Shown in pieces: positions 1 through 64,000 of a stretch of DNA of 64,000 nt (position 1 is the stretch's first letter; every line of letters starts with the position of its first letter). The notes under the pieces are model-generated. The model did not search any database and was not told where the DNA came from. It saw only the letters and a list, made by a program, of their open reading frames with translations. Source of the stretch: Bacteroidales bacterium (GTDB lineage: Bacteria > Bacteroidota > Bacteroidia > Bacteroidales > F082); contig JAGBQJ010000034.1 of NCBI GenBank assembly GCA_017632935.1, forward strand, positions 1-64,000, in the 5' to 3' direction. Made by a program: the position numbers and the translations under genes.

Positions 1-95
1 ATACCGTACGCTCTGCTTATGAAGTGGATGCTGTAGCCTTCCTCTAGCATCTTCATGTACTTCAATCGAGCTTCGTAATCGTGTTTTTTTCGCAT
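1..95 (-). CDS. IS3-family transposase OrfA, N-terminal fragment (helix-turn-helix)
   Basis: Minus-strand ATG at 95-93 opens a frame with no stop to the window edge. It reads MRKKHDYEARLKYMKMLEEG followed by YSIHFISRAYG. This is the usual start of IS3 OrfA: a basic N-terminus, then a first helix and a helix-turn-helix (EEGYSI..ISRAYG) that binds the element's terminal repeats. Only 31 residues are visible. The start lies 46 bp inside the terminal repeat, as expected for this group. Whether OrfA and the frameshifted OrfB are intact cannot be judged here. Confidence 0.7.
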   Translation of the reverse strand, partial: MRKKHDYEARLKYMKMLEEGYSIHFISRAYG

Positions 96-141
96 AATAA
101 AACCCCGAAAGTTTTTTGTCCAACTTTCGGGGTTCAGTTCA
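1..141. mobile_element. Left end of an IS3-family (IS150-group) insertion sequence, running off the window
   Basis: Read on the minus strand, 141 down to 118 begins TGAACTGAACCCCGAAAGTT and continues GGAC. This resembles the TGnACTG(n)CCCC..AAAGTTGGAC terminal repeats of IS150-group IS3 elements. The inner part forms a 13-bp perfect hairpin (101-113 with 122-134) just upstream of the transposase start codon; such hairpins often shield IS genes from outside transcription. The start of OrfA lies inside at 95. The other end and any target duplication are outside the window. Assignment is from recall of the family's ends. Confidence 0.7.
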
Positions 142-233
142 GAACGGCGGGATTTTTTCATCTTTCTTATGCATTTCCTGCGCCAAAAAGAAAAAAAGAC
201 TATCTTTGCTGTTTTCAACAAATATATTGTTTT

Positions 234-1091
234 ATGGATAATATCAATCCCCCTGATTCCCAAACAGTGGAAGGCGGCAATAAGTTCTGGAGAAATCTAT
301 TACGCACCATCCTAGGCACCACCATCTCCATCCTTCTCACCTTCGGCACCAATGCCCTAATACAACAACATCGTAAAGTTCAAGACCGCAAGATGACCGC
401 CATGATGGTGATGAGCAACATCGAGAACTTCGCCAGAACCCTCGAGACACGTTCCAACCGAATGGCTCACACCGACAGCATCGCGGCTTGGCTCCTTTGC
501 ATGTCCTTCGAAGACCTTGAACTGCTGCCAGAGAAGGAACTTGACAATCTAATTAGCGAAGCCACCATCGTCGCCACCCTCAACCACGACCACACGGCTG
601 AAAACGTCTTCTCCAACAACATCGAGACCTGGAAGAATGTCAACAACTTGCAATTCATTGACAATATAGGAGCTTGTTTCTCGGCCATCAACGGTGTCGA
701 GGAGCAGTTCAACCAATGGGCGATGGGAGTGCCTGATGCCATGCACGACGTCAATGTCAACCCTGACAAATACGAGGGCAGCACCATCCCAATGAAAATG
801 ATGCACTCCGAGCGTGTGCGTACCGCCTTGGCTGCCATTCACAATCGCCGGTGCTGGCTACGTTACGCAGCTGCCAGCCTTCGCTTCTTCAACTTGCAAA
901 ACATGGCCGCTATCGGCATCTCCGAGCAGGAGGTGATGGACTTCACCAATACCCGTGAGAAAGAAGACGAAAACACGGGTACGCCTCCCAACGCCAACTC
1001 GTTCTACACTAGCGCCTATACCCTCGACAGTCTGACCTCACTCACCCACCTCACCGAACACATCGAGGAACTGAAAGCGGAAATGAAATAA
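234..1091 (+). CDS. Hypothetical single-pass membrane protein
   Basis: This is a 285-residue protein of unrecognised family. I use ATG 234 because a TATCTTTG -7 element lies at 201-208, leaving no room for the longer upstream reading. After a polar N-terminus, one hydrophobic segment (about residues 20-42, LLRTILGTTISILLTFG) should anchor it in the inner membrane. The remaining roughly 240 residues are polar and mostly helical, without Cys clusters or catalytic motifs I recognise. It sits alone between the IS end and the cytochrome c biogenesis gene. No function can be given. Confidence 0.7.
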   Translation: MDNINPPDSQTVEGGNKFWRNLLRTILGTTISILLTFGTNALIQQHRKVQDRKMTAMMVMSNIENFARTLETRSNRMAHTDSIAAWLLCMSFEDLELLPEKELDNLISEATIVATLNHDHTAENVFSNNIETWKNVNNLQFIDNIGACFSAINGVEEQFNQWAMGVPDAMHDVNVNPDKYEGSTIPMKMMHSERVRTALAAIHNRRCWLRYAAASLRFFNLQNMAAIGISEQEVMDFTNTREKEDENTGTPPNANSFYTSAYTLDSLTSLTHLTEHIEELKAEMK

Positions 1092-1222
1092 AAAATGACG
1101 ACAGGAATCACCTCTACATCCTTATTAATGAGGACATACCTGCCAAAAAATCGCTAAACATAGGGAGGTTGGACAAGTGTATTTTTTCAGACATTTGCAG
1201 CAGTAATTGAAACTATACTGCT

Positions 1223-2392
1223 ATGAAATATATTCGTCACATAACATCTGTCTTAGTCATCATCTTGATTGCCGTCCTCGCTGCAGGCACCATCGTGGAA
1301 AAAATGCATGGTTCGGAATTCGCTTTGGCTCATGTATATTCAGCATGGTGGTTCGTGGGTTTATGGGCGTTGGTGGCAATTATGATCGTCATCATGATGG
1401 CGAAATGCCGTATGTGGAAACGGTTGTCCATCGGCGCGCTGCATCTGTCCTTCCTACTCATCCTATTGGGCGCACTGCTCACCATGCTCACGGGACAACA
1501 TGGCAGAATGAAACTTGAACCCAACCGACCCAACAGCAATTTCTTCATCCAAGACAATGGAGAAATCACGAAAGAAGCGTTGCCATTCAGTCTCACGTTG
1601 GACCATTTTGAGATAGAGAAATATCCCAACAGCGACAAACCGAAGGACTATGTGAGTTATCTCCAACTCAAAGAGGGCGAGACTCATCAAGACATCGTCA
1701 TCTCGATGAACCACATCCTAAAGCACAAGCATTACCGTTTCTACCAAAGCGACTACGATGAGAAAGGCAACTCCATCCTCGACGTCGCCCGCGACCCTTG
1801 GGGCATCGGTGTGACCTACGCAGGTTATGCGCTACTCTTCGTCGCCTTGGCGGCTATCCTTATCGAACGACGGAAGACTTTCCGCGCTGTCACTTGGTCG
1901 TGGATAGGGGTGCTTGTCGTCCTGATGGTGTTTCTTTATATCAGGATGCTCACCCATACCTTGTTACCCGTACTGCGTTCACCCTTCTTCAGCATCCATA
2001 TCTCTACGATTGTGACCGCCTACGCCTTGCTGCTCGGCATCTTGGTGGTCGGCGTCATCGCCCTTGTCAAGCCGAAAGACCTAGCACGCATGGAGCGATT
2101 GAAAAGCCTAAGCACGGCGATGCTCTACCCTGCCGTCGCATTGCTTGCCTTTGGCATCTTCATCGGTGCCATCTGGGCCAATGTCTCATGGGGCAACTAC
2201 TGGTCGTGGGACCCGAAAGAAGTATGGGCTTTGATCACCCTGCTCATCTATGCTGCTCCATTGCATGAGAAGCTTTGGAAATCCTTCCAAAAGCCATTGT
2301 TTTTCCATATTTATGGCATACTTGCTATTTCGAGTGTGTTTTTCACCTATTTCGGCGTCAACCTGCTTTTGGGTGGGGTGCATGCCTATTAA
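1223..2392 (+). CDS. ccsA: Compact ResB/CcsA-type cytochrome c biogenesis protein
   Basis: Inner-membrane heme-handling protein of the system II (Ccs/Res) cytochrome c maturation pathway. It carries the WWD-type heme motif WGNYWSWDPKEVWA at residues 323-336 and ends in a TYFGVN...H segment like the last helix of CcsA. The first 180 residues look like a shortened ResB: three membrane segments, then a soluble loop, then another helix. About nine membrane helices fit into 389 residues, far fewer than the usual CcsB plus CcsA fusion, so this is a reduced fusion. The start ATG 1223 gives a clean first membrane segment. A CDF exporter follows 12 bp downstream. Confidence 0.85.
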   Translation: MKYIRHITSVLVIILIAVLAAGTIVEKMHGSEFALAHVYSAWWFVGLWALVAIMIVIMMAKCRMWKRLSIGALHLSFLLILLGALLTMLTGQHGRMKLEPNRPNSNFFIQDNGEITKEALPFSLTLDHFEIEKYPNSDKPKDYVSYLQLKEGETHQDIVISMNHILKHKHYRFYQSDYDEKGNSILDVARDPWGIGVTYAGYALLFVALAAILIERRKTFRAVTWSWIGVLVVLMVFLYIRMLTHTLLPVLRSPFFSIHISTIVTAYALLLGILVVGVIALVKPKDLARMERLKSLSTAMLYPAVALLAFGIFIGAIWANVSWGNYWSWDPKEVWALITLLIYAAPLHEKLWKSFQKPLFFHIYGILAISSVFFTYFGVNLLLGGVHAY

Positions 2393-2404
2393 ACTACAAC
2401 AACA

Positions 2405-3346
2405 ATGAGTCACGAACATCACGAACATCACGAGCACGAGCATCATGAACACCATGGGCATCATCACCATCATCATGTGACTGCCGACAATGGACAGATG
2501 CGCAAAATCTTATGGATTGCCATCATCCTGAATCTGCTTTTTGTCGGCATGGAAGCCGGCGTGGGCCTATGGCAAAACAGCCTCTCGCTCTTAAGCGATG
2601 CTGGTCATAACTTGAGCGATGTCTTCTCATTGGTGCTGGTCGTTGTTGGAATGTATTTGGTGAAAGTGCACAGCAACGAGCACTACACCTATGGCTACAA
2701 GAAAAGCACCATTCTGATTTCGCTGGCCAATGCGCTGTTGCTGCTTGTGGCAGTGGGTGTTATTGTGGCCGAAAGCGTTCACAAACTGAGTGAGCCGGCT
2801 GCCATCGACGGCACAGTCATCTCATGGACTGCGGGCGTAGGCATACTCATCAATGGCGCGACTACTCTACTTCTCATGCGTGGTCAGAAAGGCGACCTCA
2901 ACATCCGCGGTGCGTTCCTCCACATGGCTGCCGACACGCTGGTCAGCATCGGCGTAGTCATCAGTGGCATCGTGATTAAGTACACAGGCTGGTTTATCAT
3001 CGACCCGATCATTAGCTTGGTGATAGCCGTTGTCATCCTCATCAGCACCTGGGAACTGCTGCGCGACAGCATGCGGTTAGCCTTGGATGGCGTCCCCGAA
3101 GGCATCGAGGTGGACGAGGTGACAGAACTGATGCGCGACAACGAGCATGTCACGGATGTCCACCATCTGCACATCTGGGCCATGAGCACCACCGAAAATG
3201 CCCTGACGGCACATGTCGTCGTTGATGATGAGCATGAAGCCGCTACAGTACGCAAGGCACTAAAAGAAGCACTCTCCACGAAGGGCATCACGCATGCCAC
3301 CATCGAGATTGAGAGCGATGATGCGTGTTGCGATAAAGAATGTTGA
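2405..3346 (+). CDS. Cation diffusion facilitator (Zn/Co/Cd efflux, CzcD/ZitB-like)
   Basis: 313-residue CDF-family proton/metal antiporter of the inner membrane. The N-terminal 25 residues are mostly His and Glu, a metal-binding tail. Six membrane helices follow, with the paired transport-site motifs SDAGHNLSD (D65, H68, D72) and HMAAD (H173, D177). A cytoplasmic ferredoxin-like domain (about 215-300) ends in a CCDKEC tail, an additional likely metal ligand. The two HxxxD sites point to Zn or Co/Cd rather than Mn or Fe. It lies 12 bp after the cytochrome biogenesis gene and is probably cotranscribed with it. Confidence 0.92.
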   Translation: MSHEHHEHHEHEHHEHHGHHHHHHVTADNGQMRKILWIAIILNLLFVGMEAGVGLWQNSLSLLSDAGHNLSDVFSLVLVVVGMYLVKVHSNEHYTYGYKKSTILISLANALLLLVAVGVIVAESVHKLSEPAAIDGTVISWTAGVGILINGATTLLLMRGQKGDLNIRGAFLHMAADTLVSIGVVISGIVIKYTGWFIIDPIISLVIAVVILISTWELLRDSMRLALDGVPEGIEVDEVTELMRDNEHVTDVHHLHIWAMSTTENALTAHVVVDDEHEAATVRKALKEALSTKGITHATIEIESDDACCDKEC

Positions 3347-3374
3347 TTTTCGATTGCCATTCATTAGAAAAACG

Positions 3375-3548
3375 CTATCTTTGCCGCCAGATTCGGGTTC
3401 TTTCAGCCGAAGATTAATAGGGAATCCTGTGAAAATCAGGAGCTATGCCCGTAGCTGTAAGTTCATCGACGGTCCGCAACACATACGTCACTGATATTCG
3501 TTATCGGGAAGACGTTGCGGACTTGAACAAGCCAGAAGACCTGCCCGT
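3375..3548 (+). promoter_or_regulatory. Cobalamin (B12) riboswitch with upstream -7 element
   Basis: A TATCTTTG -7 element (3375-3382) is followed by a cobalamin riboswitch. Conserved core pieces are visible: AGGGAATCCTGTGAAAATCA (from 3418), GGAGCTATGCCCGTAGCTGTA, and the B12-box GCCAGAAGACCTGCC at 3531-3545. The RNA ends 42 nt before the ATG of the CoA-transferase, so control is likely at translation initiation. It ties that gene to corrinoid status. Confidence 0.93.
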
Positions 3549-3589
3549 TTCCATTATTAACGACTTTCGGGAACAAAAGTTAGTGAACA

Positions 3590-4906
3590 ATGAAGAAACA
3601 GTATCAAGCCGTTACGGCCGCTGAGGCCGTAAAAGTCATTAAGTCTGGCGACCACGTGCATATCAGCTCGGTCTCCAATGTACCCCAATGTTTAGTCAAA
3701 GCCATGTGTGACCGCGGTCGTGCAGGCGAACTCAAAAACGTCTACATCCACCATCTGCACACCGAGGGTGCTGCGCCTTACGTCAATCCAGAGTTCGAGG
3801 GCATCTTCCAGCACAACGCTTTCTTCGTGGGTGCCAACGTCCGCGAGAGTGTGCAGAAAGGCCTTGCAGACTATATCCCTGTCTTCCTTGGCGAGACCTC
3901 GAAACTCTATCGAGAGCGTTACATCAAGTGCAACGTAGCGATGATCCAGGTGTGTCCGCCTGACAAGTTTGGATATGTGTCGCTCGGCTCCTCAGTTGAT
4001 GCCACCTTGGCGGCTATGGAGAGCGCCGAGTTCGTCATCGCCGTGGTCAACAAGCATGTGCCGCGCACTTTTGGCGATGCGTTGGTCCATATCAGTAGAA
4101 TCAATGTCTTTGTAGAGGATGACACTCCCCTACTAACTGTTGACATGCCTGAGCCTACTGAGGTGGATAAGACCATCGGTCGCTATTGCGCCGAGCTCAT
4201 CGAAGACGGCGCCTGCCTCCAGATGGGTATCGGCTCCATTCCTAATGCCATCCTTTCGTGTCTCCACAATCACAAGGACATCGGCATCCATACCGAGATG
4301 TTCTCTGACGGCATCCTGCCTTTGGTCAAAAAAGGCGTCATCACAGGCAACAACAAGAAACTTGATAAGGGAAAGATTGTTTCCACCTTCGTCATGGGCT
4401 CGCAGAAGATATATAACTTCATCGATGGCAACCATGAGGTGCTGTTGAAGGACGTGGAATACACCAACGATCCTTTTGTCATCGCGCAGCAGCCCAAGAT
4501 GACCTCCATCAACTCGGGCATTCAGATTGACTTGTCGGGTCAAGTTTGTGCTGACTCCTTGGGCGAACGCATCTATTCCGGTGTGGGCGGGCAGATCGAC
4601 TACGTCTAAGGTGCCTCGCGTTCCAAAGGCGGCAAGGCCATCATCGCCATGCCTTCCACCACACGTAAGGGCATCAACAAGATTGTGCCCACCTTGGATC
4701 TGGGCTCAGGTGCCGTCACCACACGTAACCACATCCATTGGTTCATCACGGAATATGGCGCGGTGAACCTCTACGGGCGTTCGTTGCAAGAAAGAGCCAG
4801 GCTCATCATCTCGGTGGCACATCCCCAGTTCCAGGAGATGCTCGACGAGGCTGCCTTCAAACGTTTCGGGTCGCATTTTCATTACCTTTGGAATAGTATC
4901 GTTTAA
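3590..4906 (+). pseudogene. Acetyl-CoA hydrolase/CoA-transferase (4-hydroxybutyrate/butyryl-CoA type), broken by one in-frame TAA
   Basis: Family I CoA-transferase that moves CoA between short-chain acyl-CoAs and acetate. Residues 1-339 run from MKKQYQAV to GGQIDYV, with the catalytic Glu236 in GIHTEMFSDG. Then TAA (4607-4609) interrupts the same frame, which continues GASRSKGGKAIIAMPSTTRK to the natural stop at 4906. The total of 438 codons matches the normal family length and both halves are fully family-like. Only one codon, usually Arg or Lys at this position, is therefore lost. The 3' third contributes to the acyl-CoA site, so a 339-residue product is probably inactive. Causes could be recent mutation, strain variation or a base-call error; stop-codon recoding is unlikely because TAA ends most genes here. 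It lies under the B12 riboswitch. Confidence 0.85.
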
Positions 4907-4985
4907 TAGACGCGGGACTTCGGGACACGAGACGCGAGACGGGGTTGGTCCCGTGTCTCATAGTCCCGTGTCTCGTGTCAATAAA
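4907..4985. repeat. Dispersed intergenic repeat, family C (inverted CCCGTGTCTCGTGTC motifs)
   Basis: The gap holds tandem and inverted copies of a GTCCCGTGTCTCGTGTC-like unit: gacgcgggacttcgggacac on one side and cccgtgtctc twice on the other. It can fold into a long hairpin. A related copy sits at 30737-30771. No coding sense is visible. It separates the broken CoA-transferase from marC. Confidence 0.65.
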
Positions 4986-4997
4986 AAAACACCAACT

Positions 4998-5594
4998 ATG
5001 TTCGGTCAAATCAACTTCGTTGAAATCTTCGGCGCCTTCATCGTGATGGCCGCCATCATCGATATCTTCGGCTCCATCCCTATCTTTATGAGCATGAAAG
5101 AGCAAAACAAGACTATCAAGGCGGGACAGGCCTGTCTGACGGCTTTGGGTTTGTTTTTGGCCTTTTTCTTCGCGGGCGACGCCTTGTTAAAGCTCTTCGG
5201 CATCGACAAGGAATCGTTCGCTGTGGCAGGCGCTTTTGTGCTGTTCATCTTAGCTGTGGAGATGATCCTCGGTCGGGAAATTATCAAGAATGAAGGCGGT
5301 AATGGTGGCGCCAGCATCGTGCCCATCGCCTTCCCGCTGATTGCCGGTCCGGGCGCGCTGACGGCCTTGCTTTCACTGCGTGCCGACTATGCCGTCATCA
5401 ATATCATTATTGCCTTGTTGCTCAATATTTTACTGGATTACATCGTCATCCGTTCATTGGACAAGATACAGCGCATCTTGGGCGAAAACCTGATTTTCAT
5501 TTTGCGGAAGTTCTTCGGTGTCATCCTATTGGCCATCGCTGTGAACATGTTCGTGAACAATATTCTGGCCATCATCGCGAGCGTACCGAAATAA
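4998..5594 (+). CDS. MarC/UPF0056-family inner membrane protein
   Basis: 198-residue MarC-family protein with six predicted membrane segments and the family features FIVMAAIIDIFGSIPIF near the N-terminus and AFPLIAGPGALTALL in the middle. The biochemical role of MarC proteins is not settled; despite the name, a link with multiple antibiotic resistance was not upheld. I place the start at ATG 4998, not at an upstream in-frame ATG that lies inside the repeat. The AspT-like transporter begins 46 bp downstream on the same strand. Confidence 0.88.
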   Translation: MFGQINFVEIFGAFIVMAAIIDIFGSIPIFMSMKEQNKTIKAGQACLTALGLFLAFFFAGDALLKLFGIDKESFAVAGAFVLFILAVEMILGREIIKNEGGNGGASIVPIAFPLIAGPGALTALLSLRADYAVINIIIALLLNILLDYIVIRSLDKIQRILGENLIFILRKFFGVILLAIAVNMFVNNILAIIASVPK

Positions 5595-5640
5595 TCCCTA
5601 ATTTTGTCTGTTGAATTCTAACCTCTTGAAGACTAATATC

Positions 5641-6828
5641 ATGTTGAATCTTTTTACCGGTGCGGGCGTGGGGTCTACCATCCTATATTTATCCTTGTCG
5701 ATTTTCCTCGGACTGCTCTTGGGCAAAATCAAGATTGCAAAAATCTCGTTGGGCATCACCTGGGTGCTCTTTGTGGGTATTGCCATCAGTGCTTGCGGCA
5801 TCAGCCTTAATCCGGATATGCTGCACATCATCAAGGAGTTTGGCCTCATCCTCTTTGTGGTTGCGGTCGGATTGCAAGTTGGACCAGGCTTTTTCCGTTC
5901 CTTCAAGAAAGGCGGCTTGGCCATGAATCTCATGGCCTTGGTCAATGTGGCACTCGGTGTTTTGATCACCTACATCATCGCCAAAGTCGCGCATCAGGAT
6001 TTGGCTGACATGGCCGGTGTTTATACAGGTGCCATCACCAACACGCCTGGCCTTTCGGCAGCTCAGCAAGCAGTTAACGACATGGGCATTGAAGGTGGCG
6101 CCGACCGTTTGGCAGCAGGCTATGCTGTGGCTTATCCCCTCGCAGTGGTGGGCATGATTCTGACTTGTATCGTTTTGCGACCGCTCTGCCGCATCGACTT
6201 GAAAAAGGAGCCTTTCACTGAAGATTCCATTGAGCCCAAAGCCGAGAAACAGGCTACGCCCACGTCGCAGCGTCATAAAGTGAATCTCATTCCCATCTTT
6301 GTCATCATCGCTTTAGGCATTATCATTGGCTCCATCCCGATTCCTGTGGGCATGAAAGCCCCCATCAAATTGGGTTTGGCTGGCGGGCCTTTGGTGATAG
6401 CCATTGTCGGCGGATGGCTGGGTGTAAGGAAAGGCTGGTTCACGACCGAGTTCACTGACAGCCATGGTGTGTGGATGCTCCGTGAGGTAGGCATTGCACT
6501 TTTCCTCGCTTGTGTGGGGCTAGAAGCCGGAGGCAAGTTTGTGGAAACCGTGCAGGTCCACTACATGTGGGTCGTCTATGGCGTCATCATCACCATTGTG
6601 CCGCCCATTTTGGTCGGGCTGTTCGGGCGCTTGGTGCTAAAGATGAACTACTACACACTGATGGGTTTCATCGGTGGCTCCCACACCGATCCTCCTACCC
6701 TCGCCTTCGCCAACACCGTGGCGCCTGAGGGTTGCAAACTGCCCAACATGGGCTATGCCACCGTGTATCCACTGACCATGTTTTTGAGAATTTTCACGGC
6801 GCAGCTGCTGGTGTTGCTGGCGGTATAA
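5641..6828 (+). CDS. AspT/YidE-type putative transporter without RCK_C domains
   Basis: 395-residue integral membrane protein of the aspartate:alanine exchanger family. It shows the family's two-fold inverted repeat, each half ending in a signature loop: GAITNTPGLSAAQQ (about residue 135) and GGSHTDPPTLAFA (about 350). Family members such as AspT and YidE are about 550 residues and carry two TrkA/RCK C-terminal domains between the halves. Here only a short charged linker (about 190-215) remains, so this is the short, apparently unregulated form. Substrate unknown. ATG 5641 is preferred; a TTG at 5611 would add ten residues. Confidence 0.82.
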   Translation: MLNLFTGAGVGSTILYLSLSIFLGLLLGKIKIAKISLGITWVLFVGIAISACGISLNPDMLHIIKEFGLILFVVAVGLQVGPGFFRSFKKGGLAMNLMALVNVALGVLITYIIAKVAHQDLADMAGVYTGAITNTPGLSAAQQAVNDMGIEGGADRLAAGYAVAYPLAVVGMILTCIVLRPLCRIDLKKEPFTEDSIEPKAEKQATPTSQRHKVNLIPIFVIIALGIIIGSIPIPVGMKAPIKLGLAGGPLVIAIVGGWLGVRKGWFTTEFTDSHGVWMLREVGIALFLACVGLEAGGKFVETVQVHYMWVVYGVIITIVPPILVGLFGRLVLKMNYYTLMGFIGGSHTDPPTLAFANTVAPEGCKLPNMGYATVYPLTMFLRIFTAQLLVLLAV

Positions 6829-6830
6829 CC

Positions 6831-6861
6831 GAAGAGGCGGCTCATTAGGAGCCACCTCTTC
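6831..6861. terminator. Hairpin between convergent genes
   Basis: GAAGAGGCGGCTC (6831-6843) pairs with GAGCCACCTCTTC (6849-6861), with one mismatch and a 5-nt loop. It lies right after the stop of the AspT-like gene and 29 bp before the stop of the convergent DUF4465 gene. Neither side has a proper T-run, so intrinsic termination would be weak. Confidence 0.5.
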
Positions 6862-6890
6862 ATACTCAAAACTCTATATGTACCCGATTG

Positions 6891-8741
6891 TTAACGGACA
6901 ATCACTTTTTGAATCTTCCTGTTCCCATTCCAGCTGACAGCGACGAAATAGATGCCTTGATGGCAAGAGGTCAGGTCGATTTGGGCTGAACCGTTTTGCG
7001 AATGACCGCGCATCACGTTTTGTCCCAATAGGTCATAAACCTCGTAGTCAAAAGCTTGGGTCTCGCCCAAGTCGACGGTGATTTGTCCGCTGGTCGGGTT
7101 GGGATAGACGGTCACAACACTGGCGCTTTCATCCACGGCTTCCACGATGTACATCAACACATGCACCTCAAAGTCGACATACTGTCCGTCGCTGGTGGCA
7201 CGCATTGTCAGGGTGAAATCGGCGTCGTTGTTGGCTTCGCGCGTCAGCACGAGAATCTTGCCGTTCATCGTGGCAGTCAAATCCTCAGGATTGGGGTTGC
7301 TGACAATGCTGAAGACGATGCCTTCGTCAGGGTCGTCGGGGTCAGTGGCCACACCATCGAGGTTGACTTCGATGGTCTGCGGGAAAGCATCAAAAACCAC
7401 ATCCTGAACGGGGTTGAGAATAAAGGGCGGCTCGTCAACGATGGCGTTGATGATAACATGCACATTGAAGTCAACCGATTGCCCATCGCTGGAAGCGCGC
7501 ATCGTGAGGTCGACGGTAGCTTGGTTTTCGTTTTGACGGGTCATCACAAGGGTTTTGCCACTCATCGTGGCATTCAAAGCAGTGGGGTTGGAATTGCTGA
7601 CGATGCTATAGGTGATGTTCTCGTCTGGGTCGTCGGGGTCAGTAGCCACACCGTTGAGGTTGACTTGAATGGTTTGCGGGTATTCATCGAAAACAACATT
7701 TTGCACTGGGTTGACAATGTAAGGCGGATTGTCGACCACTTGGTTGATGATAACATGCACATTGAAGTCGACCGACTGCCCATCGCTGGTGGCGCGCAAT
7801 GTGAGGTTGACCGTGGTTTGGTTGGCGTTTTGACGCGTCATCACAAGGGTTTTGCCGCTCATCGTGGCGGTCAAGGCACTGGGATTCGAGTTGCTGACGA
7901 TGCTATAGGTGATGTTCTCATCTGGGTCGTCAGGGTCGGTGGCCACACCGTTGAGGTTGACTTGTTGAGTCTGCGGATATTGGTTGAAGACCACGTCCTG
8001 TACAGGGTTGACGATATATGGCGGTAGATCAGGAGCAGCCCCGCCACCATTGAAATTGTCCATGCAGAAATAAGCCGGTGTAATCATGTTGTAGCCGCTG
8101 CCCCTCGATGACGAAAGGCTAAAGGAGATGGTAGCCACATTACCCAAGGGACTGAGGTCGAACCACTCCCAAGTATCAAGGACATAGTCTTCCGCATTGT
8201 TGGCAAAGCGAAAGTCGGCGAGGTAGAAATCCAATGCACCCACAGTTTGTCCACTGGCATTCTTACCTGTCGCCGTCACCTTAAACCAGTCAGGGTCGTT
8301 GCCTGAAGACCCTCCGTAGGGTGGCTCGCCATACCCGCCTTGAACCATGTCCTGATATGTCCACAGATTATTGGTGACATAACAACCTGTGACGGTATGT
8401 AATTGCCCATCGGTGGCATAGACATCCGTCGGCACACCCATGGTATAAGCCACGGCATATTGGAAAGAGCCGTCGTAGCCACAACCCGTGACGGCGGTGT
8501 ATTGGGCATCCAAGCCTGTCTGGGTCAGGTTCGTGCGGTTGGAGGCCGTGAAGCCGCCCCAGTAGCCGTTTTCGGTAAAATTGGTAAAGAGCCAGCCGCC
8601 GCTGGACATCTCATTGGATCCAATAGGGGGTTGCCAAATACCGTTACTGCCGAGTTGTACGTCTTCGAATGTGGCTGGATCCTGTGCAAAGGCAAATACG
8701 GCCAGAAATAGCGTTAGGGGTAAGAGTAAAAGTTTACGCAT
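6891..8741 (-). CDS. DUF4465 surface protein with three Ig/cadherin-like repeats and a T9SS sorting domain
   Basis: 616-residue secreted protein. Order: Sec signal peptide (1-19, ending AFAFAQ-like); a DUF4465 domain to about residue 230; three near-identical tandem repeats of about 97 residues, each starting PPYIVNPVQDVVF or similar and containing ATDPDDPDE; and a C-terminal T9SS type A sorting domain (VYPNPTSGQITVDL ... GIYFVAV ... KVIV) for cell-surface attachment. DUF4465 proteins in Bacteroidetes are found in B12-uptake loci; as I recall, the B12-binding protein BtuH belongs to this family. The upstream minus-strand B12 riboswitch supports a corrinoid-capture role. Start ATG 8741 gives a proper signal peptide. 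Confidence 0.85.
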   Translation of the reverse strand: MRKLLLLPLTLFLAVFAFAQDPATFEDVQLGSNGIWQPPIGSNEMSSGGWLFTNFTENGYWGGFTASNRTNLTQTGLDAQYTAVTGCGYDGSFQYAVAYTMGVPTDVYATDGQLHTVTGCYVTNNLWTYQDMVQGGYGEPPYGGSSGNDPDWFKVTATGKNASGQTVGALDFYLADFRFANNAEDYVLDTWEWFDLSPLGNVATISFSLSSSRGSGYNMITPAYFCMDNFNGGGAAPDLPPYIVNPVQDVVFNQYPQTQQVNLNGVATDPDDPDENITYSIVSNSNPSALTATMSGKTLVMTRQNANQTTVNLTLRATSDGQSVDFNVHVIINQVVDNPPYIVNPVQNVVFDEYPQTIQVNLNGVATDPDDPDENITYSIVSNSNPTALNATMSGKTLVMTRQNENQATVDLTMRASSDGQSVDFNVHVIINAIVDEPPFILNPVQDVVFDAFPQTIEVNLDGVATDPDDPDEGIVFSIVSNPNPEDLTATMNGKILVLTREANNDADFTLTMRATSDGQYVDFEVHVLMYIVEAVDESASVVTVYPNPTSGQITVDLGETQAFDYEVYDLLGQNVMRGHSQNGSAQIDLTSCHQGIYFVAVSWNGNRKIQKVIVR

Positions 8742-8852
8742 AAAAACATTGTTTAAGCATTGAACAAATACTGCAAAACCAACGCAAGAAGCCATGCTAA
8801 TTGCCACGCTTAGCGTCGCCCTTGTTCCCGAAGGCTTGCAATTGAATTCTCC

Positions 8853-9007
8853 GTCTGGCAGGTCTTCTGACTCGCCCGAGCCTGTCGCCTTCCCATACGG
8901 ATGAGCCGTACAGTGGCTTGGTGTGACAGGCCTTACACGGACTTACAGCAGCGGGCACTGTTGCCGATTTGCACGGCATTCCCTTGGCCAAACTAAGGGC
9001 AAAAATA
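8853..9007 (-). promoter_or_regulatory. Cobalamin riboswitch (minus strand) with -7 element, upstream of the DUF4465 gene
   Basis: The reverse complement contains all hallmark pieces: GGGAATGCCGTGCAAATCGG, then a GCCCGCTGCTGTAAGT stretch, and the B12-box GAGTCAGAAGACCTGCC at 8873-8857. A TATTTTTG -7 element lies at 9007-9000 just before it. The distance from box to start codon is about 115 nt. It is divergent from the third riboswitch, with about 100 bp between the two. Confidence 0.92.
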
Positions 9008-9080
9008 CAACAATTTGGCGAATGGTAAACACTCAAATAATTATTTTAATCGGTATTAGACAACATGTCGAAATAATCCG

Positions 9081-9262
9081 TATTTTTGCCATTGATTTGT
9101 AGGTGTCCTCCACGGACTCAATAGGGAATCGGGTGTGAATCCCGGACAGTTCCCGCTGCTGTGTTGGCCAATCGCCTGCCACTTAAGCCACTGAAAGCCC
9201 TGTCTTTCGGGAAGGCGGCAGAAGCGAGGCCTCAGTCAGAAGACCTGCCTCAAGTCGTGAAA
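9081..9262 (+). promoter_or_regulatory. Cobalamin riboswitch with -7 element but no intact downstream gene
   Basis: TATTTTTG at 9081-9088, then a full cobalamin riboswitch: AGGTGTCC (9101), AGGGAATCGGGTGTGAATCC, CCGCTGCTGTG, and B12-box GTCAGAAGACCTGCC ending at 9249. The promoter and aptamer look intact. The next real gene on this strand is the sirtuin at 9642, and a strong terminator at 9484-9519 lies between them. Confidence 0.9.
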
Positions 9263-9483
9263 CAAGGCTTCCGGGAATTGGAGCTGGGATTCTATTATAT
9301 ATTAAGGTATGCCCTAATGTAGGGTAATATCGTAGTTTTAGTTATTCCAACATTTTCCAGAAGTTTTGAGATAGAAAATGCAGTGGCGGAATTGCATATC
9401 TGACGGGGCTTCGGCGCGGCCTATCTCATCGGCAAACGCCGCAAACAAGAATAAAGATACTTTTTTTTCTTTCATATTGTTGC
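9263..9483 (+). other. Gene-free stretch behind the B12 riboswitch, possible gene remnant
   Basis: No open frame of credible length is present between the riboswitch and the terminator. One plus-strand frame reads GNIVVLVIPTFSRSFEIENA, VAELHI, stop (TGA 9401), then RGFGAAYLIGKRRKQE and a stop at 9452, with a TAG upstream at 9320. The last part looks like a protein C-terminus (hydrophobic then basic). This could be the tail of a decayed corrinoid-regulated gene, but the signal is weak and may be chance. Confidence 0.3.
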
Positions 9484-9519
9484 GCCGGTGGCAGTCTTGG
9501 ATTGCCACCGGCTTTTTTA
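9484..9519 (+). terminator. Rho-independent terminator
   Basis: GCCGGTGGCA (9484-9493) pairs perfectly with TGCCACCGGC (9503-9512), followed by six T. It ends the transcript that starts at the third B12 riboswitch. Confidence 0.9.
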
Positions 9520-9641
9520 TCACAAACCAACGACAAAGCCATTTTTTCAGTTTATCCTGCAAGTTTTTTTATATAACTTTGCATTTGAATAAAAATCTTT
9601 GAATTTTGAATTTTGAATCTTGAATCTAAATCTTTAAATCC

Positions 9642-10394
9642 ATGGATAACACCGAAAAAATTAGGCAAGCCGCTGAGATCCTCTCCAAAGCGAAGAACAT
9701 TGTGGGCTTCACCGGAGCAGGCACTTCGGCCGAGAGCGGCATCCCGCCTTTCCGCGGCGAAGGCGGCATCTGGAACCAGTACGACCCCAACTCCCTTGAC
9801 ATCGACTTCTACTACCGCCACACCAAGGAGTCGTGGAAGATTATCCGCGAGGTGTTCTATAACTTCTTCAGTAACAAGGATATCAAGCCTAACCCCGGAC
9901 ATCTCGTTCTGGCCAAATGGGAGAAGGAAGGCCGCCTAAGCAGCGTCATCACGCAGAACATCGACGACCTGCACACCGTGGCAGGCAACAGTGTGGTGTA
10001 TGAGTTCCACGGCAATATGTCGCGCTTCGTATGCACCAAATGCGGCCACAAGGTCGATGCCAAGAGCCTGACACTTACCGAGGAACCGCCCCGTTGCGCC
10101 CAATGCGGCGGCCTGATGAAGCCCGACTTCATCTTCTTCGGCGAGGGCATCCCCGAGGACGCCTACTACGGCTCGGTGCATGCTGCCGAGAACTGCGACG
10201 CCTTCGTCATCATCGGCACCTCGGGACAGGTCAGTCCGGCCAATATGATTCCCGGCATTGCCAAACGACATGGCGCTAAGATCATAGAAATCAACATGGA
10301 GCCTTCGACCTATACGAACTATATCACGGACATCTATCTTGAAGGCAAGTCGGGCGAGATATTGCCCGCCATTGATGCCTTGATGACTAGGTAA
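9642..10394 (+). CDS. cobB: Sir2-family NAD-dependent protein deacylase (sirtuin)
   Basis: 250-residue class III sirtuin that removes acyl groups from lysine using NAD+, giving nicotinamide and O-acyl-ADP-ribose. Visible motifs: GAGTSAESGIPPFRG (25-39) for NAD, QNIDDLH (105-111), catalytic His123 in EFHG, and a Cys4 zinc module (C131, C134, C152, C155). C-terminal GTSGQV and EIN segments complete the Rossmann site. Length is normal. It follows the terminator with its own leader and converges with the next gene, their 3' ends overlapping by 8 bp. Confidence 0.95.
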   Translation: MDNTEKIRQAAEILSKAKNIVGFTGAGTSAESGIPPFRGEGGIWNQYDPNSLDIDFYYRHTKESWKIIREVFYNFFSNKDIKPNPGHLVLAKWEKEGRLSSVITQNIDDLHTVAGNSVVYEFHGNMSRFVCTKCGHKVDAKSLTLTEEPPRCAQCGGLMKPDFIFFGEGIPEDAYYGSVHAAENCDAFVIIGTSGQVSPANMIPGIAKRHGAKIIEINMEPSTYTNYITDIYLEGKSGEILPAIDALMTR

Positions 10395-10950
10395 ATACCT
10401 CCTCGAACATCCTCTGATAGGCTTCAACCTTTTTGTCAAATGCCAACGGATAAGCACGTGAGGATGAGGGTAATCTAAATAAGGTTAAACCATCTTCGAG
10501 AGCCACTTTTGTGTTGGGCGAAGGAATTGTATCAACATTGAAATAACTGCACACTTCGGTGGTAGCCTTCTCGCCTGTCGTGGCAATGGCATGGCATTGT
10601 GGCATCTGAGCAAGCAAGGCTCGAATGTCGGTATGTTCGACGATTTCCAAAAAGGCGTCCGAGGCATTGTCTTTCAACCGTTTGACCGCCGTGGCAGTAT
10701 CGAATAATGCAATTCCTTTCTCATTCAGAAATGCCACGATTTCATCTTTCTTGAAGCTTTTATGCTCTGTATCAACGAAATGGTTCTTGTCGCCAAACCA
10801 GATCTGCCCTTCGATGCGCCAATGGTCGTTGATGAAATTGGGGTAGAAAAAGTCCATGCACCAGCGCTTCTTGGGTGGCGGAAAACTGCCTAAGAATAAG
10901 ACTTTTGCGTTGGCAGGAAGGAAAGGCTTTAATGGATGGTGTTCAATCAT
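10387..10950 (-). CDS. Uracil-DNA glycosylase-superfamily protein
   Basis: 187-residue protein of the UDG-like fold. It opens with HPLKPFLPANAKVLFLGSFP followed by PPKKRW, matching the phosphate-binding start of a Bacteroidetes group annotated as uracil-DNA glycosylase family; FPP stands where classical enzymes have GQDPY. A later ATTGEKA segment and SPNTKVAL fit the rest of the fold. The exact base excised is unknown. Its stop overlaps the sirtuin stop by 8 bp in convergent orientation. Confidence 0.7.
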   Translation of the reverse strand: MIEHHPLKPFLPANAKVLFLGSFPPPKKRWCMDFFYPNFINDHWRIEGQIWFGDKNHFVDTEHKSFKKDEIVAFLNEKGIALFDTATAVKRLKDNASDAFLEIVEHTDIRALLAQMPQCHAIATTGEKATTEVCSYFNVDTIPSPNTKVALEDGLTLFRLPSSSRAYPLAFDKKVEAYQRMFEEVFT

Positions 10951-10966
10951 AACAAATTGGTTCGGG

Positions 10967-10987
10967 CCCTTCGACAGGCTCAGGGAC
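10967..10987. repeat. Dispersed intergenic repeat, family B
   Basis: CCTTCGACAGGCTCAGGGAC (after a leading C) is repeated exactly at 30711-30731. It is a short semi-palindrome (CCCT...AGGG) seen only in gaps between genes here. It lies between the glycosylase start and the fucosidase stop. Confidence 0.7.
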
Positions 10988-11001
10988 CCTCTAACTATAC
11001 C

Positions 11002-12441
11002 TTATTCAATTAAAAAAGCACCCACTCTATTGATGCACAAAGTACCCTTAAAAACCTTAAACCTGATTCTTAACTTATCGGCTTTAACGGTCTGGAAACG
11101 AAGAAGTCGCTTGTAGCCGATAGTAGTGGTAGGCTCATCTACTTCGATGGGCAACCATTTACCATTAAAGTAATAGTCCAAATAAAATGCATCAACATTC
11201 TGTCCTAAAGGAATATACTCTTGTAAAAGTAAACGATTAAAACCAGTAGTCTTGGGGAAATCGAAGATGAGTTCGGCTCGATGTACGCCATCCTCTGTCG
11301 CCCAATAACAATCGTACTCATCGTTCAACACATTCTTGACACCGAACCTCCAGCCTCTCGTGTTGCTGGCGGTCACTTTGCAGTTTTGGAGCAGGTCGTT
11401 AGCGAACTCATTCTGTAGTTTCTGATAGCATTGTACGGCATTGGCTGAGTCAATAGATGGTATCCTACCCTCTTGATTCACAGGGAAATTAAGCAGCAGG
11501 TTGGTATTGTGGCCGACACTGTTATAGTACAAGTCGGTCAGTTGTTCCACGGTCTTCACTTGGCCATCTTCGCTCTCATGGTAAAACCAACCCGGACGAA
11601 TGGACACATCTACTTCGGCAGGCAGCCAGGTCTCACCGCCGCGGTAGCCTTGCTGTAGGGCCCTTGTGTCGTTAAGCGATTCGAAATCAGTTTTATACAT
11701 GCACCATTGCGTGGCACTTGCCTTGCCTTCCTCATTGCCAATCCAGCGCAAAGTGGGTACCGTACCACCGAAGATGGCCGCATCGGAGTTGTATTTCCAC
11801 ACGATGTCCCTTGCCTTCTCGTAGTCGTAGTATTTCTCGGCCACGATGGAACGCATCTCGTCCGCGCCGCCGTACCAGCCTGTGCCGCCATTGGCGCCAT
11901 CGAACCAGAACTCGAACAAAGGTCCGTAGTTACTCACAAGTTCCTCAATCTGTTGATGATACACTTTCACGTATCCCTCTCTCCCATATTCGGCATTGTG
12001 TCGGTCCCATGGAGAAAGATAGAGTCCAAACTTCAGTCCGTGTTTACGGCATGCTTCCGAAAGCTCTCCCACCAAGTCACCTTGACCATCTTTGTAAGGC
12101 GAGTTTTTGATGGAATAATCTGTGGTTTCAGTCGGCCATAGACAGAATCCGTCATGATGCTTCGCAGTGAGGATAATCCCTTTCATACCAGCGGCTTTCA
12201 GAGTTAAAACCCACTGTTCGCAGTCCAGATGGGTGGGATTAAAGGAGTCGGGCGGCGTATTGCCATAGCCCCACTCCATGTTGTTAAATGTGTTTAAGCC
12301 AAAGTGTATAAAAGCGTAGGTTTCAAGTTGTTGCCATTCAAGCTGTTGGGCTGTATGGATGGGCCCGTTTGGCTGTGGCGGATGGACACAGGAAGCCATC
12401 GCCATACAGAATAGAATGGCAAAACCCTTCAGATTGCTCAT
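11002..12441 (-). CDS. Alpha-L-fucosidase, GH29, lipoprotein
   Basis: 479-residue glycoside hydrolase family 29 enzyme releasing alpha-linked L-fucose from glycans such as mucins or milk oligosaccharides. SPII signal with lipid Cys18 (MAMASC). The catalytic barrel shows HFGLNTF, TAKHHDGF (92-99), and the nucleophile Asp181 in FEFWFDGANG. The last 140 residues form a discoidin-like beta domain (ASNTRGWRFGVKNVLNDEYD). The start codon overlaps the stop of the upstream gene in ATGA (12438-12441), so translation of the two is coupled; this decides the start. Confidence 0.93.
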   Translation of the reverse strand: MSNLKGFAILFCMAMASCVHPPQPNGPIHTAQQLEWQQLETYAFIHFGLNTFNNMEWGYGNTPPDSFNPTHLDCEQWVLTLKAAGMKGIILTAKHHDGFCLWPTETTDYSIKNSPYKDGQGDLVGELSEACRKHGLKFGLYLSPWDRHNAEYGREGYVKVYHQQIEELVSNYGPLFEFWFDGANGGTGWYGGADEMRSIVAEKYYDYEKARDIVWKYNSDAAIFGGTVPTLRWIGNEEGKASATQWCMYKTDFESLNDTRALQQGYRGGETWLPAEVDVSIRPGWFYHESEDGQVKTVEQLTDLYYNSVGHNTNLLLNFPVNQEGRIPSIDSANAVQCYQKLQNEFANDLLQNCKVTASNTRGWRFGVKNVLNDEYDCYWATEDGVHRAELIFDFPKTTGFNRLLLQEYIPLGQNVDAFYLDYYFNGKWLPIEVDEPTTTIGYKRLLRFQTVKADKLRIRFKVFKGTLCINRVGAFLIE

Positions 12442-13625
12442 TTTGACCAATACTGGATCCACTCTTGCTCATCCTTGCTCATTGTGGTCATGTCCGACTT
12501 GTAGTCAGGGTCGGGTATGTACCAATTGGTAGACTCGAAGTAGCGTTGCAATCCTTTGTCATTGAACACATAGCCACGATAGGCGAAAGGTATGTTTTTC
12601 AGGATGCGCTTGCGCTCGGTTGATAACGCCGATTCCGATTCGTCTTCGTTAAAGAGGTGCAGGTTGTAATACTGCAACTTGACGAAGTCGTCATCCTGGA
12701 AACCCGTTTCATCGAAATCTTCGTTTCTATAGATAAAGAATGCATCTCTGCCAACATGCAATTCACCCTCGGGATGGAAGTTCTTCTTGTGGTAGACGAT
12801 GCTGCCGGACTGCACGTGGAACATGATACTACCATCATTCAAGTAGAGTTTGTCCTTCCATTCGCTGGCCTTGCCTTTTCCGGTGAAAGTCCATTCACTG
12901 GCACTTTTAAAGAAGGTGGGCTGGACGGCAAAAGACTGTCTGTCACCCATGTTGATTTCAAGAGTGAAATCATCGATGCCATTATTGGCCCAACGGTTAG
13001 CAGCAGTAAGCACATAGTCGAACAGGTATTCTTCCATGACTTGGTCGCTGCCTTCGAAGTCGTAGGTATGTTGAATGATATTCAAGCCCTTGTTGAAGTG
13101 GGCGTTGAAATAATAAACATAGTAGTAAGGCTCAGCGTCCCAGTCGTAATAGGGGCTTTTCTCGTCTTTTATCGCTGCCCATTGTTCCTTGGTGGGCTCT
13201 ACAAAACGTCCGTTCTTGTAATAGTCTTTGATGGTGCCGAAGTCAACATAACCTTCATCGTTAAGCGGATAGAAAAACCTCTTCACCTGATGTGGCAGGT
13301 TTTTATCGTTCATCACGACCTTGAAGTCGTGGATGCAAGGATGGGCATTGGCGTCGCCTTCCCTGTAGTTGACAGCCTCGAAGCCAACGAGCAAGTCTTT
13401 GGCTTCACCCGGATTGAAGAACTCGTAGTAGACATTAACCTTAAAACGATGAACTTGGTCTTCTACCCTGGGAGCCAGCGTGATATTGAGGATTTCCTTC
13501 TGCACCTTAATAGTGGTCTCGTTGATGGGTATCAATTGGTTACCCTGCGCATAGAAGGCGCCGTCATTGGCCTTGACACCTACGAAGGCAAACAAGGCAA
13601 GCATAATTGCTAACAGTTTTTTCAT
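12438..13625 (-). CDS. Secreted protein with DUF4424-like region and C-terminal YARHG domain
   Basis: 395-residue exported protein. Signal peptide 1-19 (MKKLLAIMLALFAFVGVKA). The middle is a beta-rich DUF4424-like region (NDGAFYAQGNQLIPINETTI, EILNITL). The C-terminal 60 residues match the YARHG domain, an extracellular module of unknown role (NIPFAYRGYVFNDKGLQRYF, then STNWYIPD). It is the first gene of a two-gene unit with the fucosidase. Function unknown; the coupling suggests an envelope role. Confidence 0.75.
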   Translation of the reverse strand: MKKLLAIMLALFAFVGVKANDGAFYAQGNQLIPINETTIKVQKEILNITLAPRVEDQVHRFKVNVYYEFFNPGEAKDLLVGFEAVNYREGDANAHPCIHDFKVVMNDKNLPHQVKRFFYPLNDEGYVDFGTIKDYYKNGRFVEPTKEQWAAIKDEKSPYYDWDAEPYYYVYYFNAHFNKGLNIIQHTYDFEGSDQVMEEYLFDYVLTAANRWANNGIDDFTLEINMGDRQSFAVQPTFFKSASEWTFTGKGKASEWKDKLYLNDGSIMFHVQSGSIVYHKKNFHPEGELHVGRDAFFIYRNEDFDETGFQDDDFVKLQYYNLHLFNEDESESALSTERKRILKNIPFAYRGYVFNDKGLQRYFESTNWYIPDPDYKSDMTTMSKDEQEWIQYWSK

Positions 13626-13750
13626 GATGTTTTTTAAATTCGGTTAGAATGCAAAAATAGAGAAAATAAAGATTCTTTGGCAAAAAACCATTCATTTTTT
13701 CGTGACTTATCAGTTTTTTCCCTAATTTCGCCCAAAATCTCTTTTGAATT

Positions 13751-14896
13751 ATGACTATCGAAGAATTGAAATCCCTATTCAAGCAACGCTTTGGAAACGA
13801 GGGCGTTGTCTACACCTCCCCTGGTCGTGTCAACCTAATCGGCGAGCACACCGACTACAACGGCGGCTACGTCTTCCCCGGCGCCATCGACAAAGGCATC
13901 TACGCCTGCATCCGCCTCAACGGCACCGACAAGGTCCGCGCCTACTCCATCGACTACGATGGCTATAGCGAGTTCGGCCTGAACGAAGAAGACAAACCCA
14001 ACGAGGCATGGGCCCGCTATATCTTTGGCGTGTGCCGTGAGATCCAAAAGCGCGGTTACAGGATCCAAGGCTTCGACACCGTTTTTTATGGCAATGTACC
14101 GCTCGGCGCGGGTATGTCGTCGTCGGCAGCTTTGGAGAGCACTTTCGCCTTCGCTATCAATGATTTACTTAACCTTGGCATTGACAAGTTCGAGTTGGCC
14201 CGTGTCGGGCAGTCTACCGAGCACAACTACTGCGGCGTGAAGTGCGGCATCATGGACCAGTTCGCTTCCCTCTTCGGCAAGAAAGGCCACCTGATGCGCC
14301 TCAACTGCGCCACCATGGAGTTTGAATACTTCCCCTTTAACCCACAAGGTTACAAGGTTGTGTTGCTTGACACCGTTGTAAAGCATGAGTTGGCTTCGTC
14401 GGCCTACAACCGCCGCCGTGAGTCATGCGAGAACGCTTGTGCCCACATCGCCGCCAAGCATCCCGAAGTAAAATATCTGAGCGACGCCACGATGGCCATG
14501 CTGAACGAGATTGATGTGGAGATTCCCGCCGAGGATTACATGCGCGCGGAATATGTCATCGGTGAGAAGCAGCGTGTCCTCGACGTCTGCGATGCCTTGG
14601 AGAGAGGTGATTATGAGACCGTTGGCGACCGTATGTACGGCACACACTATGGCATGAGCAAACTCTACGAGGTGAGTTGCGAGGAACTGGATTACCTCAA
14701 CGACATCGCTAAAGAATGCGGTGTAACCGGCTCCCGTGTGATGGGCGGTGGCTTCGGCGGCTGCACCATCAACCTCGTCAAGGAGGAGCTTTACGACGCT
14801 TTCATCGCTACAGCTAAACAGAAATTCGCCGCAAAGTTCGGGCATGAACCGAAGGTGTATGATGTGGTCATCTCCGATGGCGCTCGCCGACTATAA
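13751..14896 (+). CDS. galK: Galactokinase
   Basis: 381-residue GHMP kinase that makes galactose-1-phosphate from galactose and ATP in the cytoplasm. It has the galactokinase signature GRVNLIGEHTDYNGG (25-39), the ATP loop PLGAGMSSSAALE (117-129), the catalytic Asp in CGIMDQFAS (about 173) and motif 3 GGGFGGCTINL (about 336-346). First gene of the galactose operon, with the nucleotidyltransferase 32 bp downstream. Confidence 0.97.
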   Translation: MTIEELKSLFKQRFGNEGVVYTSPGRVNLIGEHTDYNGGYVFPGAIDKGIYACIRLNGTDKVRAYSIDYDGYSEFGLNEEDKPNEAWARYIFGVCREIQKRGYRIQGFDTVFYGNVPLGAGMSSSAALESTFAFAINDLLNLGIDKFELARVGQSTEHNYCGVKCGIMDQFASLFGKKGHLMRLNCATMEFEYFPFNPQGYKVVLLDTVVKHELASSAYNRRRESCENACAHIAAKHPEVKYLSDATMAMLNEIDVEIPAEDYMRAEYVIGEKQRVLDVCDALERGDYETVGDRMYGTHYGMSKLYEVSCEELDYLNDIAKECGVTGSRVMGGGFGGCTINLVKEELYDAFIATAKQKFAAKFGHEPKVYDVVISDGARRL

Positions 14897-14928
14897 TTTT
14901 TGAATTTTGAATTTTAAATTTTGAATAT

Positions 14929-15834
14929 ATGAAACCAACATTATTAGTATTAGCCGCAGGTATGGGCTCGCGTTACGGTGCCTTGAAGCAGATGGATGGC
15001 GTCGGACCGAACAACGAAGCCATTCTCGATTATTCCATTTTCGACGCCAAACGCGCCGGCTTCGGCAAGGTGGTCTTCGTCATCCGCGAGGACTTCGCCG
15101 AGGCGTTCAAGAAAGTCAACAACACGGAGAAATTCGGCATCCCCGTTGAATATGTGTATCAATCCCTTGACAAACTGCCGGAAGGTTTCAGTGTCCCCGA
15201 AGGTCGTGTGAAACCTTGGGGTACCTGCCACGCCGTCTTGATGGCCAAGGACGTGATTCACGAGCCTTTTGCTGCAATCAATGCTGACGATTTTTACGGC
15301 AAGGAAGCCTATGAGGTGCTGGCCAAGTATTTGATGGAATGTGAAGGCAAGACAGGCGCCTACAGCATGGTAGCCTATAAGCTCCGCAACACCATGTCGG
15401 ACTTCGGCACGGTGAGCCGTGGCATCTGCACCGCCGATGAAGAAGATTACCTCCAGACCATCGTCGAACGCACGGCCATCGGTCATACCGAGGACGGCGG
15501 TGCGGCCTATGCCGACGAGACGGGCAGCCATCCGCTGGATATGGATTTCTTGGTCTCTATGAACTTCTTTGGCTTCACACCCGACTTCTTCGCCTATTCC
15601 GAAAAGGGCTTCGTCGAGTTCCTGAAAGGACCTGCCCAGACCAACATCAAAGCCGAGTTCTTCATCCCGCTGATGGTCAACCAAAGCATCCACGATGGCT
15701 CGGCCAAACTGAAGGTGCTGTCGAGCAACGCCTCATGGTTCGGCGTGACCTACAAGGAAGACAAGCCCGAGGTGATGCGCAAGATCCGTGAACTTATTGA
15801 CATGGGTGTGTACCCCAATAACTTATGGCAATGA
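14929..15834 (+). CDS. Sugar-nucleotidyltransferase-family protein in the galactose operon
   Basis: 301-residue cytoplasmic protein with a GT-A-like nucleotidyltransferase fold. N-terminal pyrophosphorylase-type signature LAAGMGSRYGALKQMDGVG (residues 7-25) and a metal site INADDFYGKEAY (about 116). Enzymes of this fold join a sugar-1-phosphate to an NTP. No galT or galE is present in the operon, so it may activate galactose-1-phosphate directly; that is inference. The galM start overlaps its stop in ATGA. Bacteroidetes homologues are common but uncharacterised to my knowledge. Confidence 0.8.
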   Translation: MKPTLLVLAAGMGSRYGALKQMDGVGPNNEAILDYSIFDAKRAGFGKVVFVIREDFAEAFKKVNNTEKFGIPVEYVYQSLDKLPEGFSVPEGRVKPWGTCHAVLMAKDVIHEPFAAINADDFYGKEAYEVLAKYLMECEGKTGAYSMVAYKLRNTMSDFGTVSRGICTADEEDYLQTIVERTAIGHTEDGGAAYADETGSHPLDMDFLVSMNFFGFTPDFFAYSEKGFVEFLKGPAQTNIKAEFFIPLMVNQSIHDGSAKLKVLSSNASWFGVTYKEDKPEVMRKIRELIDMGVYPNNLWQ

Positions 15835-16886
15835 ATATAGACGTTAAGGTATGGGGCAAGACCCCCGACGGCAAAGACATCAAGCTTTACACCTTGACCA
15901 ATGCCAACGGCATTAAGGTACAGCTGAGCGACATAGGCGCGGGCATCGTGAGCATCATGACGCCAGACCGCAACGGGCATATGGACGATATCGTGCTGGG
16001 CTATCCCAACGCCACCGACTATTATGGCGACGGTCCCTGCGCGGGCAAGACGCCTGGCCGCTACGCCAACCGCATCGCCAACGGCCGTTTTATGATGGAC
16101 GACAAGGAGTACCAGCTTGAGATCAATACCGGCGACGGCAAGCACCACCTCCATGGCGGCAGCATAGGCTTCGCCAACCAGAAATGGGCCAGTCGCATCA
16201 ACGGCGAGAATGTGGTGTTCACTTACCTCTCGGCCGACGGCGAGGCAGGGTATCCAGCAGAGCTGGTGACCAAGGTGTACTACACCCTCAACGACGAGAA
16301 CGAGCTGAACATCCGCTTCTGTGCTTATTCGTCAGACAAGACTATCATCAACCTGACCAACCACACCTATTTCAACCTGAAGGGCGAAGGCAACGGCGAC
16401 ATTCTTGACCACAAGCTAAGGCTCAACGCCTCGCGTTTCCTGCCTGCCACCAACGAGTTGATCACCACGGGCGAGATGCGGCAAGTGGCCGACACGCCCA
16501 TGGACTTCACCCAAGCCAAGCCCATCGGTCGCGACATCAAGGAACCCTATCCGGACCTCATCAATGGCAAGGGTTACGACAGCTGCTGGGTCATTGATGG
16601 CATCGAGAAAGACAAGCTCTGCCTCGCCGCCGAGCTCTCGCACGAAGGTGTGGGCCGCATGGTGAAGATCTACACCACCCAACCTGGCGTGCAGGTCTAC
16701 ACGGGCAACTGGCTCTCGGGCTGCCCCAAGGGCAAGAACGGCCATGTCTACGAGGACTATTCCGGCGTGGCCTTGGAGTGCCAGGCCCTCCCCGACGCGC
16801 CCAACAAGCCCAACTTCCCCAACACCTTCCTGCGCTCGGGTGAAGAATACAACGAAACGATAATCTTTAAATTCTTAACAATATGA
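15831..16886 (+). CDS. galM: Galactose mutarotase (aldose 1-epimerase)
   Basis: 351-residue enzyme interconverting alpha and beta anomers of galactose or glucose. Family motifs: GKTPGRYANRIANGRF for the sugar site, KHHLHGGSIGF with a catalytic His, NLTNHTYFNLKGEG with the second His, and the C-terminal ALECQALPDAPN carrying the catalytic Glu. I choose ATG 15831, which overlaps the upstream stop as ATGA; ATG 15825 is possible and adds two residues. It has no signal peptide. It overlaps the transporter start by 4 bp. Confidence 0.95.
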   Translation: MNIDVKVWGKTPDGKDIKLYTLTNANGIKVQLSDIGAGIVSIMTPDRNGHMDDIVLGYPNATDYYGDGPCAGKTPGRYANRIANGRFMMDDKEYQLEINTGDGKHHLHGGSIGFANQKWASRINGENVVFTYLSADGEAGYPAELVTKVYYTLNDENELNIRFCAYSSDKTIINLTNHTYFNLKGEGNGDILDHKLRLNASRFLPATNELITTGEMRQVADTPMDFTQAKPIGRDIKEPYPDLINGKGYDSCWVIDGIEKDKLCLAAELSHEGVGRMVKIYTTQPGVQVYTGNWLSGCPKGKNGHVYEDYSGVALECQALPDAPNKPNFPNTFLRSGEEYNETIIFKFLTI

Positions 16887-18355
16887 GTACTAAAACCAAA
16901 CAATGGGGTGCCATCATCGTGATGATTGCCCTGTTTGCCATGATTGCTTTCGTGACGAACTTGTGTTCTCCTATGGCGGTCATTGTGAAAAACCAATTCG
17001 GCGCCAGCAACTTCCTGTCGCAAATCGGAAACTACGGCAACTTCATCGCTTATCTGGTCATGGGTATCCCTTCGGGTATGCTCATCAAGAAATTTGGTTA
17101 CAAGAAAACCTCGTTGATTGCCCTTGCTGTGGGTATCATTGGCATTCTCGTGCAGTGGGCCAGCGGTAGGTTGGGCTTCGGTGTCTACCTTATCGGTGCT
17201 TTCATCTGCGGCTTCTGCATGTGCATGCTGAACACCGTTGTGAACCCAATGCTGAATTTGTTGGGCGGTGGCGGCAACAAAGGCAACCAACTGATTCAAA
17301 TCGGTGGCGTGTTCAATTCAGCTGCTGCCGTGGCGGTTTACATCATCATGGGAGCCCTCATCGGTGAAGCAGCAAAAGCCAAAATTTCCGATGCCACCCC
17401 TGCCCTGCTGATCGCCCTCTCCATTTTCGTCATTGGCTTCATCGTAATCCTTTTTACCAAGATTGAAGAGCCACAGCAGCCTGTTGAGGTGAAATCGGAA
17501 GTGAAGGACAAATACAGCGCTTTCTCTTTCCGCCACTTCAAGCTTGGCATTTTGGCCATCTTCCTCTATGGCGGCATCGAGGTGGGAACGCCAACCTACA
17601 TCATGCAATACTTGACAGCTGATAGTGAGGAAGTTAAAGCAATTAAGGTGGATGCTTTGAATTCGTATAACAACAACGAGATTGATATAACCACGGCCGC
17701 CAAAACCATATTGAATCCGAAAAACGACAAGGATTTTGTGTATGATGAAAAACACATCGCCGAGACGGTTGAGAAAATCAATACGGGCAAGATAAGCGTA
17801 GCCAAAATCGAGAAAGCGGCACCAGGCATCTTTATGAATGGCACGATTGCCGGTCTGATTGTCGCTGTCTATTGGCTGATGATGCTTATCGGGCGTTTCA
17901 TCGGCGGTGCCATCGGCAACAAAGTGTCGGCCAAAGCCATGGTGACGACTGTAGCCACGCTGTCTATCCTTCTTGTCTTGTTCGGCATGTTTGCCCCGAC
18001 CAGCTACTTGGTGAAAGTCCCTGGCATCGACTGGGCGCATCTGTCGGTGATTTGGTCTGAAGTGCCAATAGGCATCTTCGCCTTCATTCTCGTTGGTCTC
18101 TGCACCTCCGTGATGTGGGGCGCCATCTTCAACCTGGCCACGGAAGGCTTGGGCAAATACACTGCCATTGCTTCGGGAGCCTTCATGACCATGGTCTTCG
18201 GCTTCGCCATCATGGTGGGTCTGCAGGGTCTCGTCGCTGACTGGACAAGCAGCTATATGATCAGCTATGTCGTTGTGCTGTTCTGTGCCGCCTACATCCT
18301 GTTCTATGCCTTAGTGGGCTCGAAGAACGTTAACAAGGACATCCCTGTGGAATAA
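16883..18355 (+). CDS. MFS sugar:H+ symporter (FHS family, glucose/galactose/fucose type)
   Basis: 490-residue inner-membrane transporter with 12 predicted helices, resembling FucP/GluP. Family-like loops: NYGNFIAYLVMGIPSGMLIK and CMCMLNTVVNPMLNLLGGGG. The central region between helices 7 and 8 (about residues 250-312) is an unusually long, charged extramembrane insert (EEVKAIKVDALNSYNNNEID and following). Placed last in galK-NTase-galM, it is the likely galactose importer. The ATGA overlap with galM fixes the start; an intrinsic terminator follows 22 bp after the stop. Confidence 0.9.
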   Translation: MSTKTKQWGAIIVMIALFAMIAFVTNLCSPMAVIVKNQFGASNFLSQIGNYGNFIAYLVMGIPSGMLIKKFGYKKTSLIALAVGIIGILVQWASGRLGFGVYLIGAFICGFCMCMLNTVVNPMLNLLGGGGNKGNQLIQIGGVFNSAAAVAVYIIMGALIGEAAKAKISDATPALLIALSIFVIGFIVILFTKIEEPQQPVEVKSEVKDKYSAFSFRHFKLGILAIFLYGGIEVGTPTYIMQYLTADSEEVKAIKVDALNSYNNNEIDITTAAKTILNPKNDKDFVYDEKHIAETVEKINTGKISVAKIEKAAPGIFMNGTIAGLIVAVYWLMMLIGRFIGGAIGNKVSAKAMVTTVATLSILLVLFGMFAPTSYLVKVPGIDWAHLSVIWSEVPIGIFAFILVGLCTSVMWGAIFNLATEGLGKYTAIASGAFMTMVFGFAIMVGLQGLVADWTSSYMISYVVVLFCAAYILFYALVGSKNVNKDIPVE

Positions 18356-18376
18356 TTAGGCACAACCACTTGATAC

Positions 18377-18409
18377 AAAAACGACCCGTCAAAGCGATGG
18401 GTCGTTTTT
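18377..18409 (+). terminator. Rho-independent terminator of the galactose operon
   Basis: AAAACGACCC (18377-18386) pairs with GGGTCGTTTT (18399-18408), followed by a T-rich tail. The A-rich left arm allows it to serve the convergent esterase gene as well. Confidence 0.9.
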
Positions 18410-18417
18410 GTTTTGCC

Positions 18418-19395
18418 TTATTTCACTCGGATTCGTCGTCCAATTTTCAATTTGTCCGTCTTCTTCATTCCGTTGAGTCGGCACAAACTATTCACCGTGG
18501 TGTGATGCCGTGCGGCAATCTTGCCCAGCGTGTCGCCTTTCTTGATGACGTAATACTTGGCTTCGGTCTTGGCCAAATAGGTCGGCTTTGACGGTCGCGA
18601 GTCGATGATTCTCAGAGCGGTGTCTTTGACCAAATCATTATAGGCTGTATTCATGATGGCCGTAGAGATAGTGTAGTCCTTGTTGACCTGTCGGACCGAG
18701 TCGGCCAAAGAGTGGGCAAACAGCCAATCGTAAGTCTGCTCAAGATAGAAAATACGCGCCAGTTTGGAGTGGGCCTCACCTCGCAGCTTGTCAAAGAGCA
18801 ACAGACTCGTGTCTCCGCATTGTATCATTTCGTCCACCACCTTTTGTGAGCAATATAAGGGCACGTCTTTGTCGGCAGTGCCATGCACAATCCATAGCGG
18901 CACCTCATTCAGGCCGCAAAGCCCTTTGATGGACGCGCCACCGCACAAAGCCATGGCTGCTGCCACCGTTTCAGGATACGAGGCTGTGTAATTGATGGTT
19001 CCGTAACCGCCCAAACTCATGCCCAACACATAAACTCGGTTGGTGTCGATGGCGCAATGGGTCTTCACCCAATCATACACTTCGTGCACTTTGTCGGGTT
19101 TCCAAGTGTTTTGCGTTTGCGGAGCGACAATGACGGCATCAATTTTGCGGCCTCTTTCAATCGCGTCGATGCAGCCGTAACGCCTCACATTGGCTAGGTT
19201 TTTCCCGCACAGGCTTCTGCCATGCAGAAAGATGACGAGAGGCTTTTCACAAACTGTATCGTTGTAGTCATGAGGCAGATAAAGCCAAAAATCATAGCCG
19301 TCCTTGATGGAGTCGCGGCAAGCAATCAGCTGGCCGAAAGAATGTGTTGGCAGGACGAAAACCAACAGACTCAGTATGACGAATAGTTTTTTCAT
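18418..19395 (-). CDS. Secreted alpha/beta-hydrolase esterase with C-terminal LysM domain
   Basis: 325-residue exported protein. Signal peptide about 1-21. The hydrolase domain (about 25-235) resembles PHB-depolymerase or feruloyl-esterase-type enzymes: oxyanion loop IFLHGRSLCG, nucleophile elbow GMSLGGYG, Asp in HGTADKDVP, and a possible catalytic His in RGEAHSKL. The last 45 residues are a LysM module (YYVIKKGDTLGKIAARHHTT ... NGMKKTDKLKIGRRIRV), which binds peptidoglycan or chitin-like glycans. An esterase tethered to the wall may deacetylate or trim cell-wall-bound substrates. The PQQ-propeller gene ends 3 bp upstream, so the two form an operon. Confidence 0.85.
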   Translation of the reverse strand: MKKLFVILSLLVFVLPTHSFGQLIACRDSIKDGYDFWLYLPHDYNDTVCEKPLVIFLHGRSLCGKNLANVRRYGCIDAIERGRKIDAVIVAPQTQNTWKPDKVHEVYDWVKTHCAIDTNRVYVLGMSLGGYGTINYTASYPETVAAAMALCGGASIKGLCGLNEVPLWIVHGTADKDVPLYCSQKVVDEMIQCGDTSLLLFDKLRGEAHSKLARIFYLEQTYDWLFAHSLADSVRQVNKDYTISTAIMNTAYNDLVKDTALRIIDSRPSKPTYLAKTEAKYYVIKKGDTLGKIAARHHTTVNSLCRLNGMKKTDKLKIGRRIRVK

Positions 19396-19398
19396 AGA

Positions 19399-20985
19399 TT
19401 ATTGTAACGATATCTTATAGATTTTATTACCTCTGGAGCCGACTATTATTTTGTTGTCGACGACAATCGGCGAGGCCTCGAAATTGGTGCCAATCTTGGC
19501 CGTGGCCACGATTTCGCCTGTTTTTCCCTTGATGAGATAGACATTACCCGACACATCGCCTGTAAAGGCAAACATCTCGTTGCGGTCGTTGTAGAACGCC
19601 ACCGGCGACGACCAGCAGTATTGCTTCAACTTGGTGCGGTAGAGTTCGCGTCCGTCGTTCTTGTCAAAGGCCATGAAAACACCCGCTGCTTGCGCGTTAT
19701 GTAAGCAGAACGCACTGAAAATCATGCCTTCGCAGTCGCCGCCACCGATCAATGGCGTGACATACATGCCGCCGTCGCTTGTGTTGTCGCCAAAATGCAG
19801 CTTACGGCAAGGGATGGTGTCTTCCCAAACCAGTTCACCTGTCAAGCCGTTGAGTTTCACAAAATAGCAGTAACCCGAGTTGCCTTGATGGTCTACCTCG
19901 CATCCCGTGTAAACGTATGGTATGCCGTTTTCCTCTTCTACTATCGGCGAGGCGTCTGTATCGTCATGGTTCCAATAATGCCAGACTGGTTTTAAGGTGT
20001 TTAGATTGATACACAATATGTTACCGGCATTGTCGCCGACATAGCCATAGTTGCGGCACACTGCCATTGACGACTCCATGCCTGGTGAGTTCTTGGCTTG
20101 TGTCGTGGAATAGCGCAAAGTGGATTGAAGCGTATAGCCGCCATCACCGACATAGTATTTGTATAAGGTGCCGTTCTCGGCAGGTCGGAACAGGAATCCT
20201 CCAGCCTGCACGGGCGATGAATCATAGCCGCCCCAACCCCGCCAAGCCTTGGGGTCGCGCCCGAAGGTATTAATCATCTTGTGTGAAAACAAGTCGAACA
20301 CCTGGGTGCCAAAAGCAGCTTCTTTCGGTGCGCCGTGACCGATATAGACGTGACCATTCAAGTCTGCATTGAGGGCTGGCGTGCCTTTCAACACGTTGCC
20401 TATGTTATGGCAAGGTCTGCTTTTTTCACCTGTTTCAAAATCAATGAAATACAAGTCACCGCAAAGTGAGGTCAAAATGATTTCCTTGTTGTGAAGATTG
20501 CGGCAGACCGAATCGGGGTTCGACTTGAATTGTTCAACAATACTGTCGGGCCAATTCACAAACAATGGTTGGCCTGTCCATCCGGAGCCACCTTCAAATA
20601 CGCCCACGGAAGTCGGGGTGGGATCCATCCTCGTCGTGAACGCCCAGTCCACCTTGATTTGGATGGAATCGTCGCTCAGATGGCCACAATAGTTTGGAAT
20701 TCTTGAAGCTGACCCTCTAAAGGTAAATATGCCAGGCTTGTTTGTATAGACATCCTCAAGGCTGGAAAGCTCCGAAGGCAAGGTCTTGTCGATGGTGTCA
20801 ATCTGCACCAGGAGTTTCTCTGCCGATGCCAACACCGTGTCAGGGAAGGGCTTGAGGACAGGCACTTCAGGGATGGTGTCAACTACGACAGGCTCTGGAG
20901 CTGGCTCTACAATGGGTTGCTGAGGTTGATTCGTACATGAAAAAACCAACAGCAAGGGCAACAGGAAGAGTATGATTTGTTTCAT
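19399..20985 (-). CDS. PQQ-like beta-propeller lipoprotein
   Basis: 528-residue SPII lipoprotein (MKQIILFLLPLLLVFSC, Cys17) with a Pro/Val-rich linker, then a WD40/PQQ-like beta-propeller (about 70-528). Repeats such as GNILCINLNTLKPVWHY, VKLNGLTGELVWEDT and GNVYLIKGKTGEIVATAKIG are typical of PQQ-type blades. No dehydrogenase catalytic residues are evident, so binding or scaffolding is likelier than catalysis. Start ATG 20985 puts a clean lipobox at the N-terminus. It shares a 76-bp divergent promoter region with the flippase gene and leads directly into the LysM esterase. Confidence 0.85.
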   Translation of the reverse strand: MKQIILFLLPLLLVFSCTNQPQQPIVEPAPEPVVVDTIPEVPVLKPFPDTVLASAEKLLVQIDTIDKTLPSELSSLEDVYTNKPGIFTFRGSASRIPNYCGHLSDDSIQIKVDWAFTTRMDPTPTSVGVFEGGSGWTGQPLFVNWPDSIVEQFKSNPDSVCRNLHNKEIILTSLCGDLYFIDFETGEKSRPCHNIGNVLKGTPALNADLNGHVYIGHGAPKEAAFGTQVFDLFSHKMINTFGRDPKAWRGWGGYDSSPVQAGGFLFRPAENGTLYKYYVGDGGYTLQSTLRYSTTQAKNSPGMESSMAVCRNYGYVGDNAGNILCINLNTLKPVWHYWNHDDTDASPIVEEENGIPYVYTGCEVDHQGNSGYCYFVKLNGLTGELVWEDTIPCRKLHFGDNTSDGGMYVTPLIGGGDCEGMIFSAFCLHNAQAAGVFMAFDKNDGRELYRTKLKQYCWSSPVAFYNDRNEMFAFTGDVSGNVYLIKGKTGEIVATAKIGTNFEASPIVVDNKIIVGSRGNKIYKISLQ

Positions 20986-21061
20986 TTTTCTATGGGAAAA
21001 GGGCTGCAAAAGTAAGAAGTTTTTTTGTAATTTTGCATTTTCATAGAATCGGCAGGGCATA

Positions 21062-22306
21062 ATGTTTAAAAAAATCCTCGGTACGGGCGCGGCTAGGGCA
21101 GTCAATGTGCTGACGCAGTTGGCTACCCTCATCATGGGCACCAGGTGTCTCGGTGCCGCTGAATGGGGCAAGGCCTTCATCGCCCAGACCGACATCACCT
21201 TTTTATTAATAGGCATCGAGTTGGTGGCCGGCAGCGGATTGGTGTATTTCACACCACGCAAAAAACTCACCACGCTGATGACCATCTCTTACGGCTGGAT
21301 TGGGGTTGTCATGCTGTTCTATGTACTGCTTTTCTTTGTCTTCTCATTTTTTCCGTCATTTTATCATACCATCGTCCCTGAAGGGTATGGCTGGCTCGTC
21401 CTGCTGATGACTTTCATCTATAGTCTACACGAGTTCAACCTCAACCATTTCCTTGGAAAAGAGAAAGTTGGCTTATTTAACTTGCTGTTCCTCATCCAGA
21501 TACTCACCCAAGTCTCCATGATGGCCGTGTTCATTTTCGTCGGTGAGCTCAAAACGGCCTACGCCCTGCTCTACTCCCAGCTTTGTGGCTATAGCCTGGC
21601 CACGGTCATAGGATGGGCGATACTGTTCCCAACCATGAAACGCGAACGCATCGAAAGGTTTGGAAAGAGTCTATGGGAGATGCTGAAATATGGGACGTTT
21701 ATGCAACTCTCCACCCTGGCCAGCACGCTCAACAAACGTTTCAGCCTGTTTCTAATAAACTCGAATTGTACCCCAAGTGCAGTTGGTGTGTACGCCTCGG
21801 GGACACAAGTCTCGGAAGGGGTGAACATCGTGGGGCAGAGCTTCGGTTTGGTGGAGTTCTCTGCCTTGAGCAATACCAACGACAAACGACGCGCTTCCCG
21901 GATCACTCTGCGTTTCATGTTGTTCTCCGTCTTGCTTTCTTTCACCGCCATAATGGTGATTTGCCTGCTGCCCTCCTCATTTTTCGAATGGCTGTTTTCG
22001 AGCATGTTCGGTGACATCCGATCCATATTATTACTGTTGGCGCCAGGGGTTGTGTTCTTCTCCGCGCATATTGTCTTATCCAATTATTTCTCCGGGACAG
22101 GGCGACCACATCATAATCTCTTTGCCTCTCTCATCGGGCTTTCGGTCACCGTAGTTTCCGCCCTCATTTTGATTCCAAGGTGGGGCATACGGGGTGCCAC
22201 CATCACTACCTCGTTGACTTATATGGCATTATTTGTTTACCAAATTATCGTGTTCTTATGCTTGAAAAATAGCGACATAAAATGCAAGCCTAACTCCGAG
22301 GAATAA
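21062..22306 (+). CDS. Oligosaccharide flippase-family membrane protein (Wzx-like)
   Basis: 414-residue polytopic protein of the MOP flippase superfamily with about 12 helices, starting in the usual way ([31 protein letters not shown]). Such proteins flip lipid-linked sugars across the inner membrane. A TAATTTTG -7 element lies at 21028-21035. There are no glycosyltransferase genes next to it, so its glycan cannot be named. parE starts 35 bp downstream behind its own -7-like element. Confidence 0.8.
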
Positions 22307-22341
22307 GGTTTTTTTGTACCTTTGCGGTCAAATTGTGTTTT

Positions 22342-24270
22342 ATGAGCGAAATCAACGACGACGATATCTTCAATCCAAGCGAAGACCCCATACCAACCAC
22401 AGAAAACTATAACGACGACAGCATCGTCCACCTTGAGGACATGGAGCACATCCGTCGCCGCCCTGGAATGTACATCGGCAAGCTCGGTGACGGCGCCTCG
22501 CAAGACGACGGTATCTATGTGCTAATCAAAGAGGTGATTGACAACTCCATCGACGAGTTCACTTCGGGTTTTGGCAAAAAAATCGAAATGACTGTGAACA
22601 AAGCCGAAAAAAAAGTCAGCATCCGCGACTATGGCCGTGGCATCCCGCTAGGCAAGCTGAAAGAAGCTGTATCGCAGCTGAATACGGGTGCGAAATACGA
22701 CAGCAAGGTGTTTCAGAAATCCGTCGGCTTGAACGGCGTCGGTACCAAAGCTGTCAACGCGCTTTCGTCCTATTTCAAGGTGCAGTCCATCCGTGAGGGC
22801 AAGACGCGTATTGTGGAGTTCGCCCAAGGCAAAATGGTCAGCGACTCAGGCATCATCCCCTCCGATGGCGATACGGGTACGTTAACCGAGTTCATCCCCG
22901 ACAGCGCTTTGTTCGGAAACTACCACTATGTGGATGAGTACATCGAGAAGCGCGTGTGGAATTACGCCTACCTCAACCGTGGCTTGAGCCTAATTTACAA
23001 CGACAAACGCTACTATTCCAAGAACGGCCTCCTCGACCTCTTGCAAAACAATATGGAAGGCGAAGGCCTCTACCCCATCATCCATATCAAGGATGGCGAC
23101 TTTGAGGCCGCTTTCACCCATGTCAACGGGCAGTCGAGCGACTATTTCTATTCGTTTGTCAATGGTCAGCACACCACCGAAGGCGGCACGCATCAGTCTG
23201 CTTTCCGCGAGGGCTACGCCCGCGTGGTGCGCGAGTTCTACCAAAAGGAATACGAGCCTGCCGACATCCGTCAAGGCTTGATTTGCGCCTTATGTGTGAG
23301 GATTCAAGAGCCTGTGTTTGAGGCGCAGACCAAGACCAAACTCGGCTCCACCCACCTTGCGCCCAACAACCCCGATGGCACCAACGACAGTCCCTTCCTC
23401 AAGACCTACGTCTTCGACATCCTGAAGCGCCACTTGGACAACTACCTGCACAAGAATCCTGAGACCGTCAGCGTGTTGCAAGCCAAGATCCAAGCCAACG
23501 AGAAGGAACGCAAGGAGATTGCCGGCATCAAGAAGGCCGCCCGTGAGAGTGCCAAGAAGGTCAGCCTGAACAACCGCAAGCTCCGCGACTGCCGCATCCA
23601 CCTCAACACCAACCACGAGAAACGTCTCGAAAGCACCATCTTCATCACCGAGGGTGACTCCGCTTCGGGAAGCATCACCAAGAGCCGTGACGTGCAGACC
23701 CAGGCCGTGTTCAGTCTGCGTGGTAAGCCGCTCAACTGCTTGGGGATGACCAAGAAAGTGTGCTACGAGAACGAGGAGTTCAACCTGCTGCAAGCCGCCT
23801 TGAACATCGACGAGGACATTGAGAACCTGCGCTACAACAACATCGTCATCGCCACCGATGCCGATGTCGACGGCATGCACATCCGCCTGCTGATGCTCAC
23901 CTTCTTCCTGCAGTTCTACCCCGACCTGGTGCGCAACGGTCATGTCTATATCTTGCAGACGCCCTTGTTCCGCGTGCGCAACAAGAAGGAGACCTATTAC
24001 TGCTACAGCGACGAAGAACGCATCACCGCCAAGGAGAAATGTGGCAAGCAGGCCGAGATCACCCGATTCAAAGGCTTGGGCGAAATCTCTCCCGACGAGT
24101 TCCGTGGTTTCATCGGCCCCAATATGCGCCTCGAGCCCGTCATACTGCGCTACGATTTCGGCATCAAGGAACTACTGGAATATTACATGGGCAAGAACAC
24201 TATGGAACGGCAACGGTTCATCATCGAGAATCTTAGGATTGAGGATGATTCCGAGATGGATAAGATGTAA
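22342..24270 (+). CDS. parE: DNA topoisomerase IV subunit B
   Basis: 642-residue type IIA topoisomerase ATPase subunit. N-terminal GHKL ATPase ([42 protein letters not shown]), transducer domain, then TOPRIM with [10 protein letters not shown] (about 436) and [16 protein letters not shown]. The short C-terminus and Bacteroidetes pattern fit ParE rather than GyrB. parC is not adjacent, which is unusual because the two are often paired. ATG 22342 follows a TACCTTTG -7 element at 22317-22324. Confidence 0.9.
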
Positions 24271-24338
24271 ATTTTTCTTATAAACTATCATATAATGCAA
24301 TAATTTCCTATTTTTGCAGTCTCAAATGATAGTTTGTT

Positions 24339-24662
24339 ATGACAAAATCAACAAAAGGCACCCTGCTTCCCAGAAAGCTCTCCAAGAACCTTGCTGTTGT
24401 TGGGGAGCAAATTAAATTAGCCCGATTAAGGCGCGACCTGAGCATAGCACAAGTGGCCGAACGCGCCACCTGTTCACAGCTGTCGGTGATGCGCGTCGAG
24501 AAAGGCACACCTACTGTGGCAATAGGAATTTATTTGCGTGTTTTATATGCATTGCAGTTGGATGATGACATTCTCTTGTTGGCACAAAAGGATGAAATCG
24601 GGCGAAACCTGCAAGACTTGGACTTGAAGCAACGCCAAAGGGCATCAAAAAAGACTGAATGA
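24339..24662 (+). CDS. hipB: HipB-like XRE-family antitoxin/repressor
   Basis: 107-residue DNA-binding protein with one helix-turn-helix (about residues 24-75: QIKLARLRRDLSIAQVAERA, then SQLSVMRVEKG) and a basic C-terminal tail. HipB binds and neutralises HipA and represses the operon. A TATTTTTG -7 element lies at 24309-24316. The stop overlaps the hipA start. Confidence 0.85.
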   Translation: MTKSTKGTLLPRKLSKNLAVVGEQIKLARLRRDLSIAQVAERATCSQLSVMRVEKGTPTVAIGIYLRVLYALQLDDDILLLAQKDEIGRNLQDLDLKQRQRASKKTE

Positions 24663-25921
24663 TGGAAAGGCTTCAAGTATATGCGGATTTCGATTGGCTT
24701 GATGATCCAGTTTTGGTTGGCACATTAAGTCATGAAATGCTTAGAGGGACGCCTTCATACGGTTTCTCTTTCGACACGGAATGGCTTCGCTCGTACCGTT
24801 CCACACTAATAAGTGGCGACTTGATGAACTTTTCAGGCGACCAATATAAATCAGGCGAGATTTTCGGTTGTTTTGGCGATGCCATGCCCGACCGATGGGG
24901 CAAAAGGCTGATTGACAAGCGTGAAAGAATTAAAGCCGAGCAAGAAAAACGCATCCCAAGAACCTTTACAGACTATGATTACCTGATCCAATTGGATGAC
25001 TTTTCACGTATGGGTGCGTTTCGTTTCAAGTATGATGACGCTTTTGTGGGAGCCTCGGAGGATGAAATGCGCGTACCTCCTTTGACCAGTCTCCGTGAAT
25101 TCGTTTTCATGGCACATGAATATGAGAGGAACGAGCAGTCAGGAAAACCTATGCGTGAAGAATGGCTTGATAACTTGTTCCGCCAAGGTTCATCGCTGGG
25201 TGGTGCTCGACCTAAAGCCAATGTCATGGATGAAAATAGTCATTTGTGCATCGCCAAGATTCCTTCGGTTTCCGATGACTATGACATTGCTCTTTGGGAG
25301 CATTTTGCGCATGTGATGGCCAAGAAAGTTGGCATCAATGCTGCCGAAACCCGATTGTTGAAACTTGACGGCGTGAAATACCATACCTTGCTATCGCGGC
25401 GTTTTGACCGCACCGACAATGGCCGTCGTAGGCATTTCGCATCTGCTTTGACTTTGGCCAACCTCAAAGACGGTGACAATGCCTCCACTGGACACGGGTA
25501 TTTGGATATTGTAGATGTCATCATTGGTCCCACTGGGATTGTTGACACAAGTGCCATATTGAAAGAACTATACCGCCGTGTGGCATTCAGCATTTGCATA
25601 GGCAACCATGACGACCACTTTAGGAACCACGGCTTCCTCTTAGGCAAAAATGGTTGGCAACTGTCGCCCGCTTACGACCTGAACCCTACCAATATGATGA
25701 CACAAAGTTTGTTGATTTCCTCAAGCACCAACGAGTCGTCATTAGACATACTCCTTGATGCTTGCGAAGAATACATGATAGACAAGAAGGAGGCCGAAGC
25801 GATTATCCGAGAAGTGAAGCAAGGTTTAATGAATTGGAGAATCATAGCGAATCAATGCCAAATCCCGAAATCTGAGCAAGAGAGGTTTGCCCAGAGATTC
25901 TCAAAGTGTTTTGCCCATTGA
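24659..25921 (+). CDS. hipA: HipA-family serine/threonine-kinase toxin
   Basis: 420-residue HipA-type kinase; the E. coli prototype phosphorylates glutamyl-tRNA synthetase and causes growth arrest and persistence. Seen here: N-terminal HipA_N region, the phosphate loop GSSLGGARPKANV (about residue 179), catalytic segment GNHDDHFRNHGFL (about 319) and the metal-binding SPAYDLNPTN (about 338). It is full length in one frame, unlike split HipST systems. ATG 24659 overlaps the hipB stop; the next codon is also ATG. Target unknown. Confidence 0.9.
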   Translation: MMERLQVYADFDWLDDPVLVGTLSHEMLRGTPSYGFSFDTEWLRSYRSTLISGDLMNFSGDQYKSGEIFGCFGDAMPDRWGKRLIDKRERIKAEQEKRIPRTFTDYDYLIQLDDFSRMGAFRFKYDDAFVGASEDEMRVPPLTSLREFVFMAHEYERNEQSGKPMREEWLDNLFRQGSSLGGARPKANVMDENSHLCIAKIPSVSDDYDIALWEHFAHVMAKKVGINAAETRLLKLDGVKYHTLLSRRFDRTDNGRRRHFASALTLANLKDGDNASTGHGYLDIVDVIIGPTGIVDTSAILKELYRRVAFSICIGNHDDHFRNHGFLLGKNGWQLSPAYDLNPTNMMTQSLLISSSTNESSLDILLDACEEYMIDKKEAEAIIREVKQGLMNWRIIANQCQIPKSEQERFAQRFSKCFAH

Positions 25922-26011
25922 ACAGATTTATGGGGGATTTGTTCAACGCATTGAACACTTTTGGGTGGTTATTTGAATTTAGGAAACAACTCCTATCTCA
26001 CCTGTACACAC

Positions 26012-26059
26012 AAAAAAGACATCCTCCCAATCCAATCCTGAAATTGGAAATGAGAGGAT
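26012..26059 (-). terminator. Terminator of the InlB-repeat lipoprotein gene; rest of the gap is featureless
   Basis: On the minus strand ATCCTCTCATTTCCAAT pairs imperfectly with ATTGGGAGGAT, followed by GTCTTTTTTG. It lies just after the stop at 26079. I see nothing else in 25922-26078. Confidence 0.6.
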
Positions 26060-26078
26060 AGCGTCAGTAAAGGATCTT

Positions 26079-29051
26079 TTAATAATCTTGAACAAGACGG
26101 ACTGGAATGCCATAGCTACGAGAAATTCCACCTATAGCAACTACCTCATAACCTACGCCCATCGCCATAGCTAGTCCATTATTCGATGCATGACAAGTTG
26201 ATGTCCAATAAGCTATGATAACAGTATCATCCTTCGAAGCAGGGGTTAAGAAACCTGTATAAGGCAAAAAAACCGCACCATTCATTTGAAACACATTTGC
26301 CCAAATAGACACAGAAATTGTATTGCTATTAAAATCACCATCCACCTGGTTGGACTCAAAAAGACTGTAGTTGGAACTGTTCCAATCGTCTGGTAATAGT
26401 ATTAGGCCCTGTAAACCATTTACTGTCGCTTTGGCAAATAATATACCAGAATTTGTGTTTCTTTCGAACAATAAATACTGCCATTCTTCTTTGGTTGGAG
26501 AGCGCCATCGATGTGTCTGATTACCACCATTAGTTATAGAATTGTAATAACCCCAATCTGAATTGGCGTATGCACCTACTAAACTATTACATCCTGGAGG
26601 ACCAATTAAACTTGGGTCTGAATAATAATGATCCCATGGTTGATAATAAGTATTACCACAGTTCCAACTACTAGTTCCCCACGCAAACAAATCTATCCAG
26701 CCATTATAAGTTGGTGAATAATTAAGATTGGCACCACCTATAGTATCGTATTGGGTTGCCGCAAATCGCCAAGTATTCGTAGAAGCCTTATATTGTAAAT
26801 TGCCTTGCGAGAACCAAACTTGCTGCGTAGCACTTACTGAAAACAAGCCATTAATTGCTCCAGTTGGGGCTTGAGGATTATAAATGAAATGAGCCACTAA
26901 ACTTCGGTTGCTGGTTACTGTGAAAGTATAATTGGCATTCGTGGAGACTTGGCTGCCGTTCTCCGTCCAATTGGTGAATGTATATCCGCTATTAGCGGTA
27001 GCATGCACGGTACATGATTGACCGTAATAATGAACGCCGCCACCACTCACCGAGCCTCCATTGCTCGGACTGGCAGACAAGTTAATGTTGTAGGATTGTT
27101 GGTCGAAATGGGCAACATACGATGCAGATGCTGTCACTGGGAAAGTATAGATCGGATTCGTTGACACTTGGGTACCGTTCTTCGTCCAATTCACAAAAGT
27201 ATATCCGGATGCCGTCGTAGCACGCAAGGTACAATTCTCACCATAATTATAGTTGCCGCCACCCGTCACAGAGCCTCCTGAAGAAGGACTAGCGGATGCA
27301 CTTATCGTATAGGTCATCAATTGGAAATGCGCCACAAACGTAGCAGACTCAGTAACCGTGAACGTATATGTCGCATTTGTAGAAACTTGTGTGCCGTTTT
27401 TCGTCCATTTTTGGAAAGTAAAACCTGTAGCTGGCGTTGCCCTCAAGGTGCAACTTTGTCCTTGTTGGTAGGTACCGTCTCCAGTTACTGTTCCCGCGCC
27501 AGTTGGGGTGACTCCAGCATTAATGGTGTATGTATTTTGCTGTGTGAAGTTAGCTACCAAATTTCGATTGCCATTAACCGTGAAAGTGTAGTTTGCATTG
27601 GCCGAAACCTGAGTGCCGTTTTCCGTCCAGTTAACAAAAGTGTAACCGTTGTTGGCTGTGGCACGGACCGTGCACGATTGTCCTTGCTCATAGGTTCCTC
27701 CACCTGTCACGGTACCACCATTACTAGGATTAGCCGAAATGTTGATAGAGTAGGTGTTTGTTCCTTGGGCCGTGAAATGAGCCACCAAGTTTCGGTTGCT
27801 ATTTACAGTAAATGAATAGTTTGCATTCGTGGATACCTCATTGCCATTCTCCGTCCAGTTGGCAAAAGTGTAACCACTATTGGCGATAGCACGAACCGTG
27901 CAGGATTGTCCTTGTTCATACGTTCCCCCACCAGTTACCGTTCCTCCATCGCTTGGACTAGCCGACACGTTGACAGTGTAGTTGCTTGTACCTATTGCTG
28001 AGAAATGTGCCACCAAAGTACGATTGGAATTTACAGTAAAGGAATAGCTTGCATTAGTGGATACAACATTGCCGTTTTCCGTCCAATTGGAGAAGATGTA
28101 ACTATCATTAGCTGTGGCACGGACTGTACATGATTGTCCTTCCTCAAATGTTCCCCCGCCACTCACACTGCCGCCATTACTGGGCTCAGCAGATACATTG
28201 ATAGCATAACTATTTGGTGGAAGAAGTTCAAAGTGCGCCACCAGTGTCCGATTGCCATTCACTGTGAAAGTATAGTTTGTATCAGAGGATACTTCTTCTC
28301 CGTTCTCCGTCCAATTTGTAAATGTATAGTTTTCATTGGAAGTTGCCGAAACGGTACAAGACTCTCCTTCATGATATGTGCCTCCGCCACTAACAGAACC
28401 ACCGTTGTTCGGATTGGCCGATAAACTAATCGTATACTCATTAGGCAATTGTGCCGTAAAGTTTGCCTTTAAGGTTCGATTGCCGTTCACCATAAAAGTA
28501 TAGTTCGCATCTGTAGACACTTCATTGTCATTTTCGGTCCAGTTAGTAAAAGTGTAACCATCGTTGGCTGTTGCTATTACGGTACAATATTGGCCTTCTT
28601 GAAAAGAACCGCCACCATTTACTACACCGCCATCACTCGGGTTAGCAGATACGCTTATCGTATAGGTCGGCAAAGGTTTAGTGGTGAAACTCACCTTACC
28701 GCTGATGCCCGTTCCGCCTGCATTTTTGGCAAAAGCCTCGTAAACGTAAGTGGTATTAGGTTGAAGGTTGTTCAATTCAGCAGAATATACGCCAACGCCG
28801 CTACCGCAGAAGATGGTGTCAAGGCTTCCGCCTGAGAGGCCGTAAATGAAACCTCTCGACTTCACCTCTGCGCCACCTTTGTCAGTTACTTCAGCTGCCA
28901 CGCTGGCCTTGGAGTATTCAATTGTGATGGCACCATCAAAAACTTTCACTGTTGGAGGAATAATCGTTTCTTCTTTCTTGCATGTGGACAATCCAAATGT
29001 GACTACTGCCAACATGACTAGAAACAACAATCTATTTAGTCTCTTGTTCAT
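26079..29051 (-). CDS. Large lipoprotein with eight InlB-type repeats and a FISUMP-like C-terminal domain
   Basis: 990-residue SPII lipoprotein (Cys24 in FGLSTCKK). A fibronectin-like segment (about 30-125) is followed by eight tandem divergent InlB B-repeats of about 72-76 residues. Each begins YTISVSANPSDGGVVNGGG or similar and contains GYTFTNWTENG and NRTLVAHF. The last 210 residues (GLFSVSATQQVWFSQGNLQY ... WRSPTKEEWQYLLF ... IPVRLV) resemble the FISUMP domain of Bacteroidetes and Fibrobacter surface proteins. Likely surface-exposed, for adhesion or glycan binding; no enzymatic motif. The vWA-like lipoprotein gene lies 12 bp upstream. The repeats recur in the protein at 35318-37732. Confidence 0.8.
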   Translation of the reverse strand: MNKRLNRLLFLVMLAVVTFGLSTCKKEETIIPPTVKVFDGAITIEYSKASVAAEVTDKGGAEVKSRGFIYGLSGGSLDTIFCGSGVGVYSAELNNLQPNTTYVYEAFAKNAGGTGISGKVSFTTKPLPTYTISVSANPSDGGVVNGGGSFQEGQYCTVIATANDGYTFTNWTENDNEVSTDANYTFMVNGNRTLKANFTAQLPNEYTISLSANPNNGGSVSGGGTYHEGESCTVSATSNENYTFTNWTENGEEVSSDTNYTFTVNGNRTLVAHFELLPPNSYAINVSAEPSNGGSVSGGGTFEEGQSCTVRATANDSYIFSNWTENGNVVSTNASYSFTVNSNRTLVAHFSAIGTSNYTVNVSASPSDGGTVTGGGTYEQGQSCTVRAIANSGYTFANWTENGNEVSTNANYSFTVNSNRNLVAHFTAQGTNTYSINISANPSNGGTVTGGGTYEQGQSCTVRATANNGYTFVNWTENGTQVSANANYTFTVNGNRNLVANFTQQNTYTINAGVTPTGAGTVTGDGTYQQGQSCTLRATPATGFTFQKWTKNGTQVSTNATYTFTVTESATFVAHFQLMTYTISASASPSSGGSVTGGGNYNYGENCTLRATTASGYTFVNWTKNGTQVSTNPIYTFPVTASASYVAHFDQQSYNINLSASPSNGGSVSGGGVHYYGQSCTVHATANSGYTFTNWTENGSQVSTNANYTFTVTSNRSLVAHFIYNPQAPTGAINGLFSVSATQQVWFSQGNLQYKASTNTWRFAATQYDTIGGANLNYSPTYNGWIDLFAWGTSSWNCGNTYYQPWDHYYSDPSLIGPPGCNSLVGAYANSDWGYYNSITNGGNQTHRWRSPTKEEWQYLLFERNTNSGILFAKATVNGLQGLILLPDDWNSSNYSLFESNQVDGDFNSNTISVSIWANVFQMNGAVFLPYTGFLTPASKDDTVIIAYWTSTCHASNNGLAMAMGVGYEVVAIGGISRSYGIPVRLVQDY

Positions 29052-29063
29052 ACAGCAATGCAA

Positions 29064-30260
29064 TTAATTGGTTTTAAGCCCTTCAACGAATTGTTTCGCA
29101 TAGCCTTTAAGCACGTCAAATTTATCTCCCAATGAACTGGAACAATCCAAATTCAACATAATCAATGAACTATAATATTCATTTGTTATGTCTGTATTGC
29201 CTGACGAAGTAAATTCAGAGTTGTGAATCCATGCGCTTGCATTCGTGTTGTATTTCCATTCTTTAAGATGGGCAATGGTAGAATTGCTGAAATGATTGTT
29301 GTTATTATCTCTCATGCCTTCAAATTTGAATATGGCAAAAGGAGGTTCCATACTAGCCGCAACGACCGTACTTCCGCTGGAGCTTTCAAGTCCATGATAT
29401 TGCACATTGGTAAAAACGCCTTTACCATCACTGCCTGTTATGTAAACCCCTTCTATATAATGTTCTGACTGCAATGCGTCATTTGGATTGTGAGGTGGAG
29501 GCGTGGCTATGTCAAGTGTGAAACGCACACGCGTGTTCGGATCAGGAAGAGGCAACCTGATAGTCAGGATTGAATTTGTGGTTTGTTGATGCAAACTAGC
29601 AGCAATGGTATCAAATTCTGCTTGAATATCGGCAAAATTGGTTACATAATGAACGTATTTGCTACTTGGAAGTGATGAAAGCCCGTTGAGGTTGTTTAGG
29701 AACTCTGCCTCATCCCAACTATATACATCATTACCTTGTACTCCAATTGTATGCGATTCAATCTCCACACCATCGATTTTCTCATTTCTAATGCGTTGTG
29801 TCACGGCCTGCAAATATTCAGCACCACTATTGTAATTGGAGAAAGCATAAGACCCCTCGTCTAATCCATCAGTAAAATTGACAATGGAAACATTGACCAA
29901 ATCTTTAGGAATGCCATTGGACATAAGGGCGTCAATGGAGGTGTTCACAGCATGATAAAGTAAGGTGGCTCCTCCAACTTGCAGTCCGTTGATGAACTGT
30001 TTTGTATTATCAATGGTTGTGGCATCAAGAAGAGTTATCTGTTTGGTATAGAGTTGTTCGTTAAAACCAATAACACCTAAATAGATGCCAGCTGGCAACT
30101 CAGTTCCGCCATTACCTCCACCGTTTCCACCGCCTCCACCGCCGCCGTTATTTCCCCCGTTGTTTGGATCGTTCGGGTCGTCTGTTTTCTTGCATCCAGC
30201 GGCGCAAACCACCGCCACCATTAGCATTATGGCTGTTAAAGCCTTCATAAACTTCTGCAT
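29064..30260 (-). CDS. vWA-like lipoprotein with Gly/Asn-rich linker
   Basis: 398-residue lipoprotein (lipobox VVCAAGC, Cys23) with an N-terminal low-complexity linker of Gly and Asn (about 35-52). A Rossmann-like region (YLGVIGFNEQLYTKQITLLD, VSIVNFTDGLDEGS) resembles a von Willebrand A domain; a DxSxS-like metal triad (LDCSSS) appears unusually near the C-terminus (about 376). An ATG four codons in (30248) is an alternative start. It precedes the InlB-repeat lipoprotein by 12 bp, so the two probably form a surface complex or operon. Function unknown. Confidence 0.7.
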   Translation of the reverse strand: MQKFMKALTAIMLMVAVVCAAGCKKTDDPNDPNNGGNNGGGGGGGNGGGNGGTELPAGIYLGVIGFNEQLYTKQITLLDATTIDNTKQFINGLQVGGATLLYHAVNTSIDALMSNGIPKDLVNVSIVNFTDGLDEGSYAFSNYNSGAEYLQAVTQRIRNEKIDGVEIESHTIGVQGNDVYSWDEAEFLNNLNGLSSLPSSKYVHYVTNFADIQAEFDTIAASLHQQTTNSILTIRLPLPDPNTRVRFTLDIATPPPHNPNDALQSEHYIEGVYITGSDGKGVFTNVQYHGLESSSGSTVVAASMEPPFAIFKFEGMRDNNNNHFSNSTIAHLKEWKYNTNASAWIHNSEFTSSGNTDITNEYYSSLIMLNLDCSSSLGDKFDVLKGYAKQFVEGLKTN

Positions 30261-30340
30261 ATTGATTAGTTTTAATGTGATTTCATTTCCTTTTGTTGGC
30301 CGACTCCTTCACCAACCGATTCAACCATCATTAAAACACA

Positions 30341-30530
30341 AAAGAAAAAACGCGGGAGTCAAACTCTTGCTCATCCCGCATCTTAGGCCTTCGCATTGCC
30401 TTTCCCCGAGGATAAGCAATGCCGAGCCCCCGCTATCCGATATACTGAAAGATGTATATACGAATAAAGGGACGTCAAGCCTTGCCTTACCGTGCGGGGA
30501 ATTGAGCTTGCGAAGTTCAAGATGCCGCAG
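30341..30530 (-). ncRNA. ssrS: Probable 6S RNA
   Basis: The minus strand from 30530 to 30341 folds into one long irregular hairpin. Paired arms from outside in: GCATCTT/AAGATGC, CTTCGCA/TGCGAAG, TTCCCCG/CGGGGAA, GGCAA/TTGCT (wobble), GTCCC/GGGGC, TTATTCG/CGGATAG and the tip ATATAC/GTATAT. A terminator follows (GCGGGA ... TCCCGCG then T6). Length about 190 nt, the rod shape with bulges, and the intergenic setting match 6S RNA, which binds the sigma-70-type RNA polymerase holoenzyme. Identity is inferred from the fold; I did not run a covariance search. Confidence 0.65.
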
Positions 30531-30672
30531 ATAAAACGTCAGTTCAACGTCTTTCCATTATGTCTGCCAAGCGCTTTATTAGCGGATGACATTGCAAAGA
30601 AACGAAAAAATATTGGATTAGGGCATAATCGAAAGAAAAAATCGAAAATTATCGTACTTTTGTCCGCAATAT

Positions 30673-30771
30673 CACTGGACTGCTTCGTGCCTCGCAGTGA
30701 CGCAAAGCGGCCCTTCGACAGGCTCAGGGACCTTTGTTCCGTGTCTCGCGTCCTGCAGTCCCGCGTCAATC
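30673..30771. repeat. Composite of three dispersed intergenic repeats (A, B, C)
   Basis: Family A (30673-30709, core GGACTGCTTCGTGCCTCGCA) recurs as an exact inverted 35-nt copy at 58029-58063. Family B (30711-30731) is identical to 10967-10987. Family C (30737-30771, GTGTCTCGCGTCCTGCAGTC) is related to 4907-4985. All three are end to end in front of the prolyl oligopeptidase gene. Apart from this composite and the 6S-like RNA, the 554-bp gap 30261-30814 shows no gene. Confidence 0.8.
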
Positions 30772-30814
30772 GAATCTTAAATTTTGAATCTTAAATCTCT
30801 AAATCAACCAAATA

Positions 30815-32965
30815 ATGAAAAAACTCATCTTATTGATTATGGGCACCATCACCCTCTTTGGCTGCACGCAAACACAGCAGCCCGCTGAACGCTATTCCGT
30901 CAAGACTTACCCCGAGACGAGAAAAGACACCACCGTCGTTGACGACTACTTCGGCACGAAGGTCGCCGACCCGTACCGCTGGCTCGAAAACGACACCTCC
31001 GCCGAGACCGCACAATGGGTCAAGGCGCAGAACGAAGTCACCAACGACTACCTCAGCCACATCCCCTTCCGTAGCGCCCTCAAGGACCGCCTGACGGAAC
31101 TCGTCAACTACGAACGCTACGGCATGCCTTCGAAGAAACACGGCCGCTACATCTACTCGAAGAACGACGGCCTCCAAAACCAAAACGTCATCTACATGCA
31201 GGAGACGCTCGACGGCGAGCCTACCGTGCTCCTTGACCCCAACGCCCTCTCCGATGATGGCACCGTCTCGCTGGGCGGCATCAGCTTCTCCAAGGACGGC
31301 AAATACATGGCCTACACCATCCAACGCAGCGGCTCCGACTGGGTCGAGATCTACGTGAAAGACATGGAGACCCTCGATCTCCTTCCCGACCATATCGAAT
31401 GGGCTAAGTTCACCGGTGCCTCGTGGTACAAAGATGGCTTTTTCTATGCCGCCTACGACCGCCCCGAAGCTGGTAAGGAGTTCAGCAATGTGAACGAAAA
31501 CCACAAGATTTACTACCACAGACTCGGCACGCCTCAGGAGCAAGACGAGCTCTTCTATAGCAACCCTGCCCAGCCGCGCTATTTCCACCAAGTGGATCTC
31601 ACTGAAGATGAGCATTACATGTTCCTCTTCGAGAGCGGTCAAGGCGCGGGCAGCACGCTGTGGATCAGGGATATGCAAGACGTGATGGGCAAGTTTGTGC
31701 AGATTGCCGATGACATGGACTACCAATATGGCCCCATCGATGTCATCAACGACACGCTGTATATCTTCACCAACTACAATGCGCCCAAGGGCCGTATTTG
31801 CCGCGTGACGGCCAAGGCCCCGCAGATGGAGAACTGGGTGGATGTAATTCCCGAGAGCGAGAATGTCATCGCTGGCATCAGCCTCGCCAAAGGCAAGATG
31901 ATCGTCACCTACGACCAGGATGCATCCAACCACGCCTATGTCTACACTATGGATGGTAAGCAACTCCATGAAATCGCCCTACCGACCTACGGCGCCGTCG
32001 GTTTCAGCAGCAAATACGAGGAACCCGAGGTGTTCTATGCCTTCACCTCCTTCGCCTTCCCCACCACGATTTACCAGTACAACATTGACGACAACACCTC
32101 GACCGTGTTCCGCGCTCCCACCATCGACTTCAAGTCGGACGACTTCGTCACCGAGCAGGTCTTCGTCACCTCGAAGGACGGCACTAAGGTCCCGATGTTC
32201 CTGACCTACAAGAAAGGCTTGCAGAAAGACGGCACCAACCCGACTTTCTTGTATGGCTACGGTGGCTTCAACATCACCCTCAACCCGGGCTTCAGCACCT
32301 CGCGCCTGCCCTTCATCGAGAATGGAGGTATCTACGCCCAAATGAACCTGCGCGGTGGCAACGAATACGGTGAGGATTGGCATATCGCCGGCACCAAGTT
32401 GCAGAAGCAGAACGTCTTCGACGACTGCATTGCCTGCGCTGAATACCTCATTAATAATGGCTACACCTCACCGAAATACCTGGCTTTGAATGGTGGTTCC
32501 AATGGCGGTCTGCTCGTCGGTGCCGTCGTCAACCAACGTCCCGACCTCTTCGCCGTGGCCGTGCCGCAAGTCGGCGTAATGGACATGCTGCGCTACCATC
32601 TCTTCACCATCGGTTGGAACTGGGCCAGCGACTACGGCACCAGCGAGGACGACGAGGCCATGTTCAAGGCCCTGTATGCCTATTCGCCGCTGCACACCAT
32701 CCAAAGCGGTGAGAACGTGCATTATCCCGCCATCATGATCACCACTGCCGACCACGACGACCGAGTGGTGCCCGCACACTCGTTCAAGTATGCCGCAGCT
32801 TTGCAGGCTGCTCAAACTGGCGACCAGCCTAAGATCATTCGCATCGACACCAAGGCTGGACACGGTGGCGGCAAGCCCATCTCCAAAGTTCTGGAAGAAC
32901 AGGCCGATATCTATTCGTTTATCCTCTATAACATGGGAGTGAATTATCCTAAGGACGCGAAATAA
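30815..32965 (+). CDS. Prolyl oligopeptidase, S9A family, lipoprotein
   Basis: 716-residue serine peptidase cleaving after proline in short peptides. SPII signal (TLFGC, Cys17). An N-terminal hydrolase segment (YPETRKDTTVVDDYFGTKVA), a seven-bladed propeller (about 90-440) and the alpha/beta-hydrolase domain follow. Catalytic Ser562 is in GGSNGGLL, Asp in DHDDRVVPAHS, and His in KAGHGGGK near the C-terminus. The length is typical. The lipid anchor places it in the envelope, likely for peptide scavenging. A strong terminator follows. Confidence 0.95.
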   Translation: MKKLILLIMGTITLFGCTQTQQPAERYSVKTYPETRKDTTVVDDYFGTKVADPYRWLENDTSAETAQWVKAQNEVTNDYLSHIPFRSALKDRLTELVNYERYGMPSKKHGRYIYSKNDGLQNQNVIYMQETLDGEPTVLLDPNALSDDGTVSLGGISFSKDGKYMAYTIQRSGSDWVEIYVKDMETLDLLPDHIEWAKFTGASWYKDGFFYAAYDRPEAGKEFSNVNENHKIYYHRLGTPQEQDELFYSNPAQPRYFHQVDLTEDEHYMFLFESGQGAGSTLWIRDMQDVMGKFVQIADDMDYQYGPIDVINDTLYIFTNYNAPKGRICRVTAKAPQMENWVDVIPESENVIAGISLAKGKMIVTYDQDASNHAYVYTMDGKQLHEIALPTYGAVGFSSKYEEPEVFYAFTSFAFPTTIYQYNIDDNTSTVFRAPTIDFKSDDFVTEQVFVTSKDGTKVPMFLTYKKGLQKDGTNPTFLYGYGGFNITLNPGFSTSRLPFIENGGIYAQMNLRGGNEYGEDWHIAGTKLQKQNVFDDCIACAEYLINNGYTSPKYLALNGGSNGGLLVGAVVNQRPDLFAVAVPQVGVMDMLRYHLFTIGWNWASDYGTSEDDEAMFKALYAYSPLHTIQSGENVHYPAIMITTADHDDRVVPAHSFKYAAALQAAQTGDQPKIIRIDTKAGHGGGKPISKVLEEQADIYSFILYNMGVNYPKDAK

Positions 32966-32983
32966 TCCCTGACTTATATAATG

Positions 32984-33021
32984 AAAACGCCCGTCAAGAT
33001 TCTCTTGGCGGGCGTTTTTTT
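32984..33021 (+). terminator. Rho-independent terminator after the prolyl oligopeptidase
   Basis: AAAACGCCCGTCAAGA (32984-32999) pairs with TCTTGGCGGGCGTTTT (33003-33018), tri-nucleotide loop, T7 tail. Confidence 0.95.
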
Positions 33022-33040
33022 CTAATCCTTTAGAACAGAC

Positions 33041-33529
33041 TCACCAACAATATTTCACCGCATACCAAATGGCCACAAATTGTTCAATGGTAACATTGTC
33101 AGACAGGGTGAAATCGACATCCGACGTATAATTGGAATTGTTTTTATACACTTTAAAGCCTTTTTTGTTGGCAAAGATATCGGATGAATAGCTTGAATTA
33201 CCTTTGTAGAGTTTGCCGTCCTTGATAGTGAAAACAACATCGGAAGTATACGAGGAAGACCCTCTGTAGACTTTACCGTCCCTGATGGTGAACAGGATAT
33301 CGCTGCTGTATGAGGAATTGCCTTTGTACACTTTGTTGTCGTCAATTCGGCAAAGTATGTCGGACTGGTAAGATGAGTTGTCTTTATAGACTTTGTTATC
33401 TTTCAAATTGCAGATTACATCGCTGGAGTAAGAGGAGTTGTTCTTATACACTTTCACTTGGGCGAAGCTGCTGACGAAGGCCAAACAGAAGAACGCGGTA
33501 ATCAGGGTTTTCTGAAAATGACTTTTCAT
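33041..33529 (-). CDS. Small secreted protein made of six 19-21-residue beta repeats
   Basis: 162-residue exported protein. Signal peptide 1-24 (ending VSSFAQ). The mature part is about six tandem copies of KVYKGNSSYSSDILFTIRDG-type units; each has VYK, NSSY, SD and a two-strand pattern. This resembles small Bacteroidetes beta-repeat proteins (4-fold beta-flower type), but I cannot confirm the family. The C-terminal segment NVTIEQFVAIWYAVKYCW is non-repetitive and hydrophobic. Function unknown. It stands alone between convergent and co-directional neighbours. Confidence 0.75.
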   Translation of the reverse strand: MKSHFQKTLITAFFCLAFVSSFAQVKVYKNNSSYSSDVICNLKDNKVYKDNSSYQSDILCRIDDNKVYKGNSSYSSDILFTIRDGKVYRGSSSYTSDVVFTIKDGKLYKGNSSYSSDIFANKKGFKVYKNNSNYTSDVDFTLSDNVTIEQFVAIWYAVKYCW

Positions 33530-33600
33530 GGTATTCGGTTTTGGATATACCCTGCAAAAATAGTCAATACATTATTATCTCGCTACTTTAGGTGTTTTTT

Positions 33601-34512
33601 TCACTCCATCACCAATTCCTCATAGGCATAGGTGATCTTCTCCCCCACATTGACCACTAGATAACTCGGCGTCACTTTGCCGTCGTTGAGGTTGTCGGTC
33701 ATGAGGTATTGCACGCCGCCGAACTGACGCTGCTCGCGCATGTGGAAGTGTCCCATCAGCACGACTTCCACATTGTGGTTGCTCATCAGGTCCATGAAAG
33801 CATACTGCTCGTCCTGCGGCAGATTGGCGGCCGGTGTGGTGGTGTAGTTGTATGAAGTGCGGAACAACCAGTTGTGGCTGATGACGATACAGTGGCGATA
33901 GTCCTCACGATGCGAGAGCTTTTCTTCCAGCCACTCCAACTGACGCTTGCCGTGCGTGCCGTTGCCCGAATCGAGGAAGATGTAGAGATCCTGGAAACCA
34001 CCGACAGTCTTCACGGTCACCGTGTAGGTCGAGGTGTGGAAATATTGCTTGTAGAACGGAGCACAGTCGAAATAGACATCGTGGTTGCCGATGATTGGGA
34101 AGCACGGATCGTTTTTGGCTTGGGTTTTAGAATTAAATGCCATTGCTTCAGCCGACATCCTGAAACCAGCCTCGCCGCTCTCATTCACCAAGTCGCCAGC
34201 GTGAATGGCGAAGATGGCCATCGGGTCGTTGCGTTCTGCGGTGACGTACTTGTAGAGACGGTCTTTCTCACCTTGTGGCTCGATGCTGTCGCGCTCGGAA
34301 TAGTGCGAGTCGGAGCAGGAATAGATGTGATACTCATCGGGCGCGTTCTCGATGACGGGTTCGCCGTTTTGGGCGTTATAGTCGAGCCAGTCGGCCACAC
34401 GTTCCTCGGTGTCGCTACGGTTGATAATCATTCCGGGGACGTCAAGACGATTGCAGCCTGTGGCCAAAATCATGGCAGCTGCGGCTAATATAATAAGGTG
34501 TTGCTTTTTCAT
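33601..34512 (-). CDS. Calcineurin-like metallophosphoesterase lipoprotein
   Basis: 303-residue lipoprotein (MILATGC, Cys20) with a full metallophosphoesterase metal site: CSDSHYS, HAGDLVNE, IIGNHDVYF, VISHNWL and MGHFHMRE. These bind two divalent metals and hydrolyse phosphomono- or diesters outside the inner membrane. Substrate unknown. It is 5 bp downstream of an outer-membrane-barrel-type protein gene on the same strand, so the two are probably coexpressed. Confidence 0.88.
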   Translation of the reverse strand: MKKQHLIILAAAAMILATGCNRLDVPGMIINRSDTEERVADWLDYNAQNGEPVIENAPDEYHIYSCSDSHYSERDSIEPQGEKDRLYKYVTAERNDPMAIFAIHAGDLVNESGEAGFRMSAEAMAFNSKTQAKNDPCFPIIGNHDVYFDCAPFYKQYFHTSTYTVTVKTVGGFQDLYIFLDSGNGTHGKRQLEWLEEKLSHREDYRHCIVISHNWLFRTSYNYTTTPAANLPQDEQYAFMDLMSNHNVEVVLMGHFHMREQRQFGGVQYLMTDNLNDGKVTPSYLVVNVGEKITYAYEELVME

Positions 34513-34517
34513 GGTGT

Positions 34518-35216
34518 TCAGTTTTTAGGTTTCCAAATCAGTCCCACATTGCCAAACCAGCCGTTGTATTGTGACGAGAGGTTGAGCACACCGGCAGGAT
34601 GCAATCCAGCCTCGGCGGTCAGGCGCAGTCCGTTGCCGAAGTCGTAATAGCCGTTCACGCTATAGAAAAACAGCGTGAAACGCTCGATAACGAAGTCTCT
34701 GTAGTTTGACACACGGGCACCAACATTCCATGGATGCTCTTGGTCAAAGAGGTTGCCTTCCACGCAGAAGGTGACATTCATTGGCTCCAATACGGCGTCC
34801 ATTCCGCCATTCTTGCGCAACGGGATGGGCGCGGTGTAGCGATTGGTCAAGCCTAACTGGAAGTTGAAATGCCGATTGCGCCAGCCCAAGTCAAACACGC
34901 CGTTGAATTCCTGCAAATCGTAATTCGGGAACAGCCGATACAGATAGCGGTTTTCCAAATAGAGCGTGCCACTCTTTGCCTTGAGCAAATCAATTTGATA
35001 TTGCAAGTTCAAGGAATAACGGCTCAATGTCGTGGCTTGGAAACCGAGCCCGATATTGAAGTTGTCGGCCATGCGATAGTCGCCTTTCAAGGCCAAGGAT
35101 GCACTGCTGCCCGAGGTACGCGTATAGTCGTACTCGCCGTACGTCTGCAACGTCCACTGAGCCCTTGCAGCGAAGGCAAAGAGCAGCAGACTGAGGGTGA
35201 TAAATACTTTCTTCAT
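34518..35216 (-). CDS. Predicted outer-membrane beta-barrel protein
   Basis: 232-residue exported protein. Signal peptide 1-19 (MKKVFITLSLLLFAFAARA). The mature chain is built of alternating amphipathic strands rich in Tyr, Phe, Asn and Gly (LALKGDYRMADNFNIGLGFQ, GTLYLENRYLYRLF) and ends with NVGLIWKPKN, as outer-membrane barrels do. ATG 35216 is chosen because it starts the signal peptide. Specific function unknown. Confidence 0.75.
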   Translation of the reverse strand: MKKVFITLSLLLFAFAARAQWTLQTYGEYDYTRTSGSSASLALKGDYRMADNFNIGLGFQATTLSRYSLNLQYQIDLLKAKSGTLYLENRYLYRLFPNYDLQEFNGVFDLGWRNRHFNFQLGLTNRYTAPIPLRKNGGMDAVLEPMNVTFCVEGNLFDQEHPWNVGARVSNYRDFVIERFTLFFYSVNGYYDFGNGLRLTAEAGLHPAGVLNLSSQYNGWFGNVGLIWKPKN

Positions 35217-35317
35217 AGGGTCAAAAATTTGCGGCAAAAGTAAGGAAAAGTCCTAAACGGATGAAAACGATGGCTCTTTTTCCTATCTTTGCAACTTGTT
35301 TAAAAACATCATTATTT

Positions 35318-37732
35318 ATGAAGCGAATTTTTATTTTTATTTCCAGTTTTTTCATTTTCAGCGTTTTAAGTCTTAATCTTTCCGCCCAATACGGCCCTCA
35401 ATTCGATAACCGAGGCTTCGAACAATGGACCAACCGCGCCAGCGAGCCCTCACACTGGCACTCTGGTGGTACGGCGGATGGTAGCTATTCTAGCTTTCTT
35501 CCTGATGATTTAATCGAGTCTTCTACACATACTCGTCCAGGTTCAACGGGCACCAAAAGCGTCCGCCTCGTCCCTAGAGAGGTAGGCTTTTTGATTTGGA
35601 CTTACACTGCCAATGGCAATCTGACCAACGGACGCATTCATGCCGGTGATACTAGTCCATCCGGATCGGGTAACTACAGTTACACGCAACGTTCAGAGAG
35701 TGCATTCAACACAACTATCAGTCAACTTCCTGACTCGCTTTCTATTTGGGTGTGTTTCCGTTGCACAAGCACAACCGAAAAGGCACAAGTGAAGGCCGTC
35801 GTCCATGGTAACGCCGACTATCAAATCATCGCCGACGGCACCGAGGCACCTGCCAACATGCGCGTGGCCACAGCGGTACAATCGTTTACCCGCACTTCTA
35901 CTGCCAATGGTGCATATACCTGGCGTCGTCTGAGCATCCCGTTCAATAACAACGGCTCCTGCACAGATGTACGCTATATCCTTTTTACAGCCACCACCAA
36001 TGAAACACCTGCCTCAGGCAGCACTAGCGACGACTTGTTTGTTGACGACGTTCTTCTTATCTATAATCCCAGCCTTAGTATGGGACAACTGGCTTCTACT
36101 AGCTACGCACCCAATGCTGCCATCACCATCCCCTTCACGTTGACAGGTACCATGTCGCCCGAAAACCTCAACGCATCGGCCAATCAAGTCATCGCCCAAC
36201 TCTCGGATGGCAACGGTAACTTCAACAATCCCACTGAGTTGGGACGCGTCACTACCAACAGCAGCGGAAGTATCACTGCTACAATCCCCAATGTGGCTGC
36301 TGGCAATGGCTATCGCATCCGCGTGATTTCCACCAACTATCCCATGGTCGGTGGGAACATCCAGACGGTTTCCATTGCAGCCAACACCGCTACCATTACA
36401 GTGGCAGCTAATCCGAGCGAGGGCGGTACGGTCTCGGGAGGTGGCACCTATAACCAAGGTGAGTCCTGCACCGTCTCTGCTACGGCCAACACGGGCTACA
36501 CCTTCACCAACTGGACAGAAAACGGTACGGTGGTTTCCACCAATGCCAGCTATACTTTCAATGTGAGTGGAGATCGCAGTCTGGTTGCTAACTTCACCTT
36601 AAACAACTATACCATCACTGCCACAGCCGAGCCTTCGAATGGCGGCAATATCGCTGGAAGCGGCAACTTCAACTATGGCGAGACTTGCACTTTGACCGCC
36701 ACTTCCAACACGGGTTACACCTTCGTCAACTGGACCAAGAACGGCACTCAGGTGTCGACCAACGCAACTTATAGCTTCACCGTGACCGAATCGGCAACCT
36801 ATGTCGCACACTTCTCGGCCAATAGTTACACCATCAATGTGACCACCACTCCAAGCAACGGCGGCACCGCTTCTGGCGGAGGCACTTATACTTATGGACA
36901 GAGTTGCACCGTATCCGCGACACCGGCCACAGGATATAGATTCGTGAACTGGATGGAGAACGGCAATCATGTCACCTCTCAGCCCAGCTACACCTTTAAT
37001 GTTACCGGCGACCGCGACCTCTTGGCACATTTCTCACTTCAAAGCTATACCATCACTGCTTCTGCAGATCCGACAGCAGGTGGAAACGTCACAGGTGACG
37101 GCAGCTACCATCATGGCGAAACCTGTACTTTGACCGCCACAACCAACACGGGCTACACCTTTGTCAATTGGACCAAAGATGGAACACAAGTGTCAACCAA
37201 CGCAACCTATAGCTTCACCGTGAATGAATCGGCAACATACATCGCACATTTCACCCTCAATAGCTATGACATCAGCGCGACAGCTGACCCAAGCGAAGGC
37301 GGCTCGGTGGATGGTGCCGGTACATACGAACACGGCGCGACTTGCACCTTGACGGCAACGGTCAATGAAAACTATGAGTTCGTCAACTGGACGAAGGACG
37401 ACATTGAGGTTTCTACCGATTTGAGTTACACCTTCACCGTGACGGAACCGGCAGCTTTCGTGGCTCATTTCCGTTACTTCGACAATGTTGGTGAAGAAAT
37501 GGGAATCAGCCAAATCTTCCCCAATCCATTCACTTCAAAGGTGAGCATCAAGGCGGAGAAGACCATCATGAGCGTCAGCGTTTACGACATCAACGGCCGT
37601 TTGGTCAAGAAACAAGATGTGTCAGACACGCATGTAGAACTCGACTTAACTGGGTGTAACGCAGGAGCATATTTGTTGCAAGTGGATTACGGCGACAGCC
37701 GAAGCGTGCATCAAATCATGAAAGCCGAATAA
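35318..37732 (+). CDS. T9SS-secreted surface protein: PCMD-like domain, five InlB-type repeats, sorting domain
   Basis: 804-residue protein. Signal peptide 1-24 (ending LNLSAQ). Residues about 25-255 resemble the Bacteroidetes putative carbohydrate-metabolism domain (FDNRGFEQWTNRASEPSHWH, GTKSVRLVPREVG, VDDVLLIYN). A linker leads to five InlB B-type repeats (each with AxPSxGGxxxGxG and TNWTENG or VNWTKNG). The C-terminus is a type A T9SS sorting signal (SQIFPNPFTSKVSI, VYDINGRLVKK, GAYLLQVDYG). ATG 35318 is used: it follows a TATCTTTG -7 element at 35284-35291 and begins the signal peptide. Probably a cell-surface glycan-binding protein. Confidence 0.82.
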   Translation: MKRIFIFISSFFIFSVLSLNLSAQYGPQFDNRGFEQWTNRASEPSHWHSGGTADGSYSSFLPDDLIESSTHTRPGSTGTKSVRLVPREVGFLIWTYTANGNLTNGRIHAGDTSPSGSGNYSYTQRSESAFNTTISQLPDSLSIWVCFRCTSTTEKAQVKAVVHGNADYQIIADGTEAPANMRVATAVQSFTRTSTANGAYTWRRLSIPFNNNGSCTDVRYILFTATTNETPASGSTSDDLFVDDVLLIYNPSLSMGQLASTSYAPNAAITIPFTLTGTMSPENLNASANQVIAQLSDGNGNFNNPTELGRVTTNSSGSITATIPNVAAGNGYRIRVISTNYPMVGGNIQTVSIAANTATITVAANPSEGGTVSGGGTYNQGESCTVSATANTGYTFTNWTENGTVVSTNASYTFNVSGDRSLVANFTLNNYTITATAEPSNGGNIAGSGNFNYGETCTLTATSNTGYTFVNWTKNGTQVSTNATYSFTVTESATYVAHFSANSYTINVTTTPSNGGTASGGGTYTYGQSCTVSATPATGYRFVNWMENGNHVTSQPSYTFNVTGDRDLLAHFSLQSYTITASADPTAGGNVTGDGSYHHGETCTLTATTNTGYTFVNWTKDGTQVSTNATYSFTVNESATYIAHFTLNSYDISATADPSEGGSVDGAGTYEHGATCTLTATVNENYEFVNWTKDDIEVSTDLSYTFTVTEPAAFVAHFRYFDNVGEEMGISQIFPNPFTSKVSIKAEKTIMSVSVYDINGRLVKKQDVSDTHVELDLTGCNAGAYLLQVDYGDSRSVHQIMKAE

Positions 37733-37736
37733 ACAG

Positions 37737-37775
37737 AAATCGCGACGAGGTCTTCCCCGCCGCGATTTTCTTTTT
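37737..37775 (+). terminator. Rho-independent terminator after the InlB-repeat surface protein
   Basis: AAATCGCG (37737-37744) pairs with CGCGATTT (37761-37768) around a GC-rich loop, followed by a T-rich tail. It lies before the stop of the convergent sodB. Confidence 0.8.
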
Positions 37776-37789
37776 CTGACGTTTTGCGT

Positions 37790-38368
37790 TTACAGCCGCT
37801 CGTTCACCACGTCCCAGTCGATGATCTGCCACAAGGCATTCAGATGGTCGGGACGGCGATTTTGGTAGTCAATGTAATAGGCATGCTCCCAAACATCGAA
37901 AGTCAGCAAGGGCCTGAAACCACGCTGCACGGGATTGCTTGCATTGGTCTCCTGTGTGATTTGGAGTTTGCCATCTTTGTCGACGGAAAGCCAAACCCAG
38001 CCTGAGCCGAACAAGGTGGCACCTTTCTTCGTAAACTCCTCCTTAAAGGCATCGAATGAGCCAAACTGTTCGTCAATCCATTTGGCAATCACACCGGTGG
38101 GCTTATTGTCAGCTTTCGGGGCGCGAAACTGGGTGAAATACAGGTTATGGTTAAGAATCTGGCCTGCGTTGTTGAACACGCCACCGTCGGCGGTCTTCAC
38201 GATGTCCTCCAAAGGCATCTCCTCGTATTTCGTGCCTTCAATGAGGCCATTCAGGTTGTTGACGTAGGCGTTCAAGTGCTTGCCGTGGTGGAAGCCCAGC
38301 GTCTCTTTGCTGATGACGGGCTCCAAAGCGTTTGCCTCATAGGGCAATGTGATGAGTTCGTATTTCAT
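37790..38368 (-). CDS. sodB: Superoxide dismutase, Fe/Mn family
   Basis: 192-residue cytoplasmic enzyme turning superoxide into oxygen and peroxide. Metal ligands are visible at H27 (GFHHGKH), H74 (ILNHNLYF), D158 and H162 (FDVWEHAYYIDYQN). GATLFGSGWVW is the family core. Bacteroidales enzymes of this type can often use Fe or Mn; the metal cannot be fixed from sequence alone. It has its own upstream region behind the rpoD terminator. Confidence 0.96.
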   Translation of the reverse strand: MKYELITLPYEANALEPVISKETLGFHHGKHLNAYVNNLNGLIEGTKYEEMPLEDIVKTADGGVFNNAGQILNHNLYFTQFRAPKADNKPTGVIAKWIDEQFGSFDAFKEEFTKKGATLFGSGWVWLSVDKDGKLQITQETNASNPVQRGFRPLLTFDVWEHAYYIDYQNRRPDHLNALWQIIDWDVVNERL

Positions 38369-38404
38369 ATTTGAGTTGTTTTAGTGATTTGAGTGCAAAA
38401 ATAG

Positions 38405-38442
38405 AAAAAAGTAGGATTCCAGATTCGGAATCCTACTTTTTT
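38405..38442 (-). terminator. Rho-independent terminator of rpoD
   Basis: Perfect inverted repeat AAAAAAGTAGGATTCC (38405-38420) and GGAATCCTACTTTTTT (38427-38442). On the minus strand it follows the rpoD stop directly and ends in six T. Confidence 0.92.
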
Positions 38443-39308
38443 CATTGATTCATGTACATCTGGTAGAGTGGCGAGTTAGGCTCTGACTTCAGCCGTTTCA
38501 ATGCACGATCACGGATCTGTCGGGTGCGCTCACGTGAGATGTTGAGCTTCATGGCGATCTCTTCCAGGGAGTATTCACGCGAGGTGCCTAAGCCGAAGTA
38601 CATGCAGATGATGGTGCGTTCCTTCTCGTTGAGCATGTCGAGTGAGTTTCGGATGGCGCGGCTCGTCGACTCCTGCTCCACCGATGCATCAGTCTGTGGC
38701 TCGTCGTCGGAGACGAACACGTCCAAGAAGTTGGCATCGTCCTCGTCGTCAAGAGGTGCGTCGGTCGACACGGTGCGCGAGTTGAGGTTCAGCAGTTGCT
38801 CCACCTTGTCCTCTGCCATGCCGACTTCATCGGCAATCTCTTTGAGGGTGGGACGGCGTTCCAGCTTCTGTTCCAAAAGCGCCACGGCCTTCTTTACCTT
38901 GGCCAATGCGCCCACCTGATTCATGGGCAAACGGATGATACGTGCCTGCTCAGCCACGGCTTGCAGAATACTCTGACGGATCCACCACACGGCGTAGGAG
39001 ATGAACTTGAAGCCTCGCGTCTCGTCGAAACGCTGGGCGGCCTTCACCAAGCCCAAGTTACCTTCATCAATCAAATCTTGCAGACTCAGACCTTGGTTCT
39101 GATACTGTTTGGCCACCGAAACGACGAAGCGCAGGTTGGCCCTAACCAGTTTGTCCAACGCGGTCTGGTCACCCGCCTTGATGCGTTGAGCCAGTTCGAC
39201 CTCCTCATCGGTAGTCAGCAGGCTCTCCTTCGCAATGTCAGCCAGATACTTGTCCAAAGTACCGACATCGCGGTTGGTGATTTGCTTTGAAATTTTCAGT
39301 TGTCTCAT
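38442..39308 (-). CDS. rpoD: Primary sigma factor (Bacteroidetes RpoD type)
   Basis: 288-residue housekeeping sigma factor. It lacks region 1.1 and begins almost directly with region 1.2 (GTLDKYLADIAKESLLTTDE). Region 2 (ANLRFVVSVAKQYQNQGLSL, then AVWWIRQSI), region 3 and region 4 (LEEIAMKLNISRERTRQIRD) are complete. An acidic stretch (DAPLDDEDDANFLDVF) stands in region 3.2. The length matches Bacteroides sigma-ABfr, which reads TTTG/TAnnTTTG promoters like those found throughout this window. Confidence 0.96.
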   Translation of the reverse strand: MRQLKISKQITNRDVGTLDKYLADIAKESLLTTDEEVELAQRIKAGDQTALDKLVRANLRFVVSVAKQYQNQGLSLQDLIDEGNLGLVKAAQRFDETRGFKFISYAVWWIRQSILQAVAEQARIIRLPMNQVGALAKVKKAVALLEQKLERRPTLKEIADEVGMAEDKVEQLLNLNSRTVSTDAPLDDEDDANFLDVFVSDDEPQTDASVEQESTSRAIRNSLDMLNEKERTIICMYFGLGTSREYSLEEIAMKLNISRERTRQIRDRALKRLKSEPNSPLYQMYMNQ

Positions 39309-39512
39309 TTTTCCTTAATCTTTTATTGTTTAATTTTAAGTTTCATTTTCTCACTCATCATGCCAATCTCCACGTTTTGTTTTTTACATAATCTTTCGAT
39401 TTGGGAGGAAACGGTTTCAGCCCATTTCACTCCCAATCCAAAAGTAAAATACTGCAATAATCGTACCGAAATTTCTGTCTTTCAGGGAAAAAAGTGATTT
39501 TTTCGCCACTTT

Positions 39513-40988
39513 TTAGTAGTAGAACGAGCCCGTCATGCCGTTCGGGAACACGCCTTCGATGGTCGTGCGGCGCGAACGTGTGTTCTTCAGGGCGTTTTCA
39601 AGTTCGCTCTTGTTGTTCACAGCATAACCGTTCACCTTGGTGATGACAAAGTCGACTGGCACACCTGAGTTCATGAAACGGCCTTGGCGGATTTCAACGA
39701 TCTTCAAGCCGTTTTTGATGTTCAGACGGCTCATCTCGTTTTGGCCAATGGGTTGCAGCATCAGTCCGAATGTGGAGTTGTAGAAGGCATCCCCTTTCTT
39801 GACCACATTCACGTTGCCGGCTTCATTGAGCAGGGTCAATTCGTAATTATGGTGACGGCCATTGCGGTTGACCTCAATGGTCACCTTGTCGCCCGGACGG
39901 TATTGGCGGATGCTTTCCAGCATCTGGGTGACGGTGTTCACCTTTTTCCCGTTGATGGCGGTCAACACGTCGCCTTTTTGCACACCTGCCAATTTGGCTG
40001 CTCCGCCTTCAGTCACTTCGGCAATATACACACCCTCAATGTCTTCCAGGCCTTCTTTCTGAGCCAACTCTTGGGTCAACTCGGCGGGATAGATGCCGAT
40101 ATAGCCGCGTTGGGTCTCGCCATACAGCAAGAGGTCGTCGACCACCTTGCGGACGATGTTGGACGGGATGGCGAAGGAATAGCCTTCGTAGGAGCCCGTA
40201 TGTGAAGCGATGGCGGCATTTATACCGATTAATTCGCCCTTGGTATTCACCAAAGCACCACCACTATTGCCCGGGTTAACGGCAGCATCTGTCTGAATGA
40301 AGGATTCCACCGAGGTGCCTTCACCCAAAATGCTGAGGTTGCGCGCCTTGGCACTCACAATACCCGCGGTAACGGTAGAAGTCAGGTTGAAGGGATTACC
40401 CACGGCCAGCACCCACTCGCCGATGCGCACGTTATCGGAGTCGCCAAAGGTAAGGAAAGGCAAATCCGTAGCTTCCACCTTGATGAGAGCTAAGTCGGTG
40501 GTCGGGTCAGTCCCGATGATGGTAGCGGTCTTCTTCACCTTATTATTAAAGGTAACCTCCACCTCGTCGGCGCCTTCCACCACGTGGTTGTTGGTGACGA
40601 TGTAGCCGTCGGGCGTCAGCACTACACCGGAGCCGTAGGCCACCATGGTATTGTTGCGCGTCTGCCCTGGGTAGCCATAGAGTTGGCCCAGCAAGGCTCC
40701 GAAGAAGTCCTCGTAGGTGTTGCTTTGTTTCACCACTTTGGTCATGATATGCACCACTGCGTCGACACTGTTTTCGGCGGCGTCAACGAAGTCGGGAGTG
40801 TTTTCGGTAGGCACAAATGCCGTCCGTTGCACACGGGGCTGAACCTGTTCGACTTGCGAGGTAGCTTCACTTTGCAGTTGCTCCTGCTCAGTCTGGTTCT
40901 CATTCTCTTTAGCTTTGTTAATCAATGCATCACACGATGTTGCCATCAGCAATCCGGCAAGCATCAACATCAAACTCACTTTTCTCAT
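39513..40988 (-). CDS. degP: HtrA/Do-like serine protease, lipoprotein form
   Basis: 491-residue envelope protease/chaperone. A lipobox (LLMATSC, Cys19) suggests membrane anchoring. Trypsin-like domain with catalytic triad His135 (TNNHVV), Asp165 (TTDLALI) and Ser242 (NPGNSGGAL). Two PDZ domains follow (about 300-385 and 410-490; RGYIGIYPAEL, GVQKGDVLTAINGKKV). It handles misfolded periplasmic proteins under stress. It is separated from rpoD by a 204-bp gap in which I see no gene. Confidence 0.95.
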   Translation of the reverse strand: MRKVSLMLMLAGLLMATSCDALINKAKENENQTEQEQLQSEATSQVEQVQPRVQRTAFVPTENTPDFVDAAENSVDAVVHIMTKVVKQSNTYEDFFGALLGQLYGYPGQTRNNTMVAYGSGVVLTPDGYIVTNNHVVEGADEVEVTFNNKVKKTATIIGTDPTTDLALIKVEATDLPFLTFGDSDNVRIGEWVLAVGNPFNLTSTVTAGIVSAKARNLSILGEGTSVESFIQTDAAVNPGNSGGALVNTKGELIGINAAIASHTGSYEGYSFAIPSNIVRKVVDDLLLYGETQRGYIGIYPAELTQELAQKEGLEDIEGVYIAEVTEGGAAKLAGVQKGDVLTAINGKKVNTVTQMLESIRQYRPGDKVTIEVNRNGRHHNYELTLLNEAGNVNVVKKGDAFYNSTFGLMLQPIGQNEMSRLNIKNGLKIVEIRQGRFMNSGVPVDFVITKVNGYAVNNKSELENALKNTRSRRTTIEGVFPNGMTGSFYY

Positions 40989-41157
40989 CTTATCTCAAAT
41001 TTGGGTTATTTTCTGTTATTATAGTCTCATTAATGCGTTTTTTCAACCTTTATTGCACTGAAAAGTGTATTTTTGTCGAAAATTTTAGCGGATTTTGGTC
41101 ATCAAATTACGTGCCAGTCCGCGAAAAAAAAGGATTGTTTTCAACGAATTGGACGAA

Positions 41158-41676
41158 ATGTTCATCAAGAATGACACGATAACACTCCGTTGTGCCGAGC
41201 CTGAAGATGCCGGACAAATTTTCCTTTGGGAGAATAACCGCGACATTTGGCGGGTCAGCGGGACGCATGTGCCTTATACCCGTTTCCAGATCGAGCAGTT
41301 CTTGTTGAACAGCAACGACTTGTTCAGCAACAAACAACTCCGCCTGATGATTGACCTGACTGAAAGTGGCCAGACGATAGGCTGCATCGACATCTTCGAC
41401 TATGATAGCATCAACCAAAGGGCTGGCTTGGGCATACTGATTGACAAGGCTTTCCGTCAACAAGGCTATGCCAAGGCTGCTTTGGCCTTGTGCATCGAGT
41501 ATCTATTCAAGGATGTCATGCTGCATCAGGTGTATTGTTCCATTGATGAAGCCAACACAGAGAGCCGGAAGCTGTTTGAAAACCAAGGTTTCGTGCTTTG
41601 TGGCAGACGGAAAGAATGGTTGAAGACCTCGAAAGGGTTTCTTGATGTATTTGAATATCAATTACTTAACGAATAA
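41158..41676 (+). CDS. GNAT-family N-acetyltransferase
   Basis: 172-residue RimJ/SpeG-like acetyltransferase using acetyl-CoA. Start ATG 41158 (MFIKNDTITLRCAEPED) fits the normal family N-terminus; an earlier in-frame start would add 21 unlikely residues. The acetyl-CoA loop is LGILIDKAFRQQGYAKAALA and the C-terminal KLFENQGFVLCGRRKEW is typical of this branch. It may acetylate an amine or polyamine; substrate unknown. It lies 3 bp upstream of mltG. Confidence 0.88.
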   Translation: MFIKNDTITLRCAEPEDAGQIFLWENNRDIWRVSGTHVPYTRFQIEQFLLNSNDLFSNKQLRLMIDLTESGQTIGCIDIFDYDSINQRAGLGILIDKAFRQQGYAKAALALCIEYLFKDVMLHQVYCSIDEANTESRKLFENQGFVLCGRRKEWLKTSKGFLDVFEYQLLNE

Positions 41677-41679
41677 ACC

Positions 41680-42783
41680 ATGGTCAAAATAGAAACAAAG
41701 TTACCTGACGAGAAAAAACCGCGCAAAAGCAGCAAGAAGAAAAACGGCAAAGGCACACGTCGTATTGTGCTGCTTGTGCTCTTCATTCTGCTGATCTTTG
41801 CCGCAGCGTTCGGCTATTGGGGCTACAAAACTGTCATGTCGCCCAATGTGAAGACTGCCGACGGAAAAGCCGTCGAGCTCTTCATCCCGACCGGCTCGGA
41901 TTACGAACAGGTGAAAGCGCTCTTGACGGAAACGCACTGCATTGTCAATGAAAAGAGTTTCGACTGGTTGGCCTCGCAAAAAGAGCTGCCTTCCAATATC
42001 CATCCTGGCCACTACGTGTTGAAAAACGGCATGACCAACAACCAATTGGTCAACCTGTTGCGCGGTGGACTGCAGACACCCGTAAAAGTCACCTTCAACA
42101 ACATCCGCGACGTGGACATGTTGGCAGGCCGTATCGCCACCCAAATCGAAGCCGACTCCACTTCCCTATCCAATCGGCTTCACAATCAGGAATATATCAA
42201 GCAACTGGGCTTCAACAATTACACCATCCCCGCCCTCTTCCTGCCCGACACCTACGAGTTCTATTGGAACACCGACGCCGAGGGTTTTGTGAACCGTATG
42301 TTCCAGGAATACAACAAGTTCTGGAACGAAGAGCGCAAGCAGCAAGCCCAATCCAAAGGTTTGACGCCCGTTCAGGTAAGCACCTTGGCCTCCATCGTCA
42401 ACAAGGAGACCAACATGAGCGACGAGATGCCCCGCATGGCAGGCGTCTATCTCAACAGACTGAACAACAACTGGCTGCTCCAAGCCGACCCCACCCTTAT
42501 CTTCGCTTGGAACGACTACACCATCAAGCGTGTGCTCGACCGTCACAAGGAAATCGAATCACCATATAATACCTACAAATACCCTGGCCTGCCTCCTGGA
42601 CCCATCTGCATCCCGTCGCTCGCCGCCATTAAGGCCGTGCTCAACGCCGAGGACAACCATTACTTCTACTTCTGTGCCAAGGAAGACTTCTCCGGCTACC
42701 ACAACTTCGCCAAGACCTTGGCTGAACATAACCGCAACGCAGCAAAATACCAACAAGCACTTAACCAACGTGGAATTAAATAG
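41680..42783 (+). CDS. mltG: Endolytic murein transglycosylase MltG
   Basis: 367-residue inner-membrane enzyme that cuts nascent glycan strands and ends their elongation. A basic N-terminus is followed by one membrane helix (29-47), a LysM-like region, and the YceG domain with catalytic Glu243 in ASIVNKETN. Family motifs FLPDTYEFYW and YNTYKYPGLPPGPI (near 305) are present. It begins 3 bp after the acetyltransferase and ends 2 bp before the phosphomannomutase gene, forming a tight three-gene unit. Confidence 0.95.
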   Translation: MVKIETKLPDEKKPRKSSKKKNGKGTRRIVLLVLFILLIFAAAFGYWGYKTVMSPNVKTADGKAVELFIPTGSDYEQVKALLTETHCIVNEKSFDWLASQKELPSNIHPGHYVLKNGMTNNQLVNLLRGGLQTPVKVTFNNIRDVDMLAGRIATQIEADSTSLSNRLHNQEYIKQLGFNNYTIPALFLPDTYEFYWNTDAEGFVNRMFQEYNKFWNEERKQQAQSKGLTPVQVSTLASIVNKETNMSDEMPRMAGVYLNRLNNNWLLQADPTLIFAWNDYTIKRVLDRHKEIESPYNTYKYPGLPPGPICIPSLAAIKAVLNAEDNHYFYFCAKEDFSGYHNFAKTLAEHNRNAAKYQQALNQRGIK

Positions 42784-42785
42784 AT

Positions 42786-44129
42786 ATGAAAGCATTTAAA
42801 GCATACGACATCCGTGGCGAATGGGGTCCAGACCTCAACGAGACCATCGCCTACCGCATCGGCTATTTCCTGCCTGATGTGCTTGACACCGACACTTATC
42901 TTGTGGGACGCGACATGCGCCTCTCATCGCCAGCCCTGTTTGATGCCCTCACTCGTGGCCTCACCGACCGTGGCAAAAACGTCGATTTCATCGGCCTTAG
43001 CACCACGCCTTTGGTCTATTGGTCGACGGCGAAATACGGCTACGGCGCCTCCATACAAATCACGGCATCGCATAACCCCAAGCACCACAACGGCCTCAAG
43101 ATTTCGGCCAAGGACGCCCTTCCTGTGGGCTACGACACCGGACTGAACCGCCTGGAAGCCTTGGTGGCCAGCGACCAACCAACAAAACCTTGCACCGTTA
43201 AAGGCCAGGTCAAGGAGAGGAATGTCTATGCCGACTATCTGGCGTTCCAGAAGCAGTTTGTGGGACCTCACGACAACTTAAATATCGCTGTGGACTGCAG
43301 CAACGGCATGTCGTCCATCTTCGTCCACGAACTCATCGACGAGGCGCATTACATCAACGACACCTTGGACGGCAACTTCCCCAACCATGAGCCTAACCCG
43401 CTTGAAGCCAATGCCCAAGAGCAAATCAAAGACTTGGTGAAACAAGAGAAATGCGACATCGGCTTGCTCTTCGACGGCGACGCCGACCGCATCACCTTTA
43501 TCGACGAGAAAGGGCGCTTCATCAGCCCTGACCTCATCATCGCCTTTTTGGGCGATTACTTCATCGGTGAGCAAAAGCAGAAAGGCATCGTCTTGCAGGA
43601 CATCCGCAGCTCGCGTGCCATTCAGGAATACCTCGACCGTTATCAGGCCAAGGTGGAGACCTGGCGCGTGGGACGTGCCTACGCTGCCTTGAAACTCCGT
43701 GAGCTAGACGGTTGCTATGGCGGTGAGTTGGCCGGTCATTATTATTTCCGCGACTTCTATTACTCCGACTCTGCCCTGTTGGCTGCCTCCATCGTGCTCC
43801 GACTCTTGGCCGAACGCAAAAAGGAAGGCAAAACCATGAGCCAAATCATCGACGAAATCACACCCTATTATAATAGTGGCGAGATTAACTTCAAGCTCGA
43901 GCGCAAGCAGGAAGCCATGGACGCTGTCAAAGACCATTTCTCCAACATCGAAAAGCCTGAGCGTTTCTTAGACTTTGATGGCTACCGCCTCGACTATCCC
44001 GACTGGTGGCTCAACATTAGACCTTCCAACACGGAGCCTTATCTGCGTTTCCTCTGCGAGGCCAAGAGCGAAGCCAGATTAAAAGAAATCATCGATACCG
44101 TGACTGGAATCGTCCACAGATTTGGATAA
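42786..44129 (+). CDS. manB: Phosphomannomutase/phosphoglucomutase
   Basis: 447-residue alpha-D-phosphohexomutase interconverting hexose-6-phosphate and hexose-1-phosphate. It has the phosphoserine loop TASHNP (Ser95), the metal loop DGDADR (230-235), the sugar loop GGELAGH and the phosphate-binding RPSNTEP near the C-terminus. The product feeds GDP-mannose or UDP-glucose synthesis for envelope glycans. Position right after mltG suits a cell-envelope operon. Confidence 0.94.
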   Translation: MKAFKAYDIRGEWGPDLNETIAYRIGYFLPDVLDTDTYLVGRDMRLSSPALFDALTRGLTDRGKNVDFIGLSTTPLVYWSTAKYGYGASIQITASHNPKHHNGLKISAKDALPVGYDTGLNRLEALVASDQPTKPCTVKGQVKERNVYADYLAFQKQFVGPHDNLNIAVDCSNGMSSIFVHELIDEAHYINDTLDGNFPNHEPNPLEANAQEQIKDLVKQEKCDIGLLFDGDADRITFIDEKGRFISPDLIIAFLGDYFIGEQKQKGIVLQDIRSSRAIQEYLDRYQAKVETWRVGRAYAALKLRELDGCYGGELAGHYYFRDFYYSDSALLAASIVLRLLAERKKEGKTMSQIIDEITPYYNSGEINFKLERKQEAMDAVKDHFSNIEKPERFLDFDGYRLDYPDWWLNIRPSNTEPYLRFLCEAKSEARLKEIIDTVTGIVHRFG

Positions 44130-44156
44130 TTGCGAAAGCATACTGTATAAGGGTTT

Positions 44157-45038
44157 ATGCAAATAAAACACAAACTAATTGCATTTCTTCTCATCATTGC
44201 CTTTTGTCCCTTATGTGCCGAACAGGCCAACGATTCCATCACGCGTAGAAACGTCAAAATCGTGGCAGGAGCAGACGCGGCGATTTATGCGGGTACTATA
44301 ATTGGATTGAACCAACTATGGTTTAAGGATTGCCAATGGATCGGTATGCACACCATCGACGACAACGGCGATTGGCTTCAGATGGACAAGTTGTGTCACG
44401 CCACCACTTCCTACCACACCTGCGTGTTTGGTGACGAAAGCATGCGCTTGGCTGGCTTGGATGCAAAGCGATCGGCCATTTTTGGTGGTGCGTTCTCATT
44501 GCTTTTCATGACTTCCATCGAAGTTATGGATGGCGGATATGAAGGTTGGGGCTTCTCTTGGGGCGACATGGCTGCCGATGTGGGCGGAATTACGCTTTAC
44601 ACGGCACAACAACTGCTGTGGGAAGAACAACGCATCAGCCTGAAATACTCTTTTCATCCTACCGAATACGCTCAATACAACCCTGAAGAATTGGGACATA
44701 ATCTGGTCAGCCAAGCTTTGAAAGACTACAACGGTATCACCCTTTGGGCAGCCTTCAATATCAAAGAATTGTTTTTGGATTCGGATAGCAGCTTCCCCGA
44801 ATGGCTCACCGTTGACTTCGGCTATGGAGCCAAAGGCATGGTTGAGCCTCAACCCACCGATGATTTCGACCGCGTACGACAGTTTTATCTTGCACCAGGT
44901 GTCGACTTGGCCAAACTACCGGTAGAAAACCGCTATCTCAAAGCCGTTTTGCGTGCGTTGAGTTTCATCAAATTGCCCGTGCCAGCCTTGGAATACAACG
45001 CGTCCGACAAATTCGTCTGGCATTGGCTCTATTTTTGA
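44157..45038 (+). CDS. DUF2279-family exported protein (YfiM-like)
   Basis: 293-residue protein with an N-terminal signal sequence (MQIKHKLIAFLLIIAFCPLC, then AEQAND) and the DUF2279 pattern: DKLCHATTSYH, FGGAFSLLFMTSIEVMDGGY, then GWGFSWGDMAADVGGITLY. These residues fall in amphipathic or membrane-like helices. Role unknown; the family is often called a putative periplasmic lipoprotein, but I see no clear lipobox here. It follows the phosphomannomutase by 27 bp. Confidence 0.8.
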   Translation: MQIKHKLIAFLLIIAFCPLCAEQANDSITRRNVKIVAGADAAIYAGTIIGLNQLWFKDCQWIGMHTIDDNGDWLQMDKLCHATTSYHTCVFGDESMRLAGLDAKRSAIFGGAFSLLFMTSIEVMDGGYEGWGFSWGDMAADVGGITLYTAQQLLWEEQRISLKYSFHPTEYAQYNPEELGHNLVSQALKDYNGITLWAAFNIKELFLDSDSSFPEWLTVDFGYGAKGMVEPQPTDDFDRVRQFYLAPGVDLAKLPVENRYLKAVLRALSFIKLPVPALEYNASDKFVWHWLYF

Positions 45039-45073
45039 AAAAAGCCGTACCTTTGCTGCAAATACACAACGAA

Positions 45074-45484
45074 ATGAAAAAATTAGCATTAATAGTCACC
45101 GTCCTTTTCGCACTTTTTCTGACCAGTTGCGAAAACCCCGCCAAGTCACGCATTCTAACTGAAGAAGGCTCCAAACTGCTGTTGCGTTACAGCGAGTTTA
45201 AAAAAGCCGAGGAAACCCTCACCGAGGCCATAAAATACGACAAAAACAACTTTGAGGCTTACTATTATCGTGGTTGCGCCAGAGTGAACGCCCTAAAATA
45301 CGATGAAGCCATTGCCGATTTTGAGAAAGCCGTCGAGTTGAAGCCTGACTATGCCGATGCCTACTTCAACCTGGGTCGTACCTACTACATGAAGCACGAC
45401 GAGGACAAAGCCTGTGAATACTACAAGCTGGCAGAGCAATATGGCCGCCCCAACTTGGAAGATTTTCTCAAGAGATGTAATTAG
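45074..45484 (+). CDS. Small TPR-repeat lipoprotein
   Basis: 136-residue lipoprotein (lipobox LFLTSC) with two to three tetratricopeptide repeats (NFEAYYYRGCARVNALKYDE, YADAYFNLGRTYYMKHDEDK). TPRs bind protein partners. Start ATG 45074 is chosen because it begins the signal peptide. Its stop overlaps the convergent MORN-protein stop by 4 bp. Confidence 0.85.
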   Translation: MKKLALIVTVLFALFLTSCENPAKSRILTEEGSKLLLRYSEFKKAEETLTEAIKYDKNNFEAYYYRGCARVNALKYDEAIADFEKAVELKPDYADAYFNLGRTYYMKHDEDKACEYYKLAEQYGRPNLEDFLKRCN

Positions 45485-46158
45485 TAGACAAACTCGCCGA
45501 AAGTCTCTTCTGCGATGACGTCGCCGTCTTCGTTATAGGTCTTCCACGTTCCAGATTTCTTTCCCTTCGTGTATTGACCCTCCTCTTTCAAGGCGGTGCT
45601 GGGATAATAGGTCTTGGTGGGGCCCTCAAGCAGCCCGTCATGGTATTGGCATTCCATGATTAACCTACCTGTATCAGAATACTTTTTGCATTGGCCTTCG
45701 GGTTGACCCTCAACAAATTGCGTCTCCTCAGCCAACACGCCGTTCTGTGGATTATAGATCCTTGACCAACCGTGCACCTTGCCTTCCTTGTTGTCCTCCA
45801 CCAAACGGAGCTGACCCGATAGGGCGTCGTAGTACTTCCACTCCCCGTCTTTCTTTTGGTTCAGGTAATAACCTGTGGCAATCACCCTGCCATTGGGCGC
45901 GTAGGTCTTGTTCAAAGCCTTCTCGCCCGATTTGTCGAATTCGTTGGTAGCCTTCAAGTTACCTTGTTCATCATAATAACGGAAAGTACCCTTGCATTTG
46001 TCGTTCTTGAACTCGCCCTCATAACGCAGCTGACCGTTGGGATAGAAGTCGCGCCAAGCCCCTTGACGACGGCCTTTCGAGTCGGTTTGGTTAAAGTCCT
46101 GTGCTATGGCGACCACCGAAAGCAACAAGGCAACAAGTATAATGCAATATCTTTTCAT
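45481..46158 (-). CDS. Secreted MORN-type (YwqK-like) repeat protein
   Basis: 225-residue exported protein. Signal peptide 1-19. The rest consists of six to seven MORN-variant repeats of about 23 residues: GRRQGAWRDFYPNGQLRYEG, KKDGEWKYYDALSGQLRLVE, KKSGTWKTYNEDGDVIAEE. Some homologues are labelled as toxin-antitoxin components, but nothing here supports that; a structural beta-hairpin repeat protein is the safer description. Confidence 0.82.
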   Translation of the reverse strand: MKRYCIILVALLLSVVAIAQDFNQTDSKGRRQGAWRDFYPNGQLRYEGEFKNDKCKGTFRYYDEQGNLKATNEFDKSGEKALNKTYAPNGRVIATGYYLNQKKDGEWKYYDALSGQLRLVEDNKEGKVHGWSRIYNPQNGVLAEETQFVEGQPEGQCKKYSDTGRLIMECQYHDGLLEGPTKTYYPSTALKEEGQYTKGKKSGTWKTYNEDGDVIAEETFGEFVY

Positions 46159-46220
46159 GATTTCTTCGGTTTTGAGGCTGCAAATTTAAGGAAATAACTT
46201 AATTTTGCCGCGATTATTGT

Positions 46221-46832
46221 ATGGCAGAGTATTCATCCATATTATTAGAGAACGCAGTGGAGTCGCTGTCGAAACTGCCAGGTATCGGCAAGAAGACGGC
46301 CTTACGCTTGGCTTTGCACCTGCTCAACAGCGAGGATCTAGAGACCGAGCAGCTGGCCGATGCGTTGCTGAAGATGAAGCACAATATCATGCTGTGCGAG
46401 CGGTGCTACAATATCAGCGACACCAAAGTGTGCTCCATCTGCGGAAACCCGCGCCGTGACGAGAACACCCTTTGCGTGGTGGCCGACATGCGCGACGTGC
46501 TGGCCATTGAGCGTACGGCCTCTTATAACGGCCTTTATCATGTGCTGGGCGGTGTCATCAGCCCGATTGAAGGCATCTCGCCTAATGACCTGAAAATTGC
46601 TCAGTTGGTGCAGCGCACCCAAAAGGAAGACATCAAAGAAATCATCCTGGCCTTGCCCGCCACCATCGAGGGCGACACGACCAACTTTTTCATTTTCAGG
46701 CAGCTGAATGACTACAAAGGAAAGATTTCGGTGATATCAAAAGGCATCGCCGTGGGCGACGCCTTGGAATATGTGGACGAGGTGACCTTAGGCAGGTCGA
46801 TACAAAACCGCATTCCGTTTAACCAAAAATAA
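46221..46832 (+). CDS. recR: Recombination mediator RecR
   Basis: 203-residue DNA-binding clamp that works with RecO to load RecA at gaps. Helix-hairpin-helix (LSKLPGIGKKTALRLAL), Cys4 zinc finger (C59, C62, C71, C74), TOPRIM domain (VVADMRDVLAIERT) and the C-terminal ISKGIAVGDALEYVDEVTLG are all present. TAATTTTG at 46200-46207 is a -7 element 14 bp before the ATG, so the transcript may have a very short leader. Confidence 0.97.
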   Translation: MAEYSSILLENAVESLSKLPGIGKKTALRLALHLLNSEDLETEQLADALLKMKHNIMLCERCYNISDTKVCSICGNPRRDENTLCVVADMRDVLAIERTASYNGLYHVLGGVISPIEGISPNDLKIAQLVQRTQKEDIKEIILALPATIEGDTTNFFIFRQLNDYKGKISVISKGIAVGDALEYVDEVTLGRSIQNRIPFNQK

Positions 46833-46879
46833 CAAAAAACCATACGGACGTATGCGATTCGAAGGTATTCAATGCGTCC

Positions 46880-47113
46880 CTACAGGGTTTCGTCAAACAA
46901 ATTTAATTGGTTCTCGGTGAGGTACAGATCTGTGGGAACCTCATACTCGTATGCCGTGATGAATCTTTCTATATTCTTCTTAATCAGCTTGATAGGCGTC
47001 GTGCGACGGGCCTTGCAATAATTGCGTAACGAACGGTACTGCCCAGCCGACAGCTTGAAGGTAATCGCATGGTATTTGTAGTTGCGACGCTTCCGTTTCT
47101 TGTTTTGTGCCAT
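46880..47113 (-). CDS. Conserved small basic protein of unknown function
   Basis: 77-residue protein with a strongly basic N-terminus (MAQNKKRKRRNYKYHAITFK) and a C-terminus ending in NQLNLFDETL. The predicted pattern strand-helix-helix (ITFKLSAGQYRSLRNYCKAR) could be ribbon-helix-helix-like or simply RNA/DNA-binding. Similar short proteins occur in other Bacteroidales as I recall. No function is assigned. ATG 47113 avoids a Cys-rich unlikely extension. Confidence 0.7.
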   Translation of the reverse strand: MAQNKKRKRRNYKYHAITFKLSAGQYRSLRNYCKARRTTPIKLIKKNIERFITAYEYEVPTDLYLTENQLNLFDETL

Positions 47114-47172
47114 AACACATTGGTTTTGAAGGCACAAAATAACAAAATAAAAATGTGAAATCCAAATTATGA

Positions 47173-47208
47173 CAAAAAAAACGAAGCGTCGCTAATTCTG
47201 ACGCTTCG
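47173..47208 (-). terminator. Rho-independent terminator of the outer-membrane protein gene
   Basis: CGAAGCGTC (47182-47190) pairs with GACGCTTCG (47200-47208). On the minus strand eight T follow. The gene ending at 47236 lies just upstream. Confidence 0.88.
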
Positions 47209-47235
47209 CATTTCAGTTTTTACAAGAAAAAATGC

Positions 47236-48015
47236 TTAGAAGATAAATCCAATACGTCCCAAAAACATGACGGGATGAACGGTACCCAACTCGCGGTAGT
47301 CTTTTGTTGTGTTGGTTACATTGTCGTTGAGGGTTTTTGTCTTGATGGTCTGATCACCTTTGACAGCGGCAGCGCCGAGGTCGTAGAAACTGCAACCTAT
47401 CACTAGATTCTTGGCCACTTCGATACCGAAACCAGCCTGGTAGGCGATACTGAAGGCCTTGTCATACTCCTGAATGGATATGGTTTGCGTTTCCACCCCC
47501 AAAACCGTCGCTCTGCTCACCGATTCCATGTTCGTGACGAATCGGATATTTCCGCCGACGCCTCCCTCAGCATAGATGGCAAAACTGGGGTTAAGGTAAT
47601 AAATATAGTTCAGGCCTAGCATACCGGGAACATTGATATACTTGGGCGTGGCATTATATCTAAAACTGCTGCCAAGTAGTTGACCGCCAGACTCTCCTTC
47701 TTGATTGCGATAGGTATTTTTCAAATCCTCACAAGGACCATTATAAATGCCGTCCACAGAAAGCATCACGCCAAGACCCTTGACACCTACATTGAAATAC
47801 CACTTGAAACCTGCGTTGAAACCGATGTTAGCTCCTCCATCTTCATTGGTGACATCTGTAGAAGTCAACGCAAACTCATTGAATCCGTCAAATTCCGCAA
47901 AATCCCTCATCGGGAAAGATGCACCAAGGAACATGGCTCCACGGGTTTGGGCTACGGCCTGACTTCCCATACACATCATGGCAGCTATAGCGAACACTTT
48001 AAACAATTTATTCAT
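47236..48015 (-). CDS. Outer-membrane beta-barrel protein (porin-like, OmpA/OMP_b-brl type)
   Basis: 259-residue exported protein. Signal peptide 1-22 (MNKLFKVFAIAAMMCMGSQA, VA). The mature part shows alternating strands with aromatic ends (FNAGFKWYFNVGVKGLGVML, GGVGGNIRFVTN) and ends GRIGFIF, a terminal Phe as in outer-membrane barrels. The start ATG 48015 is chosen over a far upstream one. Ligand unknown. Confidence 0.85.
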   Translation of the reverse strand: MNKLFKVFAIAAMMCMGSQAVAQTRGAMFLGASFPMRDFAEFDGFNEFALTSTDVTNEDGGANIGFNAGFKWYFNVGVKGLGVMLSVDGIYNGPCEDLKNTYRNQEGESGGQLLGSSFRYNATPKYINVPGMLGLNYIYYLNPSFAIYAEGGVGGNIRFVTNMESVSRATVLGVETQTISIQEYDKAFSIAYQAGFGIEVAKNLVIGCSFYDLGAAAVKGDQTIKTKTLNDNVTNTTKDYRELGTVHPVMFLGRIGFIF

Positions 48016-48109
48016 ATCTTTGATAATTATAGGCTTCTTTTTCCGTTTATTCGAAAACTGTGCAAAATTACAAAAAAAAATTGTACTTTTGCGTTCAAAA
48101 TGGAGAATT

Positions 48110-50838
<2,729 letters not shown>

Positions 50839-50903
50839 TCAGAAAATTACTACTTTTGCGTCTGAATTTTGAAATGCGAAGCATTCAACGTAGTTAATCT
50901 TAA

Positions 50904-52238
<1,335 letters not shown>

Positions 52239-52262
52239 CTAATTTCAGATGGCATTCGCACT

Positions 52263-52296
52263 AAACCCCGATAGTTGAAAAGGCTATCGGGGTTTT
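52263..52296 (+). terminator. Rho-independent terminator of eno
   Basis: AAACCCCGATAG (52263-52274) pairs with CTATCGGGGTTT (52284-52295), then T-rich. Confidence 0.92.
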
Positions 52297-52321
52297 ACGT
52301 ATACAAGCAGTTTTCGAAAAA

Positions 52322-53623
52322 CTAAGACATAAACCATTTCGCAGCTGGAACAATATGAATAATGCCTAAGTCGTCCTGAACATCCTCCTCCTGCTCGTGG
52401 GTGACTATGGTCATTTTGTTACAACCAGTAATCAAGGCGGCTTCACGTATACCACCCAATTCCCGTTCACGGGTTTCCTTGTCGCTCATATCCCAACACA
52501 CCTGTATCAACTCCCTTACCTCAGTTGCAGTTTGAAGCACGAAATCACATTCCTTTTCACCTTGGAAGTAACACATCTTCTCACTATCTGAAAGGTTTCG
52601 TAAAAGTTGCAGGAAGACAGCATTTTCAAACAAAATGCCGTCATCATCTCTTCCAGGAAGCAAGACAGACTGGCGTAGACCATTATCCACGCAATAGTAC
52701 TTGGGCAACGCGCTCGTTTCTTTTTTGAAAGAAGGGTCAAACTTAGTCACTTTGTAAAGCAGGAAAATGGAGCAGGTCTTGTCGGCAATGTCATACAAAT
52801 CGTCTTTGGTGACTTTCCTACCTTGGGAGCGTATGTCATTATAGATAGCATTGATGGATGCCGGCTTTGAGATTCCTGCCATCAGGCGCTTAATCACATA
52901 TTTTATTCTCTCTGGGTTGGATAGTTTGTAGCGTTCCATCAAGTCGCGGAAGATCATTGCATTAAAATAGCCTTGCAAAAGTTTGTCTTTTACCACACGG
53001 CTGTGTTCCAACACAACTTCGGGATAGCCGCCCTCGTGAACGAATTCATCAAATGCCGTTCTTATACGGGCCAAGTCTTGTTCCAGATAGCTGTTTGTAG
53101 CTATGCCTTTGAAATGGCAGTACTCCTTGAACGACAATGGATATTCCCTGTATTCCAACGGCCATCCGCGAAGGGCGGTGTTCAACTCTTCTGAGAGCAT
53201 ATACGCATTGCTTCCAGAGATAAAAATGTGTTTGCTATAGTGCTTTGAAAGGCGTAGCACAAAGAGTTCCCATCCTTCTATTCGCTGAATCTCGTCAAAG
53301 AAGAAGTATACGTCTTTGATGGGAATGTCGGGAAACATTTCCCTATAAGCCTCAAGAATGACGTTGAAGTCGGATGCCTGCATGGTGTCGAAACGTTCAT
53401 CGTCAAAGCCAATCCATGCAATTTGGCGTGGACTAACACCTGCCTTCAACAAGTGTTCAATGCATAGTTCCATCAGTGTGGATTTTCCGCATCTTCGAAC
53501 GCCCACAACGGTGATGATCTTATTTGAATCGATAGGCAATTCCACCTCGCGTGGGTGATATGCGATGGGGATTTCCTGTTGCTTGAGTGCGATTAAAGAT
53601 TTGATGGTCTCTTTTATTGTCAT
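52322..53623 (-). CDS. AAA-family ATPase with DUF4143 (archaeal-type ATPase group)
   Basis: 433-residue cytoplasmic protein. Walker A VGVRRCGKST (about 41-50), Walker B FFFDEIQRIEGW and a sensor ISGSNAYML in the first 160 residues; the C-terminal half is a DUF4143/PD-(D/E)XK-like region (ALPKYYCVDNGLRQ, GEKECDFVLQ). Such genes are common, mobile and of unresolved function in Bacteroidetes. Two identical-style palindromes lie in its upstream region. It is not adjacent to other defence genes. Confidence 0.85.
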   Translation of the reverse strand: MTIKETIKSLIALKQQEIPIAYHPREVELPIDSNKIITVVGVRRCGKSTLMELCIEHLLKAGVSPRQIAWIGFDDERFDTMQASDFNVILEAYREMFPDIPIKDVYFFFDEIQRIEGWELFVLRLSKHYSKHIFISGSNAYMLSEELNTALRGWPLEYREYPLSFKEYCHFKGIATNSYLEQDLARIRTAFDEFVHEGGYPEVVLEHSRVVKDKLLQGYFNAMIFRDLMERYKLSNPERIKYVIKRLMAGISKPASINAIYNDIRSQGRKVTKDDLYDIADKTCSIFLLYKVTKFDPSFKKETSALPKYYCVDNGLRQSVLLPGRDDDGILFENAVFLQLLRNLSDSEKMCYFQGEKECDFVLQTATEVRELIQVCWDMSDKETRERELGGIREAALITGCNKMTIVTHEQEEDVQDDLGIIHIVPAAKWFMS

Positions 53624-53653
53624 GACTCCATTTTTTTTTGCAAAAATACAAAC

Positions 53654-53704
53654 TTTCCTAAAATAAAGGAAATATTTTCAAAAAATTTCCTGAAATAAAG
53701 GAAA
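53654..53704. promoter_or_regulatory. Tandem 19-bp palindromic operator-like sites upstream of the AAA/DUF4143 gene
   Basis: TTTCCTAAAATAAAGGAAA (53654-53672) and TTTCCTGAAATAAAGGAAA (53686-53704) differ at one base. Each is an interrupted palindrome TTTCCT(N7)AGGAAA. Their centres are 32 bp apart, about three helix turns, so two dimers would bind the same DNA face. They start 31 bp upstream of the ATG at 53623, in the expected promoter region. Confidence 0.7.
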
Positions 53705-53795
53705 ATGTATGAGACTGTGATCCCACTTCTCTCATTTTATTATGTCAATTTTCTCATCCTGCAAGCATTTTGATGAAAAAAAGATTCATTTTCCC

Positions 53796-53825
53796 CTTGC
53801 ATAATCCAATTTTTATCTATCTTTG
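53796..53825 (+). promoter_or_regulatory. Promoter of the Cys-rich peptide/Tat operon
   Basis: A TATCTTTG -7 element at 53818-53825 is preceded after 18 bp by CTTGC (53796-53800), a fair -33 element for the Bacteroidetes primary sigma factor. Transcription would start near 53832, about 300 nt before the first precursor gene. Confidence 0.65.
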
Positions 53826-53831
53826 CCCCGC

Positions 53832-54133
53832 CAAGCTGGGAGAAATCGGCTGGCCAGAGAAAGCGCATTCTTCGCTTTGTTCCTCGGCTGTGAATCTGGA
53901 CAATTCACTTTGGTATATGAGGAATAATGAGATGAGGCGGCTTTCACTGTTTAATGTTTGTGTATTCATATATACCTTGCATAAACAGTGGAGCTAACCA
54001 TTTCCATTATTTTGATATACCGGGAGTCCAGACCCAACAGCCAGAATAAGGATAAGTTTGGGAGGCTCCGCTCTGTTTGCCATTGAACAATGCTGCCCTT
54101 TGAGCCGAGGAAAGCAAACAAAAACTCAACAAA
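53832..54133 (+). promoter_or_regulatory. Long structured 5' leader of the Cys-rich peptide operon
   Basis: No protein-coding frame is credible here. Visible folds are AAAGCG/CGCTTT (about 53859-53877), a 9-bp perfect stem CACTGTTTA (53945-53953) with TAAACAGTG (53982-53990), extendable with mismatches, and CATTG/CAATG near 54081-54092. I cannot match it to a known riboswitch. A regulatory role, such as metal or redox sensing or attenuation, is a guess based only on length and structure. Confidence 0.4.
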
Positions 54134-54418
54134 ATGGAAAACGGAGAGAACAAAAATCTTCAAGGAAGAAGGGAGTTCTTCAAGGAAGCGGCAAGAAAGG
54201 CTTTGCCGATTCTTGGTGCCGTGGCTTTGATGAGCAGTCCTGTAACAGCGAAGACGTTTCATGTTGTTTCCAAAGATTGCAGTAATTCTGAATGTACAAA
54301 GAGCTGCGTAGATGTGTGTAAAAACACTTGCAATACGATGTGCCATGAAGGATGTAAGGGTTGTAATGGAACTTGTAAAGGATCCTGTTTAGATTCTTGT
54401 AAGGACTCAAATGAATGA
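54134..54418 (+). CDS. CXXX-repeat RiPP precursor 1 with twin-arginine leader
   Basis: 94-residue precursor. The leader has Arg12-Arg13 in GRREFFKEAARKALPILGAV, a Tat motif (RRxFFK) followed by a hydrophobic stretch and a likely signal-peptidase site near VTA/KT (about residue 40). The core (about 50-94) has 11 Cys, mostly spaced by three residues (CTKSCVDVCKNTCNTMC), with CHEGCKGC breaking the register once. This matches what I recall as CXXX-repeat radical SAM target peptides. The product is probably modified in the cytoplasm and exported by the TatAC encoded downstream. The final activity is unknown. Confidence 0.85.
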   Translation: MENGENKNLQGRREFFKEAARKALPILGAVALMSSPVTAKTFHVVSKDCSNSECTKSCVDVCKNTCNTMCHEGCKGCNGTCKGSCLDSCKDSNE

Positions 54419-54453
54419 ATAAAATGATATAATAATTTAATATTCAATAAGAT

Positions 54454-54768
54454 ATGAAGTCAAAGCTATTACTTTTGTTGCTTTCAACCATACTAATATT
54501 TCCATCATGTGGTATTACCAATCGTCTCTCCATTGGAGATAGTCGATATTTGGATGTTTATTGCATACAACAACTAAAAGATGATGCAATATTAGCTGTA
54601 TATGCTGAAGAAGACAACAATAATGCTGTAAAAATCATAACAAACGGGAAACACTATTCAAATTGGCAAAGAATTCGAGGAGAGTTCAAATGCGTTGGTT
54701 TTTGGACGTATGAAACAAGCGAAAGCATTATTTCAACGATTCCAGTCTTTGTCAAATCATCTGATTAA
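54454..54768 (+). CDS. Small lipoprotein of unknown function within the precursor cluster
   Basis: 104-residue protein with an SPII signal (lipobox ILIFPSC, Cys19). The mature part (GITNRLSIGDSRYLDVYCIQ, ILAVYAEEDNN) looks like one small beta domain. It is AT-richer than the housekeeping genes. It lies between precursors 1 and 2 on the same strand and is therefore probably in the operon. It could protect the producer or bind the exported peptide at the membrane; both are guesses. Confidence 0.7.
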   Translation: MKSKLLLLLLSTILIFPSCGITNRLSIGDSRYLDVYCIQQLKDDAILAVYAEEDNNNAVKIITNGKHYSNWQRIRGEFKCVGFWTYETSESIISTIPVFVKSSD

Positions 54769-54868
54769 ATATAAAAAATATGAGGAAGCCTTACATAAAC
54801 AAAACCGTAAATAGTATAATTCAATAGAACCGATGCACCCAATGGGATATAACAGGGAGAAATAAACA

Positions 54869-55111
54869 ATGGAGAATAACAAGGAAATCCAAACAAGAAG
54901 AGAGTTCTTCAAAAATGCCGCAAGAAAAAGTCTGCCGATTTTGGGTGTAATTGCCCTTTCGGCAACTCCTTTTCGTTTAAGCGCCGTACAATCATCAAAT
55001 TGCACCTCCAATTCTTGCACCAACGGTTGCAAGGGCAATTGTACCAAATGGTGTAACGGGACATGCCATACGAGCTGCACCGACAATTGCAAAGGAAGTA
55101 GTGGAAAATAA
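54869..55111 (+). CDS. CXXX-repeat RiPP precursor 2 with twin-arginine leader
   Basis: 80-residue precursor. Leader: Arg10-Arg11 in TRREFFKNAARKSLPILGVI, then SATPFRLSA as probable cleavage region. Core of 8 Cys: one four-residue gap (CTSNSC) and then strict CX3 spacing (CTNGCKGNCTKWCNGTC, HTSC, TDNC). It is the shortest of the four. The 5' flank CAATGGGATATAACAGGG is shared with precursor 3, pointing to tandem duplication. Confidence 0.85.
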   Translation: MENNKEIQTRREFFKNAARKSLPILGVIALSATPFRLSAVQSSNCTSNSCTNGCKGNCTKWCNGTCHTSCTDNCKGSSGK

Positions 55112-55172
55112 TCTTTAACAACATGGAATAAAACCGACGAGCTCAATGGGATATAACTGGGCAAAAAACACA

Positions 55173-55472
55173 ATGGAAAAACAAAACAAACAAGGAGAAA
55201 CCCAAAACAGAAGACAATTCTTCAAAGAAGTCGCCAGAAAGTCATTGCCAATTCTCGGTGCTGTGGCTTTGATGAGTAATCCAATGATTGCAAAGGCAGT
55301 TGGAAAAGAAACAACTAATTGTAGGAATGCATGTGCAGATGACTGTGCAGGAAGATGCGAAGGCTCATGCTATAGCACATGCAAAGGAACTTGTGAAGGG
55401 AGTTGTTTAAAAGGATGCAAGATTTCGTGCTACGGTTCTTGTAATGACTCATGTGTAGCTGTCTCAAAATGA
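55173..55472 (+). CDS. CXXX-repeat RiPP precursor 3 with twin-arginine leader
   Basis: 99-residue precursor and the most regular one. Leader: Arg13-Arg14 in NRRQFFKEVARKSLPILGAV, then LMSNPMIAKA. The core has 12 Cys, every one separated by exactly three residues (CRNACADDCAGRCEGSC, YSTC, KGTC, EGSC, LKGC, KISC, YGSC, NDSC). Small residues Gly and Ser dominate the position before Cys. ATG 55173 is chosen to match the start of the other precursors (MEK/MEN) and the shared 5' flank. The stop overlaps precursor 4 (ATGA). Confidence 0.87.
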   Translation: MEKQNKQGETQNRRQFFKEVARKSLPILGAVALMSNPMIAKAVGKETTNCRNACADDCAGRCEGSCYSTCKGTCEGSCLKGCKISCYGSCNDSCVAVSK

Positions 55473-55765
55473 ATACTCAGTCTAGAAGAGAGTTCTTTAG
55501 GAACGCAACAAAGAAGACCCTGCCAATTTTGGCCATTGCACTATTGACATATGTGCCAACCATATTAAAAGCGTCAGAATCATTAGTGTGTGAAAACAGT
55601 TGCTATGGCTCATGTAGTGATGGTTGTGGAAGCTACAATTGCAGAGGTTATTGCAAGGGTACTTGTGAAGGAACCTGTGAGGGTCAATGTGGTGGATGTA
55701 CTGGTTGCAAAGGTACTTGCTCTGGAACATGTAAATTCGGATGTACCAGTAAAGAACAATTCTAA
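55469..55765 (+). CDS. CXXX-repeat RiPP precursor 4 with twin-arginine leader
   Basis: 98-residue precursor. Shorter leader: Arg6-Arg7 in SRREFFRNATKKTLPILAIA, with LKASE as possible cleavage region. The core has 14 Cys, mainly CX3 with one CX4 (CGSYNC) and two CX2 steps (CGGCTGC); Gly-Thr-Cys is repeated (KGTC, EGTC, SGTC). ATG 55469 overlaps the precursor 3 stop, so translation is coupled. The radical SAM maturase starts 6 bp after the stop. Confidence 0.86.
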   Translation: MNTQSRREFFRNATKKTLPILAIALLTYVPTILKASESLVCENSCYGSCSDGCGSYNCRGYCKGTCEGTCEGQCGGCTGCKGTCSGTCKFGCTSKEQF

Positions 55766-55771
55766 TTCATA

Positions 55772-57028
55772 ATGATAAGAACAATCAAAGAAAACCAAGA
55801 CTCCTGGCAGTCCGGCATGGCGAAGAACATCACCTTCATCGTCACAAAGGACTGCCAGTTGGCTTGCAAATACTGCTACCTTGTGGGCAAGAACGTGAAG
55901 GAACGGATGCCTTGGGAGGTGGCCAAGACCTTCATCGACTATGTGCTCGACCATGAGAATGACCCCGATTTCGCATACGAGTCGGTGGTGTGGGACTTCA
56001 TTGGCGGCGAGCCTTTCTTGGAGATAGAGCTTATCGACAAGATTTGCGATTACATCAAGACGGAACTATATCGTCGGAATCACCATTGGTTCAATAGTTA
56101 CCGTTTCTCCTTCTCCACCAATGGCATTAACTACCATGAGAAAGCCGTTCAGGATTTCATCAAGAAGAACCGCGACCACCTTTCCATTGGCATCACCATC
56201 GATGGAACGGAGAAGAAGCATGATTTGAACCGAGTGTGGAAACAGCCCGTGGCTGATGACAACGGCCTGACAAAACCATCGGAACGTGGTAGCTATAAGG
56301 ATGTAGTGAAGAACATCCCATTGTGGTTGGAGCAGTTCCCGGGAGGTGGCACCAAGGTCACCATCTCGTCAGCGGACATTCCCTATATCACTGAAAGCGT
56401 GCTGCACCTCTACCGCCTCGGCATCCACGAGGTGAACATCAATGTTGTGTTCGAGGATGTCTGGCAAGAGGGCGACGATCTCAAGTTTGAGGATCAACTG
56501 ATACAGTTGGCTGATGAAATCATTGATGGCGGTTATTATCAAGACTACGCTTGTTCGTTCTTCTCGGAGCATATCGGCAAGCCTATGGACCCTGAGCGCG
56601 ACAATCAGAACTGGTGCGGCGCGGGCAAGATGCTTAGTGTGGACGCAGCGGGGAACCTCTACCCTTGCACCCGTTTTGCACAATACTCCCTCCGCGACAA
56701 GGACGCTTGGATTATCGGCAACATCCGAAACGGCATCGACAAGAACAAGCTCCGCCCCTTCCTCACCCTCGACCGAACGACGCAAAGTCCACAGAAATGC
56801 ATCGAATGTGAAGTGGCCAGCGGTTGCGCTTGGTGCCAAGGCGAGAACTACGACGCGGCACAGACGCACACCGTGTTTGAACGCGCCACTGCCATCTGCC
56901 TCATGCACAAGGCAAGGGTAAGAGCCAACAACTACTACTGGAACAAGCTCTACCGCAAACTCGAATTAGAGGATCTGCGCGAGCAATATGAAGCCAACAA
57001 ACGCGAAGTGAAACCCGAAATCTGTTAA
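55772..57028 (+). CDS. Radical SAM/SPASM peptide maturase of the CXXX-repeat type
   Basis: 418-residue cytoplasmic enzyme. Radical SAM motif C28-x3-C32-x2-C35 (KDCQLACKYCYL) binds the SAM-cleaving 4Fe-4S cluster; GGEP at 78-81 supports SAM binding. The C-terminal SPASM domain has seven Cys (C282, C299, C343, C346, C352, C355, C376) for auxiliary clusters. It should install crosslinks or other radical chemistry on the Cys-rich cores; thioether bonds are the obvious candidate but are not shown by sequence. I recall a family called radical SAM peptide maturase, CXXX-repeat target. Confidence 0.92.
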   Translation: MIRTIKENQDSWQSGMAKNITFIVTKDCQLACKYCYLVGKNVKERMPWEVAKTFIDYVLDHENDPDFAYESVVWDFIGGEPFLEIELIDKICDYIKTELYRRNHHWFNSYRFSFSTNGINYHEKAVQDFIKKNRDHLSIGITIDGTEKKHDLNRVWKQPVADDNGLTKPSERGSYKDVVKNIPLWLEQFPGGGTKVTISSADIPYITESVLHLYRLGIHEVNINVVFEDVWQEGDDLKFEDQLIQLADEIIDGGYYQDYACSFFSEHIGKPMDPERDNQNWCGAGKMLSVDAAGNLYPCTRFAQYSLRDKDAWIIGNIRNGIDKNKLRPFLTLDRTTQSPQKCIECEVASGCAWCQGENYDAAQTHTVFERATAICLMHKARVRANNYYWNKLYRKLELEDLREQYEANKREVKPEIC

Positions 57029-57031
57029 GCC

Positions 57032-58024
57032 ATGCTGCAATACCTTGTTATATTATTGGATGACACCAGCGTGGCCTACTGCCATGCCGACAATCCGCTG
57101 AAAGGACGTAACTTAATTCCGTTAGAAACCCTCAAAAAGGGTATCCTTTTCGGGATGAAGCAAAACCTGATGATTCAGTATGTCTTCCCCAATTACGAAC
57201 TTCCGAAGGAGTATGCTGAGGTTATCGAGAGCATCGACAACGTGAAGATTTATCCTGTTGGTTGCAAGCCTGTTACAGGCATTGAAGACGGCAACGATGC
57301 CGATGTGGAAGCGGCAAATGAAGTCCCAGAAAAAGAGGAAGCCAAGAACTTGGTGCTTCGCCTCACTTTCACCGAAATGCTGAAACAAAAGGACGCGATT
57401 GCCAAACTGTTTGCTTCGGGAGCAAGGGTCAACCTTTGCATCACCGATGTTGAGCAATTCTCAGACGAGCAGATGGAAGCCTACAAGCAAGTCTTGAAAG
57501 AGTGGAACGCCACTTTGCTCGACCTTTACAAGCAAGGCCAATCTCCACAATTCAATTTACTGACGGACAGGATGATGCTGGAAAAGATGCACAACTGCGA
57601 GGCAGGGGTGAGCAACATCACCCTTGCGCCTAATGGGAAGTTCTACCTCTGCCCTGCCTTCTACTATGACGAGCAAACAAAGGTTGACAACCAACTGAAC
57701 CACCACCAACCGACTTCGGACAATTCCGTTGGCGACTTGGAAAAAGGCTTGGACATACCAAATCTGCAACTCCTGAAACTCGACCATGCGCCCTTGTGCC
57801 GCAACTGCGACGCTTACCAGTGCCGACGTTGCATCTGGCTCAACCGCAAGCTGACTTGGGATCTCAACACGCCCTCGCGCCAGCAATGCGTGATGGCTCA
57901 TATAGAGCGCAACGCTTCACGTGACTTGCTGAACGACATCCACAAGGTCGGAGAGTTCATGCCCGAAATCGACATCAAGGAAATCAGCTATTTGGACCCG
58001 TTTGAGGTCAGGAAGGAGTTTTAG
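57032..58024 (+). CDS. SPASM-type second maturase without a radical SAM motif (CXXX-repeat peptide maturase)
   Basis: 330-residue protein, 3 bp after the radical SAM enzyme. No CxxxCxxC cluster motif is present in the first two thirds. The C-terminal third has the seven-Cys SPASM pattern (C189, C207, C256, C259, C264, C267, C286; NCEAGVSNITLAPNGKFYLC). It thus looks like a degenerate radical SAM relative that keeps only the auxiliary clusters, perhaps for substrate binding, electron supply or complex formation. As I recall the name CXXX repeat peptide maturase fits. It is followed by a repeat-derived hairpin. Confidence 0.82.
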   Translation: MLQYLVILLDDTSVAYCHADNPLKGRNLIPLETLKKGILFGMKQNLMIQYVFPNYELPKEYAEVIESIDNVKIYPVGCKPVTGIEDGNDADVEAANEVPEKEEAKNLVLRLTFTEMLKQKDAIAKLFASGARVNLCITDVEQFSDEQMEAYKQVLKEWNATLLDLYKQGQSPQFNLLTDRMMLEKMHNCEAGVSNITLAPNGKFYLCPAFYYDEQTKVDNQLNHHQPTSDNSVGDLEKGLDIPNLQLLKLDHAPLCRNCDAYQCRRCIWLNRKLTWDLNTPSRQQCVMAHIERNASRDLLNDIHKVGEFMPEIDIKEISYLDPFEVRKEF

Positions 58025-58028
58025 GACA

Positions 58029-58121
58029 CGCTTTGCGTCACTGCGAGGCACGAAGCAGTCCAGCCAATATCTTATACTCTGGATTGCTTCGTCGTTCCTC
58101 CTCGCAATGACGCGAAGCGAC
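58029..58121. repeat. Long hairpin from two inverted copies of dispersed repeat family A
   Basis: 58029-58063 is an exact inverted copy of 30673-30709 (35 nt; CACTGCGAGGCACGAAGCAG inside). A diverged copy in opposite orientation (about 58080-58121, GGATTGCTTCGTCGTTCC ... CGCAATGACG) makes a hairpin of about 93 nt. It lies inside the operon, between the second maturase and the 89-residue protein, and could modulate transcript stability or readthrough. Confidence 0.8.
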
Positions 58122-58164
58122 AACAAGACAACAATTAAACGATTAAACACTCAACAATTCAACA

Positions 58165-58434
58165 ATGAAGAAAATAGTAGGTCAGGTAACCCCTGAAGAA
58201 AAGAACGAAATCCAACAACTCTTCGAAAGAAGAAACGGTCTGAACGAATTGGCGAAAATCCTCAGCGCCGACAACACCGAACTTTACGAGAAACTCGTAA
58301 AGGACATGGGCGAGACCGGCACCAAGTTCCAAAATTGGTGGGACCGCATGGCGCAGAAATACCAATGGGAGTCGGCCGAAAACGGCAACTGGGAAATCAA
58401 CTTTGAAACCAACGAAATCTATCTCGTATCATGA
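58165..58434 (+). CDS. 89-residue CXXX-repeat peptide modification accessory protein
   Basis: Small acidic soluble protein with no Cys and no catalytic motif ([20 protein letters not shown], then [13 protein letters not shown]). The predicted pattern is three or four helices followed by a Trp-rich beta end ([16 protein letters not shown]). I recall a family named CXXX repeat peptide modification system protein with this size and context; a role as leader-binding or chaperone component is inferred. Its stop overlaps the tatA start (ATGA). Confidence 0.7.
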
Positions 58435-58646
58435 CACTATTATTCATCGGCACCACAGAACTGCTGCTCATCGCAGGCGTAGCCTTGCTCATCTTCGGTG
58501 GAAAAAAGATCCCCGAGCTAATGAAAGGCTTGGGCAAAGGTGTGAAAAGCTACAAAGAAGGATTAAATGAGCCGTTGGACGTAAAGGAACCTGATAAGAC
58601 GGATGAAGAAGCAAAGCCGGAAGAAAGCGGCGGAAACGGACAGTAA
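58431..58646 (+). CDS. tatA: Twin-arginine translocase subunit TatA
   Basis: 71-residue TatA: N-terminal membrane helix (about 2-22), hinge [20 protein letters not shown] and an acidic C-tail. TatA rings form the Tat pore that carries folded proteins. No TatB follows, so this is a minimal TatAC system. It overlaps the 89-residue protein by 4 bp and tatC by 44 bp. Confidence 0.95.
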
Positions 58647-59436
58647 TTCCGATCCGAACATGCTCACCTTCGGCGGACATCTTGAGGTGCTCCGCCGAAT
58701 GTTATTTCGCATCATCATCGTGGTGATGGTGATAGCGATAGCTGTTTTCTGCTTCAAGGAAAAGACTTTCGAACTATTGCTTGCACCCAGCCAATGGGAC
58801 TTTGTCACTTATCGATACATAGAAAAATTCCTGCATTATTTCGGTTCCAATTTCACCTTTAACCAGTTCCACATCAACCTAATTGCCACAGAGTTATCGA
58901 GCCAATTCATGACGCACATCACGACAGCGCTGTATCTCGGTCTTTTAGGAGCTTCACCGTACATTTTGGTTGAACTGTTCCGTTTCATCACACCTGCCCT
59001 TTACGAAAACGAGAAAAAGTATTCCGTGCGAGTGGCTGCCACAATGTACCTTCTTTTCATTGTCGGTGTGCTGATGTCTTACTTCATCCTATTCCCCATT
59101 TCATTCAGGTTCTTAGGCACATATAGCGTCTCTGGGATGGTGGAAAGCAACATCACCTTGAAATCCTACATCAGCACTTTTACAACTTTAACACTTGTCA
59201 TGGGCTTGGTGTTTCAATTGCCCATCATCGCCTTTTTCTTGGGCAAATTGGAAATGGTAAGTTCCGAATTGTTAAGGCAATACCGCAAATATGCCTTCCT
59301 CGTCATCATGGTTCTCGCTGCCATCATCACCCCACCCGACTTGATGACTTTGGTTTTAGTCACCATCCCGTTGTATCTGCTTTACGAAGTGAGCATATTT
59401 GTGCTGAAACGAATGGAGAGAAGATCTTCCAAATAA
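58603..59436 (+). CDS. tatC: Twin-arginine translocase subunit TatC
   Basis: 277-residue TatC, the receptor that recognises the RR signal. Six membrane helices; N-terminal HLEVLRRML motif; periplasmic and cytoplasmic loops with [18 protein letters not shown] and [15 protein letters not shown]. An unusually basic N-terminal extension ([18 protein letters not shown]) precedes the core. Read with the four RR-leader precursors, it looks dedicated to, or at least coexpressed with, the RiPP system; it may also be the only Tat system of the cell, which the window cannot show. Confidence 0.95.
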
Positions 59437-60600
59437 TCAATCAAACACCGCCTTCAGCCTCCTCATCGCCTCCTCCACCGTCGCCCTTGGACAAGCCAGG
59501 TTGATGCGGAAAAAGCCGCTGCCCGCTTCGCCGAAGTCCTTACCACGATTAAAGCCCAGATTGGCTTCCAGTGTCATCTTCTGCCACAGCTCCTCTTCTG
59601 AGAAGCCATAGCCGTTGAAGTCGAGCCACATCATGTAAGTGGCTTGCGGCTTGTGGAAGTTTACCTTGGGTAAGTTGTTGGTCAAAAAATCGGAGACATA
59701 GTCGATGTTGCCTTGGACATAATCAAGCAGTTGGGCGAGCCATTCGTCGCCTTTTTCCATCGCCACTTGGGTGGAGACTTTGCCGAAGATATTGCCGAGA
59801 TGGGCTTCCATGTCTTCAACATAGGCCACGTAGGTCTTGCGCAGGCTTTCATTGGGAATGATAGCCGTCGAAGTGGCCAGTCCAGCCAGATTGAAGGTTT
59901 TTGACGCTGCATGGAAGGTGATGCTGTTCATGGCATACTGATGGCCCAAGGTGGCAAAAGGCGTATGTTTGTAGCCAGGCAACACAAGGTCGCAGTGGAT
60001 TTCATCAGAAATCACCAAAACATTGTTTTTCAAGCAAATCTCACCCAAAAGTAGCAGCTCGTTACGTGTCCAGCAACGCCCTACGGGGTTATGAGGATTA
60101 CAAAGAATCAGCATCTTGGCGGTCTTGGCTTGCTCAGCCAACTGGTCGAAATTTATCTCATAGCCTTCTCCCCTGTCAACTAAAGTATTGTAAACCAACT
60201 TTCTCCCATGGCTTGAAACAGCATGATGGAAAGGCGGATAGACTGGCGGTTGGATGATGATTTCGTCGCCTGGCTCAGTAAAGGCCATCACCGCCATAGT
60301 GAAGCCACAGACCACGCCAGGGGTGAACGACATCCACTCTTGTTTCACTTCCCAGTTGTGGCGCCGTTTCAACCAACCCGCAATGGATTGGAAATAAGCC
60401 TCATCCTTGAAATGATAGCCATACACGGGATGCTCGGCCCTCTTTATCACGGCTTCCCTAACGAAATCAGGGGTCTCGAAGTCCATGTCGGCCACCCACA
60501 TAGGCAACACGTCAGGATTGCCGAACACTTGTTTTCTCAAATCGTATTTTACGCAGTTGGTATCAGCGCGGTTAATGATCTTATCGAAATCGTATCTCAT
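59437..60600 (-). CDS. patB: PatB/MalY-type PLP aminotransferase (cystathionine beta-lyase)
   Basis: 387-residue fold type I PLP enzyme. Motifs: PMWVADMDF near the start, CNPHNPVGRCWT, ISDEIHCDLVL and the PLP lysine in FHAASKTFNLAG. Members act as C-S lyases or cystathionine beta-lyases releasing homocysteine or sulfide. The start is ATG 60600; a longer reading would run through the tRNA-Tyr gene. Its end abuts the tatC end (convergent). Confidence 0.92.
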   Translation of the reverse strand: MRYDFDKIINRADTNCVKYDLRKQVFGNPDVLPMWVADMDFETPDFVREAVIKRAEHPVYGYHFKDEAYFQSIAGWLKRRHNWEVKQEWMSFTPGVVCGFTMAVMAFTEPGDEIIIQPPVYPPFHHAVSSHGRKLVYNTLVDRGEGYEINFDQLAEQAKTAKMLILCNPHNPVGRCWTRNELLLLGEICLKNNVLVISDEIHCDLVLPGYKHTPFATLGHQYAMNSITFHAASKTFNLAGLATSTAIIPNESLRKTYVAYVEDMEAHLGNIFGKVSTQVAMEKGDEWLAQLLDYVQGNIDYVSDFLTNNLPKVNFHKPQATYMMWLDFNGYGFSEEELWQKMTLEANLGFNRGKDFGEAGSGFFRINLACPRATVEEAMRRLKAVFD

Positions 60601-60646
60601 TGTTTCTCTTGTTTGATGCCGCAAAGTTGCGAAAAAATTCGCGGTT

Positions 60647-60680
60647 TTTGCCGTGGATAAGGAAAAAAGATGTAATTTTG
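60647..60680 (+). promoter_or_regulatory. Promoter of tRNA-Tyr
   Basis: TTTG at 60647-60650 and TAATTTTG at 60673-60680 with a 22-bp spacer match the Bacteroidetes -33/-7 consensus. The tRNA begins 37 bp downstream of the -7 element. Confidence 0.7.
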
Positions 60681-60717
60681 CCACGTCAAACAAGGACAAA
60701 ACGTTCATATATTTCTT

Positions 60718-60799
60718 GGGGGAGTCGCATAGTGGCAATTGCAACAGACTGTAAATCTGTCCGGGAATCCGTTCGGTGGTTCGAGTCCACCCTCCCCCA
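60718..60799 (+). tRNA. tRNA-Tyr (GTA)
   Basis: 82-nt class II tRNA. Acceptor GGGGGAG pairs with CTCCCCC (60792-60798); anticodon arm CAGACTGTAAATCTG carries GTA; there is a long variable arm and the T-arm GGTTCGAGTCC. CCA is not encoded. The anticodon and long variable arm fit bacterial tRNA-Tyr. Confidence 0.96.
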
Positions 60800-60805
60800 C
60801 AAGTC

Positions 60806-60833
60806 AAGCGAAGTTTCGGCTTCGCTTTTTTTT
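60806..60833 (+). terminator. Rho-independent terminator of tRNA-Tyr
   Basis: AAGCGAAG (60806-60813) pairs with CTTCGCTT (60820-60827), loop TTTCGG, followed by T8. Confidence 0.92.
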
Positions 60834-60913
60834 GTACCCTTTTCCAAAAAATCTCCAACTTTTAGTTGCGGCATTAAAATATTGTATATCTTTGCACTAC
60901 AAATTGGTACGTT

Positions 60914-61234
60914 ATGAAGATTTTTGTCGCTAAACTAGCTTTTAAGACCACGACAGAAGATTTGAGAGCCTTGTTCGAGCAATTTGGCACGGTGGAATCC
61001 TGCAAGGTCATCATGGACCACGAGACAGGACGCTCGAAATGCTACGGTTTCGTGGAGATGCCTAACGACGAGGAGGCATACAAGGCCATCGTGGAGACGG
61101 ATGAGACCGTTTTCATGGGCAACGAGTTGCAAGTCAAGAAGTCGCGCCCCCAAGCGGTCGCCACTCCCAAACCGGAGAAGCCTGCCCGTCCAAGGCGTCC
61201 ACATCATCCTTACATCCCCAAAACAGAGGAATAA
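60914..61234 (+). CDS. RRM-domain RNA-binding protein
   Basis: 106-residue cytoplasmic protein with one RNA recognition motif (1-78): RNP2 IFVAKLAF and RNP1 KCYGFVEM. A basic Pro/Arg/Lys tail (KPEKPARPRRPHHPYIPKTE) follows. Such proteins are widespread in Bacteroidetes and probably act as post-transcriptional regulators in organisms lacking Hfq. A promoter-like TTG/TATCTTTG lies at 60866-60894. Confidence 0.93.
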   Translation: MKIFVAKLAFKTTTEDLRALFEQFGTVESCKVIMDHETGRSKCYGFVEMPNDEEAYKAIVETDETVFMGNELQVKKSRPQAVATPKPEKPARPRRPHHPYIPKTEE

Positions 61235-61326
61235 CAGGCGGATTTGCATTTTTTTCATGCAAGTCAACACGCACTTGAAAAATATTCCGTATCTTTGCAG
61301 CGTCTTTCCGCAAAGACGGGAGCGAT

Positions 61327-61400
61327 GGTCTGGTAGCTCAGCTGGATAGAGCAACAGCCTTCTAAGCTGTGGGTCTTGGGTTCGAATCCCAACCGGATCA
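61327..61400 (+). tRNA. tRNA-Arg (TCT)
   Basis: 74-nt cloverleaf: acceptor GGTCTGG with CCGGATC (61393-61399, two G-T pairs), D-arm GCTCAGCTGGATAGAGC, anticodon arm ACAGCCTTCTAAGCTGT with TCT, T-arm TTGGGTTCGAATCCCAA. CCA is not encoded. A TATCTTTG -7 element is at 61290-61297. Confidence 0.96.
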
Positions 61401-61410
61401 CATGATAATC

Positions 61411-61453
61411 AAAATCCCTAACCTGTAAACCAACATGTTAGGGATTTTTTTTT
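61411..61453 (+). terminator. Rho-independent terminator after tRNA-Arg
   Basis: AAAATCCCTAAC (61411-61422) pairs with GTTAGGGATTTT (61437-61448) and continues in T. The symmetric A/T arms can also end the convergent btuF transcript. Confidence 0.92.
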
Positions 61454-61480
61454 AGCAGGAAACACCTGAAAACGGCACCA

Positions 61481-62605
61481 TCATTCCATTTCCATCAAAT
61501 GATAATATTTCGGCTGATAGTCCTTCCACTCGTCTGTCAACAACTCCGGGTGGAAGAAATGGATGAAGTCGGCCAAAAGCAAATCCGGCTCGCACTGCGA
61601 CTGCTCGAAATAGCCCGTCGAAAGGATGTCGCAGACGATGATGCTATGGTTTTTGTAGGCATCGAAAAGCGCATAGACGGGATTTTCTTTACCCAAGGCC
61701 TCATATGTCATCGGGAATGGATTGGAGTTGATGACGCGCCAATAATCGGCGTGCTGCGCCTTGGCGAGGATACTCTCGGCATCCATGGGGACGCTGGCCG
61801 TCGATGGATTGTCCTTCCAGATGTAGTCGGCACCGGCATCGGCAAAGAGCTGGGCGATATAACTGCGACCACCCGCCACATACCATTGCCCGTTGAAGGC
61901 CAAATCAGAGAATACCGAGGGACGCCGTTCTACCTCAGCGCAGAGCGTGGAGAGGGCCTTGTAACGCCGTTCAATATCGTCAAACCAAGCGTCCGCCTTG
62001 TCCTCACAGCCCGTCAGCATGCCGATGACACGGATCCATTCGGCCCGACCCAAAGGCGTGTTTTCCATGTAGTCTGCAAAGGGAAACAACACGGCACCTG
62101 TAATGTTGAGGCCACCTTGGTTGCCGTCGAAATAAGGAGAATACAACAAAATGTCGGGCTGGATTTGAATCATACGCTCGATGTCGGCGGCGGCTTCTGT
62201 GCCAATATCGTAGACTTTCTGCTGCTCCAACAAGGCTCGCATGGTGCTATCGGTCACGAAACGACCTTCAAGGATGCCTTTCACGCGGTCGATTTCTCCA
62301 AGTCGCAGGAAAACAGACCACTGCGTGGCCGAAAACGACACCACCGACTTCACAGGCACCTTGACTTTTGTGATGTTCTCCCCCACTACCTTGGTCGAGT
62401 CCTTGACCAAAGCGAACTTTCCTAAAGACAAGGTGGTGTCCCATGGACAGATGACTTCCATGAGGTAGCCGTATTCCGCCTCACTGACACTGACATTGCG
62501 GGCATAGCGCATCAGGTTGTCGCCTTGCGCTTTTTCGTTGGTTTCTTGTGTCTTGGGTGCGCATGCCGCCAAGACCACAAACACTAACAGCCAAAGTCTT
62601 TTCAT
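61481..62605 (-). CDS. btuF: BtuF-like periplasmic corrinoid-binding lipoprotein
   Basis: 374-residue substrate-binding protein of an ABC importer (class III binding fold). Lipobox LAACAP with Cys15. Fold markers: YDIGTEAAADIERMIQIQPD (helix-strand pair), VFPFADYMENTPLGRAEWIR, and the C-terminal lobe DYWRVINSNPF. It should deliver corrinoid to a BtuCD-type permease. The B12 assignment depends on the BtuG-like neighbour; siderophore binding is the alternative. Start ATG 62605 overlaps the CWC stop (ATGA). Confidence 0.85.
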   Translation of the reverse strand: MKRLWLLVFVVLAACAPKTQETNEKAQGDNLMRYARNVSVSEAEYGYLMEVICPWDTTLSLGKFALVKDSTKVVGENITKVKVPVKSVVSFSATQWSVFLRLGEIDRVKGILEGRFVTDSTMRALLEQQKVYDIGTEAAADIERMIQIQPDILLYSPYFDGNQGGLNITGAVLFPFADYMENTPLGRAEWIRVIGMLTGCEDKADAWFDDIERRYKALSTLCAEVERRPSVFSDLAFNGQWYVAGGRSYIAQLFADAGADYIWKDNPSTASVPMDAESILAKAQHADYWRVINSNPFPMTYEALGKENPVYALFDAYKNHSIIVCDILSTGYFEQSQCEPDLLLADFIHFFHPELLTDEWKDYQPKYYHLMEME

Positions 62606-62766
62606 TGGGCATTCAGTTTTTCGAGACAGTCTTTGCACAGACAGTCATTGTAGTGTTCTTTCAAATAGGCTTTGGTGGTGTCAGTGAGTTGCACTTTCAC
62701 GCACCAGCAGTCGATGGAATGCACGCATTCAAATGTTTTTCCGCAACGGGGACAGATCTTTTTCAT
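62602..62766 (-). CDS. Cysteine-rich CWC-family protein
   Basis: 54-residue protein: MKKICPRCGKTFECVHSIDC followed by WCVKV and, near the C-terminus, DCLCKDCLEKLNAQ. The eight Cys include two CxxC-type pairs and a CWC motif. This fits the small Cys-rich CWC family, often found near cobalamin uptake genes in Bacteroidetes; it probably binds zinc or another metal. It is translationally coupled with btuF. Function unknown. Confidence 0.85.
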   Translation of the reverse strand: MKKICPRCGKTFECVHSIDCWCVKVQLTDTTKAYLKEHYNDCLCKDCLEKLNAQ

Positions 62767-62770
62767 AGGC

Positions 62771-62804
62771 AAAAAAGCGCGGAGCCTTCAAAAGAAGGCC
62801 CCGC
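62771..62804 (-). terminator. Intrinsic terminator between btuG-like gene and CWC gene
   Basis: On the minus strand GCGGGGCCTTC pairs with GAAGGCTCCGC (one mismatch), followed after GC by T6. It would reduce expression of the CWC and btuF genes relative to btuG. Confidence 0.8.
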
Positions 62805-62820
62805 AAAAAAAGAATATCAA

Positions 62821-63930
62821 TTATTTAAACAACATTGCACTGGGAATAAGGCCAGCCTCAAAAGAAGCCAGCAGTACACCGTCGCTAGAATAGCGGAACA
62901 CCGTACCGTTCATCATATAGTTCTTCGCATCGGTGACATACAAGTCGCCCGTCCTAGGATCAACAGCCATGTTATAGAACAGGCCTCCTGGACCCGGAGT
63001 GATACGGAATGTCTCTGAAAGACTTGATGTGGCAAGGTCGAAACGGCGTACCTCATCGTTATAAATCATATAGAATTGGTCGCCAGCGGGATTAGCTTTT
63101 AATGCCGTAGCCACGCCTTTGATATCATCGTCAAAATCGAACGGGCCTTTGAACTCGTATCGTTGCGTAGCAGTCTTCAACATAGGGTCAATCTCCCACA
63201 ACGTAGGATTCTCACCAAACTCGTCCTCCCATGAGCGACCTTCACATAGCACCCACACATGGCCATTCTTGTCGAGCACCATCGTGTTAGGCTCCCTCCC
63301 CACCACGATATCGGCCACCTTCACGTCATTGTTAACATCAACGACTTGAACAGTATTATAACTCTCATGCGAGTAGGCATCAACGTAATAATAGGACCAG
63401 TTGCTGACATATAGTTCATTACCCACTAGAAGCATCTTCTCGGTGGTGTTGCCCATAGCGATAGTGCCAGTATGCGTCATATCTTGCGGGTTGATAATCC
63501 AAAGATTGGTACCTATCAGGTCAGTGACATAGGCCTTGTCGGGTGCCACGAAGAACATTTCCCGCGGTGAGTAGAAATCTGTAAGCTTAAAAGGCTTGGT
63601 GGTATCACATAGCATCGTATTGGCATCTACCTTGTAGATAAGGTTACTATTATTGACAACGATATAAAGTTTACCATCCATCATAGCCATACTCTCAGCC
63701 ACATCACCAAGCGGAGCATTGTTCACTTTGTAAAACAAATTATTAGCCACTGTGTCTGCTATCGGGTCATAGAACGTCAAGGAGCCATTGGAGAACTGGT
63801 AGTTGCCTTCATTAAGCACGAAAACGCCTGAACCCAAATCCAAGGCATTCGGATTCACCGGGGTGTCGGGCTTGCAGGCGAATAACGAGACAGCCAGAAT
63901 AGCCAGTAGGATTAGGTTTAGTCTTTTCAT
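62821..63930 (-). CDS. btuG: BtuG-like surface beta-propeller lipoprotein
   Basis: 369-residue lipoprotein (VSLFACKP, Cys19) folding as a seven-bladed YncE/DUF5074-like propeller: repeated units such as GDVAESMAMMDGKLYIVVNN, KAYVTDLIGTNLWIINP and NTMVLDKNGHVWVLCEG. In Bacteroides thetaiotaomicron BtuG captures B12 at the cell surface and hands it to the TonB receptor BtuB. The neighbours BtuF and CWC support that role here. The receptor gene would lie beyond the window edge, upstream of this gene. Confidence 0.85.
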   Translation of the reverse strand: MKRLNLILLAILAVSLFACKPDTPVNPNALDLGSGVFVLNEGNYQFSNGSLTFYDPIADTVANNLFYKVNNAPLGDVAESMAMMDGKLYIVVNNSNLIYKVDANTMLCDTTKPFKLTDFYSPREMFFVAPDKAYVTDLIGTNLWIINPQDMTHTGTIAMGNTTEKMLLVGNELYVSNWSYYYVDAYSHESYNTVQVVDVNNDVKVADIVVGREPNTMVLDKNGHVWVLCEGRSWEDEFGENPTLWEIDPMLKTATQRYEFKGPFDFDDDIKGVATALKANPAGDQFYMIYNDEVRRFDLATSSLSETFRITPGPGGLFYNMAVDPRTGDLYVTDAKNYMMNGTVFRYSSDGVLLASFEAGLIPSAMLFK

Positions 63931-63940
63931 ATTAGGTTTG

Positions 63941-64000
63941 TTATTGTTTCACAATACGTTCCGTAATGGTCTTTCCGTCTGCCTTGACGCGGACGAAATA
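63941..64000 (-). CDS. C-terminus of a T9SS cargo protein (partial)
   Basis: The minus strand reads YFVRVKADGKTITERIVKQ and stops at 63941. That is the end of a type A T9SS sorting domain (YFVRV..DG....KIVK). It lies 10 bp upstream of btuG and is probably the first part of the same operon, perhaps a DUF4465 or similar corrinoid-related surface protein. The rest is outside the window. Confidence 0.8.
   Translation of the reverse strand, partial: YFVRVKADGKTITERIVKQ

Follow-up and report, generated by a model that had tools for sequence, protein, structure and literature searches.

Gene content of the locus

The window (the whole 64,000-nucleotide stretch of DNA analyzed) comes from a gut-type Bacteroidales bacterium and carries, in one run on the + strand, the genes for four CXXX-repeat precursors, a radical SAM/SPASM maturase, a partner protein, an 89-aa protein, TatA and TatC. 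The open reading frames (ORFs) and family matches bore out, with small corrections, the original prediction of four Cys-repeat precursors with RRxFF[KR] leaders in a run with maturases and TatAC; the run itself stood but its left edge, placed at 53796, takes in 338 bases before the first precursor gene. Precursor 1 (94 aa, 54134..54418) has an RREFFK leader, a Leu-Pro pair at +12 and a CXXX core, with 11 Cys; precursor 2 (80 aa, 54869..55111) has the same leader motif, Leu-Pro again at +12, and 8 Cys. Precursor 3 (99 aa, 55173..55472) combines an RRQFFK leader with 12 Cys, every spacing being four, and precursor 4 (98 aa, 55469..55765) an RREFFR leader with 14 Cys. Further in-frame ATG codons are present at 55146 for precursor 3 and at 55451 for precursor 4. 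The cores contain 8, 6, 11 and 10 C...C pairs (precursors 1 to 4), counts that were matched 0, 2, 0 and 0 times, respectively, in 20,000 shuffles of each core. Scores against TIGR04117 (Syntroph_Cxxx) were 47.1, 49.1, 43.3 and 39.1 bits and, though all are below the curated cut-off of 50, the E values (6e-10 to 5e-13) mark the precursors as clear sequence relatives of this family. The cut-off of 20 for TIGR04114 was passed by precursors 3 and 4 (26.6 and 23.4) and failed by precursors 1 and 2 (18.2 and 12.8). The four CXXX ORFs thus supply the short Cys-repeat target beside the maturase that characterizes a CXXX-repeat system.

Two features within the run had not been mentioned in the original prediction. 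Between precursors 1 and 2 lies a 104-aa, lipoprotein-like ORF (54454..54768, + strand) with a Sec-type lipobox, FPSC, recognized by eye. It had no family match and no relative in the related loci, and is probably outside the conserved system. The second feature is a strong hairpin (58029..58119, no strand assigned; -54.4 kcal/mol, z -8.6) in the 140-base gap between the partner and 89-aa genes, whose sequence is a dispersed repeat found in 38 places in the genome (up to 2 mismatches). This repeat-bearing gap may weaken expression of TatAC from one transcript.

Maturase, partner and accessory protein

The maturation proteins belong to the NCBIfam families TIGR04115, TIGR04119 and TIGR04116, all with scores above the curated cut-offs, and the maturase system is therefore known by name. 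Its export anatomy was not described in the literature that we searched; to the NCBIfam names we add the linkage to TatAC, the dissection of the leader, the Tat lipoproteins and the alternative with an ABC exporter. The maturase (55772..57028; TIGR04115, 607 bits, cut-off 350) carries a CX3CX2C motif and a 7-Cys SPASM domain. CX3CX2C was present in 16/16 maturases and the seven SPASM Cys were invariant in the same 16, as expected of ranthipeptide enzymes. Its second-best NCBIfam match was PapB (175 bits), followed by CcpM, the SCIFF maturase and QhpD, and the nearest solved structure by sequence was CteB (5wgg). The alignment to CteB, whose N-terminus is a recognition domain, begins at CteB residue 94 and query residue 15; thus, the maturase is without an N-terminal recognition domain of the CteB kind. 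Phage tail modules, too, contain Cys repeats of this kind together with a member of this maturase family.

The partner (57032..58024; TIGR04119, 230 bits, cut-off 150) had been predicted to be a SPASM-only protein, a description that its structural model contradicts: the whole radical-SAM/SPASM fold is modeled, with CteB as the best fold match, and what is lost is the CX3CX2C motif. Pseudo-radical-SAM protein is, on this model, the more fitting description. For the 89-aa accessory protein (58165..58434; TIGR04116, 103 bits, cut-off 50) the predicted fold consists of a strand, a helical hairpin and two strands, in which no winged-helix recognition domain could be recognized. All three maturation genes are found fused in pairs in relatives: maturase with partner (L050, L174), partner with 89-aa protein (L177, L178) and maturase with 89-aa protein (L181). 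An MNIO enzyme, the mark of MNIO RiPPs such as bufferins, was absent among the 10 proteins scanned.

Conservation of TatAC and replacement by an ABC exporter

The TatA gene (58431..58646; TIGR01411, 56.6 bits, cut-off 53.9) starts 4 bases before the end of the 89-aa gene and is followed by that of TatC (58603..59436; TIGR00945, 160.7 bits, cut-off 132.7). We examined the co-occurrence of maturase and Tat genes in 120 loci from the best 80 of 418 genome matches, mostly Bacteroidales, of which 98 distinct loci were kept after dropping 5 without a full radical SAM gene and 17 duplicates. Among the matches listed, the order precursor, maturase, partner, 89-aa protein, TatA, TatC was conserved across the 98 loci. 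Where at least 3,500 bases were available downstream (80 loci), we found the partner in 77, the 89-aa protein in 75, TatA in 70 and TatC in 68. Relatives thus usually keep both the Tat genes and the RR pair, in line with the Tat export originally predicted. In two loci (L141, L164) TatA was present and TatC was not found, and one (L147) had neither and no visible precursor.

RR leaders accompanied TatA or TatC in 75 loci and stood without either in 13, whereas the five uncut loci with RR-less leaders (L050, L174, L176, L179 and L180, from three lineages) all carry an ABC exporter and no TatAC, which lends the Tat-export prediction further weight. An ABC exporter of that kind was found within 3 kb in 0/88 RR loci. 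The association of RR with Tat was significant (Fisher 1.9e-4) in a table whose rows are not independent and include cut contigs. In L174, the ABC gene has the CXXX cluster on one side and a class III lanthipeptide cluster on the other, and may be part of the lanthipeptide cluster. Among the RR loci without TatAC, five were in full view (L158, L024, L026, L177, L178), two (L111, L140) had no TatA in the 471 and 1,000 bases visible beyond the 89-aa gene, and six more are on contigs that end too early to tell. All four of the RR clusters without adjacent TatAC that we tested have a TatC elsewhere in the genome.

A housekeeping translocase could, in principle, have landed by chance beside a RiPP cluster whose precursors exit by another route and use RR for maturase recognition only. 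The cluster TatC appears to be the only TatC in 5/28 genomes bearing the system, by place in three (G040, G076, G158) and from one cluster copy plus a genome count of one in two (G001, G009). There it must serve other cargo too, and 'dedicated' is therefore not a universal description. No TatAC adjoins at least five of the uncut RR clusters, and 9 of the 21 cluster TatCs (of 74) that fall outside the main clade group with housekeeping TatCs. Yet at least two TatC genes were found in 21/28 system-bearing genomes, including that of the window, against 9/171 others, one of which (G075) has the radical SAM gene split over two contigs. The TatC of the window's cluster is one of two in the genome; it shares 48% identity with the second TatC and 89% with its counterpart in the L088 cluster, and the other TatAC has an RREFIK protein of its own two genes further on. 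The remaining 53/74 cluster TatCs form one clade (100/98), separate from the housekeeping TatC of the genus, and the TatC tree required 3 label changes compared to 27.2 in shuffles. Furthermore, in L098 and L046 the TatC is 42-44% identical to that of the window while the partner is 83-84% identical, suggesting from the sequences that TatAC of another lineage occupies the same place. The retention of TatAC in place after such a swap and the lack of RR in the five ABC-exporter loci make the chance-neighbor explanation improbable. In many genomes, the translocase looks from these comparisons to be devoted to one cargo class.

A bipartite leader

Tat signals typically have a twin Arg, Phe or Leu in set places and a hydrophobic stretch, followed by an A-ending site or a lipobox. 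The leaders conform to this consensus, the four of the window as judged by eye, and RRxF[FLIVM] was present in 150/167 precursor ORFs of the related loci. With a slightly looser RR spelling we collected 154 distinct leaders which, being selected for RR, had F at +3 in 97%, F at +4 in 94% and K/R at +5 in 98%. A hydrophobic-Pro pair, mostly Leu-Pro, stood exactly at +12 in 144/154. Thus, by sequence the leader is bipartite, with RRxFFK and a separate Leu-Pro at +12, both near-invariant. Three RR-less leaders of the ABC-type relatives retain the Leu-Pro element. As it is Leu-Pro and not RR that survives in these relatives, the element recognized by the maturase is probably the Leu-Pro part. The proposal that the leader serves as both maturase recognition sequence and Tat signal is thereby refined rather than demonstrated. 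The retention of Leu-Pro without RR also argues against the use of RR for recognition only.

In the genome of the window (92% complete), a loose DNA pattern for RRxFF[KR], which also admits Ser codons and misses some Arg codons at the end, had 12 matches compared to 5 for the reversed control. In the ORFs of the places fetched, RRxFF[KR] itself was in the four precursors and two other short ORFs, with either no signal-like stretch after the motif or the motif at residue 83. The four window leaders have A-ending signal peptidase I sites, recognized by eye. A strict lipobox was found in 31/154 leaders and an A-ending site in range in 102/123 of the others, so about a fifth of the precursors look like Tat lipoproteins.

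Proposed pathway and nature of the product

We consider it probable, on the comparative evidence, that the precursors first undergo radical SAM modification and then leave through the cluster's own Tat translocase. The products are most likely Cys-repeat RiPPs whose modification takes place in the cytoplasm and which pass through Tat in folded form and stay at the envelope, although we infer their chemistry and function. In the anaerobic cytoplasm, a maturase complex would likely recognize the leader through its Leu-Pro element, and the radical SAM enzyme would then likely cross-link the CXXX units. We propose cross-linking because the nearest named maturases form Cys thioethers; the assignment of thioethers is likely on this kinship. 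A cross-linked core could not be threaded through Sec and would therefore leave folded through TatAC, and this Tat route is the best-supported part of the pathway. Cleavage by signal peptidase I would release the window products to the periplasm. Sister precursors that have a lipobox would instead be anchored by lipid, and many of these carry an acidic stretch resembling a surface-export signal. As a lead, the product may be a stiff Cys-rich element of the envelope or surface.

Tat typically transports cofactor-loaded proteins, and a core loaded with metal (e.g., copper or iron-sulfur) rather than cross-linked, with the radical SAM set modifying residues between the Cys, would need Tat because loading precedes export. 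The many regular Cys (2,576 spacings of four across 154 precursors) would suit such a role, and bufferins, Cys RiPPs with signal peptides, are described in PMC12452194 as copper-binding in the periplasm. However, no gene family outside the system itself was present in more than 14/97 loci (ORFs of at least 80 aa) and, therefore, there is no conserved metal-handling gene; together with the thioether chemistry of the nearest maturases, this makes metal loading rather unlikely. Antimicrobial activity against neighbors is also unlikely, though RiPP maturases of gut bacteria often make bacteriocins and the clusters often carry several variable precursors (1 to 8 distinct RR precursors per locus in 88 loci, at least two in 38). 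Immunity or leader-protease genes of at least 80 aa were not conserved in the 97 loci, a fifth of the precursors are predicted lipoproteins, and the occurrence of such repeats with this maturase family in phage tails fits poorly with killing. Returning to the cross-linked product, a broader and decidedly tentative reading is that of a RiPP branch with its own Tat, in which radical SAM and pseudo-radical-SAM proteins may make stiff cross-linked Cys rods that are exported folded and presented at the envelope, in many cases as lipoproteins of the surface, and in which tailed phages took up the same chemistry for tail proteins.

RiPPs usually exit through ABC exporters, with Sec used for a few, and Tat appears to be an unusual route for this class of natural products. 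The maturase stays constant while export swaps between TatAC with RR leaders and an ABC exporter with RR-less leaders, so that the need of a modified peptide for a folded-protein pore can be tested directly. The system also yields a Tat translocase apparently devoted to one cargo class in many genomes and, in the pseudo-radical-SAM partner, a new subject for functional study.

Relation to known systems

The NCBIfam CXXX-repeat set (TIGR04115/04119/04116, with targets TIGR04114, TIGR04117 and TIGR04118) comprises the same maturation families, compared by name, but the family names do not mention export, which is linked here to TatAC. The PapB ranthipeptides and CteB SCIFF systems likewise pair a radical SAM/SPASM maturase with a Cys-rich peptide; they differ from the cluster in its Tat-type leader, TatAC and maturase without a CteB-like N-terminal domain. 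PapB works on Cys-X3-Asp/Glu, according to PMC9413430, and its Cys-X3-Asp acceptor is absent here because position +4 is another Cys. Bufferins are Cys RiPPs modified by an MNIO enzyme and carrying a Sec signal peptide; according to preliminary results reported by their authors (PMC12452194), this peptide belongs to the recognition sequence. Their leader is an export signal, as is probably that of the cluster, where a radical SAM set and a Tat-type leader take the place of MNIO and Sec. DybA is presented in a preprint (PMC12636315) as a modified peptide with a lipobox that enters the lipoprotein pathway; neither 'twin-arginine' nor 'Tat' appears in its text. Its chemistry is that of MNIO rather than of a radical SAM set, and the lipobox is common to DybA and some of the precursors in related loci.

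Organization of the gene cluster

We found in the sequence the whole gene run of the original prediction: four precursor genes (starts at 54134, 54869, 55173 and 55469) and the genes for a radical SAM/SPASM maturase (start at 55772; TIGR04115, 607 bits), its partner (start at 57032; TIGR04119, 230 bits), an 89-residue accessory protein (start at 58165; TIGR04116, 103 bits), TatA (start at 58431; TIGR01411, 56.6 bits) and TatC (58603-59436; TIGR00945, 160.7 bits). All of these family matches were over the cut-offs, including the three NCBIfam families (TIGR04115, TIGR04119 and TIGR04116) that name the enzymes of the CXXX maturase system, which is therefore already known by name. All precursors score just below the cut-off of TIGR04117 and two pass that of TIGR04114. 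By NCBIfam matches, the named maturases closest to the radical SAM enzyme form Cys thioethers, its SCIFF and QhpD kin among them. Among the papers listed by searches of the openly readable literature, none described the system or Tat export of a radical-SAM RiPP, and the text of PMC9062424 lacked the terms sought; subscription papers or NCBIfam notes may already mention the Tat link.

Precursor 4 begins 4 bases before the end of precursor 3, gaps of 6 and 3 bases separate precursor 4 from the maturase gene and the latter from the partner gene, and overlaps of 4 and 44 bases join the accessory gene to tatA and tatA to tatC. The 140-base gap between the partner and accessory genes contains a palindromic hairpin (58029-58119, -54.4 kcal/mol). 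Because its sequence recurs at 38 places in the genome (two mismatches at most; none for the reversed control), the hairpin is a REP-like dispersed repeat and no part of the system. Between precursors 1 and 2 sits a 104-residue lipoprotein-like ORF with a Sec-type lipobox (54454-54768), which exceeded no family cut-off and lacked any relative among the related loci. By eye, similar sequence (AATGGGATATAAC) lies upstream of precursors 2 and 3 (at 54830-54869 and 55115-55173), and in several relatives in-frame upstream ATGs give starts that resemble M[EG]YN; these features hint at a duplication of the gene together with its leader region, or at a start-site element.

The four precursor cores contain 8, 6, 11 and 10 Cys pairs at spacing four, counts reached 0, 2, 0 and 0 times in 20,000 shuffles per core. 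Across 2,576 CXXX units, position +1 is Ser, Thr or Lys in 50%, +2 is Gly in 38% and +3 is Ser, Gly or Thr in 71%. A loose DNA pattern for RRxFF[KR] matched 12 places in the genome (5 for the reversed control); among the ORFs at the places retrieved, the motif occurred in the four precursors and in two other short ORFs that do not look like signal peptides.

Leader anatomy

Among 154 distinct leaders, selected for RR, Phe occupies +3 in 97% and +4 in 94%, Lys or Arg +5 in 98%, Leu +12 in 90% and Pro +13 in 94%; a hydrophobic-Pro pair falls exactly at the Leu-Pro offset in 144. The leaders of three loci (L176, L179 and L180) retain KTLPG and have no RR, and those of L050 and of an Anaerococcus locus carry neither element. 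Given the near-invariant RRxFFK and Leu-Pro elements and the persistence of KTLPG without RR, we read this as two signals overlaid in one leader, in which RRxFFK would direct Tat export and the Leu-Pro element would engage the maturase. On this reading, the predicted double role of the leader would be refined into one with a separate motif for each function. A strict lipobox follows the hydrophobic stretch in 31 of the 154 leaders, 22 of which have at least two acidic residues at +2 to +6; an A-ending site lies in range in 102 of the other 123. Acidic stretches of this kind send Bacteroidota lipoproteins to the surface.

Conservation of the cluster and exchange of the exporter

TIGR04115 was over cut-off in 28 of 199 related genomes. 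A scan of GTDB genomes matched 418 coding stretches, the best 80 of which were combined with whole-genome stretches and one phage-labelled record to give 120 loci; removal of 5 without a full maturase gene and 17 duplicates left 98. The phage-labelled record (MT837480.1), a 6.8 kb 'Bacteriophage sp.' entry with the cluster from RR precursor to TatC, is possibly mislabelled bacterial DNA. Homologous clusters usually retained the Tat genes and the RR pair, whose consistent absence would have refuted the original prediction: the 80 loci with at least 3,500 bases past the maturase gene encode the partner in 77, the accessory protein in 75, TatA in 70 and TatC in 68, and 150 of the 167 precursor ORFs found carry RRxF[FLIVM]. 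Of the three loci scored without a partner, L112 and L144 have a partner ORF that starts early and is long, and L050 has a fusion; the other 17 ORFs include motif variants (RRQLF and RRKLF among them), fragments at contig edges, spurious frames and the true RR-less precursors.

Uncut RR-less precursors occur in five loci, none with TatAC within the stretch seen. L050, from another Bacteroidales family, has an ABC exporter and a subtilase between precursor and maturase. The exporter of L174, an Anaerococcus plasmid, lies 3' of the maturase and could belong instead to the lanthipeptide cluster that follows. L176, L179 and L180, from one distant Bacteroidota family, have an exporter (Pfam ABC_membrane and ABC_tran) directly 3' of the partner. 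L098 and L143, also tallied as RR-less, proved to be contig-edge truncations. TatA or TatC is present in 75 of 88 RR loci, and a comparable ABC exporter within 3 kb in none. These rows are related by descent, and three lineages were counted for the swap. Of the RR-less loci, the four from Bacteroidota come from genomes that also encode TatC elsewhere; by this reading, Tat would be usable in these hosts yet not used for these precursors. Export of the radical-SAM-modified peptides, after modification, through the cluster's own Tat is the explanation we consider probable.

Alternatively, TatAC could be a housekeeping system merely beside the RiPP cluster, with the precursors exiting otherwise and RR serving only maturase recognition, which we regard as unlikely. 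Its case is slightly strengthened, and that for export through the cluster's Tat slightly weakened, by L111 and L140, where TatA was not found in the 471 and 1,000 bases past the accessory gene. They are among 13 RR loci without TatA or TatC, six of which (L099, L127, L132, L138, L153 and L157) end too early to judge and five of which are in full view (L158, L024, L026, L177 and L178); the genomes of the last four have TatC elsewhere. In two further RR loci, L141 and L164, TatA was present and TatC not found.

Phylogeny of TatC

Counting by hand gave at least two TatC copies in 21 of the 28 genomes that carry the system versus 9 of the 171 others; one of these nine (G075) has a split maturase gene. 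The single TatC found was the cluster's in five of the 28 and lay elsewhere in two (G093 and G156). The genome under study has two TatCs. The second lies on contig C25 in a region (L056, 2146-6151) where TatAC precedes genes for a membrane protein and for an RREFIK-bearing protein that resembles an aldo/keto reductase-ferredoxin; this TatAC is perhaps the housekeeping system, with a cargo of its own. A tree was computed from 74 cluster TatCs and a further 31, which came from the 30 loci with the best scores and from this second copy. In it, 53 cluster TatCs form one clade (100/98) and the nine housekeeping TatCs of the genus another (100/100); of the remaining cluster TatCs, 12 group in a second clade and 9 fall among the housekeeping ones. 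The cluster label changes 3 times versus 27.2 in shuffles, on a tree that raised long-branch warnings. The window TatC, which was left out of the tree, is 89% identical to that of L088, a member of the 53-sequence clade, and 48% to the genome's second copy. In L098 and L046 the same place is occupied by TatAC of another lineage, since their TatCs are 42-44% identical to the window's beside partners at 83-84%.

Product and viral relatives

We favour a stiff envelope element as the candidate product, because predicted lipoprotein forms exist, loci hold 1 to 8 precursors, no other gene family is widespread (none in more than 14 of 97 loci, for ORFs of at least 80 residues) and CXXX repeats occur in phage tail modules; metal binding by the product is the main rival. 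On IMG/VR contigs, TIGR04115 enzymes with 37-39% identity to the window's adjoin Cys-repeat proteins, and that of viral contig L185 scores 654 bits versus 607 for the window's. In L185 (Cys-repeat gene, 6247-7584; maturase gene, 7920-9233; L186 is the same), baseplate-J and Mu gp48-like genes precede this pair, and the long gene that follows matches tail fibres weakly; in L184 the corresponding site (4688-6656) lies 3' of baseplate-type genes. The viral Cys-repeat proteins, with up to 265 residues and 53 C...C pairs and no RR leader, are possible radical-SAM-modified phage tail proteins. Several radical-SAM-like genes on further viral contigs lie beside CxC or CNCNYACT-type Cys-repeat proteins of a different repeat grammar (L193, 10275-11497; L196, 9143-9691; L197, 7907-8476).
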